Below, one piece after another: positions 1 through 61,171 of a stretch of DNA of 61,171 bases (position 1 is the stretch's first letter; every line of letters begins with the position of its first letter). The stretch is from Gammaproteobacteria bacterium 45_16_T64. Its GTDB lineage: Bacteria; Pseudomonadota; Gammaproteobacteria; Pseudomonadales; Ketobacteraceae. The notes under the pieces are model-generated. The model saw nothing but the letters and a program-made list of their open reading frames with translations. It did no database searches and was not told the origin of the DNA. Made by a program: the position numbers and the translations under genes. The stretch spans positions 33,939-95,109 of the forward strand of contig MABD01000044.1 in assembly GCA_002162955.1 (NCBI GenBank). The letters run 5' to 3'.

Positions 1-293
1 ATTTGCTGGGAAGCCTTATCGTTCATGTCTTTGTTTGCGCCAATATCGACCGCAGCACTCATCATTACGTCGTTAAAGAGGAGTGCCTGTTGAGACATGG
101 ATGATAAGCGATGAATTAACGCTATGCCGCTGACTTCGTCTTCGGTTGTTTGAATGTCACTTTGTATTTCATTCCACAGCTGCACGCCTAGCAGTAATAT
201 CGGGCAGAGAAACAGTACGCTGATAAGCGAAAATTTGTAAGGGTAGTTCAGCCTATTCATAATGAAGAGGGCTAAGCCTAGAAATTTTCTCAT
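1..293 (-). CDS. N-terminus of a membrane sensor protein (chemoreceptor or sensor kinase), partial
   Basis: The reverse strand is open from an ATG at 293 to the window edge, so only about 97 N-terminal residues are visible and the C-terminal effector domain is missing. The fragment has a short basic start, a strong membrane helix (SLISVLFLCPILLLGVQLW), and then a polar helical stretch that looks periplasmic. This layout is typical of methyl-accepting chemotaxis proteins and membrane-bound hybrid kinases, whose first helix often follows an RLNYPYKF-like segment. A second in-frame ATG at 260 would give a shorter N-terminus, and neither start has a strong ribosome site. The exact family cannot be decided from this fragment. 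Confidence 0.6.
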   Translation of the reverse strand, partial: MRKFLGLALFIMNRLNYPYKFSLISVLFLCPILLLGVQLWNEIQSDIQTTEDEVSGIALIHRLSSMSQQALLFNDVMMSAAVDIGANKDMNDKASQQ

Positions 294-621
294 AAGGCTA
301 TGGTTTTCCTAGCGAAAAAGCGGGGTATATAGGGGGTATTTGATTAAGCATTAACCATAAGTATAGAAAAGAGCTAAGAAAAATGTTCAAGAAATGTTGG
401 AAAATTATGGTTTGGGGTCTGACTCAATGGAATCAATCAGTTAGCTGTGATTTTACAAATGCCGGTCAGAATTGAATGGCGGGATATTGATTGTAGCCCA
501 TAAAATAAGCGCGCTTCAGAGGGTTCTTCGAGGGAACTTCGTTGTGGCGCAATGCCGAACATGGTAAGCTTTGCGCCACTTTTTTGCATGTTGCAATTGA
601 GATCGCAGGAGTATCGCTTAC
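294..621. other. Intergenic region with a terminator-like hairpin and no ORF
   Basis: No convincing coding frame is seen. The stretch separates the leftward sensor gene from the rightward 82-residue gene. It contains a short inverted repeat near 520-536 (GTTC...GAAC) and, further on, a strong intrinsic-terminator hairpin reading rightward although no rightward gene precedes it. A small RNA or an attenuated leader would explain this. Confidence 0.4.
544..585 (+). terminator. Intrinsic terminator-like hairpin
   Basis: GTGGCGCAA at 544-552 pairs perfectly with TTGCGCCAC at 571-579 (9 bp, 18-nt loop), followed by six T at 580-585. It lies 36 bases before the next start codon on the same strand, so it would act either on an unannotated upstream transcript or as an attenuator. 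Confidence 0.65.
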
Positions 622-870
622 ATGTCTTCGGTTTTAGAAATTACCCAGCTGCCTACCGGTGAAATTGTTTTACGACGTGCCGATGGAGAAGGAGAACCAT
701 TAGCGACAATTCAATTTTCTGCGGAAACTACGGCTTTTCTTGGTGATTCTTCATTAGAAGTCGGTAAGGCAATGATTGGCGCTGGTGTACAGGTTGTGGG
801 TGAAATGTACGATTTATACGAAGTTGATGAAAACGGAGAGTCTAGCTCTGCTGCTCGAGTTGTACACTAG
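622..870 (+). CDS. Small conserved-type hypothetical protein, 82 aa
   Basis: An acidic 82-residue soluble protein with no signal peptide and no membrane helix. Its composition suggests a small mixed alpha/beta fold (alternating hydrophobics in the first 30 residues, then EVGKAMIGAGVQVVGEMYDLYEV). An AGGAG ribosome site lies upstream of the ATG. The gene converges with lexA, whose stop lies 32 bases away. I do not recognise a family. The clean start, normal codon use and position beside lexA support a real gene rather than a chance ORF. No function can be assigned. Confidence 0.65.
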   Translation: MSSVLEITQLPTGEIVLRRADGEGEPLATIQFSAETTAFLGDSSLEVGKAMIGAGVQVVGEMYDLYEVDENGESSSAARVVH

Positions 871-891
871 GCTCCCGCGTTTCTAGATAAT

Positions 892-915
892 GAGATGGCG
901 TCTATATGCCATCTC
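892..915. terminator. Possible bidirectional hairpin between convergent genes
   Basis: GAGATGGC (892-899) pairs with GCCATCTC (908-915) across an 8-nt loop, overlapping the lexA stop codon. There is no good T-run on either side, so termination is plausible but unproven. Confidence 0.35.
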
Positions 916-1504
916 GAATAATGCCTACTCCCACGCCTTCGATAGCAAAATCATCTGATTTAGAATCCACTTCAATAGCGTCAAAATCTTTATTTTCAGG
1001 AAATAAGAATACTTTGTTGCGCTTTTTCTCAAACCGTTTAACGGTAACTTCAGAGCCAATGCGTGCAACCACTATTTGACCCTTTTTGGCATCTGAAGTT
1101 TTGTGCACCGCGAGTAAATCCCCATCGTAAATCCCAGCATCCTTCATACTTAACCCTTTGACTTTTAGGAAGTAGTCCGCTGCGGGTGAGAACATTGTGG
1201 GGGGGACGTCACAATAACTGTGGACGTTTTCTTCGGCTAAAACAGGAAAGCCGGCGGCAACTTCGCCAATAATAGGGATGCCGGGTTCTGGTTCGTCGAT
1301 TAAGCGAATGCCTCTTGATGTGCCAGGTATCATTTCTATAGCGCCTTTTCGCTCCAATGCACGCAAGTGATCTTCTGCTGCATTGGGTGAGCGAAAGCCA
1401 AAATGGTTCGCAATATCCATTCTTGTAGGAGGCATTCCTGTATCAATAATATGTTCACGAATAAGGTCGTAAATTTCTTGTTGACGCTTGGTGAGCTTTT
1501 CCAT
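902..1504 (-). CDS. lexA: LexA, SOS response repressor and self-cleaving protease
   Basis: LexA represses DNA-damage genes and is inactivated by RecA-stimulated self-cleavage. The 200-residue length matches the family. Residues 1-70 form the winged helix-turn-helix (KLTKRQQEIYDLIREHI, then PTRMDIANHFGF). The Ala-Gly cleavage site is seen in EVAAGFPV near residue 85. The S24-type protease domain carries the catalytic Ser in KGLSMKDAGI and the Lys in VTVKRFEKK. The gene is preceded by two perfect CTG-N10-CAG boxes, so it should be autoregulated. A separate gene for a division inhibitor (sulA), often next to lexA in pseudomonads, is not visible here. Confidence 0.97.
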   Translation of the reverse strand: MEKLTKRQQEIYDLIREHIIDTGMPPTRMDIANHFGFRSPNAAEDHLRALERKGAIEMIPGTSRGIRLIDEPEPGIPIIGEVAAGFPVLAEENVHSYCDVPPTMFSPAADYFLKVKGLSMKDAGIYDGDLLAVHKTSDAKKGQIVVARIGSEVTVKRFEKKRNKVFLFPENKDFDAIEVDSKSDDFAIEGVGVGIIRDGI

Positions 1505-1534
1505 GATGGTCGCCGCTTAGGTTGTTGTGTTTAG

Positions 1535-1568
1535 CTGTTTCAATATACAGTTCTGGAAGTATATACAG
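1535..1568 (-). promoter_or_regulatory. Two tandem LexA (SOS) boxes upstream of lexA
   Basis: Read on the minus strand, CTGTATATACTTCCAG occupies 1568-1553 and CTGTATATTGAAACAG occupies 1550-1535. Both fit CTG-N10-CAG exactly and are separated by 2 bases, about 30 bases before the lexA start. Paired boxes at lexA are known from E. coli and give tight autoregulation. Confidence 0.93.
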
Positions 1569-1629
1569 CTTTGCGGCTAATGCAATATGCGTAATTTGCA
1601 ACTAATTGGAAATTAAGGAAAAACCTTGT

Positions 1630-1941
1630 TTACTGATCGACGTATCGCATGTATTCCGGTTCTAATCCAGGCTCGGAACTATGTTCTTCTTGTTGGGCAA
1701 AGAAATCGCTTTCAAAGCGATCTTCAGAGTCTACTTCAAATGGACCGCCCCAATCTTCGGGTTGTTCTGCTGCTCGAAGTGGCATCTTAAGGAAGGTTTC
1801 GGTGTCTAGTTCTTCTATTTCACCGTCAAAATACTGGGTGGCGATTAGGCCGGCATCATCCATGGCAACGACTTCGAACATGGTTCCGGTATCTTTGTTC
1901 TCATACCAGTTACCAATCACAGGTAGTGTTCTTGTTAACAT
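1630..1941 (-). CDS. Small conserved gammaproteobacterial-type protein, 103 aa
   Basis: The start is set by an AGGAGG ribosome site at 1953-1948, six bases before the ATG at 1941; an upstream GTG at 1959 is rejected because it would lie within or above this site. The protein begins MLTRTLPVIGNWYENK and has a compact N-terminal beta-rich part (GNWYENKDTGTMFEVVAMD, QYFDGEIEELD) and an acidic, low-complexity C-terminal tail. It has no signal peptide. The N-terminal half resembles small conserved proteins of unknown function (DUF6763-like) from related bacteria, but this is from memory. It is a separate transcription unit upstream of lexA on the same strand. Confidence 0.7.
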   Translation of the reverse strand: MLTRTLPVIGNWYENKDTGTMFEVVAMDDAGLIATQYFDGEIEELDTETFLKMPLRAAEQPEDWGGPFEVDSEDRFESDFFAQQEEHSSEPGLEPEYMRYVDQ

Positions 1942-2337
1942 TGCAAGCCTCCTAGACACTCGTCAGCTCATGGCGGGTTGCGCTGATCGAGAGCCTTACT
2001 ATTTATTCTAGTGTCAATCCTGCGGCTTTCTAGTTTTCCTGCCTAACTGGGTATTCTCTAGGATATGAACTTGTATAGGAAGTTGCTGCGATTTGCGGCT
2101 AAATTGCTAAAAAATACAAAGCATTAGTCTATTGCGACAAAAGCGGGGAGGTCGTGATCATGTCTGTGTGTTAATAAAAAGCGGAACATAATCTCTAAAT
2201 GATCTAATGGCCCAAAATAGAATAGTCTGTTGTATAAATGGCTCTTGTGAATTACCTAGGATAAGTGGATTATCAATGTGAGTCGAAAAATGACGCAACG
2301 TCACTTTTTTTGAATAAAAAGAAATAGGTTACTAGCC
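1942..2337. other. Intergenic region with a small hairpin
   Basis: Divergent spacer between the 103-aa gene and the outer-membrane protein gene. No ORF of note. TGACG (2291-2295) can pair with CGTCA (2299-2303) and is followed by a T-run (2305-2311), giving a weak terminator or attenuator just before the downstream start. No clear promoter hexamers were identified. Confidence 0.4.
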
Positions 2338-3603
2338 ATGATAAGACGATTGATGAGCATACTCAGAGGCAGGCGTTCCGTATCAATGCCCTCATGGGTA
2401 TTGTTAGTAGGTCCATTTTTTCTGTCGTTTACGGCGGGCGCTGAGGTTGAGGTTGATTGGGAACTGGGTACAGAGGTAAGGCTGTTTGCGGAGGACGCAT
2501 CCTATGGTCAAGCAAATCAAAATGTATCGTTAAGAGGCCAGGTGGAAATATATTACGCCTGGAACGACGGTATGGACAGCATTGAGTTTACTCCTTGGTA
2601 TGTGATTGATCAGCAGGATGAAAAAAGAACTCATGGTGATATTCAGGAGCTTGCTTGGATACATGTTGAAGATGAGTGGGAGCTGCGGGTCGGGATCCGT
2701 AAGGTCTTTTGGGGGGTGACTGAAACAGCCCACTTGGTCGATATAATCAATCAATCCGACTTTTCACGGGGGCTAGACGGTGAGGACAAGTTGGGCCAGC
2801 CGATGGTTAATCTTTCGATGGTGAGGGACTGGGGGATCTTGGATTTTTTCATACTCCCAGGGCATCGAAAGCGTATATACCCAGGTGAAGAGGGTAGGCC
2901 ACGTTCGGCCTTGGTCATTACTCGGGACGGTGCTACTTATGAGTCGAAAGATGAAGATCGAAGTGTGAGCTCGGCAGTGCGGTGGCAGGTGTCGCTGGAC
3001 GATTGGGAGTTCGGTCTGTCCCACTTTCATGGGACTTCTCGGGAGCCTACAATCGCCGGTATGAATGATGAGGATGAGCTACTAACGTATTACCCAGAAA
3101 TTGATCAGACTGGGCTGGAGGCTCAGTATATTGCGGGAGATTGGATATGGAAATTTGAGTCTATTGTTAGAAGTGGCCAGGGGAATCAATACACTGCGGC
3201 AACCGGTGGAACGGAATATACGCAGCTTGGTATTTTCGATAGTGATGCCGATTTAGGTTGGATTGTTGAATATAACTTTGATGACAGAGGTAGTGATGCG
3301 CCACATTCGTCGGAGCGAGATGTGGTGGTGGGTACTCGTTGGACCCTCAATGATGCTGCAGACTCTCAGGCATTGATGGTGGTGAGTGTGGATACTGAGA
3401 CAAGTGAGCAATTGTGGTCACTGGAGGCTAGTCGGCGTTTTTATGACAACTGGTTTGTGACAGTTGATATGTATATTTTCGTAGATACGGGCGACGCCCC
3501 TGCAGTGGATGATATTCTTGCTGGAGATTTTGACCCCGAAGAGAAGCTTGCGGCTTTTAGCCGAGACGATTACCTGCAGTTGGAGGTGGTGCGATATTTC
3601 TGA
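2338..3603 (+). CDS. Putative outer-membrane beta-barrel protein (porin-like), 421 aa
   Basis: The N-terminus has a basic region and hydrophobic core (WVLLVGPFFLSFTAGA) with likely signal peptidase I cleavage after AGA near residue 35. The mature part is built of alternating-hydrophobicity strands rich in Trp, Tyr, Asp and Gly, and ends in LQLEVVRYF, the aromatic C-terminus used by the BAM machinery. A motif around residues 105-140 (RVGIRKVFWGVTE) suggests a family of porin-like or alginate-export-like barrels, but I cannot name it firmly. The gene stands alone, about 50 bases before the psrA promoter. Cargo is unknown. A second ATG at 2353 is also possible as the start. Confidence 0.7.
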   Translation: MIRRLMSILRGRRSVSMPSWVLLVGPFFLSFTAGAEVEVDWELGTEVRLFAEDASYGQANQNVSLRGQVEIYYAWNDGMDSIEFTPWYVIDQQDEKRTHGDIQELAWIHVEDEWELRVGIRKVFWGVTETAHLVDIINQSDFSRGLDGEDKLGQPMVNLSMVRDWGILDFFILPGHRKRIYPGEEGRPRSALVITRDGATYESKDEDRSVSSAVRWQVSLDDWEFGLSHFHGTSREPTIAGMNDEDELLTYYPEIDQTGLEAQYIAGDWIWKFESIVRSGQGNQYTAATGGTEYTQLGIFDSDADLGWIVEYNFDDRGSDAPHSSERDVVVGTRWTLNDAADSQALMVVSVDTETSEQLWSLEASRRFYDNWFVTVDMYIFVDTGDAPAVDDILAGDFDPEEKLAAFSRDDYLQLEVVRYF

Positions 3604-3636
3604 GTCTGTTTGTGGGTTAAGTGCTAATATGACGTC

Positions 3637-3680
3637 TTGACAGAACCTCTTGGCAAACGTATGTTTCAAACATCCGTTTA
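3637..3680 (+). promoter_or_regulatory. psrA promoter with two overlapping PsrA-type operators
   Basis: A -35 TTGACA (3637-3642), a 17-base spacer and a -10 TATGTT (3660-3665) make a good sigma70 promoter. Over the -10 lie CAAACGTATGTTTC (3654-3667), a perfect (G/C)AAAC-N4-GTTT(G/C) PsrA site, and CAAACATCCGTTTA (3667-3680), a one-base variant sharing one base with the first. Such placement would block RNA polymerase, giving negative autoregulation relieved by long-chain acyl ligands, as described for Pseudomonas PsrA. Confidence 0.8.
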
Positions 3681-3714
3681 CGTTTGAGTGTTTAGGCTGA
3701 ATAAAGGTAGTTTC

Positions 3715-4353
3715 ATGGCGCAAAAAGATACAGTTGATCGCATACTTGATGCAGCGGAGGCATTGTTTGCTGAACGTGGATTCGCGGAAACGTCGCTGCG
3801 AACAATTACTAGTACAGCGAATGTAAATTTAGCTGCAGTGAATTATCACTTTGGTTCAAAAAAATCGCTAATTCAGGCGGTGTTTGTGCGTTTTTTGGAA
3901 CCATTAGCGGATTCGCTGAGTGACCGTCTAGATGCAGCTCAGGCCGATGGACAGGAATTGTCCTTGGATGATTTATTGTCGTTGCTCGCAAGCGCAATCT
4001 TGTCGGCTCACGGTGAGGATGATGTCAATCGAACTGCGTCTTTCATGAGATTGCTAGGCTTGGCATATACGCAATCCCAGGGGCATCTTAGGGATTATCT
4101 GCGCGATCGTTATGGCAGTGTGTCTACGCGTTATGTTGATCTACTCAGGCCTGCGTGTCCACAGCTTGAAGATACTGATCTTTTCTGGAATACGCACTTT
4201 GCCTTAGGGGCCGCTGTATTTTCGTTATCAAACTACGGTGCGTTAGATGCGATGTTGAAAGATGACTCTGGGCAAGAGTCACGTATCATGAATGTCATAA
4301 AGCGTCTCCTTGCGTTTATTTCTGCAGGAGTACAGGTCTCTGTTAAGGTATAG
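3715..4353 (+). CDS. psrA: PsrA-like TetR-family regulator of fatty acid metabolism
   Basis: TetR-type repressor, 212 aa from the ATG at 3715; the longer reading from 3688 adds nine residues lying in the promoter region and is rejected. The N-terminal HTH (VDRILDAAEALFAERGFAE, NLAAVNYHFGSKKSLIQAVF) and ligand-domain segments (FMRLLGLAYTQSQGHLRDYL, FALGAAVFSL) closely match PsrA of Pseudomonas, where psrA also neighbours lexA. Known PsrA proteins sense long-chain fatty acids and control beta-oxidation and stationary-phase genes. Two PsrA operators overlap its own promoter. A putative L,D-transpeptidase gene follows 19-47 bases downstream. Identification as PsrA rests on remembered sequence similarity plus synteny and operator match. 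Confidence 0.87.
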   Translation: MAQKDTVDRILDAAEALFAERGFAETSLRTITSTANVNLAAVNYHFGSKKSLIQAVFVRFLEPLADSLSDRLDAAQADGQELSLDDLLSLLASAILSAHGEDDVNRTASFMRLLGLAYTQSQGHLRDYLRDRYGSVSTRYVDLLRPACPQLEDTDLFWNTHFALGAAVFSLSNYGALDAMLKDDSGQESRIMNVIKRLLAFISAGVQVSVKV

Positions 4354-4372
4354 TCGTTCAAGGACTTGAGCG

Positions 4373-4895
4373 ATGTATAGGGTGTGATATCTCACAATCA
4401 ATTGTTATCTCCATTGCAAATCAGTCACTGTGTCTTTATGACGGTGAGCTGGGTTCTTTCGGTATTCCGCAGGGCTTGTTGTTAGGCTCATGGCAAATTT
4501 CGTCGGCAGCTGCCGGTGTAGGGAGTGACGAAGGCAGCGGCAAGACACCTTTGGGTCTGCATCGTATTAGAGCTAAAATCGGTGGGAAATGTGAACTAGG
4601 CGCTGTGTTTGTCGGTCGTCGATTTACGGGGGAAATTTATGATGCTGAGCTTGCGGCGGAATTTCCACAGCGGGACTGGATTTTAAGTAGAATACTGTGG
4701 TTGTGCGGCAATGAGGTCGGAGTGAACAGGTCGGGTTCAGTAGATAGCATGAGACGTTATATTTATATACACGGAACCCCTGACACCGAGCCTATGGGGA
4801 AGCCTTTATCCCATGGTTGCATACGAATGCGTAACACGGATGTAGTGAATTTATTTGATAAGGTCTCAGTTTACACCGCGGTCTTTATTCAATAG
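4373..4895 (+). CDS. L,D-transpeptidase (YkuD domain), with a frameshifted or non-standard start
   Basis: YkuD-type L,D-transpeptidases cross-link peptidoglycan or attach proteins to it. The catalytic motif is clear: HGTPDTEPMGKPLSHGCIRM, with His...SHGC. Family-like sequence starts well before the first TTG at 4476: the frame is open from 4347, and VISIANQSLCLYDGELGSF, encoded from 4404, is typical YkuD N-terminal sequence. No ATG, GTG or TTG exists in frame there; an ATT at 4401 is the only tempting start. A good AAGGAC ribosome site sits before an ATG at 4373, but that frame stops after four codons; removing one base from the GGG run at 4380-4382 would join it to the conserved frame. This is either a real frameshift, a sequencing error or an unusual start. 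No signal peptide is visible. Confidence 0.7.
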
Positions 4896-4950
4896 AAAAA
4901 TCCGCGACCAAATAAGCTCAGTAGCTTGTGTGCAATTTTTCGAGGCAATA

Positions 4951-5787
4951 TCAGAATGTGTGCTCCAATCCTAAATAGTAAATGTCGCTGTCACCGGTAT
5001 TTCGACCACTAATAACATCGGCATATCCAGCAAAGATAGAAATCTGTCGGGTTGCTGCCCAGGAAACACTTGCTTCCATAATGTCTCTGTCTTCTTCTGA
5101 TCGGTGAAAGTTATATCCATTGTGAGTCTCATCGCCGATGTCATGCCCTTTGCGCCCATCAACAACACTGTATTGTAGGCTGAGCGATACGTTGTCAGTA
5201 ACTCCGGCGCCGACGGCTAAACTATAAAACAAGTCGTGGGGTACGTCATCACGTCGCCATCGATACCCAATGTCACCATAAATTACAACAGGGCCAAGAA
5301 TTTTTGCAAAGGGGAAGGCCATCTCAATACCATTCCCCTTGTCGCCAGGACTGTGGGGGTTACCTGGAGAGGATCGATCATAGGACCCTTTGTAGATCAG
5401 TGCCCCTTCGACGGATAACGAAAAAGAGTCGTCCGCATATTCGTCCAATATTTGAAATTTGGCACCTAAGCGAGAGTCGGCTCTGCCATGGAATTTCTTT
5501 TCTGCATTGTCTTTCTCAGATTCAGTGTAGCCAGAAGTCAGGGATATTTCGATGTTGTCCCCGTATCCGTACCGGTATTGTAGCCAATATGTATTTTGAC
5601 TGATTTCATCGATCTCAGAACGCTCTAGTCCTAACCATTTGTTGTCGAATGATTCTGAAACCCAGGTAAGGAAAATGGCACTTTGACCATCATCTAAAAC
5701 CCAGGGGCCACGAGCTTCGCACACTGTTGAAAAGGTCAGCAGGGCACAAATTGCGGCCGGGGTGAAAGGTTGTATTCGTATTTTCAT
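4951..5787 (-). CDS. Putative outer-membrane beta-barrel protein, 278 aa
   Basis: The protein starts with a signal peptide (basic KIR, hydrophobic FTPAAICALLTFSTV, cleavage near CEA-RG). The mature region consists of amphipathic strands with many aromatic and charged residues and ends in YYLGLEHTF, a typical C-terminal strand with terminal Phe. It resembles transporter-like OmpW-size barrels of unknown function. It lies 9 bases downstream of a small cytochrome-like gene on the same strand, so the two are probably one operon and may act together in the envelope. The exact family is not recognised. Confidence 0.7.
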   Translation of the reverse strand: MKIRIQPFTPAAICALLTFSTVCEARGPWVLDDGQSAIFLTWVSESFDNKWLGLERSEIDEISQNTYWLQYRYGYGDNIEISLTSGYTESEKDNAEKKFHGRADSRLGAKFQILDEYADDSFSLSVEGALIYKGSYDRSSPGNPHSPGDKGNGIEMAFPFAKILGPVVIYGDIGYRWRRDDVPHDLFYSLAVGAGVTDNVSLSLQYSVVDGRKGHDIGDETHNGYNFHRSEEDRDIMEASVSWAATRQISIFAGYADVISGRNTGDSDIYYLGLEHTF

Positions 5788-5796
5788 AATATCTCC

Positions 5797-6123
5797 CTAG
5801 CGCAAGTTGTAGCGTTTCTTGAAATATGCATCCAGCGCTTTCGCTTGTTTCGCTGTGAGCTTATTGAGGTAACATTGAGTGGGGTGTTTTGTGCAGTCAG
5901 TCACTAGATTGGAGATGGGGGCGGGTAGTTTTTTGAGTTTACTTCGGGAATAGGACTTGTGGCAGCTTCTGCAGCTGGGTTCATTTATGCCTCGACCAGA
6001 AATGATTGCCTTCCCCCGTAGATAGTCTTCATTGAACTGGCTTCCTCCGCTGGGCATAAAGGAGCCGGATGCAACTGCTGCACATGGCGAAACCAGCAAG
6101 AGTAAAATTAGTAACCTATTCAT
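5797..6123 (-). CDS. Small periplasmic monoheme cytochrome c-like protein, 108 aa
   Basis: The start at 6123 has an AGGAAGGAG ribosome site directly upstream; the longer reading to 6213 would enter the promoter region and is rejected. The signal peptide is clear (MNRLLILLLLVSPCAAVAS). One heme-binding CRSCH motif lies near residue 56. The chain after it has no methionine, so a Met sixth ligand is unlikely; a His (TKHPTQ) is the visible alternative. Two further Cys (DCTKHPTQC) could form a disulfide. The gene precedes the 278-aa barrel gene. Function is inferred only as periplasmic electron transfer or heme binding. Confidence 0.7.
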   Translation of the reverse strand: MNRLLILLLLVSPCAAVASGSFMPSGGSQFNEDYLRGKAIISGRGINEPSCRSCHKSYSRSKLKKLPAPISNLVTDCTKHPTQCYLNKLTAKQAKALDAYFKKRYNLR

Positions 6124-6336
6124 AGTTCTCCTTCCTGTAACAAAAACAAGGACTAACAAGCCTCTATCTATGTCTCCGCTAAGGGTAGTAGTCGGGTTTT
6201 CGAGCGTCAACATTGTCTATGACAAATTAATATCCTTCGATAACGATTACCGCACATAATGATGCTCTTAACGTGTATATATTGCAGTTTTTGGGTATTA
6301 TCCAGACATTATCATTATAGAACTCTAGGAGTATGT

Positions 6337-7350
6337 ATGGCGTTGGGGCCATTAATGTTGGATGTCGAGGGGCTAACGTTATCTGCAATTGAAAAAGAAA
6401 CCTTGGCTCGCTCGGGCGTAGGCGGGTTGATTTTGTTCTCACGTAATTTTGAGTCTATTGGTCAAGTTTCTGAGCTAATTGCCTCTATTCGTCTGCAACG
6501 GCCTGATATTATAATTGCGGTTGATCAGGAAGGGGGGAGAGTTCAGAGATTTAAGCAGGGCTTAACCCGCCTGCCACCATTGAGGGTGCTGGGTCAGGCA
6601 TATTGTGAGCAGGGTGATTCTGCGTTGGAGACTGCAAAAAACTTTGGCTGGTTAATGGCTGCTGAAATGATATCGCTTGGAGTGGATATTTCTTTTGCCC
6701 CGGTGTTGGATCTAGATTTTGGAAGAAGCGCTGTGATTGGTGACAGGGCTATACATCGAGACCCGTCGGTGGTCATAGAGGTTGCAACAGCGTATGTCGC
6801 GGGTATGAATGAAGCAGGAATGGCTGCAACAGGTAAGCACTTTCCTGGTCATGGATGGGTGGCGGCGGATTCTCATATAGACATTCCCCGAGATGAGAGA
6901 GCAAAACCGTCAATTTTTGATGATGATTTAACTCCATTTGAAGCGTTAGCCACTACAATTCAAGGGGTAATGCCAGCTCATGTCATTTATCAACAATTGG
7001 ATGCTGCGCCAGCAGGCTTTTCAAATTATTGGTTGCAAAAGGTTTTGCGGCAACAGTTGAGCTTTAATGGCGTAATCTTTAGCGATGACTTGACGATGGA
7101 GGGTGCATCACTCGCGGGAAGTTATCCAGAGAGGGCTCTAGCGGCGAAACAAGCTGGTTGCGACATGGTTTTAGTCTGCAATCAATTTGTTCATGCGTTA
7201 GAGGTGCTGGACTGGGTTGAGCAACAAGGTTGGAGTCCCAACCAGGCAAGACTTTCTGGAATGTTGTCTAAGCGGGAGTGGGATTTGCAGGATTTGCAGG
7301 CATCGGCGCGCTGGATTGAAACACGTGCATTAATGGCTAGCTATTTTTGA
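6337..7350 (+). CDS. nagZ: NagZ, beta-N-acetylhexosaminidase (peptidoglycan recycling)
   Basis: Cytoplasmic glycoside hydrolase family 3 enzyme that removes N-acetylglucosamine from anhydro-muropeptides. The 337-residue length fits NagZ once the ATG at 6337 with AGGAG upstream is used; the upstream extension to 6259 overlaps the promoter. Typical motifs are DQEGGRVQRF near residue 66, KHFPGHG at residues 167-173 followed by DSHIDIP, and the nucleophile region FSDDLTMEG near residue 250. The gene starts a rightward cluster with mscS (22 bases later), a phosphoribosyltransferase and a nucleoside phosphorylase. The nagZ-MTI phosphorylase-mfd order mirrors Pseudomonas. Confidence 0.95.
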   Translation: MALGPLMLDVEGLTLSAIEKETLARSGVGGLILFSRNFESIGQVSELIASIRLQRPDIIIAVDQEGGRVQRFKQGLTRLPPLRVLGQAYCEQGDSALETAKNFGWLMAAEMISLGVDISFAPVLDLDFGRSAVIGDRAIHRDPSVVIEVATAYVAGMNEAGMAATGKHFPGHGWVAADSHIDIPRDERAKPSIFDDDLTPFEALATTIQGVMPAHVIYQQLDAAPAGFSNYWLQKVLRQQLSFNGVIFSDDLTMEGASLAGSYPERALAAKQAGCDMVLVCNQFVHALEVLDWVEQQGWSPNQARLSGMLSKREWDLQDLQASARWIETRALMASYF

Positions 7351-7372
7351 CGGAAAATATATAGAGGTTGTG

Positions 7373-8479
7373 ATGGAACAATTGGATCAGATGACGGGCT
7401 TGTTGATTGGTAAAGGGGCCTCCCATGGCTGGGTTTTGCAAGTATTCGTTATTGTGTTTCTTACTCTGCTACTGAACTTTTTTTTGAGAAAGTTCTTTGT
7501 CAAGTTAGAGTTGCAAGCAAAAAAGACTAAGAATTTATGGGATGACTCTTTGCTTGAGGCTGGGCGTAAACCTGTGCGGTATTTTGTGCTGCTCGTGGGA
7601 GCGAGGTTGGTATTCAAGATTACAGAAGGTTTGATGGCAACTCAACTTCAGGAGTTGATTGACCCATTGTTTGCCGTGTTGCTGATTGCGAACATTGCTT
7701 GGGCGGTGATACGGTTTATTAGCGAGGCAGAAAAGAACCTCAAAACACCGGGATATGCGAGTGAGCCACTGGATGAAACGACCGTTTCTGCTATTGCGAA
7801 ATTGCTTCGGCTTTCTGTGATTATTACGGGAGGTCTGGTGATCTTGCAAACCATGGGTTATAGCGTGTCAGGAGTGCTGGCATTTGGTGGCGTTGGTGGC
7901 ATAGCGGTGGGCTTTGCTGCTAAGGATTTATTGGCCAATTTTTTTGGCGGAATGATGATTTATATGGATCGTCCATTTTCAGTGGGTGACTGGGTGCGCT
8001 CTCCTGATAGGAAGATTGAGGGTACGGTTGAGCATATCGGCTGGCGCCTTACTCGTATACGCACATTTGATAAGCGCCCCTTGTATGTGCCGAATTCGAT
8101 GTTCACCAGTATTGCGCTGGAGAACCCTTCGAGAATGAGTCATCGCCGTATCTATGAAACGGTAGGGGTGCGGTACGATGATGTTGCTCAGTTATCGAAC
8201 ATAATTGAAAGTGTGAAACAGATGTTGATCGACCATGAAGAAATTGATCATACGCAAACATTGATCGTAAATTTTAATAGTTACGGTCCATCGTCATTAG
8301 ATTTCTTTGTATATACTTTTACCAATACTACCAATTGGGTGCGCTACCATGAGGTGAAGCAGGATGTTCTGTTTCTCATTGCGGCCATTGTAGAAAAACA
8401 TGGGGCGGAGTTTGCCTTTCCTACGCAGACATTGCATATTGCTAATGGCGAGCTTCCCAGTGTTGTCGTTGAAGGCTAA
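7373..8479 (+). CDS. MscS-family mechanosensitive ion channel, 368 aa
   Basis: Inner-membrane channel that opens under hypo-osmotic tension. Four hydrophobic segments precede the pore helix (LAFGGVGGIAVGFAAKDLLA, residues about 165-185), which has the Gly/Ala spacing of MscS TM3. It is followed by the beta domain (NFFGGMMIYMDRPFSVGDWV) and the alpha-beta C-terminal domain. The length is longer than E. coli MscS (286 aa) because of an extra N-terminal helix pair. The ATG at 7373 is preferred over the GTG three bases upstream because of spacing from AGAGG. It lies 22 bases after nagZ. Confidence 0.92.
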   Translation: MEQLDQMTGLLIGKGASHGWVLQVFVIVFLTLLLNFFLRKFFVKLELQAKKTKNLWDDSLLEAGRKPVRYFVLLVGARLVFKITEGLMATQLQELIDPLFAVLLIANIAWAVIRFISEAEKNLKTPGYASEPLDETTVSAIAKLLRLSVIITGGLVILQTMGYSVSGVLAFGGVGGIAVGFAAKDLLANFFGGMMIYMDRPFSVGDWVRSPDRKIEGTVEHIGWRLTRIRTFDKRPLYVPNSMFTSIALENPSRMSHRRIYETVGVRYDDVAQLSNIIESVKQMLIDHEEIDHTQTLIVNFNSYGPSSLDFFVYTFTNTTNWVRYHEVKQDVLFLIAAIVEKHGAEFAFPTQTLHIANGELPSVVVEG

Positions 8480-8552
8480 TGTTGACTGGGAACTGATACA
8501 AGTGTCAGGCTTGTAAGCGTATAAAATAATAATGGTTAACAAAGGAAGCCGT

Positions 8553-9110
8553 ATGTCAGTAAATCCAGAAGAAATAGACAGAATTTGGAAGGAAGCCGAT
8601 TGTTTATTGTCCAAGGATCAAGTGGAGCGAGCCATTGATGAGCTTGCTGGAAAAGTTGAAGCGCGATTGGAGAAATCGAACCCTATCATTCTGTCGGTCA
8701 TGAAGGGTGGTTTGGTGTTTACTTCGAAGCTTATGATGCGATTGAGCTTTCCTGTGGAATTAGATTATATTCATGTCACGCGTTATGGATTCGGGTTGAC
8801 GGGTAATGAATTGCAGTGGAAGGTGACACCGCAAGATGGGCTGGAAGGGAGAACAGTGCTGATCGTCGATGACATTCTAGATGAGGGACAGACTCTTGCG
8901 GCGATTGTGGCTGCTTGTGAGGCGCAGGGGGCAGGAGAAGTTTTATCGGCGGTATTAGTCGATAAGAAACACGATCGTAAGGCTGACCCCACGTTTAAGG
9001 CGGATTTTACCGGCATGGAAGTGGAAGATCGATTTATTTTTGGTTATGGAATGGACTACAAAGGATACCTGCGCAATGCTGCCGGTATCTACGCTGTCAA
9101 AGAAAACTAA
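8553..9110 (+). CDS. hpt: Hypoxanthine-guanine phosphoribosyltransferase
   Basis: Converts hypoxanthine or guanine plus PRPP to IMP or GMP. The 185-residue protein has the type I phosphoribosyltransferase fold: PIILSVMKGGLVFTSKLMM in the first half and the PRPP-binding loop TVLIVDDILDEGQTL near residue 105. AGGAAG precedes the ATG at 8553; the in-frame ATG at 8532 lacks such a site. The gene ends 15 bases before the methylthioinosine phosphorylase gene, whose reaction releases hypoxanthine, so both probably form one salvage unit. Substrate choice between hypoxanthine and guanine is inferred from the family. Confidence 0.9.
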   Translation: MSVNPEEIDRIWKEADCLLSKDQVERAIDELAGKVEARLEKSNPIILSVMKGGLVFTSKLMMRLSFPVELDYIHVTRYGFGLTGNELQWKVTPQDGLEGRTVLIVDDILDEGQTLAAIVAACEAQGAGEVLSAVLVDKKHDRKADPTFKADFTGMEVEDRFIFGYGMDYKGYLRNAAGIYAVKEN

Positions 9111-9125
9111 GTAGAGACTGTTTGG

Positions 9126-9857
9126 ATGTTAGCAATTATCGGTGGTTCAGGTTTGACCACGCTGGATGGTTTGACTTTATTAGAGTCACTTAATGTTGAA
9201 ACACCTTACGGAGCCACATCTGCTCCAATTGAGAAGGGGGTGTTTGCCGGGCGTGATGTTTATTTCCTTGCCCGTCATGGCAAAAATCACGGCTTTGCAC
9301 CTCACGAGGTTAATTACCGCGCGAATTTATGGGCCTTAGAGTCTCTGGGCGTTACGGCTATCATCGGTGTGAATGCTGTTGGCGGTATTAGTGCGGAAAT
9401 GGGGCCGGAATCAATAGTGATTCCCGATCAGTTGATCGACTATACCTGGGGGAGGGAGTCGTCGTTTTCCTCTGTCGGAGACGTTATTCATGCAGATTTT
9501 ACTTTTCCGTATACTCAGTCGCTTCGTGAGCAGCTATTAGCAACAGCAAAAGAGATAGAGCTGAGTGTGTTTTCACAGGGCGTATATGGCGTTACTCAGG
9601 GGCCTCGCTTAGAGACGGCCGCTGAGATTAATAAACTCGAAAAGGATGGTTGTGACATCGTGGGAATGACTGCGATGCCTGAAGCCATTTTGGCAAGAGA
9701 GTTGGATTTGGAGTACGTAAATCTGTCTCTTGTTGTGAATATGGCCGCGGGGCGCAGTGAAGGTGTGATTACCATGGATGAAATTTACCGGGTGTTGGAC
9801 ATCGGCATGATCCACATACGCCGCTTAATAGCAGAAGCAATTAAGCGGATTTTGTAG
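9126..9857 (+). CDS. S-methyl-5'-thioinosine phosphorylase (MTAP/MTIP family)
   Basis: Phosphorolyses methylthioinosine to hypoxanthine and methylthioribose-1-phosphate. The 243-aa chain begins MLAIIGGSGLTTLDG, has the phosphate site ARHGKNHGFAPHEVNYRANL, the family signature in VYGVTQGPRLETAAEI, and GMTAMPEAILARELDL, the methionine loop that stacks under the purine. The sequence and position match PA3004 of Pseudomonas aeruginosa, a methylthioinosine rather than methylthioadenosine phosphorylase. The gene follows hpt by 15 bases. Assignment to MTI over MTA is by remembered similarity and context; a plain MTA phosphorylase is the alternative. Confidence 0.88.
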   Translation: MLAIIGGSGLTTLDGLTLLESLNVETPYGATSAPIEKGVFAGRDVYFLARHGKNHGFAPHEVNYRANLWALESLGVTAIIGVNAVGGISAEMGPESIVIPDQLIDYTWGRESSFSSVGDVIHADFTFPYTQSLREQLLATAKEIELSVFSQGVYGVTQGPRLETAAEINKLEKDGCDIVGMTAMPEAILARELDLEYVNLSLVVNMAAGRSEGVITMDEIYRVLDIGMIHIRRLIAEAIKRIL

Positions 9858-9870
9858 ATGATTTGCAATA

Positions 9871-10095
9871 TTAGGTTCTATTCCAAGGAGAATCCATAGA
9901 CTCTATGTAGAGTTGTTCTACCTTTGCTCTAGCCCAGGGGGTTTTGCGTAAGAATTTGAGACTTGATTTAACGCTAGGGTCGTGGGTAAAGCACCGGATG
10001 GAAATACGACTCCCGAGTTCCTCCCATCCGTGTTTTTCAACGAGAAACTCGACTATGAACTGAAGGGTCTTTCCGTGTAGAGGGTCTGAGTTCAT
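9871..10095 (-). CDS. VF530-family (DUF2132) small protein
   Basis: A 74-residue protein with the characteristic VF530 sequence: [62 protein letters not shown]530 members are small helical proteins suggested to bind DNA, function unknown. Its ATG overlaps the stop codon of csiV by four bases (ATGA), so it is likely translationally coupled to it, at the end of the leftward mfd-csiV unit. It converges with the MTI phosphorylase gene, leaving only 13 bases between them. Confidence 0.9.
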
Positions 10096-11174
10096 AGCGA
10101 TGCCGGTGGTAGAGTGTTAGAAGGGAGAGGTTGTCGGTTGCTGTCTTGCGGTACGGTAATTTCTTCAGTCTCTGCGGCAGGCATCTCAATTTCTGCTATT
10201 TCAATCGGCACTATCTTGACGAGCATTCCAAATAGCGGGTGGTCGAGATAGTGTAGTTCGCCACTACGCATTCGTCTGGATTCGTTGAGGACAACGGTTC
10301 GGACAGCCTCATAGCGTGTAGTGGTTTCTTGGATAGTCAGTGAATCTAAATCATTTATTGGTACGTTAATGTTTGCACTGTCAATGGCAGGTTGGATGGT
10401 GGGTATGATAAGTGTATTGTCACCCTGTTCATCAACGCGGGTGTCATTTGTAGTGTGCTCAAAGGGTGTTTCCAATGCAGGTTGTTCCCACCAAGCAGTA
10501 TTGAGCTCAACTTGTTTTACGTATTCGGAGAGCCATAGGTTTGATTTAACATGAAGGTATCTTGATAAGCTAATTGCTACGGTACCTTCTAGTTCGTAAT
10601 TACCTTCGTATTCTTGACCTGCTTGTATTAATACGGGGATGGAGGTTTTGGGGGGGAGGCCAGGTTGCTGCCAACTCTTGCGAGTGATGATTTTGTACGC
10701 TTTGCTATTGTTAAGGCGTCTAATTGCTTGAGTGAACTCTTCGTCTCCCGTTTCTATCTCCCGAAAAGATAATATGTTCGCATCATTACCGAATGTGGAG
10801 TGATTAATTTGCGTGGGTGAAGGCGCTGGTGTGGGAGCGAGCTGTCCCATTAATGGCGTATCGCTGTCATCACTAGTATATGGTTCAAGTATGATATCCT
10901 CGAAATCCACTTCGCTATAGCTGCTGTCATCAAGAAGCAGAGTGCGAGGTGGAAAAGAGAGAGCCAATTGCTCACGATCTCGCCATTGTTCGTTTTGAAA
11001 TCCAGGGGATATCTGCTTAAAAATAGCGATGTTTATTTCGTACCAACGAGTTGGTTCGGTCATTTGGTTTTCGTCGGCTGCGTTAACACAAGTTATTAGT
11101 GAGGCGAGCAGGCCCGAAGCAGACAGTAGTACCAACAAACTTTTTTTGAGAATAAATGTTGTTCTATAGTTCAT
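10092..11174 (-). CDS. CsiV-like protein (periplasmic, peptidoglycan-binding family)
   Basis: A secreted 360-aa protein: signal peptide about residues 1-32 ([20 protein letters not shown]), then the CsiV opening motif [12 protein letters not shown]. Later segments typical of the family are [18 protein letters not shown] and [21 protein letters not shown] Pro/Ser/Thr-rich linker lies between residues 110 and 130 and an acidic-Pro tail follows residue 330. CsiV of Vibrio cholerae is a periplasmic peptidoglycan-binding protein. The gene is commonly next to mfd, and here begins 38 bases after mfd ends. The role in this organism is inferred from the family only. Confidence 0.85.
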
Positions 11175-11212
11175 CGTGTTCCAATTTGTGTGTGGTGTCT
11201 AATAACAACTGC

Positions 11213-14200
11213 CTAGGCAGATTTTTTATTCTTTGGGAGTAGCGTGTTAATCAGCGTGTTGACGGCCTCAATGCGCTCATCATAGTTCTCCAGTTCTAAG
11301 GTGAATCTTAGTTTATCCGCGCCTTCAAGTCTGTAAAATTGGGGCTGAGATTGGACCAACTTAACAATAGTCAGTGGGTCTACCTGTGTGGATGCACCAA
11401 ACTCTAGCTTTCCACCATTAGGCCCGGCGTCAATTTTCGCGATGCCTACTTGCTGCGCTAGTAGTTTGAGCTTAGTAACGCTGAAAAGGTTCCGTGTAGC
11501 ACCGGGTAGGGTGCCAAATCGATCGATAAGCTCAACTCTTAATTCATCCAGGTCATTATTTGTTTTCGCGTTGGCAATACGCTTATACATAATTAGGCGT
11601 GTGTGAACATCCGCTAAATAGTCATCTGTTATTAGTGCTGGTAGCCGTAAATTGATTTCTGCACCATGTTGTAGTGGTTTGTCCAAATTGGGGGTTTTGC
11701 CCTCTTTTATGGCTTCAATTGCTTGTTCAAGCATTTCCATATATAGAGAGAAACCAATGGAGTGCATATTGCCGCTCTGTTCGTCGCCGAGAAGTTCGCC
11801 CGCACCGCGTATTTCCATGTCGTGACTTGCAAGTGTGAAGCCAGCTCCAAGGTCCTGGGCATTTCCAATCGCTTCTAAGCGCTTTTTTGCGTCGCCGGTC
11901 ATGGATTTTGGGTGTGGTGTCATGAGATAAGCGTAAGCTTGGTGATGGGATCGGCCCACGCGGCCCCGTAGTTGATGTAATTGAGCTAGCCCCAGTTTGT
12001 CGGCTCTATCCATAATGATGGTGTTCGCGGAGGGAACGTCAATTCCCGTTTCAATTATGGTGGTACAGACGAGTACATTATACCGCTTGTGATAGAACTC
12101 AGACATGACGTGCTCGAGTTCGCGCTCTCGCATCTGACCATGAGCGACTATTACGCGAGCTTCGGGTATTAACTCTTCTATTTCTTTCGCGCGCTTGTCT
12201 ATCGACTTTACTTCATTGTGAAGTAGGTAAACTTGCCCTCCACGTAAAAGCTCTCGCAATATAGCCTCTTTAGAAACTGCAGGGTCGTCTTGGCGTATAA
12301 ACGTTTTAATGGATAGACGCTTAGCGGGTGGTGTGGCGATAATGGATAAGTCTCGTATGCCAGACATCGCCATGTTGAGGGTTCTAGGGATGGGGGTGGC
12401 AGTGAGAGTAAGCATGTCTACGTCTGCTCGTAGGGATTTTAACCGTTCCTTGTGTCTAACCCCAAAACGGTGCTCCTCATCCACTATGACAAGACCGAGT
12501 TCTTTGAATTTCAGTCCTTCCTGAAGGAGTTTGTGGGTACCCACGACAATATCCACTTTTCCTTCTGCGATACTCTTCAGGGCAGCTGTTTGCTCTTTTC
12601 CAGATTTAAACCTAGATAACACCTCAATATGCAAAGGCCAGTCGGCGAAACGGTCCTTGAAGCTTTCGTAGTGTTGCTGTGCAAGCAGTGTTGTCGGCAC
12701 GAGTACGGCGACTTGTTTGCCACCTTGGGAGGCGATAAAGGCCGCTCTCATGGCAACCTCTGTTTTACCAAACCCTACGTCGCCACATACAAGTCTATCC
12801 ATTGGTTGAATAGATAACATGTCGTTTACGACTGAGTTTATGGCCGTCTGCTGGTCAGGAGTTTCTTCGAATGGAAAGCCTTCCTTGAATATCTCGTAAT
12901 CTAGCTTATTTAGCGAGAATGCGTGCCCTTTTTTGGCTGCTCGGCGAGCGTAAATGTTGAGTAGCTCGGCGGCAACATCGTGTACCTGTTCGGCGGCTTT
13001 GCGCTTCTCTCGACTCCATTGCTCTGTACCAAGCTTGTGTAATGGGGCGTGATTTTCGTCCGCTCCAGAGTAACGGCTAATAAGGTGTAGAGATGATACG
13101 GGTACATAGAGTTTTGCGTCTTTAGCGTACTCCAGGGTTAGGAACTCTTGTGCTTGGCCATCAATATCTAGCGACTGCAGCCCTTTATAGCGTCCAACAC
13201 CGTGGTCAAGGTGGACCACGGGCGCATTTAATTTGAGCTCAGTGAGGTTCTTGATGATATTGTCGGCTTGATCATCGGTTTTCTTTCGTCGACGCTGCTG
13301 TATGACTCTTTGGCCAAACAGTTGATCTTCGGTAATAATGGCAATTGGGTGGGTATCATTAACAATGAGGCCTGCGGCGAGTGGGCCGATGATGACATTG
13401 TGTTCGTCAGAGTCCGCAAGAAATTGAGACCAAGAATCTACCGGTTTAGGGTGAATACGTATTCGCCCTAAAAGCTCTAATAACGTTTCTTTACGCCCTG
13501 GAGACTCTGCGCAAAATAGTACTCGACGACCTTCGTTTTTAGCTGCGATTAAGAAGGCTTCGAGCTTGGCTAAAGGCTGTTGAGCCTTTGCATCGACATA
13601 CAGGCTCTCAGGAGCTTGTAGTGGCAGGGAAAAACGTCCAGATTTATCTTCAGTGGGGCTGCTTTGTAGTCCAATTCGCCGAAATCCCTTGAGTTGCGCG
13701 AAGAAAAAATCGACAGGTAAAAACAGATCCTTAGGCGCTAGAATGGGTTTCAGAGTGTCGTGCCGCAATTCTTCATAGCGTATGTGGCAGTCGTTCCAGA
13801 ATTGCGTAATATTAGTATCAAGATTCTCTGGGGTAATAATGAGGGTATTACTGGGTAGATAATCAAATAACGTTGCGGTCTGTTCGAAAAATAGGGGCAG
13901 GTAATATTCTATGCCTGCTGATGCGATACCATCGTTGACATCTTGATACATCGGGCAAGCCCTATGATTGACGTCGAACGTTTTTTTCCAGCGAACTTTG
14001 AATTGTGCAATGGAATCTGGATCTAAAGGAAACTCTTTTGCAGGTAGCAGCGATACACTTTCCATTTTCTCCAGTGAGCGTTGTGTCTCGGGATTAAACG
14101 TACGTAGAGTGTCTATCTCATCATCAAATAATTCAATTCTATAAGGAACGTCACTTCCCATTGGAAATATATCGACAATGGCTCCCCGTACCGCAAATTC

Positions 14201-14707
14201 GCCGTGTTCATATACGCTGTCGACGCAGTGATATCCTGATTCTTCAAGCTGTATACGAGTGATCTCGATATCAAATTGTTGACCGGTATTTAGCACCAGG
14301 CTTCGACCCGCAAGGAAGTGGTGGGGAGAAACTCTGTGCATGCCTGTGCTTAATGGTACAACGAGAGTGCCTTTGGTGACTTTGGGTAACCTGTAAAGTG
14401 TCGCTAGGCGCTGCGAGATAATATCTTGGTGAGGGGAGAAGCTGTCATAAGGTAATGTTTCCCAATCTGGAAACGATAATATTTCGTGGTCATCCGAGCA
14501 AAAAAAACGCAAATCCTGCTCTATCTGTAAGGCAGTAAAAGTATCTGGCGCTATTACCAGGGTGAGCCCGTCGTGGTGTGAGCTGGCTTCTGCAATGCCA
14601 AGGCTGGTCCCACTGTCCGCCAAATTCCCCCATATTCTTGTATCACCGAGTTTGGATGGAAGGTGTTGCTGTAACTGTGCGGAAAGCTGGATTTTCTTGT
14701 GTCCCAT
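11213..14707 (-). CDS. mfd: Mfd, transcription-repair coupling factor
   Basis: ATP-driven translocase that removes RNA polymerase stalled at DNA lesions and recruits UvrA. The 1164-residue length is normal. Visible modules are the UvrB-like N-terminal region (FPDWETLPYDSFSPHQDIIS), the RNA-polymerase interacting domain around residues 490-560 (LDHGVGRYKGLQSLDIDG), Walker A VCGDVGFGKTEVAMRAAF near residue 640, the DEEH box (IVDEEHRFGVRHKERL), the SF2 motif TATPIPRTLNMAMSGIRDLS, and the helicase C part with QLRGRVGRSHHQAYAYL. The C-terminal regulatory domain is present. The leftward unit continues with csiV and the VF530 gene. Confidence 0.98.
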   Translation of the reverse strand: MGHKKIQLSAQLQQHLPSKLGDTRIWGNLADSGTSLGIAEASSHHDGLTLVIAPDTFTALQIEQDLRFFCSDDHEILSFPDWETLPYDSFSPHQDIISQRLATLYRLPKVTKGTLVVPLSTGMHRVSPHHFLAGRSLVLNTGQQFDIEITRIQLEESGYHCVDSVYEHGEFAVRGAIVDIFPMGSDVPYRIELFDDEIDTLRTFNPETQRSLEKMESVSLLPAKEFPLDPDSIAQFKVRWKKTFDVNHRACPMYQDVNDGIASAGIEYYLPLFFEQTATLFDYLPSNTLIITPENLDTNITQFWNDCHIRYEELRHDTLKPILAPKDLFLPVDFFFAQLKGFRRIGLQSSPTEDKSGRFSLPLQAPESLYVDAKAQQPLAKLEAFLIAAKNEGRRVLFCAESPGRKETLLELLGRIRIHPKPVDSWSQFLADSDEHNVIIGPLAAGLIVNDTHPIAIITEDQLFGQRVIQQRRRKKTDDQADNIIKNLTELKLNAPVVHLDHGVGRYKGLQSLDIDGQAQEFLTLEYAKDAKLYVPVSSLHLISRYSGADENHAPLHKLGTEQWSREKRKAAEQVHDVAAELLNIYARRAAKKGHAFSLNKLDYEIFKEGFPFEETPDQQTAINSVVNDMLSIQPMDRLVCGDVGFGKTEVAMRAAFIASQGGKQVAVLVPTTLLAQQHYESFKDRFADWPLHIEVLSRFKSGKEQTAALKSIAEGKVDIVVGTHKLLQEGLKFKELGLVIVDEEHRFGVRHKERLKSLRADVDMLTLTATPIPRTLNMAMSGIRDLSIIATPPAKRLSIKTFIRQDDPAVSKEAILRELLRGGQVYLLHNEVKSIDKRAKEIEELIPEARVIVAHGQMRERELEHVMSEFYHKRYNVLVCTTIIETGIDVPSANTIIMDRADKLGLAQLHQLRGRVGRSHHQAYAYLMTPHPKSMTGDAKKRLEAIGNAQDLGAGFTLASHDMEIRGAGELLGDEQSGNMHSIGFSLYMEMLEQAIEAIKEGKTPNLDKPLQHGAEINLRLPALITDDYLADVHTRLIMYKRIANAKTNNDLDELRVELIDRFGTLPGATRNLFSVTKLKLLAQQVGIAKIDAGPNGGKLEFGASTQVDPLTIVKLVQSQPQFYRLEGADKLRFTLELENYDERIEAVNTLINTLLPKNKKSA

Positions 14708-14954
14708 GAAATAAGCTCAGTGATAATAGGAGGCTGGATTCTACATTGTTTATGAAGGGCGAGAAACACCCGAAATAATGTAAGAGGGGTCTTGGTTGTT
14801 TTGTGGGTTAGTATGATTATTCTAATTAGTATTGTTAAGGTTGCAGATAGGCTGAAATTTGTTCGAAAATCTAAGGACACTGGTAGCGTGCGATCGAGAG
14901 GAACTTACATACACATAGTGTATGTCGTTATTGCCCGTTAATTGAGAGAGAGTT

Positions 14955-15383
14955 ATGTCTGATAAAAAAATTGAAAATGCTGACACGCGTGTTGCTGAAA
15001 AAGTCAAAGAATCCGCTAATCAAATTTGGTTGGCTGGTTTAGGTGCGTACGCTAAGGCTGAGGAAGAGGGAAGCAAGCTCTTTGATAATCTAGTTCATGA
15101 CGGGGAAGTTATCGAAACCAAGACTAGAGGTTACATTGATAAGAGTTTAAATGTTGCCAAGGATAAAGTGGACGAGGTGAAAGCTAAGGCGTCAGGGTCG
15201 TGGAACAAAGTCGAAAGAGCGTTTGACTTACGGGTATCGAAAGCGCTTGGTCGGCTGAATATTCCCACCCGTGGCGATGTTGATGGGCTTGTCGCGAAGA
15301 TTGCGCAGCTTAATAGCGAAATTGAAACCCTTACTGCGAAGGTTAGCTCCAAGAAAACACCCAATAAAAAAGCCGACGATTAA
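14955..15383 (+). CDS. Phasin-family (polyhydroxyalkanoate granule-associated) protein
   Basis: A 142-aa Lys- and Glu-rich helical protein matching the PhaI/PhaF-type phasin domain: NQIWLAGLGAYAKAEEEGSK at residues 22-41, then a long amphipathic region and a DVDGLVAKIAQLNSEIETL coiled-coil end. Phasins coat polyester granules; related proteins without granules act in stress or envelope functions. GAGAGAG precedes the ATG. The gene diverges from mfd and ends in a strong terminator overlapping its last codons. No PHA synthase gene lies in the window, so granule association cannot be confirmed here. Confidence 0.85.
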   Translation: MSDKKIENADTRVAEKVKESANQIWLAGLGAYAKAEEEGSKLFDNLVHDGEVIETKTRGYIDKSLNVAKDKVDEVKAKASGSWNKVERAFDLRVSKALGRLNIPTRGDVDGLVAKIAQLNSEIETLTAKVSSKKTPNKKADD

Positions 15384-15397
15384 TCGCCGGCTTTTTT
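15366..15397 (+). terminator. Intrinsic terminator of the phasin gene
   Basis: AAAAAAGCCG, one mismatch, CGAT, a 2-base centre, ATCG, then CGGCTTTTTT form a long hairpin with a T-run, overlapping the last codons and the TAA stop. Confidence 0.9.
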
Positions 15398-15481
15398 ATT
15401 GGGTGCAACGTTGTGAATAACTTTGACAAAATGGCAGATTACCCACAGCAGTATTTTTATTGATGCTTAAGGTTAGGGAAT

Positions 15482-15536
15482 GCTCGTAAGCCGTTGATTT
15501 CTAAAGGCGAAGCTTGTAAGTCATTGATTTTAAAGG
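15482..15536 (+). repeat. Pair of imperfect 25-26 bp direct repeats
   Basis: Copy A (15482-15507) begins GCTCGTAAGCCGTTGATTTC; copy B (15512-15536) begins GCTTGTAAGTCATTGATTTT. They share 22 of 25 aligned bases with one extra C in copy A. Start-to-start distance is 30 bases, about three helical turns, as in iterons or tandem operators. Confidence 0.7.
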
Positions 15537-15624
15537 ATATATAAATCGATCAATAAATGATCTATATGGTGGGGCCTCGGGGGTATGGGTGGTAAGGAGG
15601 CTTTTCACCAAGATATCCAGAGAG

Positions 15625-15647
15625 TTATCCACAGAAAATGTGGATAA
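15625..15647. promoter_or_regulatory. Inverted pair of perfect DnaA boxes
   Basis: TTATCCACA at 15625-15633 and its reverse complement TGTGGATAA at 15639-15647 are separated by five bases, with one flanking G/C pair extending the palindrome. Both equal the strongest DnaA-box consensus. They lie about 150 bases before the Sel1 gene. Confidence 0.75.
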
Positions 15648-15803
15648 CATTGGACGGTAGAAGATTTGAATTGGGGTCTTGTTGTTTTATCACAATAAGC
15701 AACAGTAATTTTGCAGAAGAACTACTCGATTGTAATGCTAGTGTAGGTTTTATGGTCGATTGCGTTTGATAAGCAGTACATCAGTCAGCACGGGGAGCAT
15801 CTG

Positions 15804-16313
15804 ATGGGAATGGTTATGAAGAATGAGGGGTCTATTAGCACAGATAATTGGTTGTGTCGGTCTGTGTATTTTTTCGCACAAAAATTAATTTTTGTGCGTT
15901 GTAACAAAGGTAGGCGTGCTTTCCCGCCAGCTCTTGCGTTAAATATGCTGAAGTGGATCGCAAACCGTGGGTTCATTCCCGCCAAGGTGCAGTTGGGGCA
16001 ATTTCTATTTGAACTTGGGGTCGCCAAGGCTGACAAACGCAATGGGTTAGAATACTTACGCCAAGCGGCCAAAGTCGATGAACCGAACGCCCAGTTTATT
16101 TTAGGCCGATCATTTATGATGGGTTGTGATGTAGTTTCGCAGGATTTGAAGCAAGCGGCGCATTGGTTAGCACTTGCCGCTGATAGTGGTCACGCCGAAG
16201 CGCAGCAATTTCTTGAGATAATTCGTCAAAATGACGCTAGAATGCATGCGAAAACTTCTTTGGTTGGGGCGCAAGCGTCATCAAAGGTTGCCCAGGATGT
16301 GGTTCCAGCGTAA
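15804..16313 (+). CDS. Sel1-repeat protein, 169 aa
   Basis: Sel1-like repeats form alpha/alpha solenoids for protein contacts. Repeat units are visible around residues 58-90 (PAKVQLGQFLFELGVAKADK, then GLEYLRQAAKVDEPNAQF) and 90-128 (ILGRSFMMGCDVVSQDLKQA, then AHWLALAADSGHAEAQQFL). GGGGAG lies seven bases before the ATG at 15804. No signal peptide is seen, so the protein is probably cytoplasmic. It lies downstream of the DnaA-box region and 74 bases before cnoX. Its partner is unknown. Confidence 0.8.
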   Translation: MGMVMKNEGSISTDNWLCRSVYFFAQKLIFVRCNKGRRAFPPALALNMLKWIANRGFIPAKVQLGQFLFELGVAKADKRNGLEYLRQAAKVDEPNAQFILGRSFMMGCDVVSQDLKQAAHWLALAADSGHAEAQQFLEIIRQNDARMHAKTSLVGAQASSKVAQDVVPA

Positions 16314-16387
16314 ATAGGTGATGCCAACGTACGCTCCCTTAGGTTGTTATGCCTCTGAGCCACTAGTCATCATATGAGAACTTATTC

Positions 16388-17248
16388 ATGACCGATTCTT
16401 TTACAGTTGATGTTGACGAAAGAAACATCAATGATATTTTACAAAAATCCATGCAGACACCTGTGTTATTGGATTTTTGGTCAGGTGCCAGTGAAGCCTG
16501 CAAAACTATCGCACCGCTACTAACCACTATTGCTGAGCAGTATCAAGGAAAGTTCATTCACGCCAAGGTGGATGCTGATACCCATCCACAGATATCCCAG
16601 CAGCTAGGTGTGCAAAGTGTGCCTGCGTTGAAGTTGGTTGTAAAAGGCCAGTTAGCAGGTGAGTTGAACGGAGCGCAATCAGAAGAGGATATCCGAAAAT
16701 TCCTTGAACCCCATGTAGGTGAAGCGCCTGCTGGCGAAGGTGAGGATCCGTTTGTTACACAAATACAGCGAGCTCGTGCGGTAGGGGCGATTGATGATGC
16801 GATATCGTCCCTGGAATCGGCAATCAAAGAACAGCCTGCTGAGATGAAATACCAGGCGTTGTATGCTGATGTGTTGATGGATGCACAGCGGATTGATGAT
16901 GCGGAAGCCGTTATTAATAATATGGGCGATGACCCTATTGTGCCGAAAGCAAAGGCAAAGGTGTTTTTTGTTCGGATGATTGACGGTGCGGAAGCAGCTC
17001 AATCTCTACAAGCCAAAATCGAATCTGAAGGCGGGGATAGTGAATCAAGGTATCTTTTAGGGGCGTATTGTTTATTAGCGGGCCAAGAAGAAACGGGGTT
17101 AAACCTATTGCTGAGCGTTATGATGAATGATCGTGGGTTTAAGGAAGACGGCGCTCGGGTTGCCTTGTTGTCGGCGTTTGATTATTTGGGCACTGAGAAC
17201 CCTTTGACATCGAAGTACCGTCGAAAGATGTTTGCCCTATTGCATTGA
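16388..17248 (+). CDS. cnoX: CnoX/YbbN, thioredoxin-fold co-chaperone (chaperedoxin)
   Basis: A thioredoxin domain (residues 1-110: PVLLDFWSGASEACKTIAPL, VQSVPALKLVVKGQLAG) is followed by TPR-like repeats to residue 286. The usual CXXC is replaced by SEAC, the SXXC form known from E. coli CnoX, which holds oxidised clients by a mixed disulfide and passes them to GroEL or DnaK, mainly under hypochlorous-acid stress. Length fits the 284-residue E. coli protein. A strong terminator follows. Loss of the first Cys argues against a classical thioredoxin. Confidence 0.92.
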   Translation: MTDSFTVDVDERNINDILQKSMQTPVLLDFWSGASEACKTIAPLLTTIAEQYQGKFIHAKVDADTHPQISQQLGVQSVPALKLVVKGQLAGELNGAQSEEDIRKFLEPHVGEAPAGEGEDPFVTQIQRARAVGAIDDAISSLESAIKEQPAEMKYQALYADVLMDAQRIDDAEAVINNMGDDPIVPKAKAKVFFVRMIDGAEAAQSLQAKIESEGGDSESRYLLGAYCLLAGQEETGLNLLLSVMMNDRGFKEDGARVALLSAFDYLGTENPLTSKYRRKMFALLH

Positions 17249-17277
17249 TGTAGTCTAACGATTGACTGAGCCGACTG

Positions 17278-17308
17278 AAAAGCGCCACCTATTATAGGTG
17301 GCGCTTTT
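17278..17308 (+). terminator. Intrinsic terminator of cnoX
   Basis: An 11-bp perfect stem, AGCGCCACCTA (17281-17291) with its complement (17295-17305), is flanked by AAA and TTT runs; strong hairpin, three-base loop. Confidence 0.9.
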
Positions 17309-17389
17309 GGTTCTAAATAGCTCTTTACCCTCCCAGGTTGTTGTTGGTTGTCTATAATTTATCGAGATATTGGTAAAGCTGGGCATAAA

Positions 17390-18739
17390 ATGGCAAAGAG
17401 GCGTAATCCACACAGGTTTTGGGCTGTAATTTGGTTTGCAGCATTGTTATGGGGAGGGGGCCTGAGAGCCGCTGTACCAGATGATCTTCAACGTTTATCT
17501 CAGCAACAGCGTTTTGTAGAGGCATACACCTTAGCAAAAAAGTGGCAGGAAGATTATGAGGGGGAGCCTCAATTTGACTTGTATTATGGGTTAGCGGCAC
17601 TTGAATTAGGTCATTTGGCCGAAGCGATTTTAGCGTTTGATCGGTTGTTAATTGTTAATCCTAATGCCTATCGGGCACGATTGGAAATGGCTCGAGCGCA
17701 TTTTCTATTGGCTGATTATGTGGAGTCACGAGCACAATTTGAACGGGTATTGGCCGCTTCACCTCCGCCTTTAGTTGCGAGCAGGATATACGTTTATCTC
17801 GATATGTTAACGGCGAGAGAGAAATCACAGCGTACAGCCTCTAGTGTTGTGCTGGTTGCTCGAGTGGGTCATTCCAGTAATATAAACAGTGCAACAACTG
17901 AAGATTATACTAATCCAATCCCCGGCCTTAATGTTGTAGTTGAAAGTGGCCAGCCAGAGCATACTATTTCGATAGATAAGGAGCAGCAAGCGCAGGGTAG
18001 TGAATACAGTGATATCGAAACACAGTTCAGTATCACGCGGCCTATCAACACCAAAAGGGCTCAATTTTTAACGGCCAGCTACCGCCGGTTGGCTTACCGT
18101 GACAGTGGTGACTATAACATCGACACCCTTAACGTGAGTGCAGGTTATCTGTTTCGTTCTGGGATTTCCCAATTTAGAATCCCCTTGAGTTATCAGGGGG
18201 TGTTATTGGATGGCGAGATGCTGCGGTATAGCGTGTCATTAGCGCTAGATGTGACTCGACCCTTAAGTGCGCAATTGGACTGGCTGAATTTTGGTGTGTT
18301 ATCTATTCAGCGCTACAAAGAGGACATTGAGAGAGATACTGATCTATTGCTTTTGGGGAGTGGGGTCGGCTATACGACTCCCCGCATGCCTATTCGGTTG
18401 TTTGGTAGTGTCATGTTGGCAGAGGAGCATGAGCGGGATGTGGCTGTGAATGGAAGAACCTATGGGGGTGTTCGTTTATCCGCGGAGTATATGTTTGGCT
18501 CAAAATTGAGTGGGTATTTATATGGCACCTCCCAATTATCGACCTATCATGACTCAGGTTTTTTTGAAGACAGGAGAGAGGATGTTTTTTGGGAGCTCAT
18601 TTTGGGTGCGCGGTGGCGATATTCTCGTTCGTTCGTGCTGAGTACAGATGTTTCTTACACTGACAATGATTCCAATACCGTTATTTATGATTATGAGCGA
18701 ACGAAATGGCAAATGACATTTCGTTATATCGTAGATTAG
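17390..18739 (+). CDS. TPR plus outer-membrane barrel protein (Slam/DUF560-like)
   Basis: The ATG at 17390 is chosen because a perfect -10 TATAAT at 17353-17358 places the transcript start after the alternative 17348 start. A signal peptide (FWAVIWFAALLWGGGLRAA) is followed by TPR-like helices (residues 30-150: LYYGLAALELGHLAEAILAF, AYRARLEMARAHFLLADYVE), then an amphipathic beta-barrel to residue 449. This order is that of surface lipoprotein assembly modulators (Slam, DUF560), which move substrates to the cell surface. The following gene, 21 bases on, could be its substrate. Slam identity is inferred from architecture, not from an alignment. Confidence 0.72.
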   Translation: MAKRRNPHRFWAVIWFAALLWGGGLRAAVPDDLQRLSQQQRFVEAYTLAKKWQEDYEGEPQFDLYYGLAALELGHLAEAILAFDRLLIVNPNAYRARLEMARAHFLLADYVESRAQFERVLAASPPPLVASRIYVYLDMLTAREKSQRTASSVVLVARVGHSSNINSATTEDYTNPIPGLNVVVESGQPEHTISIDKEQQAQGSEYSDIETQFSITRPINTKRAQFLTASYRRLAYRDSGDYNIDTLNVSAGYLFRSGISQFRIPLSYQGVLLDGEMLRYSVSLALDVTRPLSAQLDWLNFGVLSIQRYKEDIERDTDLLLLGSGVGYTTPRMPIRLFGSVMLAEEHERDVAVNGRTYGGVRLSAEYMFGSKLSGYLYGTSQLSTYHDSGFFEDRREDVFWELILGARWRYSRSFVLSTDVSYTDNDSNTVIYDYERTKWQMTFRYIVD

Positions 18740-18760
18740 GCGGTGGCATAAGGTGGAGCG

Positions 18761-20428
18761 ATGATCACATATCGAAGGGTATTGGCTGGTAGAAAACTTT
18801 CAATCAATCAATGGGTCAGTTTGTCTGTTGCACTGGCTCTATTGGTTTGTGTTAGGGCTGAGGCATTGCCGAATAATGATCCGACTGTCGCAGGTTTTAT
18901 TATCGTGGCATCCGGCGAGGTTGTGGCAATCAGAAGGCACGCCAAAGAGAGAGAATTGAAGCGGCGATCAAAGGTGTTTGAGGGTGATACGCTCGTGACG
19001 GGATCGTCAGGAAGAGCGCAGGTAAAGTTTAAGGATGGCGGGGTGATAGCCCTCAATGAAGATACCTCACTGATGATAAATCAGTTTCGATATAAGGAGG
19101 GCGAGACGGGGAGGCAGCGGAGTTTTTTTACCCTAGTTAAGGGTGGTTTTAGGGCAATTTCTGGAGTGATAGGTAAGCAGAACTCAGCGGATTATCGAGT
19201 GGATACACCATTGGCGACTATTGGTATTCGAGGGACTCATTATGAGGCGATATTAACGGATAGCCTTGGGGTTGCGGTTTGGGATGGCAGTGTCTCTATC
19301 GAAAATGATGGGGGGATACTTGATATTGGTGTGAATGATGATTATCGATTTGCAATGGTTACGCAGGCAACAAAAATACCGGAAGGGTGGCTGATTCCGC
19401 CAATGGGAGTTCGCGGGGTTCATGTAGCTCAGCTGAGAGCCCCAAAGGTGGCTTCTGAAAAACAAATGCCACGCAGGGAAGCTAGAGAAGATGGAGTGGG
19501 GGAGATGGGCAATCTTATGGGAGATCAGCACCAGTCTGTAAAACCATTGGGCCATCATTCCCCAGAACCCGAATTTGTTAAGCCGACACGGCAGGGCTTT
19601 GATGGGGGTGATGGACCAGAGCATCATCACCCTGATGGGATTCACCCGGTAATAGATGGAATCGTTGATAGTGTTGGCATCGATGCTAATCAAGATTTTC
19701 GGCTAACGACACAAGAGGCAAATAGCTTAGATCGAGTTGGGGTACTGACTATTGATCGAGAAACGCAGTGGGCGAATGGCATATTTGTGGGGAAAGCGAA
19801 CGGGCCTCTTAATGGCGATTTCATTTTTAAAGATTTTGATGCATCAAATGCCAATGCGGTGATTCGACGAAGGGACGTGTTTCCGGTCTATTTTTCTGCG
19901 GTGGTGGGCGGTAAATCGGTCGATTGGGGTGTTTGGAATGCCTCGGTCGGAGATTCAGCGGCAGCCTATTTTGATGCTTCAAGTGGGACTGCATCAGTTG
20001 GGGTGGTTGACCCTGTAACCTGGGTGGTGGGGAGTGCTACAGATGCCTCCGCGATTGCTAGCGAGGTTAGTTTGAGCAACTATAATACAGTGGTGGCGTT
20101 TCAAGGTTTTGAATCCGGTGTTGCACTGAGCACGCCAGGGGTAGCGTATATAGATATGGACTTTGCCACGGGTAACTTTACTGCTCAACTGAATTACACC
20201 GGCATCGGTGTTTGGAATATGTCCTATAGTGGTGTGGGGGTGGATAGTAAGCTGAGTGGCACCGGTACGGGGTCTTATAACGGTGGATTAGGGTTGCAGG
20301 CAGCGAGTGGTGAAATTAATGGTGTTTTGATTGGGAATACGCCGGAAGGGGTGATGGGCGGATTCAAAAACGAAGTAGTGAGCAATCCGGCGATACACTC
20401 GTCGGGTACATTTGTGATTCAGCGCTAG
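18761..20428 (+). CDS. FecR-domain secreted protein with C-terminal beta domain
   Basis: AGGTGGAG precedes the ATG. The signal peptide (VSLSVALALLVCVRAEA) is followed by a FecR domain at about residues 45-185: ASGEVVAIRRHAK, FEGDTLVTGSSGRAQVKF, DTPLATIGIRGTHYEAI. A His/Pro-rich linker follows (about 240-295), then DANQDFRLTTQE, which looks like an EF-hand-type calcium loop, and a Gly/Ser/Asn-rich beta region to residue 555. The end (SGTFVIQR) recalls TbpB-like lipocalin barrels, but there is no clear lipobox, so it is probably periplasmic or exported by the preceding barrel gene. The FecR domain here is separate from any sigma/anti-sigma pair; none is nearby. Confidence 0.75.
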   Translation: MITYRRVLAGRKLSINQWVSLSVALALLVCVRAEALPNNDPTVAGFIIVASGEVVAIRRHAKERELKRRSKVFEGDTLVTGSSGRAQVKFKDGGVIALNEDTSLMINQFRYKEGETGRQRSFFTLVKGGFRAISGVIGKQNSADYRVDTPLATIGIRGTHYEAILTDSLGVAVWDGSVSIENDGGILDIGVNDDYRFAMVTQATKIPEGWLIPPMGVRGVHVAQLRAPKVASEKQMPRREAREDGVGEMGNLMGDQHQSVKPLGHHSPEPEFVKPTRQGFDGGDGPEHHHPDGIHPVIDGIVDSVGIDANQDFRLTTQEANSLDRVGVLTIDRETQWANGIFVGKANGPLNGDFIFKDFDASNANAVIRRRDVFPVYFSAVVGGKSVDWGVWNASVGDSAAAYFDASSGTASVGVVDPVTWVVGSATDASAIASEVSLSNYNTVVAFQGFESGVALSTPGVAYIDMDFATGNFTAQLNYTGIGVWNMSYSGVGVDSKLSGTGTGSYNGGLGLQAASGEINGVLIGNTPEGVMGGFKNEVVSNPAIHSSGTFVIQR

Positions 20429-20479
20429 GTGTGGCGGTACAATGATTCACGGAGCGAGTGAAATAATAACAATAAGTAA

Positions 20480-21721
20480 GTGGATCCTGTGAAAGAAGAA
20501 AATGATGATATTATCAATGATCGGATAGAAGGTGATTTTTATTCGAATGCATTGCATTTGCGTTTTAATAAGGCCTTAGAAAATCGCTACCGTCGAATCT
20601 ATGCCCGCCGAGACCGTCGTTACGTCAGAAGTCTTTTGGTCGTGTTAATTGTCTGCTATATCTTGTATGGCGTTGTCGACTGGTTTCTATTGGGAGAGGC
20701 GGCATCCAACGTCTGGATGGTCCGTTATCTGGTAGGGGCCCCTGTGCTGTGTATGCTGTGGTTCGTTGCTAGGGGGCGCTGGGTAGAGGAATATCTACAA
20801 ATCTTTATTACCGCTGGCATCCTAATGCTAGTAATAACGACATTGTGGATGGTGACATTTGTGGGTGGGGTGGCAGTACATGCGTACATTAGTAGTTTGC
20901 TGGCGATGATCATGGGGGGGTTAACCATTACCAGGTTGCATTTTAACTACGCGGCATTAACGGCAAGTATTTATATCCTTGCATCCGCTTTTGCGTTGTT
21001 ACCTATGACGGAAGCCAACCCTCTCGTGACGTATTATCTATGGTTAAATGTTATTGCTGTATCTCTATGCTTGGTGGCAGTGTATACCTACGAGCGCACG
21101 ATTCGGCGGGAATTCCTCCAAAAGATCCTTATACAGAGAAAGAACAACGAGCTGAGAAAGGCGAATGAAAAGTTAAAAACCCTGGTGGACGTTGATCCGC
21201 TAACCAATATCGCTAATCGACGGTATTTAGATCAAGTACTCGATCAGGAATGGCGGCGAGCGAAACGCAGAAATTATAGTATTGCAATATTGATGGTAGA
21301 TATCGATTTTTTCAAAGCGTATAACGATAGCTTAGGTCATCTTAATGGTGATAGTTGTATTCAGCGAGTCGCAACACGCATTGGTCAGATTATGAGGCGT
21401 CCCGGTGATTTGGTCGCGCGATACGGTGGTGAAGAGTTTGCGGTTGTGCTGCCAGCCTTGAATATCGATGAGGCTAACCGATTGGCGGAATCTGTGTGCG
21501 ATGCGATAGAAAGCTTGTTGATTGAGCATCCAAACTCTAGTGTGTCGCCCTATGTGACGGTGAGTGTTGGGGCGGCGGCAATGATACCTGTTGAGCCCTA
21601 TAATAAGCAGGATCTGGTCGCGATGGCAGATGAAGCGCTGTATCAAGCGAAGAGCCAAGGGAGAAACCAAACTGCAAAGGTAGTCATACCCCAGCAAGTG
21701 TCTCTACTCGATAGTGATTAG
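20480..21721 (+). CDS. Membrane diguanylate cyclase (GGDEF, active-site intact)
   Basis: Makes cyclic di-GMP from two GTP. Residues 45-215 contain about six membrane helices, with no recognised sensor fold. A short coiled coil (about 220-240) leads into the GGDEF domain (240-405): DPLTNIANRRYLDQVL, the metal Asp in VDIDFFKAYND, and GGEEF at residues 316-320. An RPGD inhibitory site lies five residues upstream, so product feedback is expected. Start is GTG at 20480 or GTG at 20489; the second has GGATCC spaced for binding. It follows the FecR gene by 51 bases and is paired with a degenerate homologue. Confidence 0.93.
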   Translation: MDPVKEENDDIINDRIEGDFYSNALHLRFNKALENRYRRIYARRDRRYVRSLLVVLIVCYILYGVVDWFLLGEAASNVWMVRYLVGAPVLCMLWFVARGRWVEEYLQIFITAGILMLVITTLWMVTFVGGVAVHAYISSLLAMIMGGLTITRLHFNYAALTASIYILASAFALLPMTEANPLVTYYLWLNVIAVSLCLVAVYTYERTIRREFLQKILIQRKNNELRKANEKLKTLVDVDPLTNIANRRYLDQVLDQEWRRAKRRNYSIAILMVDIDFFKAYNDSLGHLNGDSCIQRVATRIGQIMRRPGDLVARYGGEEFAVVLPALNIDEANRLAESVCDAIESLLIEHPNSSVSPYVTVSVGAAAMIPVEPYNKQDLVAMADEALYQAKSQGRNQTAKVVIPQQVSLLDSD

Positions 21722-21831
21722 GTTAATTTTGTTAGGCAGGGCGGGCTTTGAGAGATAACCAACTGTTACGAACTATTGATAGAAAACCCCAAATATAATT
21801 GGTATAAACGCTGATCTTTTGTGTCGATATA

Positions 21832-23058
21832 ATGAGATTGGCTGTGGAAAATAGAAAATACCACCAAGTAGTTGATGAATTATCGTCTTTGCGGGAAGCA
21901 TCCGCGTTCAATTTGCGTTTTTCGACGTTAATGGAGCATGCTTTTCAGCAGTCACATGGTCTTTGGTACAGGGACAGCATTCGTTTCGCGACATTGTTTG
22001 CTGCCCTGTTGTTTGGCTCTGTGTATGCGGTTCAGTGGTTTGTCGGGTTGGAAGTGCCCCCGCTATTGGAATTGGGTCGGGTGGGGTCTATAGCCCTACT
22101 ACTTATTACCTATGTTTATGTTGTTCGTTCCAGGCGCCTTGTCTACCAGCACATCTTAGTGAATCTCAATGCGTTTGTGGCGACGTTGGTGATACTGTCT
22201 TTTTGCATGCACTATCCCGCTCCTTACAAGCATATTTTTTATTCTGCGATCATCTTTGTTGAGATATTTATGTTCGCACTGATTAGGACGCCCTTGGTAA
22301 GCTCATTTTTTGGTAGTGTGATATTACTGTTGGCGTCGAACGTAGCACTTTATTTAGATGGCTCGACAATCCAGGAATGGGTTTTTATCGAGTTTCTTTT
22401 GCTTTCAGGTACTTTGTTATCGTTAGTGATTTGCTATCGAATGGAGAGAAGCACACGAGAGCATTATCTTCAATCATTATTGATGAGTATGGAAAGAGAT
22501 CAGCTGAAGCTATTGAACTGCCAGCTCAAAGATCGTTTAGCAGAGGACCCTGTGACTCATCTTCTTAATCGCCGTACGTTTGAGGATGCGGTGTTGGATA
22601 AGTGGAATCGAGCGTTTCAGAATCGAAAGGAATCGGCGCTAGTGGCCATAAGTATTGAGTCTCTGAAGAAGCTAAATCAGATGCGTGGGTCAGATGCTGG
22701 AGATGATATTTTAAAATCTGTAGCCCGGCAGATCAAAAAGATCCTGTTCGAGAGTGATGATGTAGCATCACGAATTTCAGGTGGACGGTTTTGTATTCTG
22801 TTGTCAAACGCCTCGAATACTGAGATCAATCGGCGGATGAAAAAGCTTCGTCAGGGATTGTCATCTATTACAATTCTCAAGGATGAAGAAATTAGACAGG
22901 CTGGCATTCGTATTAGTGTTGCAACGAATACGTTGATGCCTGAGGCTGATGTGGATTCGAGGGATGCGATTAAACGCGTCATGAAAGATGTGGAGCCATT
23001 GTTTTTTACGGGCAAGAATGAATACGAACTCACTGCGACTGATCAGATCGCAAGTTGA
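21832..23058 (+). CDS. Membrane protein with degenerate GGDEF domain
   Basis: Same size and layout as its upstream neighbour: cytoplasmic N-terminus, about six membrane helices (residues 50-205), coiled coil, GGDEF-like domain (DPVTHLLNRRTFEDAVL). Catalytic residues are lost: GGDEF is SGGRF at residues 316-320, the metal Asp region reads SIESLKKLNQ, and no RxxD I-site remains. It is probably catalytically dead and may bind GTP or c-di-GMP or modulate the neighbour as a heteromer. The matching motif positions (316-320 in both) suggest tandem duplication. Start codon is uncertain (ATG 21832 or GTG 21844); no clear ribosome site. Confidence 0.85.
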   Translation: MRLAVENRKYHQVVDELSSLREASAFNLRFSTLMEHAFQQSHGLWYRDSIRFATLFAALLFGSVYAVQWFVGLEVPPLLELGRVGSIALLLITYVYVVRSRRLVYQHILVNLNAFVATLVILSFCMHYPAPYKHIFYSAIIFVEIFMFALIRTPLVSSFFGSVILLLASNVALYLDGSTIQEWVFIEFLLLSGTLLSLVICYRMERSTREHYLQSLLMSMERDQLKLLNCQLKDRLAEDPVTHLLNRRTFEDAVLDKWNRAFQNRKESALVAISIESLKKLNQMRGSDAGDDILKSVARQIKKILFESDDVASRISGGRFCILLSNASNTEINRRMKKLRQGLSSITILKDEEIRQAGIRISVATNTLMPEADVDSRDAIKRVMKDVEPLFFTGKNEYELTATDQIAS

Positions 23059-23066
23059 ATACGCTC

Positions 23067-23594
23067 CTACGCGACAAGTAAAGGTTGTCCCGGTGGCATT
23101 TGATTCATTAGCTGCATGTTTGTGACAAAGTACTCGATAGTTTTTTCTTGCTGAGCAAGGTTGATGTTGGCGTGGGGGTAATGATCAAACCAGCATTGGG
23201 CAAGTGCGGGTAAGTTGGTCGGGTCTTGGGGAAGATTTTTTGTGCTAATTCGATAGGTCGCCCAAGCAATCGCCGTTGCGTAGGCAAGATTGGTTACTAG
23301 CTCCTGTTCTGGGTCGACTAAGAATAGGCGTTGAGATGCAAATCCACGTACTTTACTTGCTAGGTCACAATCAAACGCAAGGTATTCGTCCCAGACTTTT
23401 CGGTGAGTTTTTTTATCGGTTAGGTAAATGCCGTATTGACGATTATCTTGTTCTGTATGGAGTGTTGAGCCTAGATTGGACATGATGGCTGCGGTACCGA
23501 GTAGAAGGGCTTCTGTCGCAGGAGACCATTGATCGATTTGCGTGAGGGTGGGATGTATAACTGCATCTTTAAAATCTTGCGCAAAAATGCCCAT
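23067..23594 (-). CDS. Hypothetical protein, 175 aa
   Basis: A soluble, helix-rich protein without signal peptide or membrane helix. The sequence includes SPATEALLLGTAAIMSNLGS, YGIYLTDKKTHRKVWDEYLA and a Pro/Asn linker before the C-terminal helix (LAQQEKTIEYFVTNMQLMNQ). I do not recognise the family. It lies 88 bases downstream of the SafE-like gene and could be the last gene of the cco maturation unit, or separate. It converges with the degenerate GGDEF gene. Confidence 0.6.
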   Translation of the reverse strand: MGIFAQDFKDAVIHPTLTQIDQWSPATEALLLGTAAIMSNLGSTLHTEQDNRQYGIYLTDKKTHRKVWDEYLAFDCDLASKVRGFASQRLFLVDPEQELVTNLAYATAIAWATYRISTKNLPQDPTNLPALAQCWFDHYPHANINLAQQEKTIEYFVTNMQLMNQMPPGQPLLVA

Positions 23595-23682
23595 AAGGCT
23601 TCCTTTTTATCTGCACTTAACTTTAATGCTAGTGCAATCTACTGATAATGAAAGGAATTATATTCGCTAAATTAAAGCATGT

Positions 23683-24471
23683 TTAATGGTGGAGCATTTT
23701 ACTGTGATCAATTTCCTCATCTTGTGTGATGGGACTGTCGTGATGCTGCTGATGCTGATCATGGGTCATCATGCGGAGATTGCCCCATAGTGTCCAGCCG
23801 CCATAAATGATCATGATGATGCCTGCAAAAGAGCGGGTTTTTTTCGACCGAGCTATATCAGAAAGTAGCCCGCCAAAAAAGCCGACACCGATCATTGCCG
23901 GTAGCGTTCCTATGCCAAAAAATAACATAAGTAGCGCGCTATCAATGGGGTTGCCAGCGGTCATTGTCCAGGCAAGCCCGCTATACACGAGACCGCAGGG
24001 CAGCCATCCCCATAGCGCCCCGAGCGCCCCTGCTTTTAGTAAATTGTCCACGGGCATGAGTGGTGTCGTTAGTGGACGGATGCGCTTCCAAAGTGTACTG
24101 CCCGCACGCTCTAACTTAGAAAGCCCCATCCACCACCCGCTAATGTAAAAGCCAAGTAATATCATCATTACCCCAGCTAAAAGGCGAAGAATAGATACAC
24201 CGTGCCCACCGGTTAATAAGCTAATCGATGTTCCAATGCCGCCAACGATGGCTCCAGCTGTCATGTAGCTAAGAAGTCGGCCTGTACTATAAAAAAATTG
24301 AAAGCTTAGTTTTCTGGTGATGGTTCTAAGTGGCGATAAGTGCACTGTTGGAGGCGGCGTCGCTGTTGCTAGAGCGCTGCTAATGCCACCGCACATACCA
24401 ACGCAGTGTAGGCTACCGAGAAAGCCAATACTAAATGCGGTAAGAAAACTTAAGGTAGTGTTATCGATCAT
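23683..24471 (-). CDS. SafE/TauE-like membrane protein linked to cbb3 oxidase assembly
   Basis: A 262-aa membrane protein with about six helices, beginning with the conserved LGSLHCVGMCGGISSALA motif of the CcoS-linked SafE (DsbD-related) family; it also carries GALWGWLPCGLVYSGLAW. The C-terminus is His- and Met-rich (HDQHQQHHDS, HSKMLHH), suggesting copper or other metal binding. It begins 20 bases after ccoS ends, in the ccoGHIS order, which implies a role in copper handling or maturation of the oxidase. Actual substrate is unknown; sulfite export is unlikely in this context. Confidence 0.85.
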   Translation of the reverse strand: MIDNTTLSFLTAFSIGFLGSLHCVGMCGGISSALATATPPPTVHLSPLRTITRKLSFQFFYSTGRLLSYMTAGAIVGGIGTSISLLTGGHGVSILRLLAGVMMILLGFYISGWWMGLSKLERAGSTLWKRIRPLTTPLMPVDNLLKAGALGALWGWLPCGLVYSGLAWTMTAGNPIDSALLMLFFGIGTLPAMIGVGFFGGLLSDIARSKKTRSFAGIIMIIYGGWTLWGNLRMMTHDQHQQHHDSPITQDEEIDHSKMLHH

Positions 24472-24491
24472 ATTGCTTCTAGAAGGCTCTA

Positions 24492-24680
24492 TTATGATTT
24501 GGTTTTTGGGTCGGGTGGGTTTTTTACGGTGTCGGGTTCAGTGTCTTCCTCGAAAAGAATACGATGCGCTTCTTTTTCTAAATCGTCAAATTGACCGTTC
24601 CGGATTGCCCACAAGAATGCCGCAATTGCTAATGCCAAAAGCATGAGGGCTAGAGGTATTAATAGGTAAATGATGTCCAT
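24492..24680 (-). CDS. ccoS: CcoS, cbb3 oxidase assembly protein
   Basis: A 62-residue protein with one membrane helix (IIYLLIPLALMLLALAIAAF) followed by FLWAIRNGQFDDLEKEAHRI, the family signature. CcoS is needed to insert cofactors into the cbb3 oxidase. Its start codon overlaps the stop of ccoI by one base, indicating coupled translation. Confidence 0.95.
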   Translation of the reverse strand: MDIIYLLIPLALMLLALAIAAFLWAIRNGQFDDLEKEAHRILFEEDTEPDTVKNPPDPKTKS

Positions 24681-27154
24681 TATGAGGAGCCCTGTTCTGC
24701 ATTATTGGTGACGCTGCTTTTTAGTCTTAATGCGTTGAGCACGACGATTAAAGAGCTTGTAGACATACCGATTGCGGCTAGCCATGGGGGGACCCATCCA
24801 AGCGCAGCGGCAGGTAGGGCGCATGCGTTGTAAGCAAGTGCCCAAGTGAGGTTCTGCTTAATAATAGTATTTGTTTTATAGACAATATTGAATATATCAA
24901 CGAGTGCACTGATTTTATGGTTGAGCAATAACCCATCAGCGGCGCGTTTTGTCAGATCTGCGCCGTTTGCCATGGAAATTGAACAATTTGCTGCGGCTAA
25001 GACAGGAGCGTCGTTTAGACCGTCACCAACCATTAGGACTGTCTTGTCTTGTTGTTGCAGGCTTTGGATGTAATTGAGTTTGTCGCTTGGCGATGCCCCA
25101 GAGATAACCCTATCAATTCCCAGAGTGTGGGCGATTTTCTGTGGGTGGCTGCTATTGTCGCCACTGAGGATGTGTAGTTGGTAGTTTTGTGAGTGCAGGA
25201 AATCAATTAATTGAGGGCTGTCTTCACGAAGGCTGTCCTCAATTTTAAAGCGAGCCAATAGGTTTTCGTCGCTACTTAGCCAAACCCATTGACCTTCCAG
25301 TGCTTCGTCTATCGGCTTGGGATTCAGATGCCTGGTGACAAACGCGAAGCTTCCTATGAAATAGTGTGTGTTGTGCTGCTGCGCCTCGATCCCGAGGCCA
25401 TTGTGGGTTGTGATGTTTTCTAGAGGGGGGGAAAGATTGGTGGTAGACAAATGGGTAAATGCACTGGCGATAGGGTGCCCAGAGTGACTTTCAAGTTGTG
25501 CGGCAATATTGCTCGCTGTTTCGTATGTTAAGCCGACGTTTGGGTATAAATAGCTGTCGGCAATTCGAAAGTCACCACTGGTAAGCGTTCCTGTCTTGTC
25601 AAAGACAATATCTGTTGTCTTATGTAATGATTCTGAGAATCGTTGGTTTGGCGTGAGGAAGCCAAGGTTAGCCAATGTAGAGACGGAGGAGGTGATGGCG
25701 GCGGGTGTTGCTAAAGACAGAGCGCAAGGGCAGGTGATGACCAGCACGGATAACGTAATCCAAAAGGCAGAAGATGGCTCGATACTGTACCAAGTTAAAT
25801 AGACCGCAATGGACACGAGTAGAACTGATAATACAAAGTAACGAGAAACTTTGTCTGCGAGCAGTGTGATTTTCGGTTTGTGGCTTTGCGCTTTTTCAAG
25901 AAGTAATTGCAAAGCGTTGAGTACGCTATCTTTATTGCTGTGCTGGATGATGACGGTTAGCGGATGTTCAACATTGACGGTTCCGCCGGTCACCATGCTG
26001 CCGATTGATTTAGGTACAGGTAGCTCTTCGCCCGTTAGCATAGATTCGTTAATGCTAGATGTGCCTTGGATGATTTCTCCGTCTCCTGGAATGGTGTCTC
26101 CAGGTTTGATAAGTACGCGGTCACCTGGCAGCAGGTGTTCTGCCAGCACGTTTTTCTGAGTGCCATCGTCGATGATCAGTGTTGCCATTAGGGTTGTGCT
26201 ATGGGCAAGGCGAATGGTACTGATAAGGGAGCGGTGGCGAGCACGCATCTCTAAATATCGCCCGACGGACAAAAATAGAATAAACATACAGACGGAGTCA
26301 AAATAGACTTCTTGACCGTGTGTAATGACAGACCAGATGCTTGCGAAAAAAGCTGCCGATATGGCGATAGATATCGGGATGTCCATACCCGCGTGACGGG
26401 TGCGAATATTGCGTATAGCGCCTTGAATAAAAGGGGCGCCAGAGAAGAAGTACACGGGTATACATATAATCGCACTAACCCATCGTAAGAAATGAGCATG
26501 CTCGGTTGCAATACCCTGGAAGGCTCCCAAATAAAGACCGCCCGCGAGCATCATGACCTGCATCGTACCAAGTCCCGCGACAGCGATTCGGGAAAGTGCT
26601 TGCTTGTTCTCTTTGGCGATAAGTGTTTCTTGTTTTTTTGGACTGTAGGGCTCTGCTCGGTAACCGATTTTATGAATTGAATGGAGGATATCGCTCAGGG
26701 AAGTCTTGGTGGTATCCCATTCGACTTCGGCTAGTTGGCTAGAAAGGTTGACAGTGCTCTTGGATATGCCGGTTGAGGTTTGTAGTTGTTTTTCAATTAA
26801 CCATACGCAGGCTGCGCAAGTAATACCGGAGATCATTAACGTAATCGCACGAAATTGCTGGCCGTCACTGGCGTCAGCAGGGTGGCTGATCTTGCGCACA
26901 TATTGCTGTTGAATTGACTCTTCGTTCCACAGTTCTTGTTGTTGGAGGAAGTCCGGTATGATCTCCCCTTGGGAGGTTGCTGAGGCAGTAATCTGTCTAT
27001 GTTTGTAATAGCTCTCCATGCCGAGTTCAACGATGTTACCAGCAATAGCCTCACACCCAGGGCAGCACATCACTCTTTCTTTTCCTAGGATGATAAGTGT
27101 GTATTGTATCGGTTCCTGTGAGGGTAAGCCGCAATGGTAGCAATCAATGGTCAC
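24680..27154 (-). CDS. ccoI: CcoI, copper-exporting P1B-type ATPase for cbb3 oxidase
   Basis: FixI/CopA2-type pump that supplies copper for CcoN assembly. Order of parts: N-terminal Cys-rich domain (YHCGLPS, MCCPGCEAIAG), heavy-metal domain with GITCAACVWLIEK, membrane helices, actuator loop MLTGEELPVPK, CPC metal site in ITCPCALSLATPAAI, phosphorylation site DKTGTLTSGDF, hinge MVGDGLNDAPVLAAA. Length 824 aa is normal for FixI. It lies in the order ccoG-ccoH-ccoI-ccoS on the minus strand, 25 bases after ccoH. Confidence 0.97.
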   Translation of the reverse strand: MTIDCYHCGLPSQEPIQYTLIILGKERVMCCPGCEAIAGNIVELGMESYYKHRQITASATSQGEIIPDFLQQQELWNEESIQQQYVRKISHPADASDGQQFRAITLMISGITCAACVWLIEKQLQTSTGISKSTVNLSSQLAEVEWDTTKTSLSDILHSIHKIGYRAEPYSPKKQETLIAKENKQALSRIAVAGLGTMQVMMLAGGLYLGAFQGIATEHAHFLRWVSAIICIPVYFFSGAPFIQGAIRNIRTRHAGMDIPISIAISAAFFASIWSVITHGQEVYFDSVCMFILFLSVGRYLEMRARHRSLISTIRLAHSTTLMATLIIDDGTQKNVLAEHLLPGDRVLIKPGDTIPGDGEIIQGTSSINESMLTGEELPVPKSIGSMVTGGTVNVEHPLTVIIQHSNKDSVLNALQLLLEKAQSHKPKITLLADKVSRYFVLSVLLVSIAVYLTWYSIEPSSAFWITLSVLVITCPCALSLATPAAITSSVSTLANLGFLTPNQRFSESLHKTTDIVFDKTGTLTSGDFRIADSYLYPNVGLTYETASNIAAQLESHSGHPIASAFTHLSTTNLSPPLENITTHNGLGIEAQQHNTHYFIGSFAFVTRHLNPKPIDEALEGQWVWLSSDENLLARFKIEDSLREDSPQLIDFLHSQNYQLHILSGDNSSHPQKIAHTLGIDRVISGASPSDKLNYIQSLQQQDKTVLMVGDGLNDAPVLAAANCSISMANGADLTKRAADGLLLNHKISALVDIFNIVYKTNTIIKQNLTWALAYNACALPAAALGWVPPWLAAIGMSTSSLIVVLNALRLKSSVTNNAEQGSS

Positions 27155-27179
27155 AAGGGTTGCCCGGAATATCTACGCA

Positions 27180-27683
27180 TTATTTCGGTTGGATCGTGGC
27201 AGATTCGGTGTTTGAAAAGTTGATGCCGCCAGTCAGTTGCCATTCAGTGTTATCAGCGTCAATTCGGAGATGGAAAAAACCGGCGGGGATTGCTGGTAGT
27301 TGGGCGACGTAATTGCCTGTTGGGGTGAAAAAGGCTTGGTACTGTGCGTCCTTTTCTGGCTGAGTTGGGTGTACCAACACGACGTTTATAGTGCGGATAT
27401 TGGCCGGATCAATATTGTCTAGTGACAAAATGAGCTGGTTATTTTCTCTGTTGATTGTGATGTGTGCCGCAATCCCCATTCGTTTGGCAGCGATTTGCTT
27501 ATCAAGCTCTTGATTGATGGCTAGGCCATCTTTATACCAGTTGTCTTTAACAAGGGTGTCGCTATTCTGTACAGCTATTATCACGGTGATAGTACCTGCA
27601 ACAACCGCTGAGGCAGGGAAGAATATTATTAGCCATGGCCAAAATTGTTTGTACCAGGCGGTGACTTCAGGTGTGTTCATCAT
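27180..27683 (-). CDS. ccoH: CcoH (FixH), cbb3 oxidase assembly factor
   Basis: A 167-aa single-pass protein (MNTPEVTAWYKQFWPWLIIF, helix to about residue 35) with a periplasmic domain containing NWYKDGLAINQELDKQIAAK, the FixH signature. CcoH associates with CcoP during assembly. Two adjacent ATG codons at 27683 and 27680 are possible starts, both behind an AAGAG site; the longer reading to 27722 overlaps ccoG and is rejected. The stop of ccoG lies 16 bases upstream. Confidence 0.93.
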   Translation of the reverse strand: MMNTPEVTAWYKQFWPWLIIFFPASAVVAGTITVIIAVQNSDTLVKDNWYKDGLAINQELDKQIAAKRMGIAAHITINRENNQLILSLDNIDPANIRTINVVLVHPTQPEKDAQYQAFFTPTGNYVAQLPAIPAGFFHLRIDADNTEWQLTGGINFSNTESATIQPK

Positions 27684-27699
27684 AATTGCTCTTATGGCA

Positions 27700-29109
27700 T
27701 TATCGTTTAGGAATAGGCCCAAGGAACCGGCTTTCTTCTTCTGTTTGTAAGCTAGGATCGTCTAAAGCTTCAACATGAAATTGAATTTTTGTACTGGGCC
27801 GTTTAAGGGCACCAGGGGATATGTGTGCGGTGGTTGGGACAACAACCAGCTCACCCGGCAGGGCAGTGATTGTTTCTGGAGTGTCTAGCGTTAATCCTTC
27901 TAGCCCCGCAAGGCTGATACGGTAGCTGTGGAGCTCCTGGGTCTTGTTGATTATTTTAAGGGTGTATACATTTTCAATGTCCCCGTCGATATTGGTGCGA
28001 TAGAGTTGGTTACGGTCCCTGATAATATCGACTTCCAGCGGGACGCGGCTAAATAAAGTGCCAATGAATCCTAGGATCATTATACAAAGTATAATTGCGT
28101 AGGCGACGAGTCTTGGGCGAAGAATTGATGATTTTTCACCTTGTATTGCATGTTCATTTGAGTAACGTACAAGGCCACGGTCATACCCCATTTGATCCAT
28201 GATTGAATCACATGCATCGATGCAGGCGGCGCACCCGATACACTCGTACTGTAGGCCGTTACGAATATCGATACCGGTAGGGCAAACCTGGACACATAGC
28301 TTACAGTCAATGCAGTCGCCTAGATTCTCTTGTTTGGGGTCTGCGGTCTTTTTTCGTTTACCTCGCGGGTCTCCGCGTTTGGTGTCGTAGGTGACTTGAA
28401 GCGTATCCTTGTCGAACATGACGCCTTGAAACCTAGCGTAGGGGCACATGTAGATACAGACTTGCTCTCTCAACCACCCCGCGTTCATGTAGGTCGCTAT
28501 AGTAAAAAAAGATAACCAAAAAATCGCCCAAGGGTCGAGGTTAAGATAGGCGGTGTTGATTAGCAGTTCTTTTACGGGGGCAAAGTAACCCACGAAAGTG
28601 AAGGCGGTAAACAGAGAAAGTAGTATCCAGAAGAAGTGTTTTGTGCCTTTTTTGATGAGCTTCTTAATTGACCAAGGTTGTGCATCGAGGCGAATACGCT
28701 GGTGTCGGTCGCCCTCGCTGACGTGTTCAATCCACATGAAAAAAGTGGTCCATACTGTTTGGGGGCATGTGTAGCCACACCAAAGGCGACCCGCTAGGAC
28801 TGTGAAGAAGAAGAGGGCAAAAGCCGCAATGATCAGTAGCCAAGATAGAAGGATAAAATCTTGAGGCCAGAAGGTCATACCAAAAATATAGAATTTTCGA
28901 TCTGGAAGGTCAAATAATACCGCTTGCCGGCCATTCCAGGTCAACCAAGGGCCGAGAAAGTAGACGCCTAGCGTGATCCAAATGGTAACTACCCTTATGG
29001 TTTGGAAAAAACCGGAAGGGTTACGTTGATAGATTTTTTCTCTTTTTCGATAGAATTCAGTCGGGTCTACCGACACATCAGCGGTGGGGATCTTTTTTGC
29101 ATCAGACAT
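27700..29109 (-). CDS. ccoG: CcoG (FixG/RdxA), ferredoxin-like cbb3 maturation protein
   Basis: A 469-aa membrane protein with two 4Fe-4S clusters: CIDCKLCVQVCPTGIDI and CIGCAACIDACDSIMDQMG. About five membrane helices surround them, and the C-terminal third is a periplasmic Ig-like FixG domain (IINKTQELHSYRISLAGLEG). CcoG reduces copper during cbb3 assembly. NPSGFFQTIRVVTIW is the usual start of the first helix. The ATG at 29109 is preferred to a TTG six bases earlier. It is the first gene of ccoGHIS, 238 bases after ccoP. Confidence 0.97.
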   Translation of the reverse strand: MSDAKKIPTADVSVDPTEFYRKREKIYQRNPSGFFQTIRVVTIWITLGVYFLGPWLTWNGRQAVLFDLPDRKFYIFGMTFWPQDFILLSWLLIIAAFALFFFTVLAGRLWCGYTCPQTVWTTFFMWIEHVSEGDRHQRIRLDAQPWSIKKLIKKGTKHFFWILLSLFTAFTFVGYFAPVKELLINTAYLNLDPWAIFWLSFFTIATYMNAGWLREQVCIYMCPYARFQGVMFDKDTLQVTYDTKRGDPRGKRKKTADPKQENLGDCIDCKLCVQVCPTGIDIRNGLQYECIGCAACIDACDSIMDQMGYDRGLVRYSNEHAIQGEKSSILRPRLVAYAIILCIMILGFIGTLFSRVPLEVDIIRDRNQLYRTNIDGDIENVYTLKIINKTQELHSYRISLAGLEGLTLDTPETITALPGELVVVPTTAHISPGALKRPSTKIQFHVEALDDPSLQTEEESRFLGPIPKR

Positions 29110-29291
29110 GAGCAATATGACTCGTTAATAATTACGCATACATTCTTTCTTGTGTCCTGCCTTGTTAGTGGTGTTGATAGAAATAAGATGCGCACGTTAT
29201 AAAATAGGTTTATCAAAATCTCTGTCGATAACGTCAAAAAGCTTGATAAATATATCTTAGTCGATTAATAGCAGTGTATAGGAAAATGAGC

Positions 29292-29335
29292 GCGCTCTCT
29301 GTGGTTCGAATGTAAAACTGAACCTAAGGGAGCGC
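29292..29335 (-). terminator. Possible hairpin after ccoP
   Basis: GCGCTC (29292-29297) pairs with GAGCGC (29330-29335), with a further GGTTC/GAACC helix inside. It follows the ccoP stop on the minus strand. There is no clear T-run, so it may terminate weakly or stabilise the ccoNOQP mRNA. Confidence 0.4.
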
Positions 29336-29347
29336 ACTGATCAGGGC

Positions 29348-30238
29348 TTACTTGTTCAAACTATATACATATGCGGCAAGCACATGAATTTTTTCTTCGC
29401 TCAGCTTGTCCTTAAACGTTGGCATCGCGCCGGATCGTCCATTAGTGATGGTTTCAATGATGCTGGCTTCGTCACCACCGTGTAGCCATACATTGTCCGT
29501 CAAATTAGGCGCTCCTAACATTTTGTTTCCTTTTGCGTCTTGGCCGTGGCATGCAGCACAGAGTGCGAACTTAGCGCGTCCAGCTTCGGCGTCGCCAGAG
29601 CCTTTACGACCGCTGAGGCTGAGTACGTGGGCCGCTACGTTTTTAATGTCAGCAGTGTCACCTACCGCTGCTGCCATTGTTGGCATGTTGCCATTACGAC
29701 CAAAAGTGATCGTTTTCTTGATTGTTTCAGGGTCTCCGCCATACAGCCAGTCGGTATCTGTAAGGTTAGGGAAGCCTGGAGCACCATGTGCGTCAGAGCC
29801 GTGACAAAGCGCGCAGTTATTACCGAATAAACGCTGCCCAACTTTGACGGCTTCAGGGTCTTTGGAAAGATCTTCGATGGACACTTTTGCGTAATCTTCG
29901 AAGATGCGATCATAACGGTTATCTGCTTTTTGTATCTCACGTTCCCATTGATTGACCGCAGTCCAACCAAGTGCGCCTTTGTAGGCGCCTAATCCTGGGT
30001 AAAGCATTAAATAGAGAAGAGCAAATACGATGCCAGCGTAGAACATCCCCAGCCACCAGCGGGGTAGTGGGTTGTTAAATTCCTCTATACCATCAAAGCT
30101 ATGGCCCATGCTTTCGCCTTCAGGCACATCGTCGTCATGCTTGCGTTGACACCACCAAAGCATCCACACGCAAAGAAAAATGTTCAGCAGAGCGATAAAC
30201 GTTATCCAGCCGCTCCAGAAACTACTCATTTCGTTCAT
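29348..30238 (-). CDS. ccoP: CcoP, diheme cytochrome c subunit of cbb3 oxidase
   Basis: Carries electrons to CcoN. It has an N-terminal membrane helix (WSGWITFIALLNIFLCVWML), a second one (WWLGMFYAGIVFALLYLML), and two cytochrome c domains with CALCHGSDAHGAPGFPNLTD and CAACHGQDAKGNKMLGAPNL. Met ligands are in NGNMPTM and SGAMPTF. Length 296 is normal. The start overlaps ccoQ by four bases. Confidence 0.97.
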   Translation of the reverse strand: MNEMSSFWSGWITFIALLNIFLCVWMLWWCQRKHDDDVPEGESMGHSFDGIEEFNNPLPRWWLGMFYAGIVFALLYLMLYPGLGAYKGALGWTAVNQWEREIQKADNRYDRIFEDYAKVSIEDLSKDPEAVKVGQRLFGNNCALCHGSDAHGAPGFPNLTDTDWLYGGDPETIKKTITFGRNGNMPTMAAAVGDTADIKNVAAHVLSLSGRKGSGDAEAGRAKFALCAACHGQDAKGNKMLGAPNLTDNVWLHGGDEASIIETITNGRSGAMPTFKDKLSEEKIHVLAAYVYSLNK

Positions 30239-30420
30239 GATTCTGTATCTCCATTCCCTTTCTTATTGGGCGTATTAATGTGCGGCTCGTCAGCAAACGG
30301 CAAGTTGGCCGCGTCGTCAAACGACGATTGTTGTTTTTTGCTATATGCCCACCAAGTGATCCAGAAAAACGAGATCATGAAGAGCACAGTGCCAATTCCG
30401 CGAAGGAAGTTTATGTCCAT
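30235..30420 (-). CDS. ccoQ: CcoQ, small cbb3 oxidase subunit
   Basis: A 61-residue single-pass protein: helix GIGTVLFMISFFWITWWAYS followed by a polar tail. CcoQ/FixQ stabilises the CcoNO core and CcoP. It sits between ccoO (6 bases) and ccoP (4-base ATGA overlap), the usual order. Confidence 0.94.
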   Translation of the reverse strand: MDINFLRGIGTVLFMISFFWITWWAYSKKQQSSFDDAANLPFADEPHINTPNKKGNGDTES

Positions 30421-30426
30421 GGTGTA

Positions 30427-31041
30427 TTACCTTTTGAACGCTAAAACGGTTCCCAAATTTTGCAAGTAATGGATGAGTGCATCCATTTCAGTTTTGTCTT
30501 GTACCACTGCTTGAGCACCCGCGATATCTTCATCGGTATATGGCACACCCACTGAACGCAGTGCGGTCATCTTTCTACCCGTCATCTCTCCAGTGAGTAC
30601 GTTCTCCTCAAGCCACGGAAAGCCGGGCATATTGGATTCAGGCACCACATCTCTTGGGTTGACTAGGTGAACACGATGCCACTCATCGCTGTAGCGCTTT
30701 CCTACACGGGCAAGATCAGGTCCGGTGCGCTTAGAGCCCCATAGGAATGGGTGCTCATATACGGATTCGCCAGCAACGCTATAGTGCCCGTAGCGTTCAG
30801 TCTCTGCCCTGAAAGGGCGGATCATCTGGGAGTGACAGACATGGCAGCCTTCACGGATATATACGTCACGCCCTTCGAGAGCGAGTGCGTCGTGAGGTTT
30901 GAGACCCTCAATCGGCTTGGTTGTCTGATCTTGAAAAAATAACGGCACTATTTCGACCAGACCGGCAAAACTAAGGGCAATCAGAGTGAAGACAATCATT
31001 AGCCCGATATTGGTTTCTACTGCTTGATGGGATTTAGCCAT
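30427..31041 (-). CDS. ccoO: CcoO, monoheme cytochrome c subunit of cbb3 oxidase
   Basis: 204-aa FixO subunit with an N-terminal membrane anchor ([20 protein letters not shown]) and one heme site [20 protein letters not shown], plus MPGFPWL Met region. AAGGAAA lies before the ATG. It follows ccoN by 11 bases. Confidence 0.97.
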
Positions 31042-31052
31042 AATGAATTTCC

Positions 31053-32483
31053 TTACGCAGGTTGTGCTGCAGCGTCAGTGGATGTTTGGCTTGCACCACG
31101 AATGGTTTTCCATGTATTGAAGGCCATGAAGAACATACCTGACAAGAATAATAAGCCGCCTACCCAGCGAATGACGTAATAAGGATAAGTTGCTTTAAGT
31201 GCTTCAACGAAAGTGTAAGTCAGCGTACCGTCATCGTTAATGGCTCTCCACATGAGGCCTTGAGTAATGCCAGCAACCCACATTGATGCGATGTAAAGTA
31301 CAGTACCGATGGTGGCTAACCAGAAATGAATGTTAACAAGCTTAAGGCTGTACATTTCTTTGGTATTCCATAACCACGGGATAAGGCAATAGGTTGCGCC
31401 AATAGAGATCATGGCAACCCAACCCAGCGCGCCAGAGTGTACGTGGCCAACTGTCCAGTCGGTATAATGAGATAATGCATTGACGGTCTTGATAGCCATC
31501 ATTGGGCCTTCAAACGTTGACATGCCGTAGAAGGAGAGGGCAACTACCATAAAACGAATGACGGGGTCATCGCGCAATTTTTCCCATGCGCCAGAAAGCG
31601 TCATGATACCGTTGATCATTCCACCCCAAGATGGCGCTAACAATATAAGCGAGAAAGCCATGCCTAACGATTGAGTCCAATCAGGAAGGGCTGTGTAGTG
31701 AAGGTGGTGCGGGCCAGCCCACATATAGAGAGAGATTAGCGACCAAAAATGGACAATGGACAGGCGATAAGAATAGACCGGACGCTCTGCACGTTTGGGA
31801 ATAAAATAATACATCATTCCTAGGAATCCCGCGGTTAAGAAGAACCCCACGGCATTGTGGCCATACCACCATTGAATCATGGCGTCAGTTGCACCTGAAT
31901 AGACAGAGTATGACTTCCAAAGTGAGACCGGCACTTCCATGCTGTTAACTGTGTGTAGTATGGTAATACAAAGAATGAATGCACCGTAGAACCAGTTTGC
32001 AACGTAGATATGTGATGTTTGTCGCGTCATAATTGTACCAAAAAATACAATAGCGTAACTGATCCAAACGATTTCGATGAGTATATCGATGGGCCATTCT
32101 AGTTCGGCATATTCTTTTGTTGTGGTGAAACCCAATGGCAAGGTGATTGCAGCGGCGATGATGACAAGCTGCCACCCCCAAAAAACAAACTTGGCAAGCT
32201 TAGGGGCGAAAAGGGTTGTCTGACAGGTGCGCTGCACTACATATAACGACGTGGCGAAAAGTGCTGAGCCACCGAATGCAAAGATAACGATATTTGTATG
32301 TAGAGGACGTAACCGGCTATAGGTTAGCCAAGGTAGGTCGAAGTTGAGGGCTGGCCACGCTAACTGCGCTGCAATGATTACCCCGACTAACATACCAACA
32401 ATACCCCAAACTACAGTCATCACAGTAAACTGTTTAACTACAGTGAAATTGTATTGAGGCGCGGTAAGGTCGCTATTACTCAT
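31053..32483 (-). CDS. ccoN: CcoN, catalytic subunit I of cbb3-type cytochrome c oxidase
   Basis: High-affinity terminal oxidase subunit, 476 aa, twelve membrane helices. Seen motifs: [20 protein letters not shown] (low-spin heme His), [20 protein letters not shown] (CuB/Tyr-His region), [20 protein letters not shown] with the CuB His pair, and [20 protein letters not shown] for heme ligands. It heads ccoNOQP, transcribed leftward. Upstream a -10 TATACT with an Fnr/Anr-like site centred about 41 bases before the predicted start indicates induction at low oxygen. Confidence 0.98.
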
Positions 32484-32572
32484 GGAGTGATATTCCTATA
32501 ATTTACTGATTTTACACCTGATATTTACCTCTCGATTGAACGATAATTGTTCGGCACTTTGGAGGCAGCGGA

Positions 32573-32613
32573 AGTATAGAGGAAAATAGTGTCGTAATCT
32601 TGATTTTTGTCAG
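32573..32613 (-). promoter_or_regulatory. Fnr/Anr-dependent promoter of ccoNOQP
   Basis: On the minus strand CTGAC-AAAA-ATCAA lies at 32613-32600 (one base off TTGAY-N4-RTCAA), and TATACT at 32578-32573 is a good -10. With a start near 32566 the regulator site is centred at about -41, the class II position used by FNR-type activators. Confidence 0.7.
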
Positions 32614-33541
32614 TGAATTTAGTCTTTTTTAGATTATATAAGCAGACTCCATAATTGGGAGTTTATATTTCTATTAACGCTTTACTTTTTTGTGTGCAGA
32701 TATGGTGCGACGTACGACGTGAGGTGATGTCTAGTTGTGCGTGTTACAACAGGGGTTATTTGTCTTGAATGTAACGTATTGTAAATACTCATGTTAATTA
32801 TTAATCAGGACGGATTATTGGTCCAATATGGTGCGCGGTTGTGACAAGTAATCTGACAGAAAGTTGTACTGGTGATTGCATAAGTGTGAAAAGAATTCAT
32901 AGAAGAATGGATTGAGTAATCACGCAGTGTAGTTTTTGAGCGGCTTTGGCGTGGCAATTTGCAGAGGGTATTGATGTACATTAATGCGACCAAAAAAGAG
33001 TGGTTTGCTGAGGCCAATGCCGAAAATGCTGTGTGCTGTTATGAAATAGACTGTACTACCCGCCAAAAAAGAGGTGATTTATGACGTTTTTTTGCTCATG
33101 TTTTATTTGATACCCCCCTTTTTAGCCGTAGTTTGGGATTATGTACATATAAATCAATGTGTTGTGACAGGATTGTGGTTGACTAAAAAAACCATGGCGA
33201 TGGAAAGAATGGCTATTGTAAATTGGAAACTGTTTTTATATGGTAGGAATAACAGTCTTGGACAAACGTTTGAACGTTTCTCCAAGATGGGGGGAGAATA
33301 TCTCATAACTGTAGCTTGGCTAGGTTTTGAGCAGTCCAACCAAGCTGTTTGTCTATCAACATAGCATTCGTGAGAACGAGCAATATTTTGCTAAAATTAT
33401 GTGCCGCGTTTGTGAGGACCAGTCTATGCTTAGATGCATTGCTCTGGGGGCGTCGAAACCATCCGTATGTCTTTTGTTGATACGCAGTAAATTGCTTCTA
33501 CCTAATGGTATAGAAGCTGACAATAATGAAGGAGAAGATAG
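32614..33541. other. Long intergenic region, mostly non-coding
   Basis: About 930 bases between ccoN and the SCP2 gene. Frames at 33074-33364 and 33327-33545 show no protein-like pattern or proper ribosome site. A short ORF at 32974-33084 has a good ribosome site (listed separately). A CAAACGTTTG palindrome at 33263-33272 and a following GTTTC recall PsrA-type half-sites but the spacing is wrong. AT-rich patches occur near 32640-32680 and 32750-32810. Confidence 0.5.
32974..33084 (+). CDS. Candidate small protein, 36 aa
   Basis: AGAGGG at 32963-32968 is spaced five bases from ATG 32974. The peptide starts MYINATKKEWFAEANAENAV and continues with a Cys pair and a third Cys (CCYEIDC) and a basic tail. 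No family is recognised, and homology is needed before it is accepted. Confidence 0.3.
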   Translation: MYINATKKEWFAEANAENAVCCYEIDCTTRQKRGDL

Positions 33542-33931
33542 ATGAGTTTAAAGTTTTTATCCGATGAGTGGTTCGCAAAAGTAGAAGAGCTAATTGCTGC
33601 TGCTGGCGATTTAGAAGTACCTGCAGCATTGGCTGATCTTGTACTTAACGTAACTGTTTCTGATGCTGAAGGCGGCGACGTTGAGTTGTGTCTAGATGGC
33701 GGTAACATGAAGAAAGGTCACCAAGACGGAGCTCCAACTACTCTAGTTCTTCCTGAAGACCTAGCTCGTCGTTTGTTCATTGAGAACGACCAGTCTGCTG
33801 GAATGCAAGGCTTCATGAGCGGTCAGATTAAAGTTGAAGGCGATATGAGCAAGCTAATGGCGATGCAAACTGCACAGCCATCTGGTCCTCAGATCGAGCT
33901 TCAAAAGCAAATTCTAGAAATTACTGCGTAA
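33542..33931 (+). CDS. SCP2 sterol-carrier-domain protein
   Basis: A 129-aa lipid-transfer domain: LADLVLNVTVSDAEGG, then LCLDGGNMKKGHQDGAPTTL, LPEDLARRLFIENDQSAGMQ and the closing FMSGQIKVEGDMSKLMAMQ, all typical of SCP2. Such proteins bind acyl-CoA or fatty acyl ligands in a hydrophobic tunnel. GAAGGAGAAG precedes the ATG. A strong terminator follows, then a hydratase-2-type gene on the same strand. In animals these two activities are domains of one peroxisomal enzyme, MFE-2. Confidence 0.92.
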   Translation: MSLKFLSDEWFAKVEELIAAAGDLEVPAALADLVLNVTVSDAEGGDVELCLDGGNMKKGHQDGAPTTLVLPEDLARRLFIENDQSAGMQGFMSGQIKVEGDMSKLMAMQTAQPSGPQIELQKQILEITA

Positions 33932-33945
33932 TTTTCTAAGAATGT

Positions 33946-33974
33946 AAAAAACCCGCCAACAGGCGGGTTTTTTT
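33946..33974 (+). terminator. Intrinsic terminator after the SCP2 gene
   Basis: ACCCGCC (33951-33957), a four-base AACA loop, GGCGGGT (33962-33968), flanked by an A-run and a T-run; textbook hairpin. Confidence 0.95.
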
Positions 33975-34096
33975 ATGCCTAATAAAAAGTCATGTGGCTG
34001 GATTGTTCATGAGATTGAGCATATTGGTCATTGGCGATGAAAAATTGCCTCGCTAAGCTGAAGTTCACTGCGTCGATAATCACATGGAGAAATATC

Positions 34097-34945
34097 GTGG
34101 GCGAGAAAATATCAAGCGAGCTAGTTGGGCTGACATCAGACCCCGTTGAGTTTTCATGGGGAGAACAGGATGTGCAGTTGTATGGGTTGGCGGTGGGGTG
34201 CAAGCCAGAGACAGAATTGGACTTTATTTATGAGGCCAGAGGGCCGAAAGTATTGCCAACGTACAGTGTTGTTTCAGGGCTAAATATCCTTGGCGGTGTG
34301 ATGTCCAAGATCACCTTCAATCTAGCCATGTTGTTGCATGGGGAGCAGAAGATAACCCTTCACAGGGAAATTCCCGCAAAAGGCAAGGCAACAGGCGTAG
34401 GGCGAGTGGTCGAGGTGTGGGATAAGGGTAAGGCGGCGGTTATTGGCGTTGAGTGTCAGGTTAGTGATACGAAAGGGCCACTGTATACCACGCATGCAAC
34501 GCTTTTTATCAGAGGTGCGGGAGGGTTTGGAGGTGAGCGGGGGCCAAGTTCGAGCGCTACTGAACTATTGCCCCCTGATCGTGTACCTGACCATGTAATA
34601 AACGATGTAACTCGCGAGGAACAGGCGGCTCTCTACCGGTTAACTGGGGATAGAAACCCTATTCACATTGATCCTAATTTTGCCAAATTCGGTGGTTTCG
34701 ACAAGCCCTTTCTTCATGGGCTTTGCACTTATGGCTTTGCGGGTAGAGCTGCATTGCAAGCATTGTGTGCTGGAGATCCAGGTAAGTTCATCTCGATGAC
34801 GGGACGGTTTTCCGATCAAGTGTATATGGGGGATGAAGTAATTACTAAAATATGGCGGGTACGGGACGGTTTGGCGACTATGCAAGTAGAGACGCAGCAA
34901 GGCAATGTGGTATTAAATCAATGTCAGGTTGAGTTTAGTGTTTAG
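34097..34945 (+). CDS. MaoC-type (R)-specific enoyl-CoA hydratase (hydratase 2)
   Basis: Double hot-dog-fold hydratase, 282 aa from GTG 34097, which follows GGAGA with good spacing; the ATG at 34031 adds 22 residues without family-like pattern. The catalytic hydratase-2 motif is LYRLTGDRNPIHIDPNFAKF, followed by GFDKPFLHGLCTYGFAGRA. It resembles the hydratase part of peroxisomal MFE-2, adding water to trans-2-enoyl-CoA to give the 3R-hydroxyacyl-CoA, used in beta-oxidation or in feeding PHA synthesis. The neighbouring SCP2 gene and the crotonase at 41 kb fit lipid metabolism. The gene overlaps the convergent response regulator by four bases. Confidence 0.88.
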   Translation: MGEKISSELVGLTSDPVEFSWGEQDVQLYGLAVGCKPETELDFIYEARGPKVLPTYSVVSGLNILGGVMSKITFNLAMLLHGEQKITLHREIPAKGKATGVGRVVEVWDKGKAAVIGVECQVSDTKGPLYTTHATLFIRGAGGFGGERGPSSSATELLPPDRVPDHVINDVTREEQAALYRLTGDRNPIHIDPNFAKFGGFDKPFLHGLCTYGFAGRAALQALCAGDPGKFISMTGRFSDQVYMGDEVITKIWRVRDGLATMQVETQQGNVVLNQCQVEFSV

Positions 34946-36051
34946 TTTTTGGATAGCTCTTCAATAAAGTGCAGCATACTCTCTTCTATTTGCAGTGATT
35001 TGTTGTTGAGTTGGAGCAGATTGTTCATCTTGTTATGTACAATTCCAGTAATGAACTCCTCCTGTTCACAGGTTAGGTGCAGGGTTTCTAAACTGCTGAG
35101 CATGTCAGTGCCAATGCTATCCAATACTTCGTTGACTTTTTTCGTATGACGGCAAAAATCTTGATGAATAAAGCCAAGCGTTTCTGAGGATGCGCGTAGG
35201 CTTTGCCGTAACCCTTCGCAATCTTTTTCCAGCGTGTTCTTAAGCTGAATGGTTTCGAGTCTGGAATCGGCTAAACGTACAACATGGAGTAATGCTTCTT
35301 TTATCTGAACATTGCGTAATTCATCGTTTAGAGGCATGTTCCTAACAAACAACGATATCTCGGGATAGTTGATAATCAACCGTTGGCCAAAAGAGCAGCA
35401 GCGGCCCTGACTTTTCATTTGTTGAATGATGCTGGGCTCAATGGGTTTGATCGTCCCGTCATCAGAAAAGTGGCAGGTGTCATAAGGGCCTACAATCTGG
35501 ATTAGGCAAGAGAGTTCCATGTGGGTGGTTATTTCAAATATAGCTCGGGCCAGATCTTCGTAGGTGGCTGCTTGGCTGCTTAAATCAATAAATTGGAAGA
35601 CTGGGGAATTAATGAATTGACGGTTGATTGACTCAGGGGATGTCCCTGTCAGGGTGTTCTGTATGTGCGCTTGTGTGCGGGCCTGTAGTGCATTCATTTC
35701 CACTCGGGCTAATAGCGCATCATGGTGAAGTGGTTTGGTGATGTAGTCATCTGCCCCAGCTTCATAGCCTGCGATAATTTCTTCTTTAGTATCGGAGGCG
35801 GATACAAAGATAATGGGGATATTCTGGTGCTGCTCTAGCATCCTGATGGCTCGGCAAACTTCGAGCCCGTTCATGCCGGGCATGTTGACGTCAAGCAGCA
35901 CGACTTCTGTTGCGCTTGACTGTAGTTTATCGAGGCATTCGTTGCCTGAAGACGCGAAAGTCAGGTCGAATGATTCCTCTAAGATACCTTCGATAAGCGT
36001 TTGACTAATATCATCATCGTCAACAACCATGACTTTTGGTTTGTTCGGCAT
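34942..36051 (-). CDS. Response regulator with an unrecognised C-terminal domain
   Basis: 369 aa. Residues 1-125 are a receiver domain: acidic cluster MVVDDDD, phosphoacceptor Asp54 in LLDVNMPGM, the Ser/Thr in IIFVSASD, and Lys106 in YITKPL. The remainder (150-369) is not a known DNA-binding or GGDEF output; it looks like a GAF-sized fold (150-270) and then coiled-coil helices (SLETLHLTCEQEEFITGIVH). No kinase gene is adjacent. Function is unknown; it might control a protein partner through the coiled coil. Confidence 0.88.
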   Translation of the reverse strand: MPNKPKVMVVDDDDISQTLIEGILEESFDLTFASSGNECLDKLQSSATEVVLLDVNMPGMNGLEVCRAIRMLEQHQNIPIIFVSASDTKEEIIAGYEAGADDYITKPLHHDALLARVEMNALQARTQAHIQNTLTGTSPESINRQFINSPVFQFIDLSSQAATYEDLARAIFEITTHMELSCLIQIVGPYDTCHFSDDGTIKPIEPSIIQQMKSQGRCCSFGQRLIINYPEISLFVRNMPLNDELRNVQIKEALLHVVRLADSRLETIQLKNTLEKDCEGLRQSLRASSETLGFIHQDFCRHTKKVNEVLDSIGTDMLSSLETLHLTCEQEEFITGIVHNKMNNLLQLNNKSLQIEESMLHFIEELSKN

Positions 36052-36133
36052 GCAGGTTTCTCAGGCAGTCTATGGGTATACCTTACAGTGTAGCCCTGAT
36101 TTCAAGATGATAAAGTTTCCGGAGATTGATATT

Positions 36134-36193
36134 ATGGCCCGCAAAACGGGTGGGGCGGTTCCCATCTGGGGGTTATTAAAGGTGTGTCTCTGA
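36134..36193 (+). CDS. Candidate leader peptide overlapping rlmM, 19 aa
   Basis: ATG 36134 opens a frame for MARKTGGAVPIWGLLKVCL; its TGA (36191-36193) shares the A with the rlmM ATG, a TGATG stop-start overlap. GGAG lies about 11 bases upstream of the ATG. Such overlaps usually mean coupled translation, but the short frame may be chance. Confidence 0.25.
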   Translation: MARKTGGAVPIWGLLKVCL

Positions 36194-37263
36194 TGAGTTT
36201 TTTGGTGTTGTATTGTCGTTCTGGCTTTGAAAAAGATTGTTTGGCGGAAATTACAGACAAGGCCATGCTTGGTGGCGTGTCTGGCTATGGAAAGCTTGAG
36301 GATGGAGGTGGAGTTGTGCGTTTTTACCCCTATGGAGAGGGGGCCGCTGAAAAACTAACGAAAGATTTGAGCTTTTCTAACCTTATCTTTGCTCGTCAGT
36401 GGTTTGTAGCCACCGAAGAACTCACGGATTTATCAGAGCAGGATCGCTTGGGGCCGATTATAGAGGTCTTTGAAACGCTGGCTAGGATGGATGTTCTGGT
36501 GTTGGAGCATGCCGATACTAACGATGGCAAGCAGCTATCAAAATTTTGTCGTAAGTTTTCAAACCCTGCTCGCCAGAATCTCAGAAAAAAAGGGTTGTTG
36601 GCGAGTAAGAAGGAGGAATGCCATGACGGTGGAGTGAGGGGGCATCTGTTTTTCGTTACAGGGACTCACGTGATTGTCGGGCAAAGCACGATTCAAAACT
36701 CCTCACAATGGGAAATGGGCGTGCCGAGGCTGAAATTTCCAGCCGCTGCGCCAAGCCGTTCGACACTGAAGCTTGAAGAGGCGTGGTTGCAACTAATGAC
36801 TGCGGAAGAGCGCATGTCCTTCTTGAAGTTTGGTCACACTGCGGTTGATCTTGGTGCTGCGCCAGGTGGATGGACATGGCAATTGGTTAATAAGGGAATG
36901 AAAGTGTGGTCTATTGATAATGGCCCCATGAACGAAGAGTTAATGGCTACAGGTCAAGTGACTCACCTAAGAGATGATGCGTTCACTTATCGTCCCAAGC
37001 GCCCTGTTGATTGGATGGTGTGTGATGTGGTTGATAAGCCCGCAAAGGTTGCGGATCGTATGTTACGCTGGCTGTTGGAAGGGTGGTGTCGATATACGGT
37101 ATTTAACCTGAAATTGCCGATGAAGCAACGTTGGGCGGAAGTGCATCGTATCTTTGAGCGTATGGATGAGGCGTTGACGGAGAAAGGTATCCAATACGAG
37201 TTGCGAGCTAAACACTTGTATCACGATAGAGAAGAGATAACCGTGTTTATTCGCACTCGTTAG
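36193..37263 (+). CDS. rlmM: RlmM, 23S rRNA C2498 2'-O-ribose methyltransferase
   Basis: S-adenosylmethionine-dependent enzyme that methylates C2498 of 23S rRNA. The 356-aa protein has an N-terminal THUMP-like part (FLVLYCRSGFEKDCLAEITD, LSFSNLIFARQW) and a C-terminal Rossmann domain with the SAM motif AVDLGAAPGGWTWQLVNKGM near residues 218-237 and the K-D-K-E type residues in VDWMVCDVV and FNLKLPMKQRW. The ATG at 36193 is preferred over GTG 36184. Confidence 0.95.
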   Translation: MSFLVLYCRSGFEKDCLAEITDKAMLGGVSGYGKLEDGGGVVRFYPYGEGAAEKLTKDLSFSNLIFARQWFVATEELTDLSEQDRLGPIIEVFETLARMDVLVLEHADTNDGKQLSKFCRKFSNPARQNLRKKGLLASKKEECHDGGVRGHLFFVTGTHVIVGQSTIQNSSQWEMGVPRLKFPAAAPSRSTLKLEEAWLQLMTAEERMSFLKFGHTAVDLGAAPGGWTWQLVNKGMKVWSIDNGPMNEELMATGQVTHLRDDAFTYRPKRPVDWMVCDVVDKPAKVADRMLRWLLEGWCRYTVFNLKLPMKQRWAEVHRIFERMDEALTEKGIQYELRAKHLYHDREEITVFIRTR

Positions 37264-37277
37264 TTGATCCCCCCAAG

Positions 37278-37589
37278 CTATGCTGTTTTAGCTTCGCTTA
37301 TAAAGCGGCTTGGCGATAATACGGAGCAGCGTTCAGGGTATTGAAGAAAAGGGTTGATAGCGTCTAGCAGGCCTTTTCGTGCTTGGGAGTTGAACCACTT
37401 GTCCCACGAATGCTCATTGTTCCAGTTGGAGACAACGACATAATGATTGGGTTGGTTGATATCGCCAAAAGATTCACCAGATACATAGCCTGGTGCTTTG
37501 ACCATGACATCGAGTAAGTTTGCGATGGCTGATTCGTAGGGCGTTTCTAGCCCCTCTACTACAAGTCGTTCAATTACTACTTTTATCAT
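37278..37589 (-). CDS. Antibiotic-biosynthesis-monooxygenase (ABM) domain protein
   Basis: A 103-aa dimeric ferredoxin-like fold: KVVIERLVVEGLETPYESAI, APGYVSGESF, NHYVVVSNWNNEHSWDKWFN. The family includes small monooxygenases and heme-degrading-like or quinone-modifying proteins; no active-site assignment is possible from this sequence. It is a single gene converging with rlmM. Confidence 0.8.
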   Translation of the reverse strand: MIKVVIERLVVEGLETPYESAIANLLDVMVKAPGYVSGESFGDINQPNHYVVVSNWNNEHSWDKWFNSQARKGLLDAINPFLQYPERCSVLSPSRFISEAKTA

Positions 37590-37792
37590 TGGCTGTTGTC
37601 CTAATCGATTACGATGTTCTGGAGCAATATCGAAGGAAATGACCTTAACTTAGGTGTTCTCGATAGCGCTATTGATAAGTGTAATAAAAGCCTAATTTTT
37701 TATCTAGGAATAGGTGCTAATATCCTGTTTTCTGTGAATTTGCAGGCACTTTTATAGTGCTGCGTGTTATTTGATCTGCGTAATGTGGTTAT

Positions 37793-39064
37793 ATGTCTTC
37801 TAGTTCTGATTATCACCAGTACAGTATGGGTACGAAGTTAGGTGTATTGTCGTGCCTTTATCTTTCTCAGGGCTTGCCGTTTGGTTTTTTCAGCCAAGCG
37901 CTGCCGCCGTTGCTGCGCTCTTATGGTGTAAGCCTTGAAATCATTGGGCTCGTGTCGTTTCTGTTTTTCCCTTGGGCGCTCAAATTTCTGTGGTCACCCT
38001 ACGTTGATCAGTACGGTAGTCAACGTCTGGGGCGTCGTAAGAGCTGGATTTTACCGCTGCAAGGCGTGTTTGTAGTGCTGATGTTGCTTATCGCATTAAT
38101 TGACCCCGGGACCCTGACGGGTACAGGGTTGTATTATTTGGCAGGGTTGTTGTTCCTGGCTGGATTTGCCACTGCGACTCAGGATATTGCTACCGATGGA
38201 CTGGCGGTGCAAACATTGTCTCCGCAGGAACGAGGACTGGGAAATAGTATCCAGGTAGGGGGTTATCGCGTTGGGATGGTGTTTGGTGGCGGTGGCGTAT
38301 TGTTCTTAATGGATCGTATTGGTTGGAGTCACACATTTGTATTGCTGGCGTTGGTGCTAGCCTTCGCGACAGTGCCTGTGCTGTTCTTTAAAGAGAAGAG
38401 TGACTTCCCAGTGAAAGGTGAGGGGGGGGTGGCCAATATTTGGGACATTTTTAGACGCTTTATGCGTCAGCCCGGAATGTGGCGCTGGATGCTTGTGGTG
38501 ATGCTTTACAAAGTTGGTGATTCTTTTGGCTCTGCGATGTCAAAGCCGATGTTGGTGGATATGAACGTGAGTTTAGAAACCATCGGTTGGGTATCTGCGG
38601 GAGTTGGTGTAACGGCTACTGTAGCAGGGGCTGTGATGGGCGGGTTGCTGTTGCCGCTGTTGGGCAGGGTTCGATCCCTGGTGATATTTGCAAGCCTACA
38701 GGCCTTAAGCCTATTAGGTTATGGCTGGTTGTCGATGGGTAATGTTGATGTTCAGAGTATTATTATTGTTAGTGTAGCGGAGCATCTAACGGGTGGTATG
38801 GCTACAGTAGCGCTGTTTGCACTGATGATGGATGCCTGTCGACCCAATGTGGCCGGTACTGACTATACCGTTCAGGCGAGCCTCCAGGCCGCCATTGGTG
38901 GGTTATTTCATATGATCAGTGGCTTTTTTGCCGTGTGGTGGGGTTATCAGGTACATTTTGCGGTGGCGAGTGTGATGGGCTTGTTGATTTTGATCCCGGT
39001 GTTCTTCTGGGCTAAAGATGTGCCAATAAATCAAAGAAGGGCATGGCAAAATTCAGCAGATTAG
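37793..39064 (+). CDS. MFS transporter (AmpG/PAT-like)
   Basis: 423 aa, about 12 membrane helices, with the start CLYLSQGLPFGFFSQALPPL and the loop GRRKSW after helix 2-3. The AmpG/acetyl-CoA-transporter-like branch of the major facilitator superfamily fits best, and such members import muropeptides or siderophores. It lies 40 bases before tusA on the same strand. The substrate cannot be assigned; a link to NagZ-type recycling is only a possibility. Confidence 0.82.
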   Translation: MSSSSDYHQYSMGTKLGVLSCLYLSQGLPFGFFSQALPPLLRSYGVSLEIIGLVSFLFFPWALKFLWSPYVDQYGSQRLGRRKSWILPLQGVFVVLMLLIALIDPGTLTGTGLYYLAGLLFLAGFATATQDIATDGLAVQTLSPQERGLGNSIQVGGYRVGMVFGGGGVLFLMDRIGWSHTFVLLALVLAFATVPVLFFKEKSDFPVKGEGGVANIWDIFRRFMRQPGMWRWMLVVMLYKVGDSFGSAMSKPMLVDMNVSLETIGWVSAGVGVTATVAGAVMGGLLLPLLGRVRSLVIFASLQALSLLGYGWLSMGNVDVQSIIIVSVAEHLTGGMATVALFALMMDACRPNVAGTDYTVQASLQAAIGGLFHMISGFFAVWWGYQVHFAVASVMGLLILIPVFFWAKDVPINQRRAWQNSAD

Positions 39065-39103
39065 GCGAAAATAGCGCCGATTTAGAGATGAGATGAATTG
39101 AAT

Positions 39104-39343
39104 ATGGCATTAACACCTGATCACGAGCTCGATGCAGCGGGCTTATTATGCCCCGAGCCCGTGATGATGTTGCATAACAAAGTGCGGGATATGTCCGTCG
39201 GTGAGATTTTACGCGTGGTTGCAACGGATCCTTCGACGACCCGCGATGTACCGAAATTTTGTGGCTTTCTCGGCCATGAATTGATTGCGCAGGAAGAAGC
39301 AGACGGCAAGTTTATTTATTTCATTAAAAAAGGGAGCGATTAA
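39104..39343 (+). CDS. tusA: TusA-family sulfur-carrier protein
   Basis: 79 aa with the conserved [19 protein letters not shown], whose CPxP Cys carries the persulfide, and the [18 protein letters not shown] strand-turn. TusA passes sulfur in tRNA 2-thiouridine synthesis and molybdenum-cofactor sulfuration. The ATG at 39104 is used rather than the TTG at 39098. The stop codon lies within a bidirectional terminator. Confidence 0.92.
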
Positions 39344-39352
39344 GCTCCCTTT
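39325..39352. terminator. Bidirectional terminator between tusA and the 230-aa gene
   Basis: AGGGAGC (39331-39337) pairs with GCTCCCT (39344-39350). The flanking A-run (39325-39330) and TT serve a leftward transcript as T-run, so both converging genes can end here. Confidence 0.85.
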
Positions 39353-39371
39353 GTGTGTTTTAAGATAATGA

Positions 39372-40064
39372 TCAGCCCTCGATAAGCATAGAAATTGCGG
39401 CAAGTGCTTCTGGATCTTGTTCCTTTATCTTGTTCGCGATTCGGTGCTGGAAAAAATACCGGAATTCAGGGTGTTCCTGTGCGGTGTACAGGCATGGGTC
39501 ACCAGGCAATACGGGGGTGGATTTGACTTCGTCTTCATCCACCAACATGGCTAATATTTCTCCATTGCCTAACAGGCGCCAGCTGAGTACCTCTACAAGA
39601 ATAAAGGATCGAAAGCCATTGTCCGTGAGTACGGCATGGGTGCCGATGGCATCTGGAATTTCTTGAATAGCAATGTCTGTATTGTCTGCATCGTAGTCGT
39701 AATATTGAGCGGCGGTTTCTAACTCAATGACTTTGTGGGTTGGGGCACTGTAGAAAATATCGTTACAGGTCGGGTCTCTATAGCCTTCCCAGCGGCCATT
39801 GAGTGGATCGTTTATTTCTGTACAGGGAACGATCTTGTTTAACCAGGGAACCATGCCAACAGCTTCCCCTGACTCTTTTAAAGCCCAACATACAATTTTT
39901 AGGCTGTAGAGTTTGTCTGGAGCAGTGTCGTTGGTATAGAGCATTTCTAGCCCGTCAAACTCGGGGGAAATGCGAATAACATTGTCCTGCACTTCTCCAA
40001 GTGGTTTGCCAGTGAATAAATCCACTACATTGTTGCTTCCGACGTCTATCGTTTGAGGTTTCAT
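39372..40064 (-). CDS. Hypothetical protein, 230 aa
   Basis: Soluble, acidic, no signal peptide or membrane helix. It begins MKPQTIDVGSNNVVDLFTGK and contains LYSLKIVCWALKESGEAVGM, KIVPCTEINDPLNGRWEGYR, and ILVEVLSWRLLGNGEILAML. The tail has EFRYFFQHRIANKIKEQDPE. Conserved-looking but no family is recognised. It is the only leftward gene here; a Fur-box-like palindrome lies 92 bases upstream of its start. Confidence 0.7.
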   Translation of the reverse strand: MKPQTIDVGSNNVVDLFTGKPLGEVQDNVIRISPEFDGLEMLYTNDTAPDKLYSLKIVCWALKESGEAVGMVPWLNKIVPCTEINDPLNGRWEGYRDPTCNDIFYSAPTHKVIELETAAQYYDYDADNTDIAIQEIPDAIGTHAVLTDNGFRSFILVEVLSWRLLGNGEILAMLVDEDEVKSTPVLPGDPCLYTAQEHPEFRYFFQHRIANKIKEQDPEALAAISMLIEG

Positions 40065-40155
40065 GCTGTTACCCTCTCTGCTTTAGCCGTCTATGCCGAT
40101 CCTAGTGCGTATTATGTACCTTTAGGATACAGACAGCGTATAGCCTATGTGGACA

Positions 40156-40174
40156 GATAATCATGATGATTATT
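40156..40174. promoter_or_regulatory. Fur-box-like palindrome
   Basis: GATAATCATGATGATTATT matches the Fur consensus (gataatgataatcattatc) at 15 of 19 bases and is a perfect 17-base palindrome. It sits between the 230-aa gene and epmC, followed by a T-run, so a small terminator is an alternative. The rest of 40065-40380 holds no ORF. Confidence 0.45.
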
Positions 40175-40380
40175 TTTTAGTATAGATGGTTACTGTGATG
40201 GCACCATGTATATTAACGTTCGAATTATTAGCAGCCTTTCTTTAGTTACTACTCTATAGTATCGGCCAGTCATGAGCAAAGTTTAGGCTAGCAGAATTCA
40301 TTTAGTCAATCTAAGTTGTTCCACATGGTTGCTGATAATTTGTCCAGTCCCACTAAAATTTACTGCGTTTATATAACCTT

Positions 40381-40977
40381 ATGAATGTTTTTACCTCAGA
40401 AAATTTATTCGCCGAAAAAGTGACACCTGAAAAATCCGGTACGGATCATTGCATTAAGGATTTGATTCGGCTGTTTGATCAAACGTTCGCCACCTCAGAA
40501 AACACTCGGTTGGTTCGAGGTGAAGGGGAGCCGGTCTATTTACCGGCATCGGATGAAGTGTCTTATCACCGTATAGAGTTCGCTAACGGTTTTTTTTCGA
40601 GCGGTTTGCATGAGATTGCCCATTGGTGTGTGGCGGGAAAGGCGAGGAGGCAAGTGGAGGACTTTGGTTATTGGTATAAGCCAGATGGTCGTACACATGA
40701 AGAGCAGAATGAATTTGAACAAGTGGAAGTGGTGCCGCAAGCGTTTGAGTGGGTTATGTCAGTGGCTGCGGGATGTCCATTTCGCGTAAGCGCCGATAAC
40801 CTTAGTGGTGAAGATCGAAGCGATGAGGAATTTAAGCAAAAAGTGTATAGCGAAGTTGTTCGACGGCTAGAACAGGGCTTGCCCGACCGGCTGTCTCTCT
40901 TTGTTGAGGCATTGCAGGCCCGTTACAATCCAGACATCGTGTTGTCGCCTGGTTTGTTTTCGCTAGAAAATTTGTGA
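40381..40977 (+). CDS. epmC: EpmC, elongation factor P hydroxylase
   Basis: Hydroxylates the beta-lysyl group put on EF-P by EpmA and EpmB. The 198-aa protein shows RLVRGEGEPVYLPA, YHRIEFANGFFSSGLHEIAH and the metal-binding HEIAHWC with the later Glu/His-rich EEQNEFEQVEVVPQAFEW, all typical of EpmC. It is a single gene converging with the crotonase gene; epmA, epmB and efp are not in the window. Confidence 0.93.
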   Translation: MNVFTSENLFAEKVTPEKSGTDHCIKDLIRLFDQTFATSENTRLVRGEGEPVYLPASDEVSYHRIEFANGFFSSGLHEIAHWCVAGKARRQVEDFGYWYKPDGRTHEEQNEFEQVEVVPQAFEWVMSVAAGCPFRVSADNLSGEDRSDEEFKQKVYSEVVRRLEQGLPDRLSLFVEALQARYNPDIVLSPGLFSLENL

Positions 40978-40993
40978 GTCATTATTGTTAACG

Positions 40994-41779
40994 CTAGTTA
41001 CCGTTAAATACCGCCGGGCGCCTTTCAAAAAAAGCTTGTACTCCTTCCTTCGCATCGTTCGTTTCAATAGCAATATTTTGACTAGCGGATTCCAAATCGA
41101 AAGTATCAGAAAGTGAGAGACGCATCGCTTGTTGCATGATTCTTTTTGTTTCACGTTGCGCAATGGGCGCACCTTTGGCGAGTTGTTCTGCCCATTCCTG
41201 CGTTTTGTGTTCGAGTTCCTCCGGTGCAACGACACGATTAACCAACCCTAATGATAAGCAGGTTTCAGCGGGCATTTTCTCAGCTTGAATAACCATCTCC
41301 ATTGCACGTTTATATCCCAAACGATTGACCAGATGCCAGCTAGCGCCACAATCGGGTACTAATGCGATGGCCGAGAAAGCCTGAAAAATATAAGCGTTCG
41401 ATGCCATGATGCTAAAATCGCACGCCATCGCGAGTGAGCTACCTGCACCTGCGGCAGCACCATGAATTGAGGAGATGTAGAGTTTTGGCGCGTCGTTAAT
41501 CGCCATAATAAATGGCTTGTATTCTTCGGTTAGCTCACCATCAACGGAGTCGTAACGTTCTTTGTAGTTTTCTGACAGGTCTGCACCGGCACAAAACCCT
41601 TTGCCGTTCGCGTTTAGCACGACAATATTTGCGTCGATATCTTCGTTCGCCTGCAGAACGGCATCCAAGAGCTCTTTGCGCATTTTGCGACTCAACGCGT
41701 TGATCGTTTTGGGGCTGTTAAGGGTAATAGTGGCTACTTTATTTTTGATTGTATAGGTAATGGTTTCAAAATTAGGCAC
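40994..41779 (-). CDS. Enoyl-CoA hydratase/isomerase (crotonase family)
   Basis: 261 aa. Hallmarks are the oxyanion-hole segment GKGFCAGADLSE near residue 60, SIHGAAAGAGSSLAMACDFS near 103-122, and SAIALVPDCGASWHLVNRLG with Asp at the place of the second acid in PaaG-type isomerases. The missing Glu of classical hydratases suggests isomerase (PaaG-like) activity. Downstream of a small membrane protein and TonB receptor, but a 108-base gap separates it, so it may be an independent gene for fatty or aromatic acid breakdown. Confidence 0.92.
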   Translation of the reverse strand: MPNFETITYTIKNKVATITLNSPKTINALSRKMRKELLDAVLQANEDIDANIVVLNANGKGFCAGADLSENYKERYDSVDGELTEEYKPFIMAINDAPKLYISSIHGAAAGAGSSLAMACDFSIMASNAYIFQAFSAIALVPDCGASWHLVNRLGYKRAMEMVIQAEKMPAETCLSLGLVNRVVAPEELEHKTQEWAEQLAKGAPIAQRETKRIMQQAMRLSLSDTFDLESASQNIAIETNDAKEGVQAFFERRPAVFNGN

Positions 41780-41887
41780 GATTGATTCCCCTTGGCGTTA
41801 GTTATGAACTGGGTATCAATGTAAGTGATTGCTAGAGGGCACGCAATGACTCTCAGCATCAGATGGATTGACATTAAGTGTCAATAT

Positions 41888-42139
41888 TTAGATTTCCGCG
41901 CTAACGTGGCTTGCGCTAGCGATTAACAAAAGGTTGGATAGTATGACGGTAAGAAGTAACCCTGCTTCTACTCCCCATAAGGTGAGTAGGGTCGCGGAAC
42001 TTGTTATTGCCATAAGGAATACAGAAAGAGCTTTCGATAAATCCACGAGCGGTTTGGTGAGGAATACCCAAACGCTCGTGAGTATGATGATTAGTGCTAC
42101 GATACCAAGACCGTAGCTTGCTAATGTTGCTTGTGTCAT
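41888..42139 (-). CDS. Small membrane protein, 83 aa
   Basis: Three hydrophobic helices: SYGLGIVALIIILTSVWVFL, LSVFLMAITSSATLLTLWG and AGLLLTVILSNLLLIASA. No family is recognised. It starts 3 bases after the TonB receptor stop, so it is certainly co-transcribed with it and may aid that transport system. Not a TonB or ExbB homologue. Confidence 0.75.
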   Translation of the reverse strand: MTQATLASYGLGIVALIIILTSVWVFLTKPLVDLSKALSVFLMAITSSATLLTLWGVEAGLLLTVILSNLLLIASASHVSAEI

Positions 42140-42142
42140 CGT

Positions 42143-44383
42143 TTAGAGTTTTACACTAACACTGCCACCGATCATCCGGGGTGCTCCAGCGGTGGTGTAA
42201 TCTTGTATGCCAACGTCTGACTGCGGTTCAAAGGAGCTTGCGACATACTCTCTATTGAATATATTGCTTGCCCATAAATATGCGCCCCATGTTTCTTGTT
42301 CGAAACCAAGTTTGGCGTTAACCACAGAGTGAGCATCGGATTTTCGTGTGTTATCGTTATCGAGATAGGCGGCATTTTGGTAACCGACATCGGTAGATAC
42401 GAATATTCCAGAGTCATGTCGATAGTTAACGCCAAGTGTGGATGTTAACGTAGGAGCGCCTGGAAATTGATTGCCGTCATAATCTTCAATGTCAGAGCCA
42501 ACCGCTAAGGTGAATTCTTCGTATTCGGTTTTTACGTACCCAACGTTGCCAAAGATTTCTAAGGCTGAAGTAACAAAAGCACTCACTTCTATTTCTGCAC
42601 CGTATAATTTGGATTTCCCTGCATTGTCGGTATATTTATCTCTGGGATCACCGCTGATCGATACATCAACCTGCTGGTCTTCCCATTTTGTATAGAATAC
42701 ATTTGCATTCAAGGTCAAGCGATCATCCAGCAAGCGAGAGCGTAATGCGAGTTCATAGTTCCAGGTATATTCGGGATCAAAATCATGAATGCGTCCATCG
42801 GCGAAATTGACCGATGAACCTCCGGAGCGATAGCCTCGTTGAGCGGTGAAGGCCGTATTGATACGGTCGGTCCAATAATACTGAATGGCAACTTTCGGAA
42901 GGAATGCGTCATACTCAGTGTCTACATCTTCAGCCGAGGTACTTGGCAGCGCTTGTAGTAGCATGTCAGCAGGCGGAACGTTGGTGACGGTAGTAACGTC
43001 CGTTGATGTAAACTGATCTCTACGTTGTTTTTCCCGATCATACCTGGCGCCAAGCGTGAAGGCCCAGCGCTGAGTGGCTTTCCAGGTAGCTTCACCGAAT
43101 ATTGCCATGTTGTCGATGTGGTAGCTTGAGTCTTGCACCTGGTATATATCTATCAGTGTCGGTATTGCTCCCCATATAGCGTCAGCAGTAGCAGTGTCAA
43201 GCCCGAAGCCTCCTGCAGCGACTGGTCCGGTCATGGCAGTGTAAGCCTGCTCGCGAGCGTTTTCCTTTGCGTATTTAGTATCTAGAATCCATGCAGCGTG
43301 CCGAGTATTCTCAGAATAATATAGACCGGCAATACCACTCCAGTTATCCACTTCCACATTCATTCGTAGTTCTTGGGAGTACCCTCGACTACTGCCTGTT
43401 TGGTCAATAATACCTAATGGGTCCTGGCTAGAGTCGTAATCATCAAACCGGTCGTAGTCATCTTCAACATAAGTGCTTATGCTGGTGAGAGAAAGTTGAT
43501 CTGAGAATTCCCAGTTAACATTCAAGCTTGCAGAGTCATTACGAATATTATGGTATGCATCACTATCAGATAACGCTTCAAAGCTATATGGATCATCGGT
43601 ACGGGCGCTAGGATTGTCACCGACATCGTTATTGGTTTGCGCGATTGTCAGCAATGCTGAGAGTTGGTCCAGCGCTGCAGGTTCATACTTGAGTTTTGCG
43701 CGATAAGTTGTGCGTTCAAAACCCGCATAGTCATCTTCGTCACGGGTGGTGTTTTCCACATAACCATCGGATTTATGCTCATCGATAGATATTCGAAAAG
43801 CGAGCTCGTCCTCAATCAGCGCACCACCGCCTGCGACGGAAAAACGGGATGTATCATAGCTGCCATAATAAACCTGAGCGTGCCCCCCCCATTCGTAAGT
43901 AGGATCTTGCGTCTTTATGTTAATGGCGCCGGCGAGTGAACTTCGACCTTGCAAAGTACCTTGCGGACCTCGGAAGATTTCAATCTGCTGTATATCCCAA
44001 ACCCCCATCGTACCGTAGCGAATACTTAAGTTATCTAATGCTACGTCATCCACAGTCACACCTGCGGTAAAGCTATTAGGGTTGTCAGACAGCCCTTGCA
44101 CACTGATACCCCGAATGGCAAAGAGCGATTCGTTACCACTACGAAGAGAAACAACGTTCGCGGTGCGTGCATAGACATCATTAAAATCTTGAATAGTACT
44201 GTCACTGAGTTGATCGGCAGTAATCAGCGCAACACTAGAAGGTAAGTCTTGTATGTTCTTTTCTTGTTTTTCACCGAGAACAATCACTTCTTCAGTGGTT
44301 TGTTCAGCAATAGCGGTAGTGGAGAGTAGAGCGGTCGCAGCGACAAAGGTAATACGTGCGAGTTGTGAGTAATGCGTAGACAT
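42143..44383 (-). CDS. TonB-dependent outer-membrane receptor
   Basis: 746 aa. The signal peptide ends near AIA-EQ; the TonB box is EEVIVLGEK near residue 30. The plug domain follows (SVALITADQLSDSTIQDFND, LSDNPNSFTAGVTVDDVALD, IEIFRGPQGTLQGRSSLAGA, NIKTQDPT), then the 22-strand barrel, ending GGSVSVKL. The sequence resembles Fe-siderophore and carbohydrate-type receptors alike. A Fur-like box precedes it, so ferric siderophore uptake is likely. The substrate is not known. The small membrane protein follows by 3 bases. Confidence 0.92.
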   Translation of the reverse strand: MSTHYSQLARITFVAATALLSTTAIAEQTTEEVIVLGEKQEKNIQDLPSSVALITADQLSDSTIQDFNDVYARTANVVSLRSGNESLFAIRGISVQGLSDNPNSFTAGVTVDDVALDNLSIRYGTMGVWDIQQIEIFRGPQGTLQGRSSLAGAINIKTQDPTYEWGGHAQVYYGSYDTSRFSVAGGGALIEDELAFRISIDEHKSDGYVENTTRDEDDYAGFERTTYRAKLKYEPAALDQLSALLTIAQTNNDVGDNPSARTDDPYSFEALSDSDAYHNIRNDSASLNVNWEFSDQLSLTSISTYVEDDYDRFDDYDSSQDPLGIIDQTGSSRGYSQELRMNVEVDNWSGIAGLYYSENTRHAAWILDTKYAKENAREQAYTAMTGPVAAGGFGLDTATADAIWGAIPTLIDIYQVQDSSYHIDNMAIFGEATWKATQRWAFTLGARYDREKQRRDQFTSTDVTTVTNVPPADMLLQALPSTSAEDVDTEYDAFLPKVAIQYYWTDRINTAFTAQRGYRSGGSSVNFADGRIHDFDPEYTWNYELALRSRLLDDRLTLNANVFYTKWEDQQVDVSISGDPRDKYTDNAGKSKLYGAEIEVSAFVTSALEIFGNVGYVKTEYEEFTLAVGSDIEDYDGNQFPGAPTLTSTLGVNYRHDSGIFVSTDVGYQNAAYLDNDNTRKSDAHSVVNAKLGFEQETWGAYLWASNIFNREYVASSFEPQSDVGIQDYTTAGAPRMIGGSVSVKL

Positions 44384-44501
44384 GAATTGTCCTCCTCTGA
44401 ATCAACAAGTCCTTTGCAACAGGCTGTAAACCGAGGGTAATCGAGCGGGTCAGCGTCATGTCGCGGGAGAATAATATTTAGCCAGCGCCATTAATGCAAG
44501 T

Positions 44502-44523
44502 GCGAATGATAGGTATTATCATT
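44502..44523. promoter_or_regulatory. Fur box between the TonB receptor and a divergent gene
   Basis: GCGAATGATAGGTATTATC (44502-44520) matches the 19-base Fur consensus at 14 positions and contains the inverted repeat AATGATAggtatTATCATT (44505-44523). It is 120-140 bases upstream of the receptor start, and about 125 bases before the divergent 199-aa gene, either of which could be iron-repressed. Confidence 0.7.
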
Positions 44524-44645
44524 AAGATTTGTATCTGAAGAGTAACAAGAGCCAATGTGAAACAAAACTTGTTTGCTTGGGAGGAGCAATGCGATACATT
44601 TTGTTATTGGTTAACAATAGTAGATTCAATGAGTTGGGGAAGGGT

Positions 44646-45245
44646 ATGTGGGAGAGAATTCTATTTGCGTGTAGAGTCGTGGTGTTGCTTACGGGGGTGG
44701 TTATATCGGGGCCGGCCTTTTCTGATGAAGTCGAGGAGCTTATTGATGAGGGGAGAGTTGCCTATAGCAAAGGGGATATGTCCTCAGCTAGTGAGCAATT
44801 GCAAAATGCCCTCAATCTTATTGCTGAACTGAGCGTACAATCTTTTATTGCGCTGATACCCGAAGCACCTAAAGGGTGGGCGGTCGAAGAAAACTCATCG
44901 GAAGAAAGTGCGCTATTTACGGGGATTGCTGGTTTGATCGTTGCGACGAAACGCTACAAATCTATTAAAACGCCTGCACATACGATGCAAATTGCGCTTA
45001 TCAGCAATTTGCCAGCCTTTGTTAAAGTCGCGGTTGGAACAATGGCTGGGTTGCAAAAAAGGAAAACCGGCGCAAGCGTTGTTGCGGTTGGTGGTTATGT
45101 GGGTTCGATCAGCTGTAATCCGAAAGGAAAGTGTGAGGTGATGATCCAGGTAGGTGACAATGCGCTACTGACAGCGGAAAGCCAAGGGGTGGCTCGTGAA
45201 GTACTTGTTAACCTAGTGAAGCAGGTAAATTTGGAAAAGGTTTAG
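44646..45245 (+). CDS. Predicted periplasmic protein, 199 aa
   Basis: Start ATG 44646 has GGGGAAGGG just upstream; the ORF extends to 44529 but that extension lacks such a site and a signal peptide. Signal: ILFACRVVVLLTGVVISGPA, cleaved near AFS-DEV. A helical segment at 30-70 (SDEVEELIDEGRVAYSKGDM) resembles one TPR unit, after which a mixed alpha/beta domain follows with a Cys pair (ISCNPKGKCEVM). The family is not recognised. It starts downstream of the Fur-like box, opposite the TonB receptor, so it may be an iron-linked envelope protein. Confidence 0.65.
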   Translation: MWERILFACRVVVLLTGVVISGPAFSDEVEELIDEGRVAYSKGDMSSASEQLQNALNLIAELSVQSFIALIPEAPKGWAVEENSSEESALFTGIAGLIVATKRYKSIKTPAHTMQIALISNLPAFVKVAVGTMAGLQKRKTGASVVAVGGYVGSISCNPKGKCEVMIQVGDNALLTAESQGVAREVLVNLVKQVNLEKV

Positions 45246-45268
45246 AATGCTAATTTTGACCCATCCCT

Positions 45269-45333
45269 AATGATAAGTTAATCTATCATTATGGTGTATT
45301 TATGCACACAATGAAAAGATAACTAATCGTTAT
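45269..45333 (+). promoter_or_regulatory. Candidate hipB operators
   Basis: One inverted repeat has AATGATA (45269-45275) and TATCATT (45284-45290) with an 8-base gap; another is ATAACTAATCGTTAT (45319-45333), overlapping the hipB ATG. Both share a GATAA-C/G-TTAATC-like core, as expected for two sites of one HipB-type repressor. Confidence 0.6.
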
Positions 45334-45691
45334 GGAATATCGAGCGTTAAGTGACAAGGCGATAGCAGAAGAACTGGGTTCTCGCGTAGAGCAGCGTAGG
45401 CTGGAAAAAAACTTATCTCAACAACAGTTGGCTGATGAGATGGGGCTGTCTCGTGTGAGTTATGCGAAGTTGGAGAAAGGCCAATGTAAGCTAGAAAACC
45501 TGATTTCTGCATTAAGAGCGCTAGACGCTCTGGATTCCCTTGATAACTTTATCCCTAAAAGACGTTTTAGCCCAATAGCCCTAATAGAAGCCCAGGGAAA
45601 GAAAAGGAAGCGGGCATCCAAGAAACGTATTGGAAGCGCTGGTTCTCAAAGTAATGTGAATAAAGGGGAAGATGAGGAGTTGGATTGGTAA
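45332..45691 (+). CDS. hipB: HipB-like antitoxin, XRE-family regulator
   Basis: 119 aa. Residues 10-70 form a Cro/C1 HTH: LGSRVEQRRLEKNLSQQQLA, DEMGLSRVSYAKLEKGQCKL. The C-terminal tail is rich in Lys and Arg and then acidic (KGEDEELDW), likely the HipA contact. It is followed by hipA in a 1-base TAATG overlap. HipB proteins neutralise HipA and repress the operon. Two inverted repeats lie in the promoter. Confidence 0.9.
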   Translation: MEYRALSDKAIAEELGSRVEQRRLEKNLSQQQLADEMGLSRVSYAKLEKGQCKLENLISALRALDALDSLDNFIPKRRFSPIALIEAQGKKRKRASKKRIGSAGSQSNVNKGEDEELDW

Positions 45692-47007
45692 TGCAAAACC
45701 TAGCAGAAGTGACCTTGTGGGGTGAACAAGTTGGGGCATTGTCGTTTGACCCAGAAAGGAAGTTGAGCACGTTTGAATATGCCTCGAATTGGATTAGTGG
45801 GGGTGTCGATATTGCCCCCCTGCATATGCCGCTTTCAACGCAATTGTACGAATTCCCGCAATTGAATGCCGACACCTACAAGGGTTTGCCTGCGGTATTT
45901 GCAGATTCACTGCCGGATTACTTTGGTAATGCCGTGATCGATGCCTGGTTAGCGAGTAATGGTAGGGACCCTCACTCCTTTTCTCCACTGGAGCGCTTGT
46001 TGTATAGCGGAAATCGAGGTATGGGGGCGTTGGAATATCAACCTGCATTACGCCAGCAAGGTTCGCCAACAGATGCAATTGAGTTAACGTCGTTGGTTAA
46101 GGTTGCGCAACAGATTCTTGATGATCGGGCTCACTTGGCAGAATCCTTAGGAAAGGATGCGGATAATCAGCATGCAATGAACGCCATATTTCAGGTAGGT
46201 ACATCGGCGGGTGGGGCGAGGCCCAAAGTTGTTATCGCAGTGAATCCAGATAGAACCGAGATCCGCTCTGGTCAAATGAATGGGCAAGAAGGGTTTGAGC
46301 ATTACTTGTTAAAATTCGATGGCGTTGTGGAAGGCCAAGCCAACAGTGAAGTGTTTGGTGACCCGAAGGGGTTTGGTCGTATGGAATATGCCTATTATCT
46401 GATGGCTAAGGATGCTGGGATTGATATGTCCCCTTCTGAGTTGCTAGAAGAGGGTGAAAGGGCGCACTTTATGACGAAGCGCTTTGATCGAGATGGAAAT
46501 AAAAAGCTTCACTATGCATCGCTGTGTGCGATGGATCACGCGGATTATAAACACCCTGGAAGCTACAGTTATGAGCAACTATTAACGGTTGCGCGTAAGT
46601 TGCGACTACCACGAGCTGATGCCATCGAGATTTTTAGACGTATGGTGTTTAATGTGGTCGCAAGAAATCACGATGATCATGCGAAAAATTTCGGTTTTCT
46701 ATTAAGGTCACCCACGGCAAAGTGGCAATTGTCACCTGCATTTGATGTAGCATATAGCTATAAAAAAGGTTCTGTGTGGGTCAACTCCCATCAGCTTAGC
46801 GTGAATGGTAAGAGGGACGACTTTATTACGGAGGATCTGTTAGCGGTTAGTACGTTAATAGGTAATTTTAGTAAGGAGGCAAAAGAGATTATCAATCATG
46901 TATCAACTGTTGTGTCTGAGTGGGATTATTTCGCTAAAAAAGCAGGGGTTTTTACGAATCTGGGGCAAGAAATCAAACACAATCATCGTTTAATGGCATG
47001 TAAGTAA
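45691..47007 (+). CDS. hipA: HipA-like serine/threonine kinase toxin
   Basis: 438 aa. HipA kinases phosphorylate a tRNA synthetase (GltX in E. coli) and cause persistence. The HipA N-terminal domain is followed by a kinase-like core: Gly loop VGTSAGGARPKVVIAVN near residue 170-186, Lys in FEHYLLKFDGV, the catalytic loop VARNHDDHAKNFGFLLRSPT at residues 324-343 (His327, Asp, Asn), and the metal segment LSPAFDVAYSYK. The ATG at 45691 overlaps the hipB stop. Its last 39 bases before the next gene suggest a third operon member, a lytic transglycosylase. HipA activity is inferred; a key-residue survey found no loss. Confidence 0.9.
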   Translation: MQNLAEVTLWGEQVGALSFDPERKLSTFEYASNWISGGVDIAPLHMPLSTQLYEFPQLNADTYKGLPAVFADSLPDYFGNAVIDAWLASNGRDPHSFSPLERLLYSGNRGMGALEYQPALRQQGSPTDAIELTSLVKVAQQILDDRAHLAESLGKDADNQHAMNAIFQVGTSAGGARPKVVIAVNPDRTEIRSGQMNGQEGFEHYLLKFDGVVEGQANSEVFGDPKGFGRMEYAYYLMAKDAGIDMSPSELLEEGERAHFMTKRFDRDGNKKLHYASLCAMDHADYKHPGSYSYEQLLTVARKLRLPRADAIEIFRRMVFNVVARNHDDHAKNFGFLLRSPTAKWQLSPAFDVAYSYKKGSVWVNSHQLSVNGKRDDFITEDLLAVSTLIGNFSKEAKEIINHVSTVVSEWDYFAKKAGVFTNLGQEIKHNHRLMACK

Positions 47008-47046
47008 CTAATCTGACACAAAATGATAGGTGAAGGCGAGGGGTCT

Positions 47047-48075
47047 GTGGAAAAGAGTACGACACGACGACAGTTTATTTCTCAAGCGGTAGCGCTTTCA
47101 AGTTTGGCATTACCAATGAGCGTTCAAAGCTCAACGCTAGATTTTCTTGCCGACAAGAAATCGGAAAAAGGGCTAAGTTCATCGGAACGTTTTAAGTTAA
47201 CGCGTTCTGTATTGGATGTATTAGAGACGTATTACAAAGGCATCACCCTACAATTTTGGAACTTACCTTTTGAGAAGATAGATTTTGAAAAACGAATTAT
47301 TAACATTGTGTATTGGGTCGATCAGGCGATTCGACAAAATAAGGGAGAATATTATGTTGATCCTGCATGGGTGATGTCTCAAATCATGGCCGAATCGCTG
47401 TTTTGTGAACTGGCGATATCCAAATCCCTAGCGGCGGGCATTTGTCAGATAATGCCAAACACAGCAACGCTGGACTTTAATATGGTGATTGCAGGTAGCA
47501 AGAAGAGTCACTACATGCCTCCATACCAGCGCTTGGAATTAGCGGATTCACTGTCAGAATATAAACGTCGAGTAAAAGAGAAGAGTTCCTATAGAAAATC
47601 CACTAAGACGGATGCAACGTTTAATCTTAATAAAGCACTGCAATGGTTAGCAGAAGGGAAATCAGGGCAAGAAAAAGCGTTATTGCAACAAAATCGAAAT
47701 GAAGTGTTGCGTGATTATGATAAAAAAATCAAGTTGGCGAAAGAAGGATATGTAACCTATATCAATGCGAATATAGATGCATTAGGGCACAGAGATATAT
47801 TCGGAAAACAGTCTTTTTTTGTGAAGTTTGATGAACGGTTTACGTACAAAAAGCCTATTTTTGCCATGGTGGATATGCTGGCTAATGCGCTGCGTGTACG
47901 AAACGGCAATATGTTGGCCGCAGCCGCAGCTTATAACGCTGGGTTATCCAGGACTTGGACGAATGAAGTGTTATATACACAATATGGTCAGCTTCCCAAT
48001 TATTCCGAGACTAGCCGATACTTGAGCCGTATTATTGCAAACTATGAGGAAATATCGCTGCGTTTTTTGGGGTAG
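47047..48075 (+). CDS. Tat-exported lytic transglycosylase (SLT domain with large insertion)
   Basis: 342 aa from GTG 47047 (GAGGGG six bases upstream; the ATG at 47023 has no ribosome site). The start MEKSTTRRQFISQAVAL carries a twin-arginine motif with a hydrophobic stretch to about residue 35. SLT elements are present: catalytic Glu116 in IMAESLFCELAISKSLAAGI with CQIMPNTA, and AAAAYNAG ending at residue 299, then the closing LPNYSETSRYLSRIIANYEE. Between these lie about 180 residues, instead of roughly 50-60, with a Lys/Glu-rich insert (residues 135-265). It is 39 bases after hipA. Export through Tat would be unusual for a peptidoglycan lyase. Confidence 0.8.
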   Translation: MEKSTTRRQFISQAVALSSLALPMSVQSSTLDFLADKKSEKGLSSSERFKLTRSVLDVLETYYKGITLQFWNLPFEKIDFEKRIINIVYWVDQAIRQNKGEYYVDPAWVMSQIMAESLFCELAISKSLAAGICQIMPNTATLDFNMVIAGSKKSHYMPPYQRLELADSLSEYKRRVKEKSSYRKSTKTDATFNLNKALQWLAEGKSGQEKALLQQNRNEVLRDYDKKIKLAKEGYVTYINANIDALGHRDIFGKQSFFVKFDERFTYKKPIFAMVDMLANALRVRNGNMLAAAAAYNAGLSRTWTNEVLYTQYGQLPNYSETSRYLSRIIANYEEISLRFLG

Positions 48076-48288
48076 TTTGACCTGCTAGTTGGTATGTTTG
48101 TACGAAATTGTTTGATGATTGTGACAGCAATGCCCTATGAGAAATGATGCAGGGTTATGACATTTGATGAATCAGCATACTTGTACAATTTTAGGTATGA
48201 GGTCCCCAAAGCCATGAAAACAGGTGGAGCGTGTATTCACCAAATTGCCTTCAGAGAACCGCACTATGGGAAGAAGTCTTCATATACC

Positions 48289-50658
48289 TCATCTATTCTT
48301 TTCGACATGTTGTCTAATTGTTTTTGATAAAGCACTGGATGAGATAGGTTTCTTAATAGTGTCATCCATGCCAGATAGAATACATTGTCGTTCTATGTCA
48401 CCAATAATATGAGCTGTTAATGCAATGACAGGTATCCGGGAATAGCCACTTTTTATCTCAATATCTCGTATTTTTTCAGTTGCAGAAAAACCATCTAACT
48501 CGGGCATTTCACAATCCATCAATATGATATCAATTGAATCTACATGAGACAGATAGAAGTCGACAGCTTCATTACCATCTTCCACAATACTAACTTTTGC
48601 CCCCAGTTTTTCCAACATACCGATGACGACAAGCTGGTTGACGGGGTTGTCTTCTGCAACAAGAATTCGCAACCCCGGTAAGGTGTTCTTTGTGTTGCTA
48701 AGCGCCGTTTTGTTTGCTTCTAGTAGCGTTTCACCATCACATTCCTGGTAAGGCACGCTAAACCAAAAAGTAGACCCTACGCCCGGTTGGCTTTCTACGC
48801 CTATCTCTCCCCCCATCATACCTACAAGCTCCTTGCATATCGAAAGTCCTAAACCAGTGCCGCCATATTTTCGCGTGGTCGACGTATCGGCTTGGTTAAA
48901 TGCAGTAAACAACTTCTTAGTATTAGCCTCTGTGATACCTATGCCTGTATCGACAATCTTAAAACGTATTTCATTGCGGCTTTCCTTCGTTGTACTAGAC
49001 GCAATTAAGGTAACGCTTCCTTCTTTGGTAAATTTTATCGCATTACTCAAGAGGTTTAGTAGTATTTGGCGGATTCTAGTTGGATCACCTAAGATACCGA
49101 GTGGCATAGCGGTGTCAATCTGTGATGTCACATCAACTGAATTTTCATGTGTTTGGCTACTAAATACTGCGATGGATTCTTCGCATAACCGCCTAGGATT
49201 AAGAGGGATCGATTCTAAGTCTAGTTTTCCTGCTTCGATCTTGGAATAATCCAACACATCGTTGATAAGCTCTAATAGTGAACTGCCGCTATTGTGTATG
49301 GTCTCTATATAAAAACGCTGAGTGCTGTCAAGTTTGGTGTCGGTCATTAGCTCCGACAAACCCAAGATTCCATTCATCGGTGTCCTTATTTCATGAGACA
49401 TTTTGGCAAGAAAATCGCTTTTTGTCTTACTTTCAGCCTGTGCAATTACTCTAATGCCTTTTTCTCTATTATAGCGGTCGCCGAAAGCAATACTTAGCAG
49501 AGCCATCTCAAACATTGAGCCAATCAATATCGCATTGTAAGTAAAACTGTTAAGGGGGAGAAGGCTAGCGTAGGCAGAAACATTAATTGACGCAGACACT
49601 AAGAATAGGAACCAAGCGATAAAAAACCATCGAGCTTCCCTTAGCCCCTGGTACCACAAAATCCCTGAAATTAGACAAACGAATAATGTAGCAAATATCA
49701 CACAGAGTAGCATCGGGAGTATGACGACTCGATATGGCAAAACGAAAATGAGTAAACTGAAACACAACCCTGCAGAAGTAAGGCCGACGGCGACCAATCG
49801 CATCCATTTAGCTTGAATCTTTAAGTTCAGGAATTGATACGCATACAAGCCCACAGCAACCGATGTAATACCCAATGAGATTACTGTCATCGGGTTTGAA
49901 AGCCAAGGTGCATTCGGCCATACAAATTGCAGTGCATAACCACCCACTACTGCACGTATAATAAGGTGAGAAAGAACATATAATATGTAATAAATAAGTC
50001 CTATATCTCTGACGATTAGGAATAAGAAAAAATTATAAATAATCATGATCATCAACGTACCAAAATATACCCCATTCCAAAGCACAGTTTTCTCATTATC
50101 GACAAAAAACGAATGTTGATCCCACAGATTGAAGGGGATTTTTACAGAGCCCTCTGTTTTCACTCTAAAGTAGATCGTTAAATTTTTGTGTTGCTCAAAA
50201 TCTATCGGTACTATCGTGTGTCGATGTTTGATAGGCCGAGTGGAAAATCGCCGCGAGTCCCCATAAAGATGGTGTTCTAGAAGTTTTCCCTCCACGACGA
50301 CATATGCATCAACATAATCGAGCATGGTGTAGGGTAATTCGATATACCAACGGGTATTAGTGGAGCGGTTGTGTAGCTGTATTTTTGACCAATACACACT
50401 GTCCGAATAGCCAAAATCAGGGGGGGAATTATTTGTCTGCTCCCACTTCTCAGAAGGTATAGCAAGCACCGAATCGAGTGTTAGCTCACCTGGTACATCT
50501 TCTGTAAATAGAGCATATTGGTTCAGAGATACCCCTAGGCTTCCATCGGTAATGGTATAACCCGTCCGCTCCGTTGATTTTTCAGCACAGATAGCGGTGA
50601 TACTGATTAGAGTCAGTATCACCGCACTGAGGCATTGTGTGCATATTAGTTTTTGCAC
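48289..50658 (-). CDS. 7TMR-DISM hybrid sensor histidine kinase
   Basis: 789 aa. A signal peptide and an extracellular 7TMR-DISMED2 domain (about 40-170: [34 protein letters not shown]) precede seven membrane helices (175-385). The kinase core follows: H-box [20 protein letters not shown] near residue 420, N-box [17 protein letters not shown]1 DTGIGI, G2 [16 protein letters not shown]-terminal receiver domain (665-780) has [10 protein letters not shown] and KKPIS. The family senses carbohydrates or other external ligands. No response regulator sits next to it; HTH or HPt partners are elsewhere. Confidence 0.95.
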
Positions 50659-51031
50659 GGCATTGTCGACTTATATTAAGAAATAGATCAAGTATAGACC
50701 TATATAGCGTCATTATTGCCCAATGAACTGGGATAAGCGGAACAGAATGTTGAGTGCCTGGGTGTTGGGGTTAGCTATCACTTCCATTGGTGTATTTAAT
50801 CCAAAGCTCTTTTTGAAGCTCATTACCAGTAACTAATTTGTTTAGCCGCTAAAATTGGGATTAATAAATATGAATTATCCGCAACGCACTTGCTTAGTGG
50901 TCGGTATCACATAAAGCGGGCACAGTGCCTACACATTGAGCGACGATCGGGGGAAGAAAATTGGAACAGGGTGTGAGTTCTTATTCTTTATTGGAACTCA
51001 CACCTTAGTCAGATTAACGTTATCAGGATAA
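50659..51031. other. Intergenic region after the hybrid kinase
   Basis: A 37-codon frame with one hydrophobic helix (50723-50836) lacks a ribosome site and is not accepted. An 11-bp perfect hairpin sits at 50970-51004 (listed separately). No promoter of the kinase was recognised with certainty. Confidence 0.5.
50970..51004 (-). terminator. Hairpin downstream of the cytochrome c peroxidase gene
   Basis: GGTGTGAGTTC (50970-50980) pairs perfectly with GAACTCACACC (50994-51004), 11 bp, 13-nt loop, 28 bases after the peroxidase stop on the minus strand. The downstream T-run is weak (CTGTTCCAATTTTC). Confidence 0.6.
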
Positions 51032-52009
51032 TCAGTTCCAGGGAATTGTCGGTCGCTCTACAACGACAGTATCCGTTAGCGCTGCTAGGAATGCGACCAG
51101 ATCAAGCTCTTCTTGTCGGGTTAAGTGTAGTGGTTTGATAAGTTTGCTTCTGTTTTCTGCTTTGTCGCCGCCGCGATTATAGAATTGGATTACCCCTTCG
51201 AGAGAGGGGATGGACCCGTTATGCATATAGGGTGCAGTCAGCCATACATTTCTTAACCCAGGTGTTTTAAAAGCACCGATCAGTGTTTTGTCGTCGACTC
51301 TTCCACCGCGCCCCTTGTCGGTGGAATTAACACCAATGTTATGAAAGCTATAGTCTGAGAACGTCGCGCCGTCGTGGCAAGCTATGCAACGGCCTTTTCC
51401 TTCAAAGAGTTCAAGCCCTCTTTTAGCTGAGGGAGTGAGTGCGGCTTTATTCCCTTTAAGGTATTTGTCGAATGACGCATTGTTACTAATAAGAGATCGC
51501 TCAAATGCCCCGATGGCGGTGGCCATGTTTGTTTGTGTAAATCCAGTATCTGGAAATAGCGTCTGCATTTTATCTTGGTACCACTTAATCTTCTTGATCT
51601 TGGGGATGAAGGTCGTATTCACTCCGCGTTTTCCCATAGATTTGAACGCTTGATGCTCGAGGCTTCTTGAGCGTCCATCCCAGTGAATAATGGGTGAAAA
51701 TGCTAGATTTACAATTGATGGAGAGTTCCGCTTATCATTTTTCCCGTTGTGTTTTACGTCTAACGCAACTCCGTCACTAAAACCCATATCAGGATCGTGA
51801 CAGCTTGCGCATGATTGGTTTTCATCAGGAACCAGTCTTGGGTCAAAAAATAGCATCTTACCTAACTCAATCATTTCTGCAGATGCAGGGTCATCATTTG
51901 GCCACTCAATGTTATCGTAATCAGGTGTGCTCAATGGCTCTGCAATGGCGTGCCCACAGAAAGGTAAAATAACTATCATTATGTACTTTAGATATCGTGT
52001 TACATGCAT
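51032..52009 (-). CDS. Di-heme cytochrome c peroxidase / MauG-family protein
   Basis: 325 aa with a signal peptide (MIVILPFCGHAIA) and two heme motifs: QSCASCHDPDMGF near residue 67 and RCIACHDGATF near 210. Other CCP features are MLFFDPRLVPDEN, FERSLISNNASFDKYL, FKTPGLRNVWLTAPYMHNGS (Met ligand), and GVIQFYNRGGDKA. It reduces hydrogen peroxide or oxidises a protein substrate in the periplasm. No methylamine-dehydrogenase genes are nearby, so peroxide defence is likelier than MauG-type modification. Ends with a hairpin. Confidence 0.92.
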   Translation of the reverse strand: MHVTRYLKYIMIVILPFCGHAIAEPLSTPDYDNIEWPNDDPASAEMIELGKMLFFDPRLVPDENQSCASCHDPDMGFSDGVALDVKHNGKNDKRNSPSIVNLAFSPIIHWDGRSRSLEHQAFKSMGKRGVNTTFIPKIKKIKWYQDKMQTLFPDTGFTQTNMATAIGAFERSLISNNASFDKYLKGNKAALTPSAKRGLELFEGKGRCIACHDGATFSDYSFHNIGVNSTDKGRGGRVDDKTLIGAFKTPGLRNVWLTAPYMHNGSIPSLEGVIQFYNRGGDKAENRSKLIKPLHLTRQEELDLVAFLAALTDTVVVERPTIPWN

Positions 52010-52371
52010 AAGAAATATTCTCTGTAAAAGTTGATCAAGTTTTAGGTCGAAACGTAATGGCCTGAAAGTATACAGCGAATTTTTAGGGTAATGTTTATAC
52101 TAACGATCAATAAAATCAAGTGATAAAGAAAAAACGGAATGTGGGGTATCAAAAAACAAACGGACATACGTGAAAATTTAATATTCTGCATAAGAAATGG
52201 TTGTTTATAGAAAATTTAAATATATTTTATTTATCGTGATTATCAGTAATTCCAAAGTGTGAATATTCTCTTATAATAGCTCGGCACATTTTCGGGTGAG
52301 ACATTTTATTGATAGTTTTTCGAACATTAATCAATGGCATTTCTATAGATCAAGCCCATCTACTTTAGGAT
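52010..52371. other. AT-rich intergenic spacer
   Basis: Divergent promoters for the peroxidase and the esterase must lie here. The stretch is very AT-rich, particularly at 52200-52250 (AAATTTAAATATATTTTATT), and no operator palindrome was convincing. No ORF is seen. Confidence 0.5.
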
Positions 52372-53478
52372 ATGACACATATCATGACGTTAAAAAATAA
52401 TAAATTATGCAAACTCACTCTGCTGATGAAAATAGCATCGGTAATTCTAATAGCGCTACCTTTGTTGAGCTGTAAGTCGTCAACTTTTCTGTCTCCCACA
52501 GATTCATATATTAATTATGATGGGAGAGTGCATCTGACGGAAGAATTTGCAGAATTTGGTTGGGCCGGTACTCAGATACGTTTCAAAGTGTCTTCGTCGG
52601 AAGTGGCGATAAAACTCTCTGATGGAAATAATGATTATAATGTAATCATTGATAACGAATTTCACTCAATAATTTCTACAACGTACGATAATAATCGTTA
52701 CGTTATACCTTTGGAGGCTGGCGTTCATTCCGTTGCGATTACCAAAAGAAATGGTCCCAATTTTGGCAGCGCTGTGTTCGAGGGTATTGAGTTAGCCCCT
52801 GGGTCTTGGGTATACCCTGCAGACGCCGACCCGAGTCATAAAATTGAATTTATTGGTGATTCGTGGACGGTTGGTTATGGAAATGAAGGGCCGAGTTTGC
52901 AGTGTGGATCTTATCGTCCATACGAGAACAGCTTTAATTCGTTTGCCTCTATAGCTGCTCGTCAGTTAAATGCTGAAGCGCATTTGATTGCGATTACAGG
53001 TCGTGGGCTAGTGCGAAATTATGGTGACGACAACACAACATCTGAACGACCAATGCCGTTTTATTACAATCGAACTATCAAAGATCGTACTGATGTTCCG
53101 TGGGGTTTTGATCAGTGGAAGCCGGATGCCATTGTTGTAAAGCTGGGTACTAACGACCATACAACAGCCCCCGTTCCTAGTGATGACGAATTTAGTAATG
53201 GTTATTCTGACTTTATTGAAACAATTGAAGCTGTAAATGGACGAGTTCCTATATTTTTAGTGGCAGATGAAGATTCAGGGATTCTCAACTCAAATAGAAT
53301 TCAGGCGGTAGTACAGGCTCAGCGAGATGGGGGAAAAAATAATATTCATTACGTATTATTGCCTGGGCCTACTGAAGATCAGTTAGGGTGTGATTATCAT
53401 CCGTTAGTTACTTCTCACCAAGTGATGGCAGATGTTTTAGCCAGTGAGATGCAAAATATATTGCAGTGGGATGAATAA
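52372..53478 (+). CDS. SGNH-hydrolase lipoprotein, CE2-like carbohydrate esterase
   Basis: 368 aa. Lipoprotein signal: LIALPLLSCKSS, Cys34 as lipidation site. A beta-sandwich N-terminal domain (YINYDGRVHLTEEFAEFGWA) precedes the SGNH domain: block I IEFIGDSWTVGYGNEG (nucleophile Ser), LIAITGRGLVRNYGDD, block III-like VVKLGTNDHTTAP, and the His in CDYHPLVTSHQVM. This order is that of carbohydrate esterase family 2 (acetyl-xylan or -glucomannan esterases). Three ATGs (52372, 52384, 52426) precede the lipobox; the start is uncertain. An adjacent small lipoprotein and LamG protein suggest a polysaccharide-surface context. Confidence 0.83.
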   Translation: MTHIMTLKNNKLCKLTLLMKIASVILIALPLLSCKSSTFLSPTDSYINYDGRVHLTEEFAEFGWAGTQIRFKVSSSEVAIKLSDGNNDYNVIIDNEFHSIISTTYDNNRYVIPLEAGVHSVAITKRNGPNFGSAVFEGIELAPGSWVYPADADPSHKIEFIGDSWTVGYGNEGPSLQCGSYRPYENSFNSFASIAARQLNAEAHLIAITGRGLVRNYGDDNTTSERPMPFYYNRTIKDRTDVPWGFDQWKPDAIVVKLGTNDHTTAPVPSDDEFSNGYSDFIETIEAVNGRVPIFLVADEDSGILNSNRIQAVVQAQRDGGKNNIHYVLLPGPTEDQLGCDYHPLVTSHQVMADVLASEMQNILQWDE

Positions 53479-53494
53479 ACAATAGGGCCGCTAT

Positions 53495-53524
53495 GGAGTT
53501 GCTGATCAAACGTTCAGCAGCTCC
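53495..53524 (+). terminator. Hairpin after the esterase gene
   Basis: GGAGTTGCTGA (53495-53505) pairs with TCAGCAGCTCC (53514-53524), 11 bp with one G-U pair, 8-nt loop. Only a short T stretch follows. Confidence 0.55.
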
Positions 53525-53620
53525 GCACTTTAATACGTAACAAAACGTTCGATAGATTGAAATTTTGTTCTCAAAAATGCAGAATACACCGTATACCTAT
53601 TGTAAATAAGGAGAGGTTTG

Positions 53621-54271
53621 GTGTTTAAAGGAATAGTGTTGTTATTCTCAATGTTGGTGTTGTTTGGTTGTGGTTCAGGGCCAGGAGGGTCGAGTGGTTC
53701 TGAGGATCCTAATGGTATTGATAATTCTGTTGGTGCAGGTGGCGAGGAGGAAGAAATAGGGCTGGTAGAAAAACAGTTTGGGGTATGGGAAAGAGGGTGT
53801 GCATCGTTTGATTTCTTTGTGCCTGCTGGGATAGTTCTTGGATATGTGCCTGAGGTTCAATATTCCCCTGGAGGCTATTCTACGGAGGTTCTATATTTCT
53901 TCGAAACCTATTCTACAGAGGTACTCACCATATCTGAGGGCTATGTCAGTTTCTCGTTTGATGCGTTTTCTGATGCCGAATGTACGTTAAAGGATCCCGT
54001 TTCTGAGGCAGTTTGGAACATTGTTGCAGATAGCATTCTCGGAGGTGAGACACAAGGAGAGGAAGAGTTGGAATCTAAGAATGGGTGGGTTTTTATAGAA
54101 TATAACGTTCCTTCCGAATTGGTAGGTCAATTATTCAACGTTCATCTTCATCAAGCAGGGGATAGATTGTACAAAGTTGAAATTCCCTACGATTCCCTTG
54201 CTAGTGGAGAAGAACTTACGCCTTCAGACTATATCGTTAATTTCAACAAATACTACGAGCGAGTTCAGTAA
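53621..54271 (+). CDS. Small acidic lipoprotein, 216 aa
   Basis: GTG 53621 has GGAGAGG four bases upstream. The lipobox is MLVLFGCGSGPGG, then a Gly/Ser/acidic linker (DNSVGAGGEEEE). A beta-rich region follows with a near-repeat (YSTEVLYFFETYSTEVL) and paired Cys (GC...EC, residues 56 and 110) that may form a disulfide. Family unrecognised. The terminator after it is a 12-bp hairpin. It could be secreted with the neighbouring esterase, but no function is assigned. Confidence 0.65.
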   Translation: MFKGIVLLFSMLVLFGCGSGPGGSSGSEDPNGIDNSVGAGGEEEEIGLVEKQFGVWERGCASFDFFVPAGIVLGYVPEVQYSPGGYSTEVLYFFETYSTEVLTISEGYVSFSFDAFSDAECTLKDPVSEAVWNIVADSILGGETQGEEELESKNGWVFIEYNVPSELVGQLFNVHLHQAGDRLYKVEIPYDSLASGEELTPSDYIVNFNKYYERVQ

Positions 54272-54280
54272 ATAATAGAG

Positions 54281-54316
54281 AAGGAACGTCTAGATATGGA
54301 TTCTTAGATGTTCCTT
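54281..54316. terminator. Hairpin after the lipoprotein gene
   Basis: AAGGAACGTCTA (54281-54292) and TAGATGTTCCTT (54305-54316) form a 12-bp stem with one mismatch; likely transcription stop between convergent genes. Confidence 0.6.
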
Positions 54317-54418
54317 CACTATCCTTTTGTTGCAACCTACCTCAAATATAATCCACCTTCCCCAATGTTGTCATCGATTTTCACCGGTGACGTTAACAAA
54401 GGCCGGATGTCCTATCTT

Positions 54419-54463
54419 TTCTACTGCTTTGTCTTCTTTAACCATTTCTACAAAGCAGTAGAA
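54419..54463. repeat. Perfect 14-bp inverted repeat at the LamG gene end
   Basis: TTCTACTGCTTTGT (54419-54432) and its complement ACAAAGCAGTAGAA (54450-54463), loop 17 nt. The right arm covers the LamG stop codon region. No T-run, so not a standard terminator. Confidence 0.75.
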
Positions 54464-56475
54464 GCCTGTTCGTCTATTTCCTGTGGAGTGAGTGTCCTGC
54501 TATAGGCTTTGATTTCATCCAGTTGGCCTGGGAAGAATACACTGCTGCTATTGAAGCGGCCCCGGCCGATATTAAAATCCATACCACTATCAAACGATAC
54601 CAATTTTCCTTCAGGGAAGCTGCTGCTGAGGATTTCTTGTCCGTTTCGGTAAATCAAAATTTGATTGTGGACTTGGTTATAGGTAATGGCTAGGTGAGTC
54701 CATTCTCCAGCGACGATTGATTTTGAGGGGTCATTTCCTGTCCATAATTTCTTCCCGTCGATGTAAACAGCGATTTCTCCGTTTCCACCTACCATTAGGG
54801 AAAGTTCACCATCCCCTCTAGAAGACGTACCAACTACCTCTACCGATCCATTGTCAAAGTTGTTGGCCTTCAACCAGAAGGATAGGCTTAATTCACCGGT
54901 AGTATGAATATCACCAAATGGATCGGAAATCACTATTTTGTCAGCCGCGGTATTTATCTGCATCGCTGAATTGGACGCTCCATCGGAAGTGATGCTAGGG
55001 TTTCCTTGTACTGTGGCGTTTACGTTTCCAACGGTTTCTTGGTTCAACCCCGAGTCAAAAGAATAATGAAATATTGGCTGTTGATTGACAGTCTCTGGTG
55101 TATAGATAACATTGACGCCAACATCGATAGGGCTCTCCGACCACTGATATACGACTAATATTTCACCGTTACCATTAATGTCTCTTATGGTCGGTGTGAA
55201 TTTTTCGAGGTCAAACACGTCATAGATGCTAGATGTTGAATTTGATTTGCTAGTGTATTGAACGATGATGTCTGTAATAAGCAGCTCAATCATCTCAGAT
55301 TTTGTTTCAGGAAAGTTGGGGCAGTCATCGTTACAATCTATTGCCTCAACGTATATTGATTGTAATGCTGATAGGTTGCTTTCTTGCCAAAAAATGGTGG
55401 TCAGTACTGCTCGACCAAAGGCTTCTGGCTCTGGTTGGGGGAGATTCTTCAGAGCTATGCTTCCGCTGTCGACTAGATCGACAAGATGATAAGAATCCTT
55501 TGTCTGAAATATTCCATACATTAAGATGTCGGTGTTAGATAGAAAATAGTGTGTTGATTTTGTCGTATCTTCCGGGTCTAGATTCATAGGTAAATGGAGG
55601 GCAGACCTAACAATGCAATCATTACTATTTCTAACATAATCACAGAGATAGATTGGGCTAACGCCGGAATTATCTGTCGTACCGTCCCACAGGGCAAGTG
55701 TGTCATTGTCATTGATCGCCAGGATACGCATTGTGGCGTTTTGAATATCTACATTGTTTTCTAAGATAACGAGGTCGTTGATGGGGTGGGAGACCAGTTG
55801 TCCGCTTTCAACTGTATAGAGTGTTGTTGAAAAAGGATCGGGAGAAAAACCTGCACTTAGTGCGAGTGGGTTTTCCTTATTATTTAGCTGCTGAATAAGT
55901 GAGCCTGTATTTTCTGTGTCGTGTAGTATCGTACCATCAGGTAATAAGAGGCCTGGGTAGGGTCCCACCACACTATTTTCTTCACCACCCAAAAAGACGT
56001 TTGCCGTAGCGTAACCATTATCATTGATGTTGATTGTTAGCATCGGGGCTACGATGCTCAAGAAATCAAAATTATTTTGCGAGATACTGGCGCAATCATA
56101 ACTTGAGGGTAAGTCGACAGTGCATCTTACGGTATGAATAATAGGCTGAGGTTGTGTAGCGTCTATAGCGTGACCCCACGCGTAGCTTTCTGCTATATCA
56201 CTGACATACACAGAAAATCCGTTGTAGTCCAAGGTAAAGCCAGTATTAGATTCTTTAGGGTTAACAACAACAGAGACGGGAAGAGTCTCGCCTAGAGATG
56301 AATCTGAGGTTTGATAGGCGATGGTTCCTCGTTCAGTGAATGCGGTAGCATATCCACCCTCCGGTAGATTGATTAATTCTGCACTATAGTTTGGGAGGGC
56401 GGCTAAGGTGGGTGCGCTACTTAGCGTGAGTACTAATAATATCGAGGAGTGTCTGATGTCGAGGTGTATGCTCAT
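54448..56475 (-). CDS. Secreted protein with C-terminal LamG/concanavalin-like domain
   Basis: 675 aa with a signal peptide (SILLVLTLSSAPTLAALPNY). The first 460 residues look like a repeated beta-structure with AxNDNDTLALWDG-type strands, suggesting a beta-propeller or DUF3466-like region; this is not certain. Residues about 465-660 show a LamG fold: HYSFDSGLNQETVGNVNATV, SFWLKANNFDNGSVEVVG, GEWTHLAITYNQVHNQILIY, FFPGQLDEIKAYSRTLTPQE. LamG domains bind glycans or proteins outside the cell. It stands alone, with a 14-bp inverted repeat at its end and a second one upstream. Confidence 0.82.
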   Translation of the reverse strand: MSIHLDIRHSSILLVLTLSSAPTLAALPNYSAELINLPEGGYATAFTERGTIAYQTSDSSLGETLPVSVVVNPKESNTGFTLDYNGFSVYVSDIAESYAWGHAIDATQPQPIIHTVRCTVDLPSSYDCASISQNNFDFLSIVAPMLTININDNGYATANVFLGGEENSVVGPYPGLLLPDGTILHDTENTGSLIQQLNNKENPLALSAGFSPDPFSTTLYTVESGQLVSHPINDLVILENNVDIQNATMRILAINDNDTLALWDGTTDNSGVSPIYLCDYVRNSNDCIVRSALHLPMNLDPEDTTKSTHYFLSNTDILMYGIFQTKDSYHLVDLVDSGSIALKNLPQPEPEAFGRAVLTTIFWQESNLSALQSIYVEAIDCNDDCPNFPETKSEMIELLITDIIVQYTSKSNSTSSIYDVFDLEKFTPTIRDINGNGEILVVYQWSESPIDVGVNVIYTPETVNQQPIFHYSFDSGLNQETVGNVNATVQGNPSITSDGASNSAMQINTAADKIVISDPFGDIHTTGELSLSFWLKANNFDNGSVEVVGTSSRGDGELSLMVGGNGEIAVYIDGKKLWTGNDPSKSIVAGEWTHLAITYNQVHNQILIYRNGQEILSSSFPEGKLVSFDSGMDFNIGRGRFNSSSVFFPGQLDEIKAYSRTLTPQEIDEQASTAL

Positions 56476-56966
56476 GGGATTGTCCAGTTGTGAGAGGCGA
56501 TCAAATGTTCTCGCGAGGCAGTCACCATAATTTGAGGGTATATAACCTTCAATCCATCAAAGGTTATATAAATCAAAAATCGATGCTCTGGATACGTAGT
56601 CGTTGCAGTAATGAGGAGAAAGTAACCAAGGGGGCACGGTTGTCTGTGGAAAAATAGGATTACTTTGCTTTGATCGCGTTATTTAGCGTGTGAATATATC
56701 AGCGCTTCTATTAGTTTATGTCAGCAAAAACCGAAAATATATTACACGATATTACAGTGATAGCTTTCACAAAAAATTCATGAAAAATAAAATACAAAAA
56801 TCGAAATCATGAATTACTCTTTATAAATCCACATATCGCTGCAGTGAGAGATGCGTAGATTTTGTGGGGTTTCCTATTTCGTCCTTACCCATATTTTTAC
56901 AGATAAACGATTTTTTGGGTGATTACAATCACGCGATGTTTAATTTAACAAATCAAGAGAGATATT
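56476..56966. other. Intergenic region with two inverted repeats
   Basis: An 11-bp perfect inverted repeat, TATATAACCTT (56539-56549) and AAGGTTATATA (56560-56570), 10-nt loop, lies 64-95 bases before the LamG start. A 9-bp one, AATTCATGA (56775-56783) and TCATGAATT (56807-56815), lies 23 bases apart in an A-rich patch. Both could be operators of the divergent genes. No ORF. Confidence 0.5.
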
Positions 56967-59021
56967 ATGTCAAAACACGACTTGCAAGACGTCCATGATA
57001 AATTAGATGCGGGCGTCGGTCCTTGCATAACAACTGATAGTACCTATCAGTATACCCACTCTCATCAATACGATAATGGGCAGGTATTAGAAGGAATATC
57101 CTTTTTGTTGGTTGACGACGCTAACCCGTTCCCAAAAGATCAGGATCTTAACCTCGTTCAAATAATCGAGATCGCCGAGGCGGCTCTTGCACTAGTCGCT
57201 AATATTGTGATCAATTTAACCAATTTGTTGGACATCGGTTCTGTTAATAACCCCGGGCCGACGGTGGGGGAGGTCGTTGATGCCGCGAAGGACATCACTA
57301 AGGCAATAAAGGATATTGAAGAAAAAGCAGAAAAACTTCGTAAGATAATTGCTTTTTGTAAAGGTTTGATCACCAGTGGTGCAGAGAAAGCAAAACCTGA
57401 AAGTCATTCGAGTCTTCTGTCAAAAGTATCCGTATTTGTGATTGGGCAGCTTGAAAAGAAGGCTGGTGATAAGTCTTCATTAGGAGCGGGGTCATCGTTG
57501 CAGGCTTTGCTAAAGGAGATTGCTGAGTTTATTTTTGGTGCTGTTGTGCAGTCTGTCCTTAGAGATGCAGGCCTTTATGGAAAAGCGACATCTGTTCGAC
57601 AATTTGCAGAGCAATTTCAATCCATTGTTGTACCTAATTCAGTGTCAAATGCAGACAATGATGATGCCTTCGCGGCGTTACAAGTAGCAGGGCCAAATCC
57701 CTTGGTAATTCGTCGAGTGATTGATCGATTGCCGAAGAATTTTCGGGTCGAGAATGCCTCTTATCAGCGGGTGATGGGAGAGGGCGACTCCATTGCGTTG
57801 GCGATTGCTGAAAACAGATTGTATTATGCGGATTATCATGAATTATCGAAAATGGTACCGGGGACCTTTCCTGAACAAAAGTATATCTCTGCACCATTCG
57901 CGTTATTTGCTGTGAGCAAAGGTGATACGGCGGGTACATTAAAATCAGTTGCTATTCAGCTGAGGCAAACGCCTTCTTCGAATAACCCTGTATTTTATCC
58001 ATTTCACGAAGACGCATGGCCTGTTGCGAAACTTCATGTGCAAACGGCGGATGCCAATTACCATGAGCTAATTAGTCATTTAGGCCTTACACACCTATTG
58101 TTAGAGCCAATAGCAGTCAGCACTCATCGAATGTTGAGTGAGGATCACCCATTGTTTACGCTGCTACTTCCACACATTCAAGGAACGCTGTTTATTAACA
58201 ATGCAGCGATACTTACCTTGATCAATCCTGGTGGATCGGTAGACAGCCTATTGGGGGGAACGATTGAATCAGATTGGGCGGTTGTTGCTGGTGCGTTGGG
58301 AGAGCTCGATTTTAACGCCAGAATGTTACCAAATCAGCTTGCTGATCGGTTTGTTGCGAACCAGGAATTGCCGTTAGCGTACCCTTATCGAGACGATGCT
58401 TTGGATGTTTGGCAGGCAACTCGTGAATGGGTGAGTGATTACTTGGCGATATATTATCCTTCAGACTCAGACGTTATTAATGATAAGGCATTGCAAGCCT
58501 GGGTACAGGATCTCATTAGTACAGACGGAGGAAATATAGGCGGTCTTGGAGAGCGGATGACACCGAATGGTGATCTTGGCATCTATACTGTCGGTTATCT
58601 GACTGATGTATTAACCATGGCAGTGTTTACCGCGAGTGCTCAACATGCCGCAGTGAACTTCCCGCAACTTACAGTCATGAGTTATACACCTGCGATGCAA
58701 ATGGCAAGTTATGCTCCGCTGCCTACCAGTGAACATTGTTCAAGTAGTCAGGATATATTGGCTACGCTTCCGCCGTTGGAGCAATCGTTAAAGCAGATGC
58801 TATTAACGCAACTATTGGGTGGGGTGTATTTTACGCGACTCGGAGATTACAACCGACATCAGCGGGGGAACTATTTCCAAAATACACAGGTACAGGGTGC
58901 GCTTGATACTTTCAGAGATCGATTAGACAAAGTGGAGCAGCGCATCGGTAAGCGCAATCTAACCCGACCTACTTATGAAACGTTATTGCCCTCACGAATT
59001 CCTCAGAGTATTAACATCTAA
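56967..59021 (+). CDS. Lipoxygenase (linoleate-type, bacterial)
   Basis: Dioxygenase that adds O2 to polyunsaturated fatty acids. All five non-heme iron ligands can be placed: His371 and His376 in SHLGLTHLLLEP, His560 and Asn564 in AQHAAVNFPQ, and the C-terminal Ile684 of SRIPQSINI. The WPVAKLHVQTADANYHEL segment and HPLFTLLLPHIQGTLFINNA are lipoxygenase hallmarks. The 684-aa length matches P. aeruginosa LoxA (685), but no signal peptide is apparent, unlike LoxA. The N-terminal 250 residues are helical and carry no PLAT domain. Neighbours are a divergent LamG protein and a c-di-GMP gene; the physiological substrate is unknown. Confidence 0.93.
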   Translation: MSKHDLQDVHDKLDAGVGPCITTDSTYQYTHSHQYDNGQVLEGISFLLVDDANPFPKDQDLNLVQIIEIAEAALALVANIVINLTNLLDIGSVNNPGPTVGEVVDAAKDITKAIKDIEEKAEKLRKIIAFCKGLITSGAEKAKPESHSSLLSKVSVFVIGQLEKKAGDKSSLGAGSSLQALLKEIAEFIFGAVVQSVLRDAGLYGKATSVRQFAEQFQSIVVPNSVSNADNDDAFAALQVAGPNPLVIRRVIDRLPKNFRVENASYQRVMGEGDSIALAIAENRLYYADYHELSKMVPGTFPEQKYISAPFALFAVSKGDTAGTLKSVAIQLRQTPSSNNPVFYPFHEDAWPVAKLHVQTADANYHELISHLGLTHLLLEPIAVSTHRMLSEDHPLFTLLLPHIQGTLFINNAAILTLINPGGSVDSLLGGTIESDWAVVAGALGELDFNARMLPNQLADRFVANQELPLAYPYRDDALDVWQATREWVSDYLAIYYPSDSDVINDKALQAWVQDLISTDGGNIGGLGERMTPNGDLGIYTVGYLTDVLTMAVFTASAQHAAVNFPQLTVMSYTPAMQMASYAPLPTSEHCSSSQDILATLPPLEQSLKQMLLTQLLGGVYFTRLGDYNRHQRGNYFQNTQVQGALDTFRDRLDKVEQRIGKRNLTRPTYETLLPSRIPQSINI

Positions 59022-59045
59022 GGGAATGTTGTAGTCGATAGTGTA

Positions 59046-59085
59046 ACGACACCCGCTCGTAGACTTATTTGAGAGTGGGTGTCGT
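59046..59085 (+). terminator. Hairpin after the lipoxygenase gene
   Basis: ACGACACCC (59046-59054) pairs with GGGTGTCGT (59077-59085); 9-bp stem, 22-base loop with some inner pairing, ATTTG follows. Moderate terminator candidate. Confidence 0.55.
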
Positions 59086-59096
59086 ATTTGTAGTAA

Positions 59097-59315
59097 TTAA
59101 ATCGTTTGATGGTGTGATATTTTGTTCAGATACATATACTTGTCGGCTAACTTACCCAGCGTCTTGATATCGTCCTCATGCCCCAGTTGTGTTCGCGTTC
59201 CTGTGTGGCGTTAACAATTCCCTGTCTTTGTAATGCAAAAATCAGATTAGTAGAGAGCGCTGAATGTCCATGTTATCTCACTCGAATATGGGGTTTTTTT
59301 AGGCCATGAGCGGTT
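59097..59315 (-). pseudogene. Probable frameshifted gene remnant
   Basis: On the minus strand, an open frame from 59315 gives TWTFSALSTNLIFALQRQG and then IVNATQEREHNWG. One base lost in the TGGGG run (about 59175) would join it to HEDDIKTLGKLADKYMYLN, ending at TAA 59097-59099. Both halves look protein-like and continue logically. No ATG begins it in the visible sequence (TAG stop at 59318-59316), so it is a decayed fragment. The family is not recognised. Confidence 0.35.
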
Positions 59316-59631
59316 CTAATCAAGGGTGTCGTGCTTGATTTTCATTATGATATTTCGTTCTATAAGAAATCTATTATTTCTATTTACTACTTATATAGTG
59401 TAATCAAATACTTGACTACCTTTGTAAAGTTTATCATGTGGTGATTTCTGATCCAGCTGAGGAGGGTTTTTTCGTGTAAAGCTTGGTGTTTAAACGACTG
59501 ATGATTGTAAGTCTTTGTTTCTTGGATATTAATCATATTGCCATAGGATTTTAGAACCAACTTTGTCGACGCCTCTCTTTGCTTTGCTAGACTTAAATGG
59601 TTGCGACAACCTATGTCGCAGTAGTCAAGTG
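59316..59631. other. Intergenic spacer before the c-di-GMP gene
   Basis: AT-rich, no ORF. No clear promoter elements; the poor ribosome site before the next ATG means the exact start of the next gene is uncertain. Confidence 0.4.
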
Positions 59632-61171
59632 ATGGTGGGTTCCTTGTACAAAACTGGTCAATTAAATTCTATTTTTATTTTCTTTGTTGTATTTCTAGTT
59701 GGAATTTATTGGATCTATTCCAGTGAATTACAAAGGGAGAATGAACAATATCTGTTGTTGGGGCAGGTGGTTAACTCCCAAGCATCAACCATAGAAAGAA
59801 GGTTGTCACATTCGTTATCCACAACGTATATTCTGGCTCAAGAATTAAGAAGGGCGAATGGAGAATTCGTGGATTTTGATAAATATGCAAGAGAGGTTAT
59901 TCGAACTATCAGTGGGGTGTCCAATTTACAGTTAGCTCCTAAAGGAATAATTGCTCAGATTTATCCATTGAAGGGAAATGAAAAAGCCATTGGGCATAAC
60001 TTGCTTGTCGACGATAGTAGAAAAAAAGAGGCGCATATGGCAATCGCCAAACGGAAGTTGACGTTGGCAGGGCCTTTTGACTTAATTCAAGGAGGGGTGG
60101 CGGTTATAGGGCGAAATCCAGTGTTTATTGAAGGTCAAGACGGTGAGTATTTTTGGGGGTTTACCTCTGCATTGATATTTTTGAATGACCTCATTTCTAT
60201 AACAGACCTTCGCCAGCTGGAAAGTGCCGGGTATAGTTTTGAAATATCAAGGCTGCACCCTGATAGCGGAAAAGAGGAGGTGTTCGCTCGGTCAATTTCA
60301 GGTTTGTCGTTTGCCACTTATTCTACTGGAGTCAGTGTCCCTAACGGAACGTGGAAATTAACCATGAGCCGTGTTTCCTCAGGAGTTAAAATATTCCTTA
60401 TTTCTGGCACGATAGGAAGCTTTTTTACAGCACTAATTATATCGATGTTGTCGTTGCGAATTTTTCGAGAACCACATCGCTTGAAAAGCGTGGTAGAAGA
60501 AAAAACCAAAGAACTAGAGTATTTTGCATTCCATGATCCGCTAACAGGCTTGGCAAATCGCCAAAGGTTGAGAGAGAGTTTAGAGCGGCAGATACAAGAG
60601 ATGAAAGCCAAGGACAAGTATCTAACAGTAATGTACGTTGATCTTGACGATTTCAAACGAGTTAATGACACGATGGGGCACGAAGCGGGTGATCGATTAT
60701 TACAGATTGTCGCCAAGAGAATTAAAGGGTCGGTAAGAAATAATGACATGGTTGCACGTTTGGGAGGCGACGAGTTTGCGATCTTGCTTGCTGATCTGGA
60801 CGGTCGCGATGATGCAGTAACCATAGCCTCTAATGTTATTCAATCTATTGTCCTCCCTGTACATCTAGGCCCTAGAGAAGCGATAGTGAGCGCGACGTGT
60901 GGAATTACAGTCTTCCCTGAAGACAGCGAGAACGCGGATGAATTGCTTCGGTATGCAGATTTGGCGTTGTATGCATCTAAGCGGTCCGGCAAAAACAGGT
61001 ATGGTTTTTTTGAACAGGATATGCAAAAAGAAGCTCACCGTTGGCTCTATCTAGAAGATGAGTTACTTAATGCTATTAGAAATAATGAACTCATTCTTGT
61101 TTATCAACCGGTTTATTCCTTGGGGAGCGGAGAGGTTGCTCGTTTAGAGGCGTTGATACGCTGGAATCATC
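59632..61171 (+). CDS. CHASE-GGDEF-EAL cyclic di-GMP enzyme, partial
   Basis: Open to the window edge (513 codons visible). A membrane helix (SIFIFFVVFLVGIYWIYSS) leads to a CHASE-type sensor domain (about 60-240: SNLQLAPKGIIAQIYPLKGN, GPFDLIQGGVAVIGRNPVFI), a second helix (about 255-280), then a GGDEF domain (DPLTGLANRQRLRESL, DLDDFKRVNDTMGHEAGD, and LGGDEFAIL with intact signature). RxxD is replaced by RNND, which still fits an I-site. The EAL domain begins (LVYQPVYSL, RLEALIRW). Cyclase is predicted active; the phosphodiesterase cannot be judged. ATG 59632 or GTG 59635 starts it. Confidence 0.9.
   Translation, partial: MVGSLYKTGQLNSIFIFFVVFLVGIYWIYSSELQRENEQYLLLGQVVNSQASTIERRLSHSLSTTYILAQELRRANGEFVDFDKYAREVIRTISGVSNLQLAPKGIIAQIYPLKGNEKAIGHNLLVDDSRKKEAHMAIAKRKLTLAGPFDLIQGGVAVIGRNPVFIEGQDGEYFWGFTSALIFLNDLISITDLRQLESAGYSFEISRLHPDSGKEEVFARSISGLSFATYSTGVSVPNGTWKLTMSRVSSGVKIFLISGTIGSFFTALIISMLSLRIFREPHRLKSVVEEKTKELEYFAFHDPLTGLANRQRLRESLERQIQEMKAKDKYLTVMYVDLDDFKRVNDTMGHEAGDRLLQIVAKRIKGSVRNNDMVARLGGDEFAILLADLDGRDDAVTIASNVIQSIVLPVHLGPREAIVSATCGITVFPEDSENADELLRYADLALYASKRSGKNRYGFFEQDMQKEAHRWLYLEDELLNAIRNNELILVYQPVYSLGSGEVARLEALIRWNH

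Follow-up and report, generated by a model that had tools for sequence, protein, structure and literature searches.

A conserved barrel-FecR gene pair, probably a Slam-type exporter and its cargo tied to a CHASE2 cyclic-nucleotide circuit, next to a separate GGDEF pair

The window analysed (a stretch of 61,171 nucleotides from Gammaproteobacteria bacterium 45_16_T64) contains four adjacent genes that form two separate units, namely a pair coding for a TPR-barrel protein and a FecR-domain protein, and a pair coding for two GGDEF proteins. The barrel-FecR pair probably represents a Slam-type exporter with its cargo, tied to a CHASE2 cyclic-nucleotide circuit, with the GGDEF pair standing apart. 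Computation shows how the domains of both proteins are laid out, that the two genes are conserved as a pair, and that this pair is linked to, and co-occurs with, one subfamily of CHASE2 cyclases; its signalling is best read as a cyclic-nucleotide circuit.

Anatomy of the barrel and FecR proteins

The features of the locus are as follows.

16388..17248, + strand: thioredoxin-TPR neighbour gene (Pfam), presumably cnoX-like
17278..17308, + strand: 14-pair hairpin ending in four T, possible terminator, between the cnoX-like gene and the barrel gene
17390-18739, + strand: TPR-barrel gene (ORF, 449 aa; alternative start TTG at 17348)
about 17480-17827, + strand: TPR helices of the barrel protein (AlphaFold model)
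about 17837-18733, + strand: 14-strand beta-barrel part of the barrel protein (AlphaFold model)
18761-20428, + strand: FecR-domain protein gene, predicted cargo of the barrel (ORF, 555 aa; FecR match 6.6e-15)
18887..19390, + strand: FecR beta-domain, residues 43-210 (Pfam, model, sequence and fold match to 5ix9)
19415..19684, + strand: predicted disordered linker, residues 219-308 of the FecR protein (pLDDT <50 nearly throughout)
19730..20032, + strand: strand-rich 'handle' region, residues 324-424 of the FecR protein (model, moderate confidence)
20072..20422, + strand: 8-strand C-terminal TbpB-like barrel, residues 438-554 of the FecR protein (model, Foldseek, C-terminal profile)
20480-21721, + strand: GGDEF1, predicted intact membrane diguanylate cyclase (ORF, 413 aa; GGDEF match 2.1e-51)
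21832-23058, + strand: GGDEF2, membrane protein with a degenerate GGDEF domain (ORF, 408 aa; GGDEF match 1.5e-23)

The barrel protein was modelled with 14 strands, the strand number of Slam barrels, behind TPR helices (AlphaFold; pLDDT 92.9). Its Pfam scan gave TPR and a weak barrel match, below cut-offs, with no SlipAM match (DUF560, PF04575) at E<=1 and TPR_Slam only at 0.036. SlipAM was matched at E<=0.01 in 30 of 56 relatives of the window barrel, the top score of the set belonging to a barrel that has no FecR partner (L051). A PDB fold search with the barrel model returned BcsC and porins as best matches and no Slam structure among them, so that the Slam link is based on profiles, cargo and anatomy. 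The best reading of the modelled protein is a Slam/T11SS-like exporter, export itself being predicted.

In the FecR protein, a hydrophobic stretch (residues 13-31) comes before the FecR domain, and the AlphaFold model ends in an 8-strand barrel, in agreement with the beta-domain end assigned initially. All 29 Foldseek matches in the PDB at E<=0.001 were TbpB or hemophilin/HphA entries; the TbpB folds aligned only in part, with query-based TM-scores of 0.20-0.25 and rmsd values of 8-19 A. Given a Slam/T11SS-like barrel and a TbpB-like end of the FecR protein, export or display of this protein by the barrel, as put forward initially, is the best reading. The FecR part matched a cell-surface anchoring domain (5ix9) in both sequence and fold; within the FecR set, LapA-type retention modules were matched in 28 of 34 proteins, and TbpB_B_D and slam_lipo in nine of 34 each.

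A profile of the C-terminal barrel, built and iterated on linked proteins, matched 63 of the 84 FecR ORFs in linked loci, versus none of seven unlinked order-level controls; the 84 comprise all FecR ORFs in these loci, including the window's, second FecR genes and contig-end fragments. Some FecR cargo proteins are as long as about 2000 aa and have several barrels, and others among the linked FecR proteins are short and devoid of the C-terminal barrel; the latter was missing from the linked FecR proteins of L047 and L048. Conversely, it occurred in five FecR proteins from loci without a counted pair, one of which (L196) had no barrel gene within 8 kb. The conservation of the first FecR alignment was too low for a scan of the collection.

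Conservation of the barrel-FecR pair and independence of the GGDEF pair

Barrel and FecR genes were adjacent in 71 of 80 named FecR loci (73 under a looser pair criterion), these being the best 80 of 169; as the query consisted of three FecR domains, of which at least two were barrel-linked, these loci lean towards linked cases. Starting from the barrel instead, a FecR gene was found beside at least 59 of the 63 strong barrel matches (E-values up to 4e-40, excluding the match in the window itself). These 63 places were set against 110 FecR and 90 CHASE2 places, and the resulting counts are lower bounds, the omitted FecR and CHASE2 places being mostly from genomes without a counted barrel. The adjacency exceeds chance, and the pair is old and widespread, occurring in many bacteria. 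A literature search found no paper naming FecR as T11SS cargo, and the term "FecR" had no occurrences in the main text of two T11SS surveys (PMC12282271, PMC8406197).

The GGDEF pair behaves differently from this pair. GGDEF1 carries an intact GGEEF motif, RYGGEEF being kept in all 13 aligned GGDEF1 sequences, two from other families. GGDEF2 has SGGRF at this site, which is degenerate in 13 of 13 aligned GGDEF2 sequences. This bears out the initial assignment of one intact and one degenerate protein. GGDEF1 also carries RxxD, which we take to be the I-site motif. The six membrane helices ascribed to each protein were about right, a hydropathy scan giving five and six. Both GGDEF genes were present in 12 of 15 family genomes, 11 of which lack the barrel and FecR genes, while one family genome (G009) has GGDEF2 only. 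In family genomes without barrel and FecR, the GGDEF pair stays behind the cnoX-like gene.

The initial annotation had put forward, as a possible model, that the four genes form one module, in which the state of the FecR protein is passed to the GGDEF pair, making up a surface-to-c-di-GMP pathway in this species. Indeed, the four genes lie on one strand with small gaps (21, 51 and 110 nt). In a fold test, the 51-nt gap between FecR and GGDEF1 contains no stable hairpin, in contrast to the strong hairpin upstream of the barrel gene, making a single transcript possible. Moreover, FecR-type genes are reported to cluster with cAMP or c-di-GMP enzymes in Campylobacterota (PMC9239204). Nevertheless, the order barrel-FecR-GGDEF1-GGDEF2, whose lack of conservation had been named beforehand as one refutation, was found in only one of 15 family genomes and does not exceed chance, and the GGDEF pair keeps its place without the other two genes. 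Furthermore, a GGDEF gene occurred in three of the 80 named loci (best 80 of 169), below the 14 expected at the density of the window genome (76 GGDEF matches), and the CHASE2 cyclase partner is encoded elsewhere in this genome. Such a pathway is therefore very improbable, and the four genes as a conserved system were ruled out, as 11 other family genomes hold the GGDEF pair alone. The latter is probably a family-wide c-di-GMP unit that serves another function and is a bystander to the barrel-FecR pair.

The barrel-FecR pair may have come to this site by a simple recent insertion, or may have held it for long and been lost from related genomes. The GC content of both genes is similar to that of the neighbouring genes. 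A cnoX-like gene likewise precedes the pair in L177 (G039) and L168, making an old position with losses possible. In the barrel tree, the window row groups with L177 (94/90, just below the strong-support mark of the tool), on a long branch of unsure placement, its top identity within the tree set being 30%. The hairpin upstream of the barrel gene (fold z-score -5.9; none of 200 shuffles equally good) was absent from the terminator scan output; it is possibly a terminator that splits the pair from the cnoX-like gene. Loss of a native GGDEF1 promoter is not claimed, because the upstream sequence is, by eye, not conserved in G004 either.

Linkage to a CHASE2 class III cyclase and a cNMP receptor

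The conserved signalling partner of the barrel-FecR pair is a CHASE2 class III cyclase of about 745 aa and not a GGDEF protein. A CHASE2 gene lies within 10 kb of at least 20 of the 63 barrels, versus about 0.6 expected, and the cyclase adjoins the pair in many loci; CHASE2 was not seen in the examined flanks of 66 of the 80 named loci (best 80 of 169). Counted over 150 of the CHASE2 places listed, the cyclase subtype was present in 48 of 56 genomes with a barrel versus 35 of 312 without. A genome was scored positive when one of its CHASE2 places was 1030 bases or longer and lay in an open frame of 700-830 aa (rules fixed after the linked cases were seen). Similarly, six order-level genomes had both pair and cyclase type, one the pair only (no intact cyclase), two the cyclase type only, and 48 neither (p 5e-6, such co-occurrence p-values being inflated by relatedness). 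A protein with cNMP-binding and rhodanese domains completes the barrel-FecR-cyclase cluster in five loci and is encoded 5' of the barrel in six named loci. In Thiohalobacter thiocyanaticus (L170), which carries the barrel-FecR-cyclase locus, no gene for such a protein was seen in the vicinity. In the window genome (G000) and G039, it adjoins the cyclase. The cyclase is not in the barrel-FecR locus of the window; the sole CHASE2 match of this genome, of the same subfamily as the linked cyclases, is on contig C53, next to the cNMP-binding protein. G025 has a cargo-like FecR protein, and no barrel or CHASE2 match.

These data point to the following mechanism. The TPR-barrel would export or display the soluble FecR protein, handling it via the TbpB-like barrel of this cargo. 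Facing the periplasm, the FecR domain would control the CHASE2 sensor of the cyclase, whose nucleotide (probably cAMP) would be read by the cNMP-binding/rhodanese protein encoded beside it. In the window genome this unit would be split, with barrel and FecR in the window, and cyclase and receptor on contig C53. In a more specific version, which is speculative and rather unlikely, only the C-terminal barrel would leave by the Slam-like pore, with the disordered linker running through it. The FecR domain, similar to LapA-type retention modules, would stay in the periplasm and touch the CHASE2 sensor, so that threading or surface binding becomes a cyclic-nucleotide signal; this would make T11SS a signalling device and not only an exporter. 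Alternatively, the pair may be a plain T11SS displaying a FecR-type surface protein, the CHASE2 link reflecting shared regulation. The resemblance to the anchoring domain and to LapA-type retention modules would fit such an adhesin, as would the longest, multi-barrel cargo. Against it stands how strongly the pair is linked to, and co-occurs with, a single cyclase subfamily and a cNMP receptor, which leaves the adhesin reading distinctly unlikely.

If the exporter-cargo-cyclase reading is right, a large class of FecR proteins gains a location and a route, CHASE2 sensors gain a candidate input, and a T11SS cargo set beyond iron and adhesion roles is predicted. Two literatures found separate are joined, one on type 11 secretion with TbpB and hemophilin, the other on second-messenger signalling by FecR and CHASE2 proteins. 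Also, a false lead is removed, the c-di-GMP genes next to the pair being probably bystanders.

Comparison with known systems

FecA-FecR-FecI signalling shares the periplasmic-type FecR domain (PF04773). However, the window FecR protein starts with the hydrophobic stretch and lacks the cytoplasmic N-terminal part before a membrane helix that is typical of anti-sigma FecR proteins. Neither an ECF sigma factor nor a TonB receptor was present among the 14 flanking proteins scanned, so that the absence of a sigma factor noted initially holds for these.

In the BiofilmReg operon of Burkholderia, a FecR-domain protein is likewise encoded beside a CHASE2 sensor (PMC5192318). As described, this operon comprises a response regulator, a LysM-FecR protein and a CHASE2 histidine kinase, and thus differs in its histidine kinase output, in having LysM in place of the cargo barrel, and in being without a barrel.

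The NsrA-CyaD1/CyaD2/CyaK-Clr system of Sinorhizobium meliloti likewise combines a barrel in the outer membrane with CHASE2 cyclases and a receptor for cAMP, and is a functional precedent for the proposed circuit (PMC7529298, PMC13001267, PMC5498481). It suggests an alternative, in which the barrel is a surface receptor and FecR a periplasmic relay to the CHASE2 cyclase. NsrA is reported to be required for CHASE2 cyclase signalling (PMC7529298, PMC13001267), and a FecR-domain gene (SMc02177) is numbered next to cyaD1 (SMc02176), although it is reported there to be dispensable for signal perception (PMC5498481). The short linked FecR proteins devoid of a C-terminal barrel would suit a relay too. 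Yet, most linked FecR ORFs carry this barrel, typical of T11SS cargo, and more than half of the barrel relatives match SlipAM; NsrA itself, termed a receptor, has its barrel portion at residues 600-1200 (PMC5498481). A receptor role is unlikely on balance, and export of a cargo is preferred.

Clusters of CHASE2 adenylate cyclase, FecR, TPR and phosphodiesterase genes are already published for Campylobacterota (PMC9239204). The initial remark that no such system is described is therefore only partly right, FecR genes beside second-messenger enzymes having been reported there. Compared with the cluster as described there, the present one is from Gamma- and Betaproteobacteria, its FecR protein has a T11SS-type cargo barrel, its full loci include a cNMP/rhodanese protein, and the unit is split in the window genome.

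Closest in anatomy is Slam/T11SS (DUF560, PF04575) with TbpB-type cargo, which shares the TPR and 14-strand barrel, the adjacent cargo gene, and the C-terminal 8-strand barrel and handle of the cargo. Soluble T11SS cargo is known as well, namely hemophilin (PMC12282271). A published Lysobacter cluster combines a Slam gene and TbpB-like cargo with a separate FecR regulator, a sigma factor and a TonB transporter, FecR not being the cargo there (PMC11233812). In contrast to Slam/T11SS, the N-terminal domain of the cargo is here a FecR domain, the window barrel has no SlipAM match, and a nucleotide cyclase is linked.

Two units among the four window genes

The four genes of the initial annotation were all present, on the plus strand and with gaps of 21, 51 and 110 nt:

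17390-18739, plus strand, barrel gene (TPR plus beta-barrel, Slam/T11SS-like; T11SS, type 11 secretion system)
18761-20428, plus strand, FecR gene (predicted cargo)
20480-21721, plus strand, GGDEF1
21832-23058, plus strand, GGDEF2

Pfam matches comprised TPRs and a weak barrel match in the first product, FecR (6.6e-15) in the second, and GGDEF in the third (2.1e-51) and fourth (1.5e-23). GGDEF1 has GGEEF and an RxxD I-site; in GGDEF2 the motif reads SGGRF, and the aspartate of the DIDFFK stretch of GGDEF1 is missing. As annotated, a nearby sigma factor was absent: neither this nor a TonB receptor was found by Pfam among 14 flanking proteins (four at E ≤ 1, ten at E ≤ 1e-5).

The idea of the four-gene order as a conserved set failed, as the order occurred in one of the 15 family genomes, as did a full-length FecR match. 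Close matches to GGDEF1 and GGDEF2 were adjacent, in the same order, in 12 of these 15 (G000, the window genome, and G002, G003, G004, G005, G007, G008, G010, G011, G012, G013 and G014); G009 contained GGDEF2 without GGDEF1, and the pair was not found in G001 and G006 (54% complete). In the 12 neighbourhoods inspected (the 11 other pair genomes and G009), mfd was called in all and a cnoX-like (thioredoxin-TPR) gene directly before the GGDEF pair in 11, the simple ORF caller masking the cnoX-like gene in G010 and GGDEF1 in G008. None of these 12 genomes had a barrel match, and their FecR matches, where any, were weak and on other contigs. The four window genes are two units, not one. Since the window genome has 76 GGDEF matches, a GGDEF neighbour is not improbable. 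GGEEF was kept by GGDEF1 in 13 of 13 aligned sequences, two from other families, and GGDEF2 was degenerate in 13 of 13 (SGGRF, SGARF, GGGRF or SGGKF). Because the degenerate motif is itself conserved, GGDEF2 is a maintained pseudo-cyclase, probably acting as regulator or c-di-GMP receptor for GGDEF1. In most of the loci of GGDEF2 and its relatives (L119-L130), an intact cyclase adjoins a degenerate one, an old active/inactive pair.

The barrel-FecR pair as predicted exporter and cargo

Order genomes with adjacent barrel and FecR genes were G000, G039, G051, G024, G019, G031 and G038, the frames being broken in G038. An exception to the co-occurrence of barrel, FecR and CHASE2 is G025 (81% complete), with a cargo-like FecR protein and no barrel or CHASE2 match. 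In G019, a single ORF (L047:5769-7814) matches both FecR and barrel, a fused form. Furthermore, the barrel lay directly upstream of FecR on the same strand in 71 of 80 named loci (the best 80 of 169 in GTDB species genomes), whose record titles were gamma- and betaproteobacterial. Regarding the other nine, L176, L187 and L234 start close to the end of a contig, the spacing rule alone excluded L222 and L226, L245 has its barrel about 2 kb upstream, and no barrel was seen near FecR in L196, L223 and L243. Conversely, a same-strand FecR match lay no more than 3 kb from at least 59 of 63 strong barrel places in 369 class genomes.

The barrel model (56 sequences; pLDDT 92.9) consists of TPR helices and 14 strands. 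Pfam SlipAM (DUF560) matched 30 of the 56 sequences, the window barrel not among them, and scored best in a barrel without paired FecR. At L051:5006-8421 (G050), a clear-SlipAM barrel adjoins a protein that ends in TbpB_B_D and weakly matches a lipase, another unusual T11SS cargo. The FecR protein model (34 sequences; mean pLDDT 75.5, pTM 0.48) comprises, by residue:

N-terminus, hydrophobic
43-210, FecR beta-domain
219-308, disordered
324-424, strand-rich
438-554, eight strands

All 29 PDB matches of this model at E ≤ 0.001 were TbpB or hemophilin/HphA entries, six being chain B of TbpA-TbpB complexes, although partial (TM-score 0.20-0.25 of query); passages of PMC12282271 give both as known Slam/T11SS cargo. 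Similarly, TbpB_B_D and NCBIfam slam_lipo were each found in 9 of the 34 FecR sequences. A C-terminal barrel profile was built and iterated on linked proteins (those of FecR loci with a barrel). Of the 84 FecR ORFs at linked loci it matched 63, and in 62 of these the barrel ended no more than 40 residues before the C-terminus; none of seven unlinked order-level controls matched. The profile missed the linked proteins of L047 and L048, and where no pair had been counted it still matched five of the seven FecR ORFs. The linked proteins of L208, L237 and L244 (1914-2298 aa) carry three or four tandem barrels of this type. As the N-terminus, judged by eye, is signal-peptide-like without clear lipobox, the cargo is probably soluble. 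Regarding the proposal that the barrel exports or displays the FecR protein, the conserved pair and its predicted exporter-cargo anatomy speak in its favour, and the cargo would be exported through the barrel.

The FecR domain (18887-19390) resembles 5ix9 ('Antifreeze protein', 'Cell surface anchoring domain'), both by profile (E 2.8e-6) and by fold (62 columns, 32% identity, 1.2 A), and the NCBIfam LapA retention module matched 28 of 34 FecR members at E ≤ 0.001, with the window protein below the model's cut-off. Because of these likenesses, FecR may be a retention part, which is the basis for a less likely reading of the system as a trans-envelope switch, whereby the FecR domain would stay periplasmic and the cargo barrel outside.

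A CHASE2 class III cyclase as probable partner of the pair

In the flanks examined of the 80 named loci (best 80 of 169), CHASE2 occurred at 14, 13 with a class III cyclase domain. Relative to 73 pairs, the CHASE2 cyclase was downstream and convergent in nine, downstream on the same strand in one and upstream in one. In the class set, CHASE2 lay within 10 kb of at least 20 of 63 barrels, versus about 0.6 expected. GGDEF was found in three of the 80, versus about 14 expected at the density of the window genome; as the profile is narrow and that genome GGDEF-rich, this argues against enrichment only. A cyclase partner had been the right kind of proposal, but on present evidence the cyclase is CHASE2 class III, not GGDEF.

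A CHASE2-cyclase subfamily of about 745 aa occurred in eight order genomes, six with the pair (G000, G039, G051, G024, G019 and G031) and two without (G022 and G020); G019 has a second copy of 859 aa. Neither pair nor subfamily was present in 48 of 57 (Fisher p 5e-6, ignoring relatedness). Among the matches listed, subtype-size CHASE2 occurred in 48 of 56 class genomes with a barrel versus 35 of 312 without (p 4e-29, with a size rule set after the fact and relatedness again ignored), whereas genomes whose listed CHASE2 were all of other sizes showed no excess (3 of 56 versus 30 of 312). In the family relatives of the window genome, CHASE2 was absent or of other types. In G038 (L049, L254), barrel, FecR and CHASE2 are all apparently broken, as though the system were decaying as a unit.

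On contig C53 of the window genome, a 741-aa CHASE2 cyclase (CHASE2 2.4e-51, Guanylate_cyc 5e-20) stands back to back with a cNMP-binding (3.7e-24) and rhodanese (2.2e-11) protein, which likewise adjoins the cyclase in G039. The gene for such a protein immediately precedes the barrel in L169 (two frames), L171, L172, L174, L175 and L204, the last five having the order receptor, barrel, FecR, convergent cyclase; with six of 80 named loci, the full locus is an exception among them. G000 and G039 carry it as two halves, are two of the three cases of barrel-FecR following a cnoX-like gene, and have barrels that group together in the tree (94/90), that of the window being on a long branch. Computation establishes the anatomy, pairing, linkage and co-occurrence of barrel, FecR and cyclase; mechanistically, FecR would contact the CHASE2 sensor, the cyclase would give a cyclic-nucleotide output, and the cNMP-binding/rhodanese protein would read it. 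The favoured product is cAMP, by analogy with Sinorhizobium and from the catalytic residues.

Comparison with known systems

This proposed barrel-cyclase-receptor chain is like that formed in Sinorhizobium by NsrA (an outer-membrane barrel), CHASE2 cyclases and Clr, as parts of PMC7529298 and PMC13001267 describe. According to passages of PMC5498481, the signal tested there did not require a FecR gene that is adjacent to cyaD1 by its number, other signals being left possible; this dispensability counts against a simple relay role. Gene clusters that combine CHASE2 cyclases, an outer-membrane protein with a FecR domain, a TPR protein and a phosphodiesterase are reported for Campylobacterota, and ECF components beside c-di-GMP enzymes are also mentioned (extracts of PMC9239204). 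L220 (Oxalicibacterium) is reminiscent of this cluster, in that FecR and a CHASE2 cyclase on the same strand flank a 733-aa ORF (11452-13653), TPR-like by eye. The BiofilmReg operon includes LysM-FecR and a CHASE2 kinase (extracts of PMC5192318); BiofilmReg-like CHASE2 proteins of 770-908 aa, with no cyclase match, adjoin FecR genes in L255-L260 (G001, G002, G003, G017, G033 and G056).

A literature search retrieved no paper joining FecR with type 11 secretion, T11SS, TXISS, DUF560 or surface lipoprotein assembly modifier, and the main text of two T11SS surveys contains FecR nowhere. Both FecR and TbpB occur in PMC2662411 and PMC11233812; in the portion of PMC2662411 covered, FecR occurs in references only. 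A Lysobacter cluster, in the relevant passages of PMC11233812, unites a separate FecR regulator, a sigma factor, a TonB transporter, a Slam-dependent TbpB-like protein and a Slam-type gene, thus FecR and Slam genes together, but FecR not as cargo. Given the CHASE2-FecR and T11SS precedents, the class is known; new here is FecR as predicted T11SS cargo, tied to a cyclase locus.
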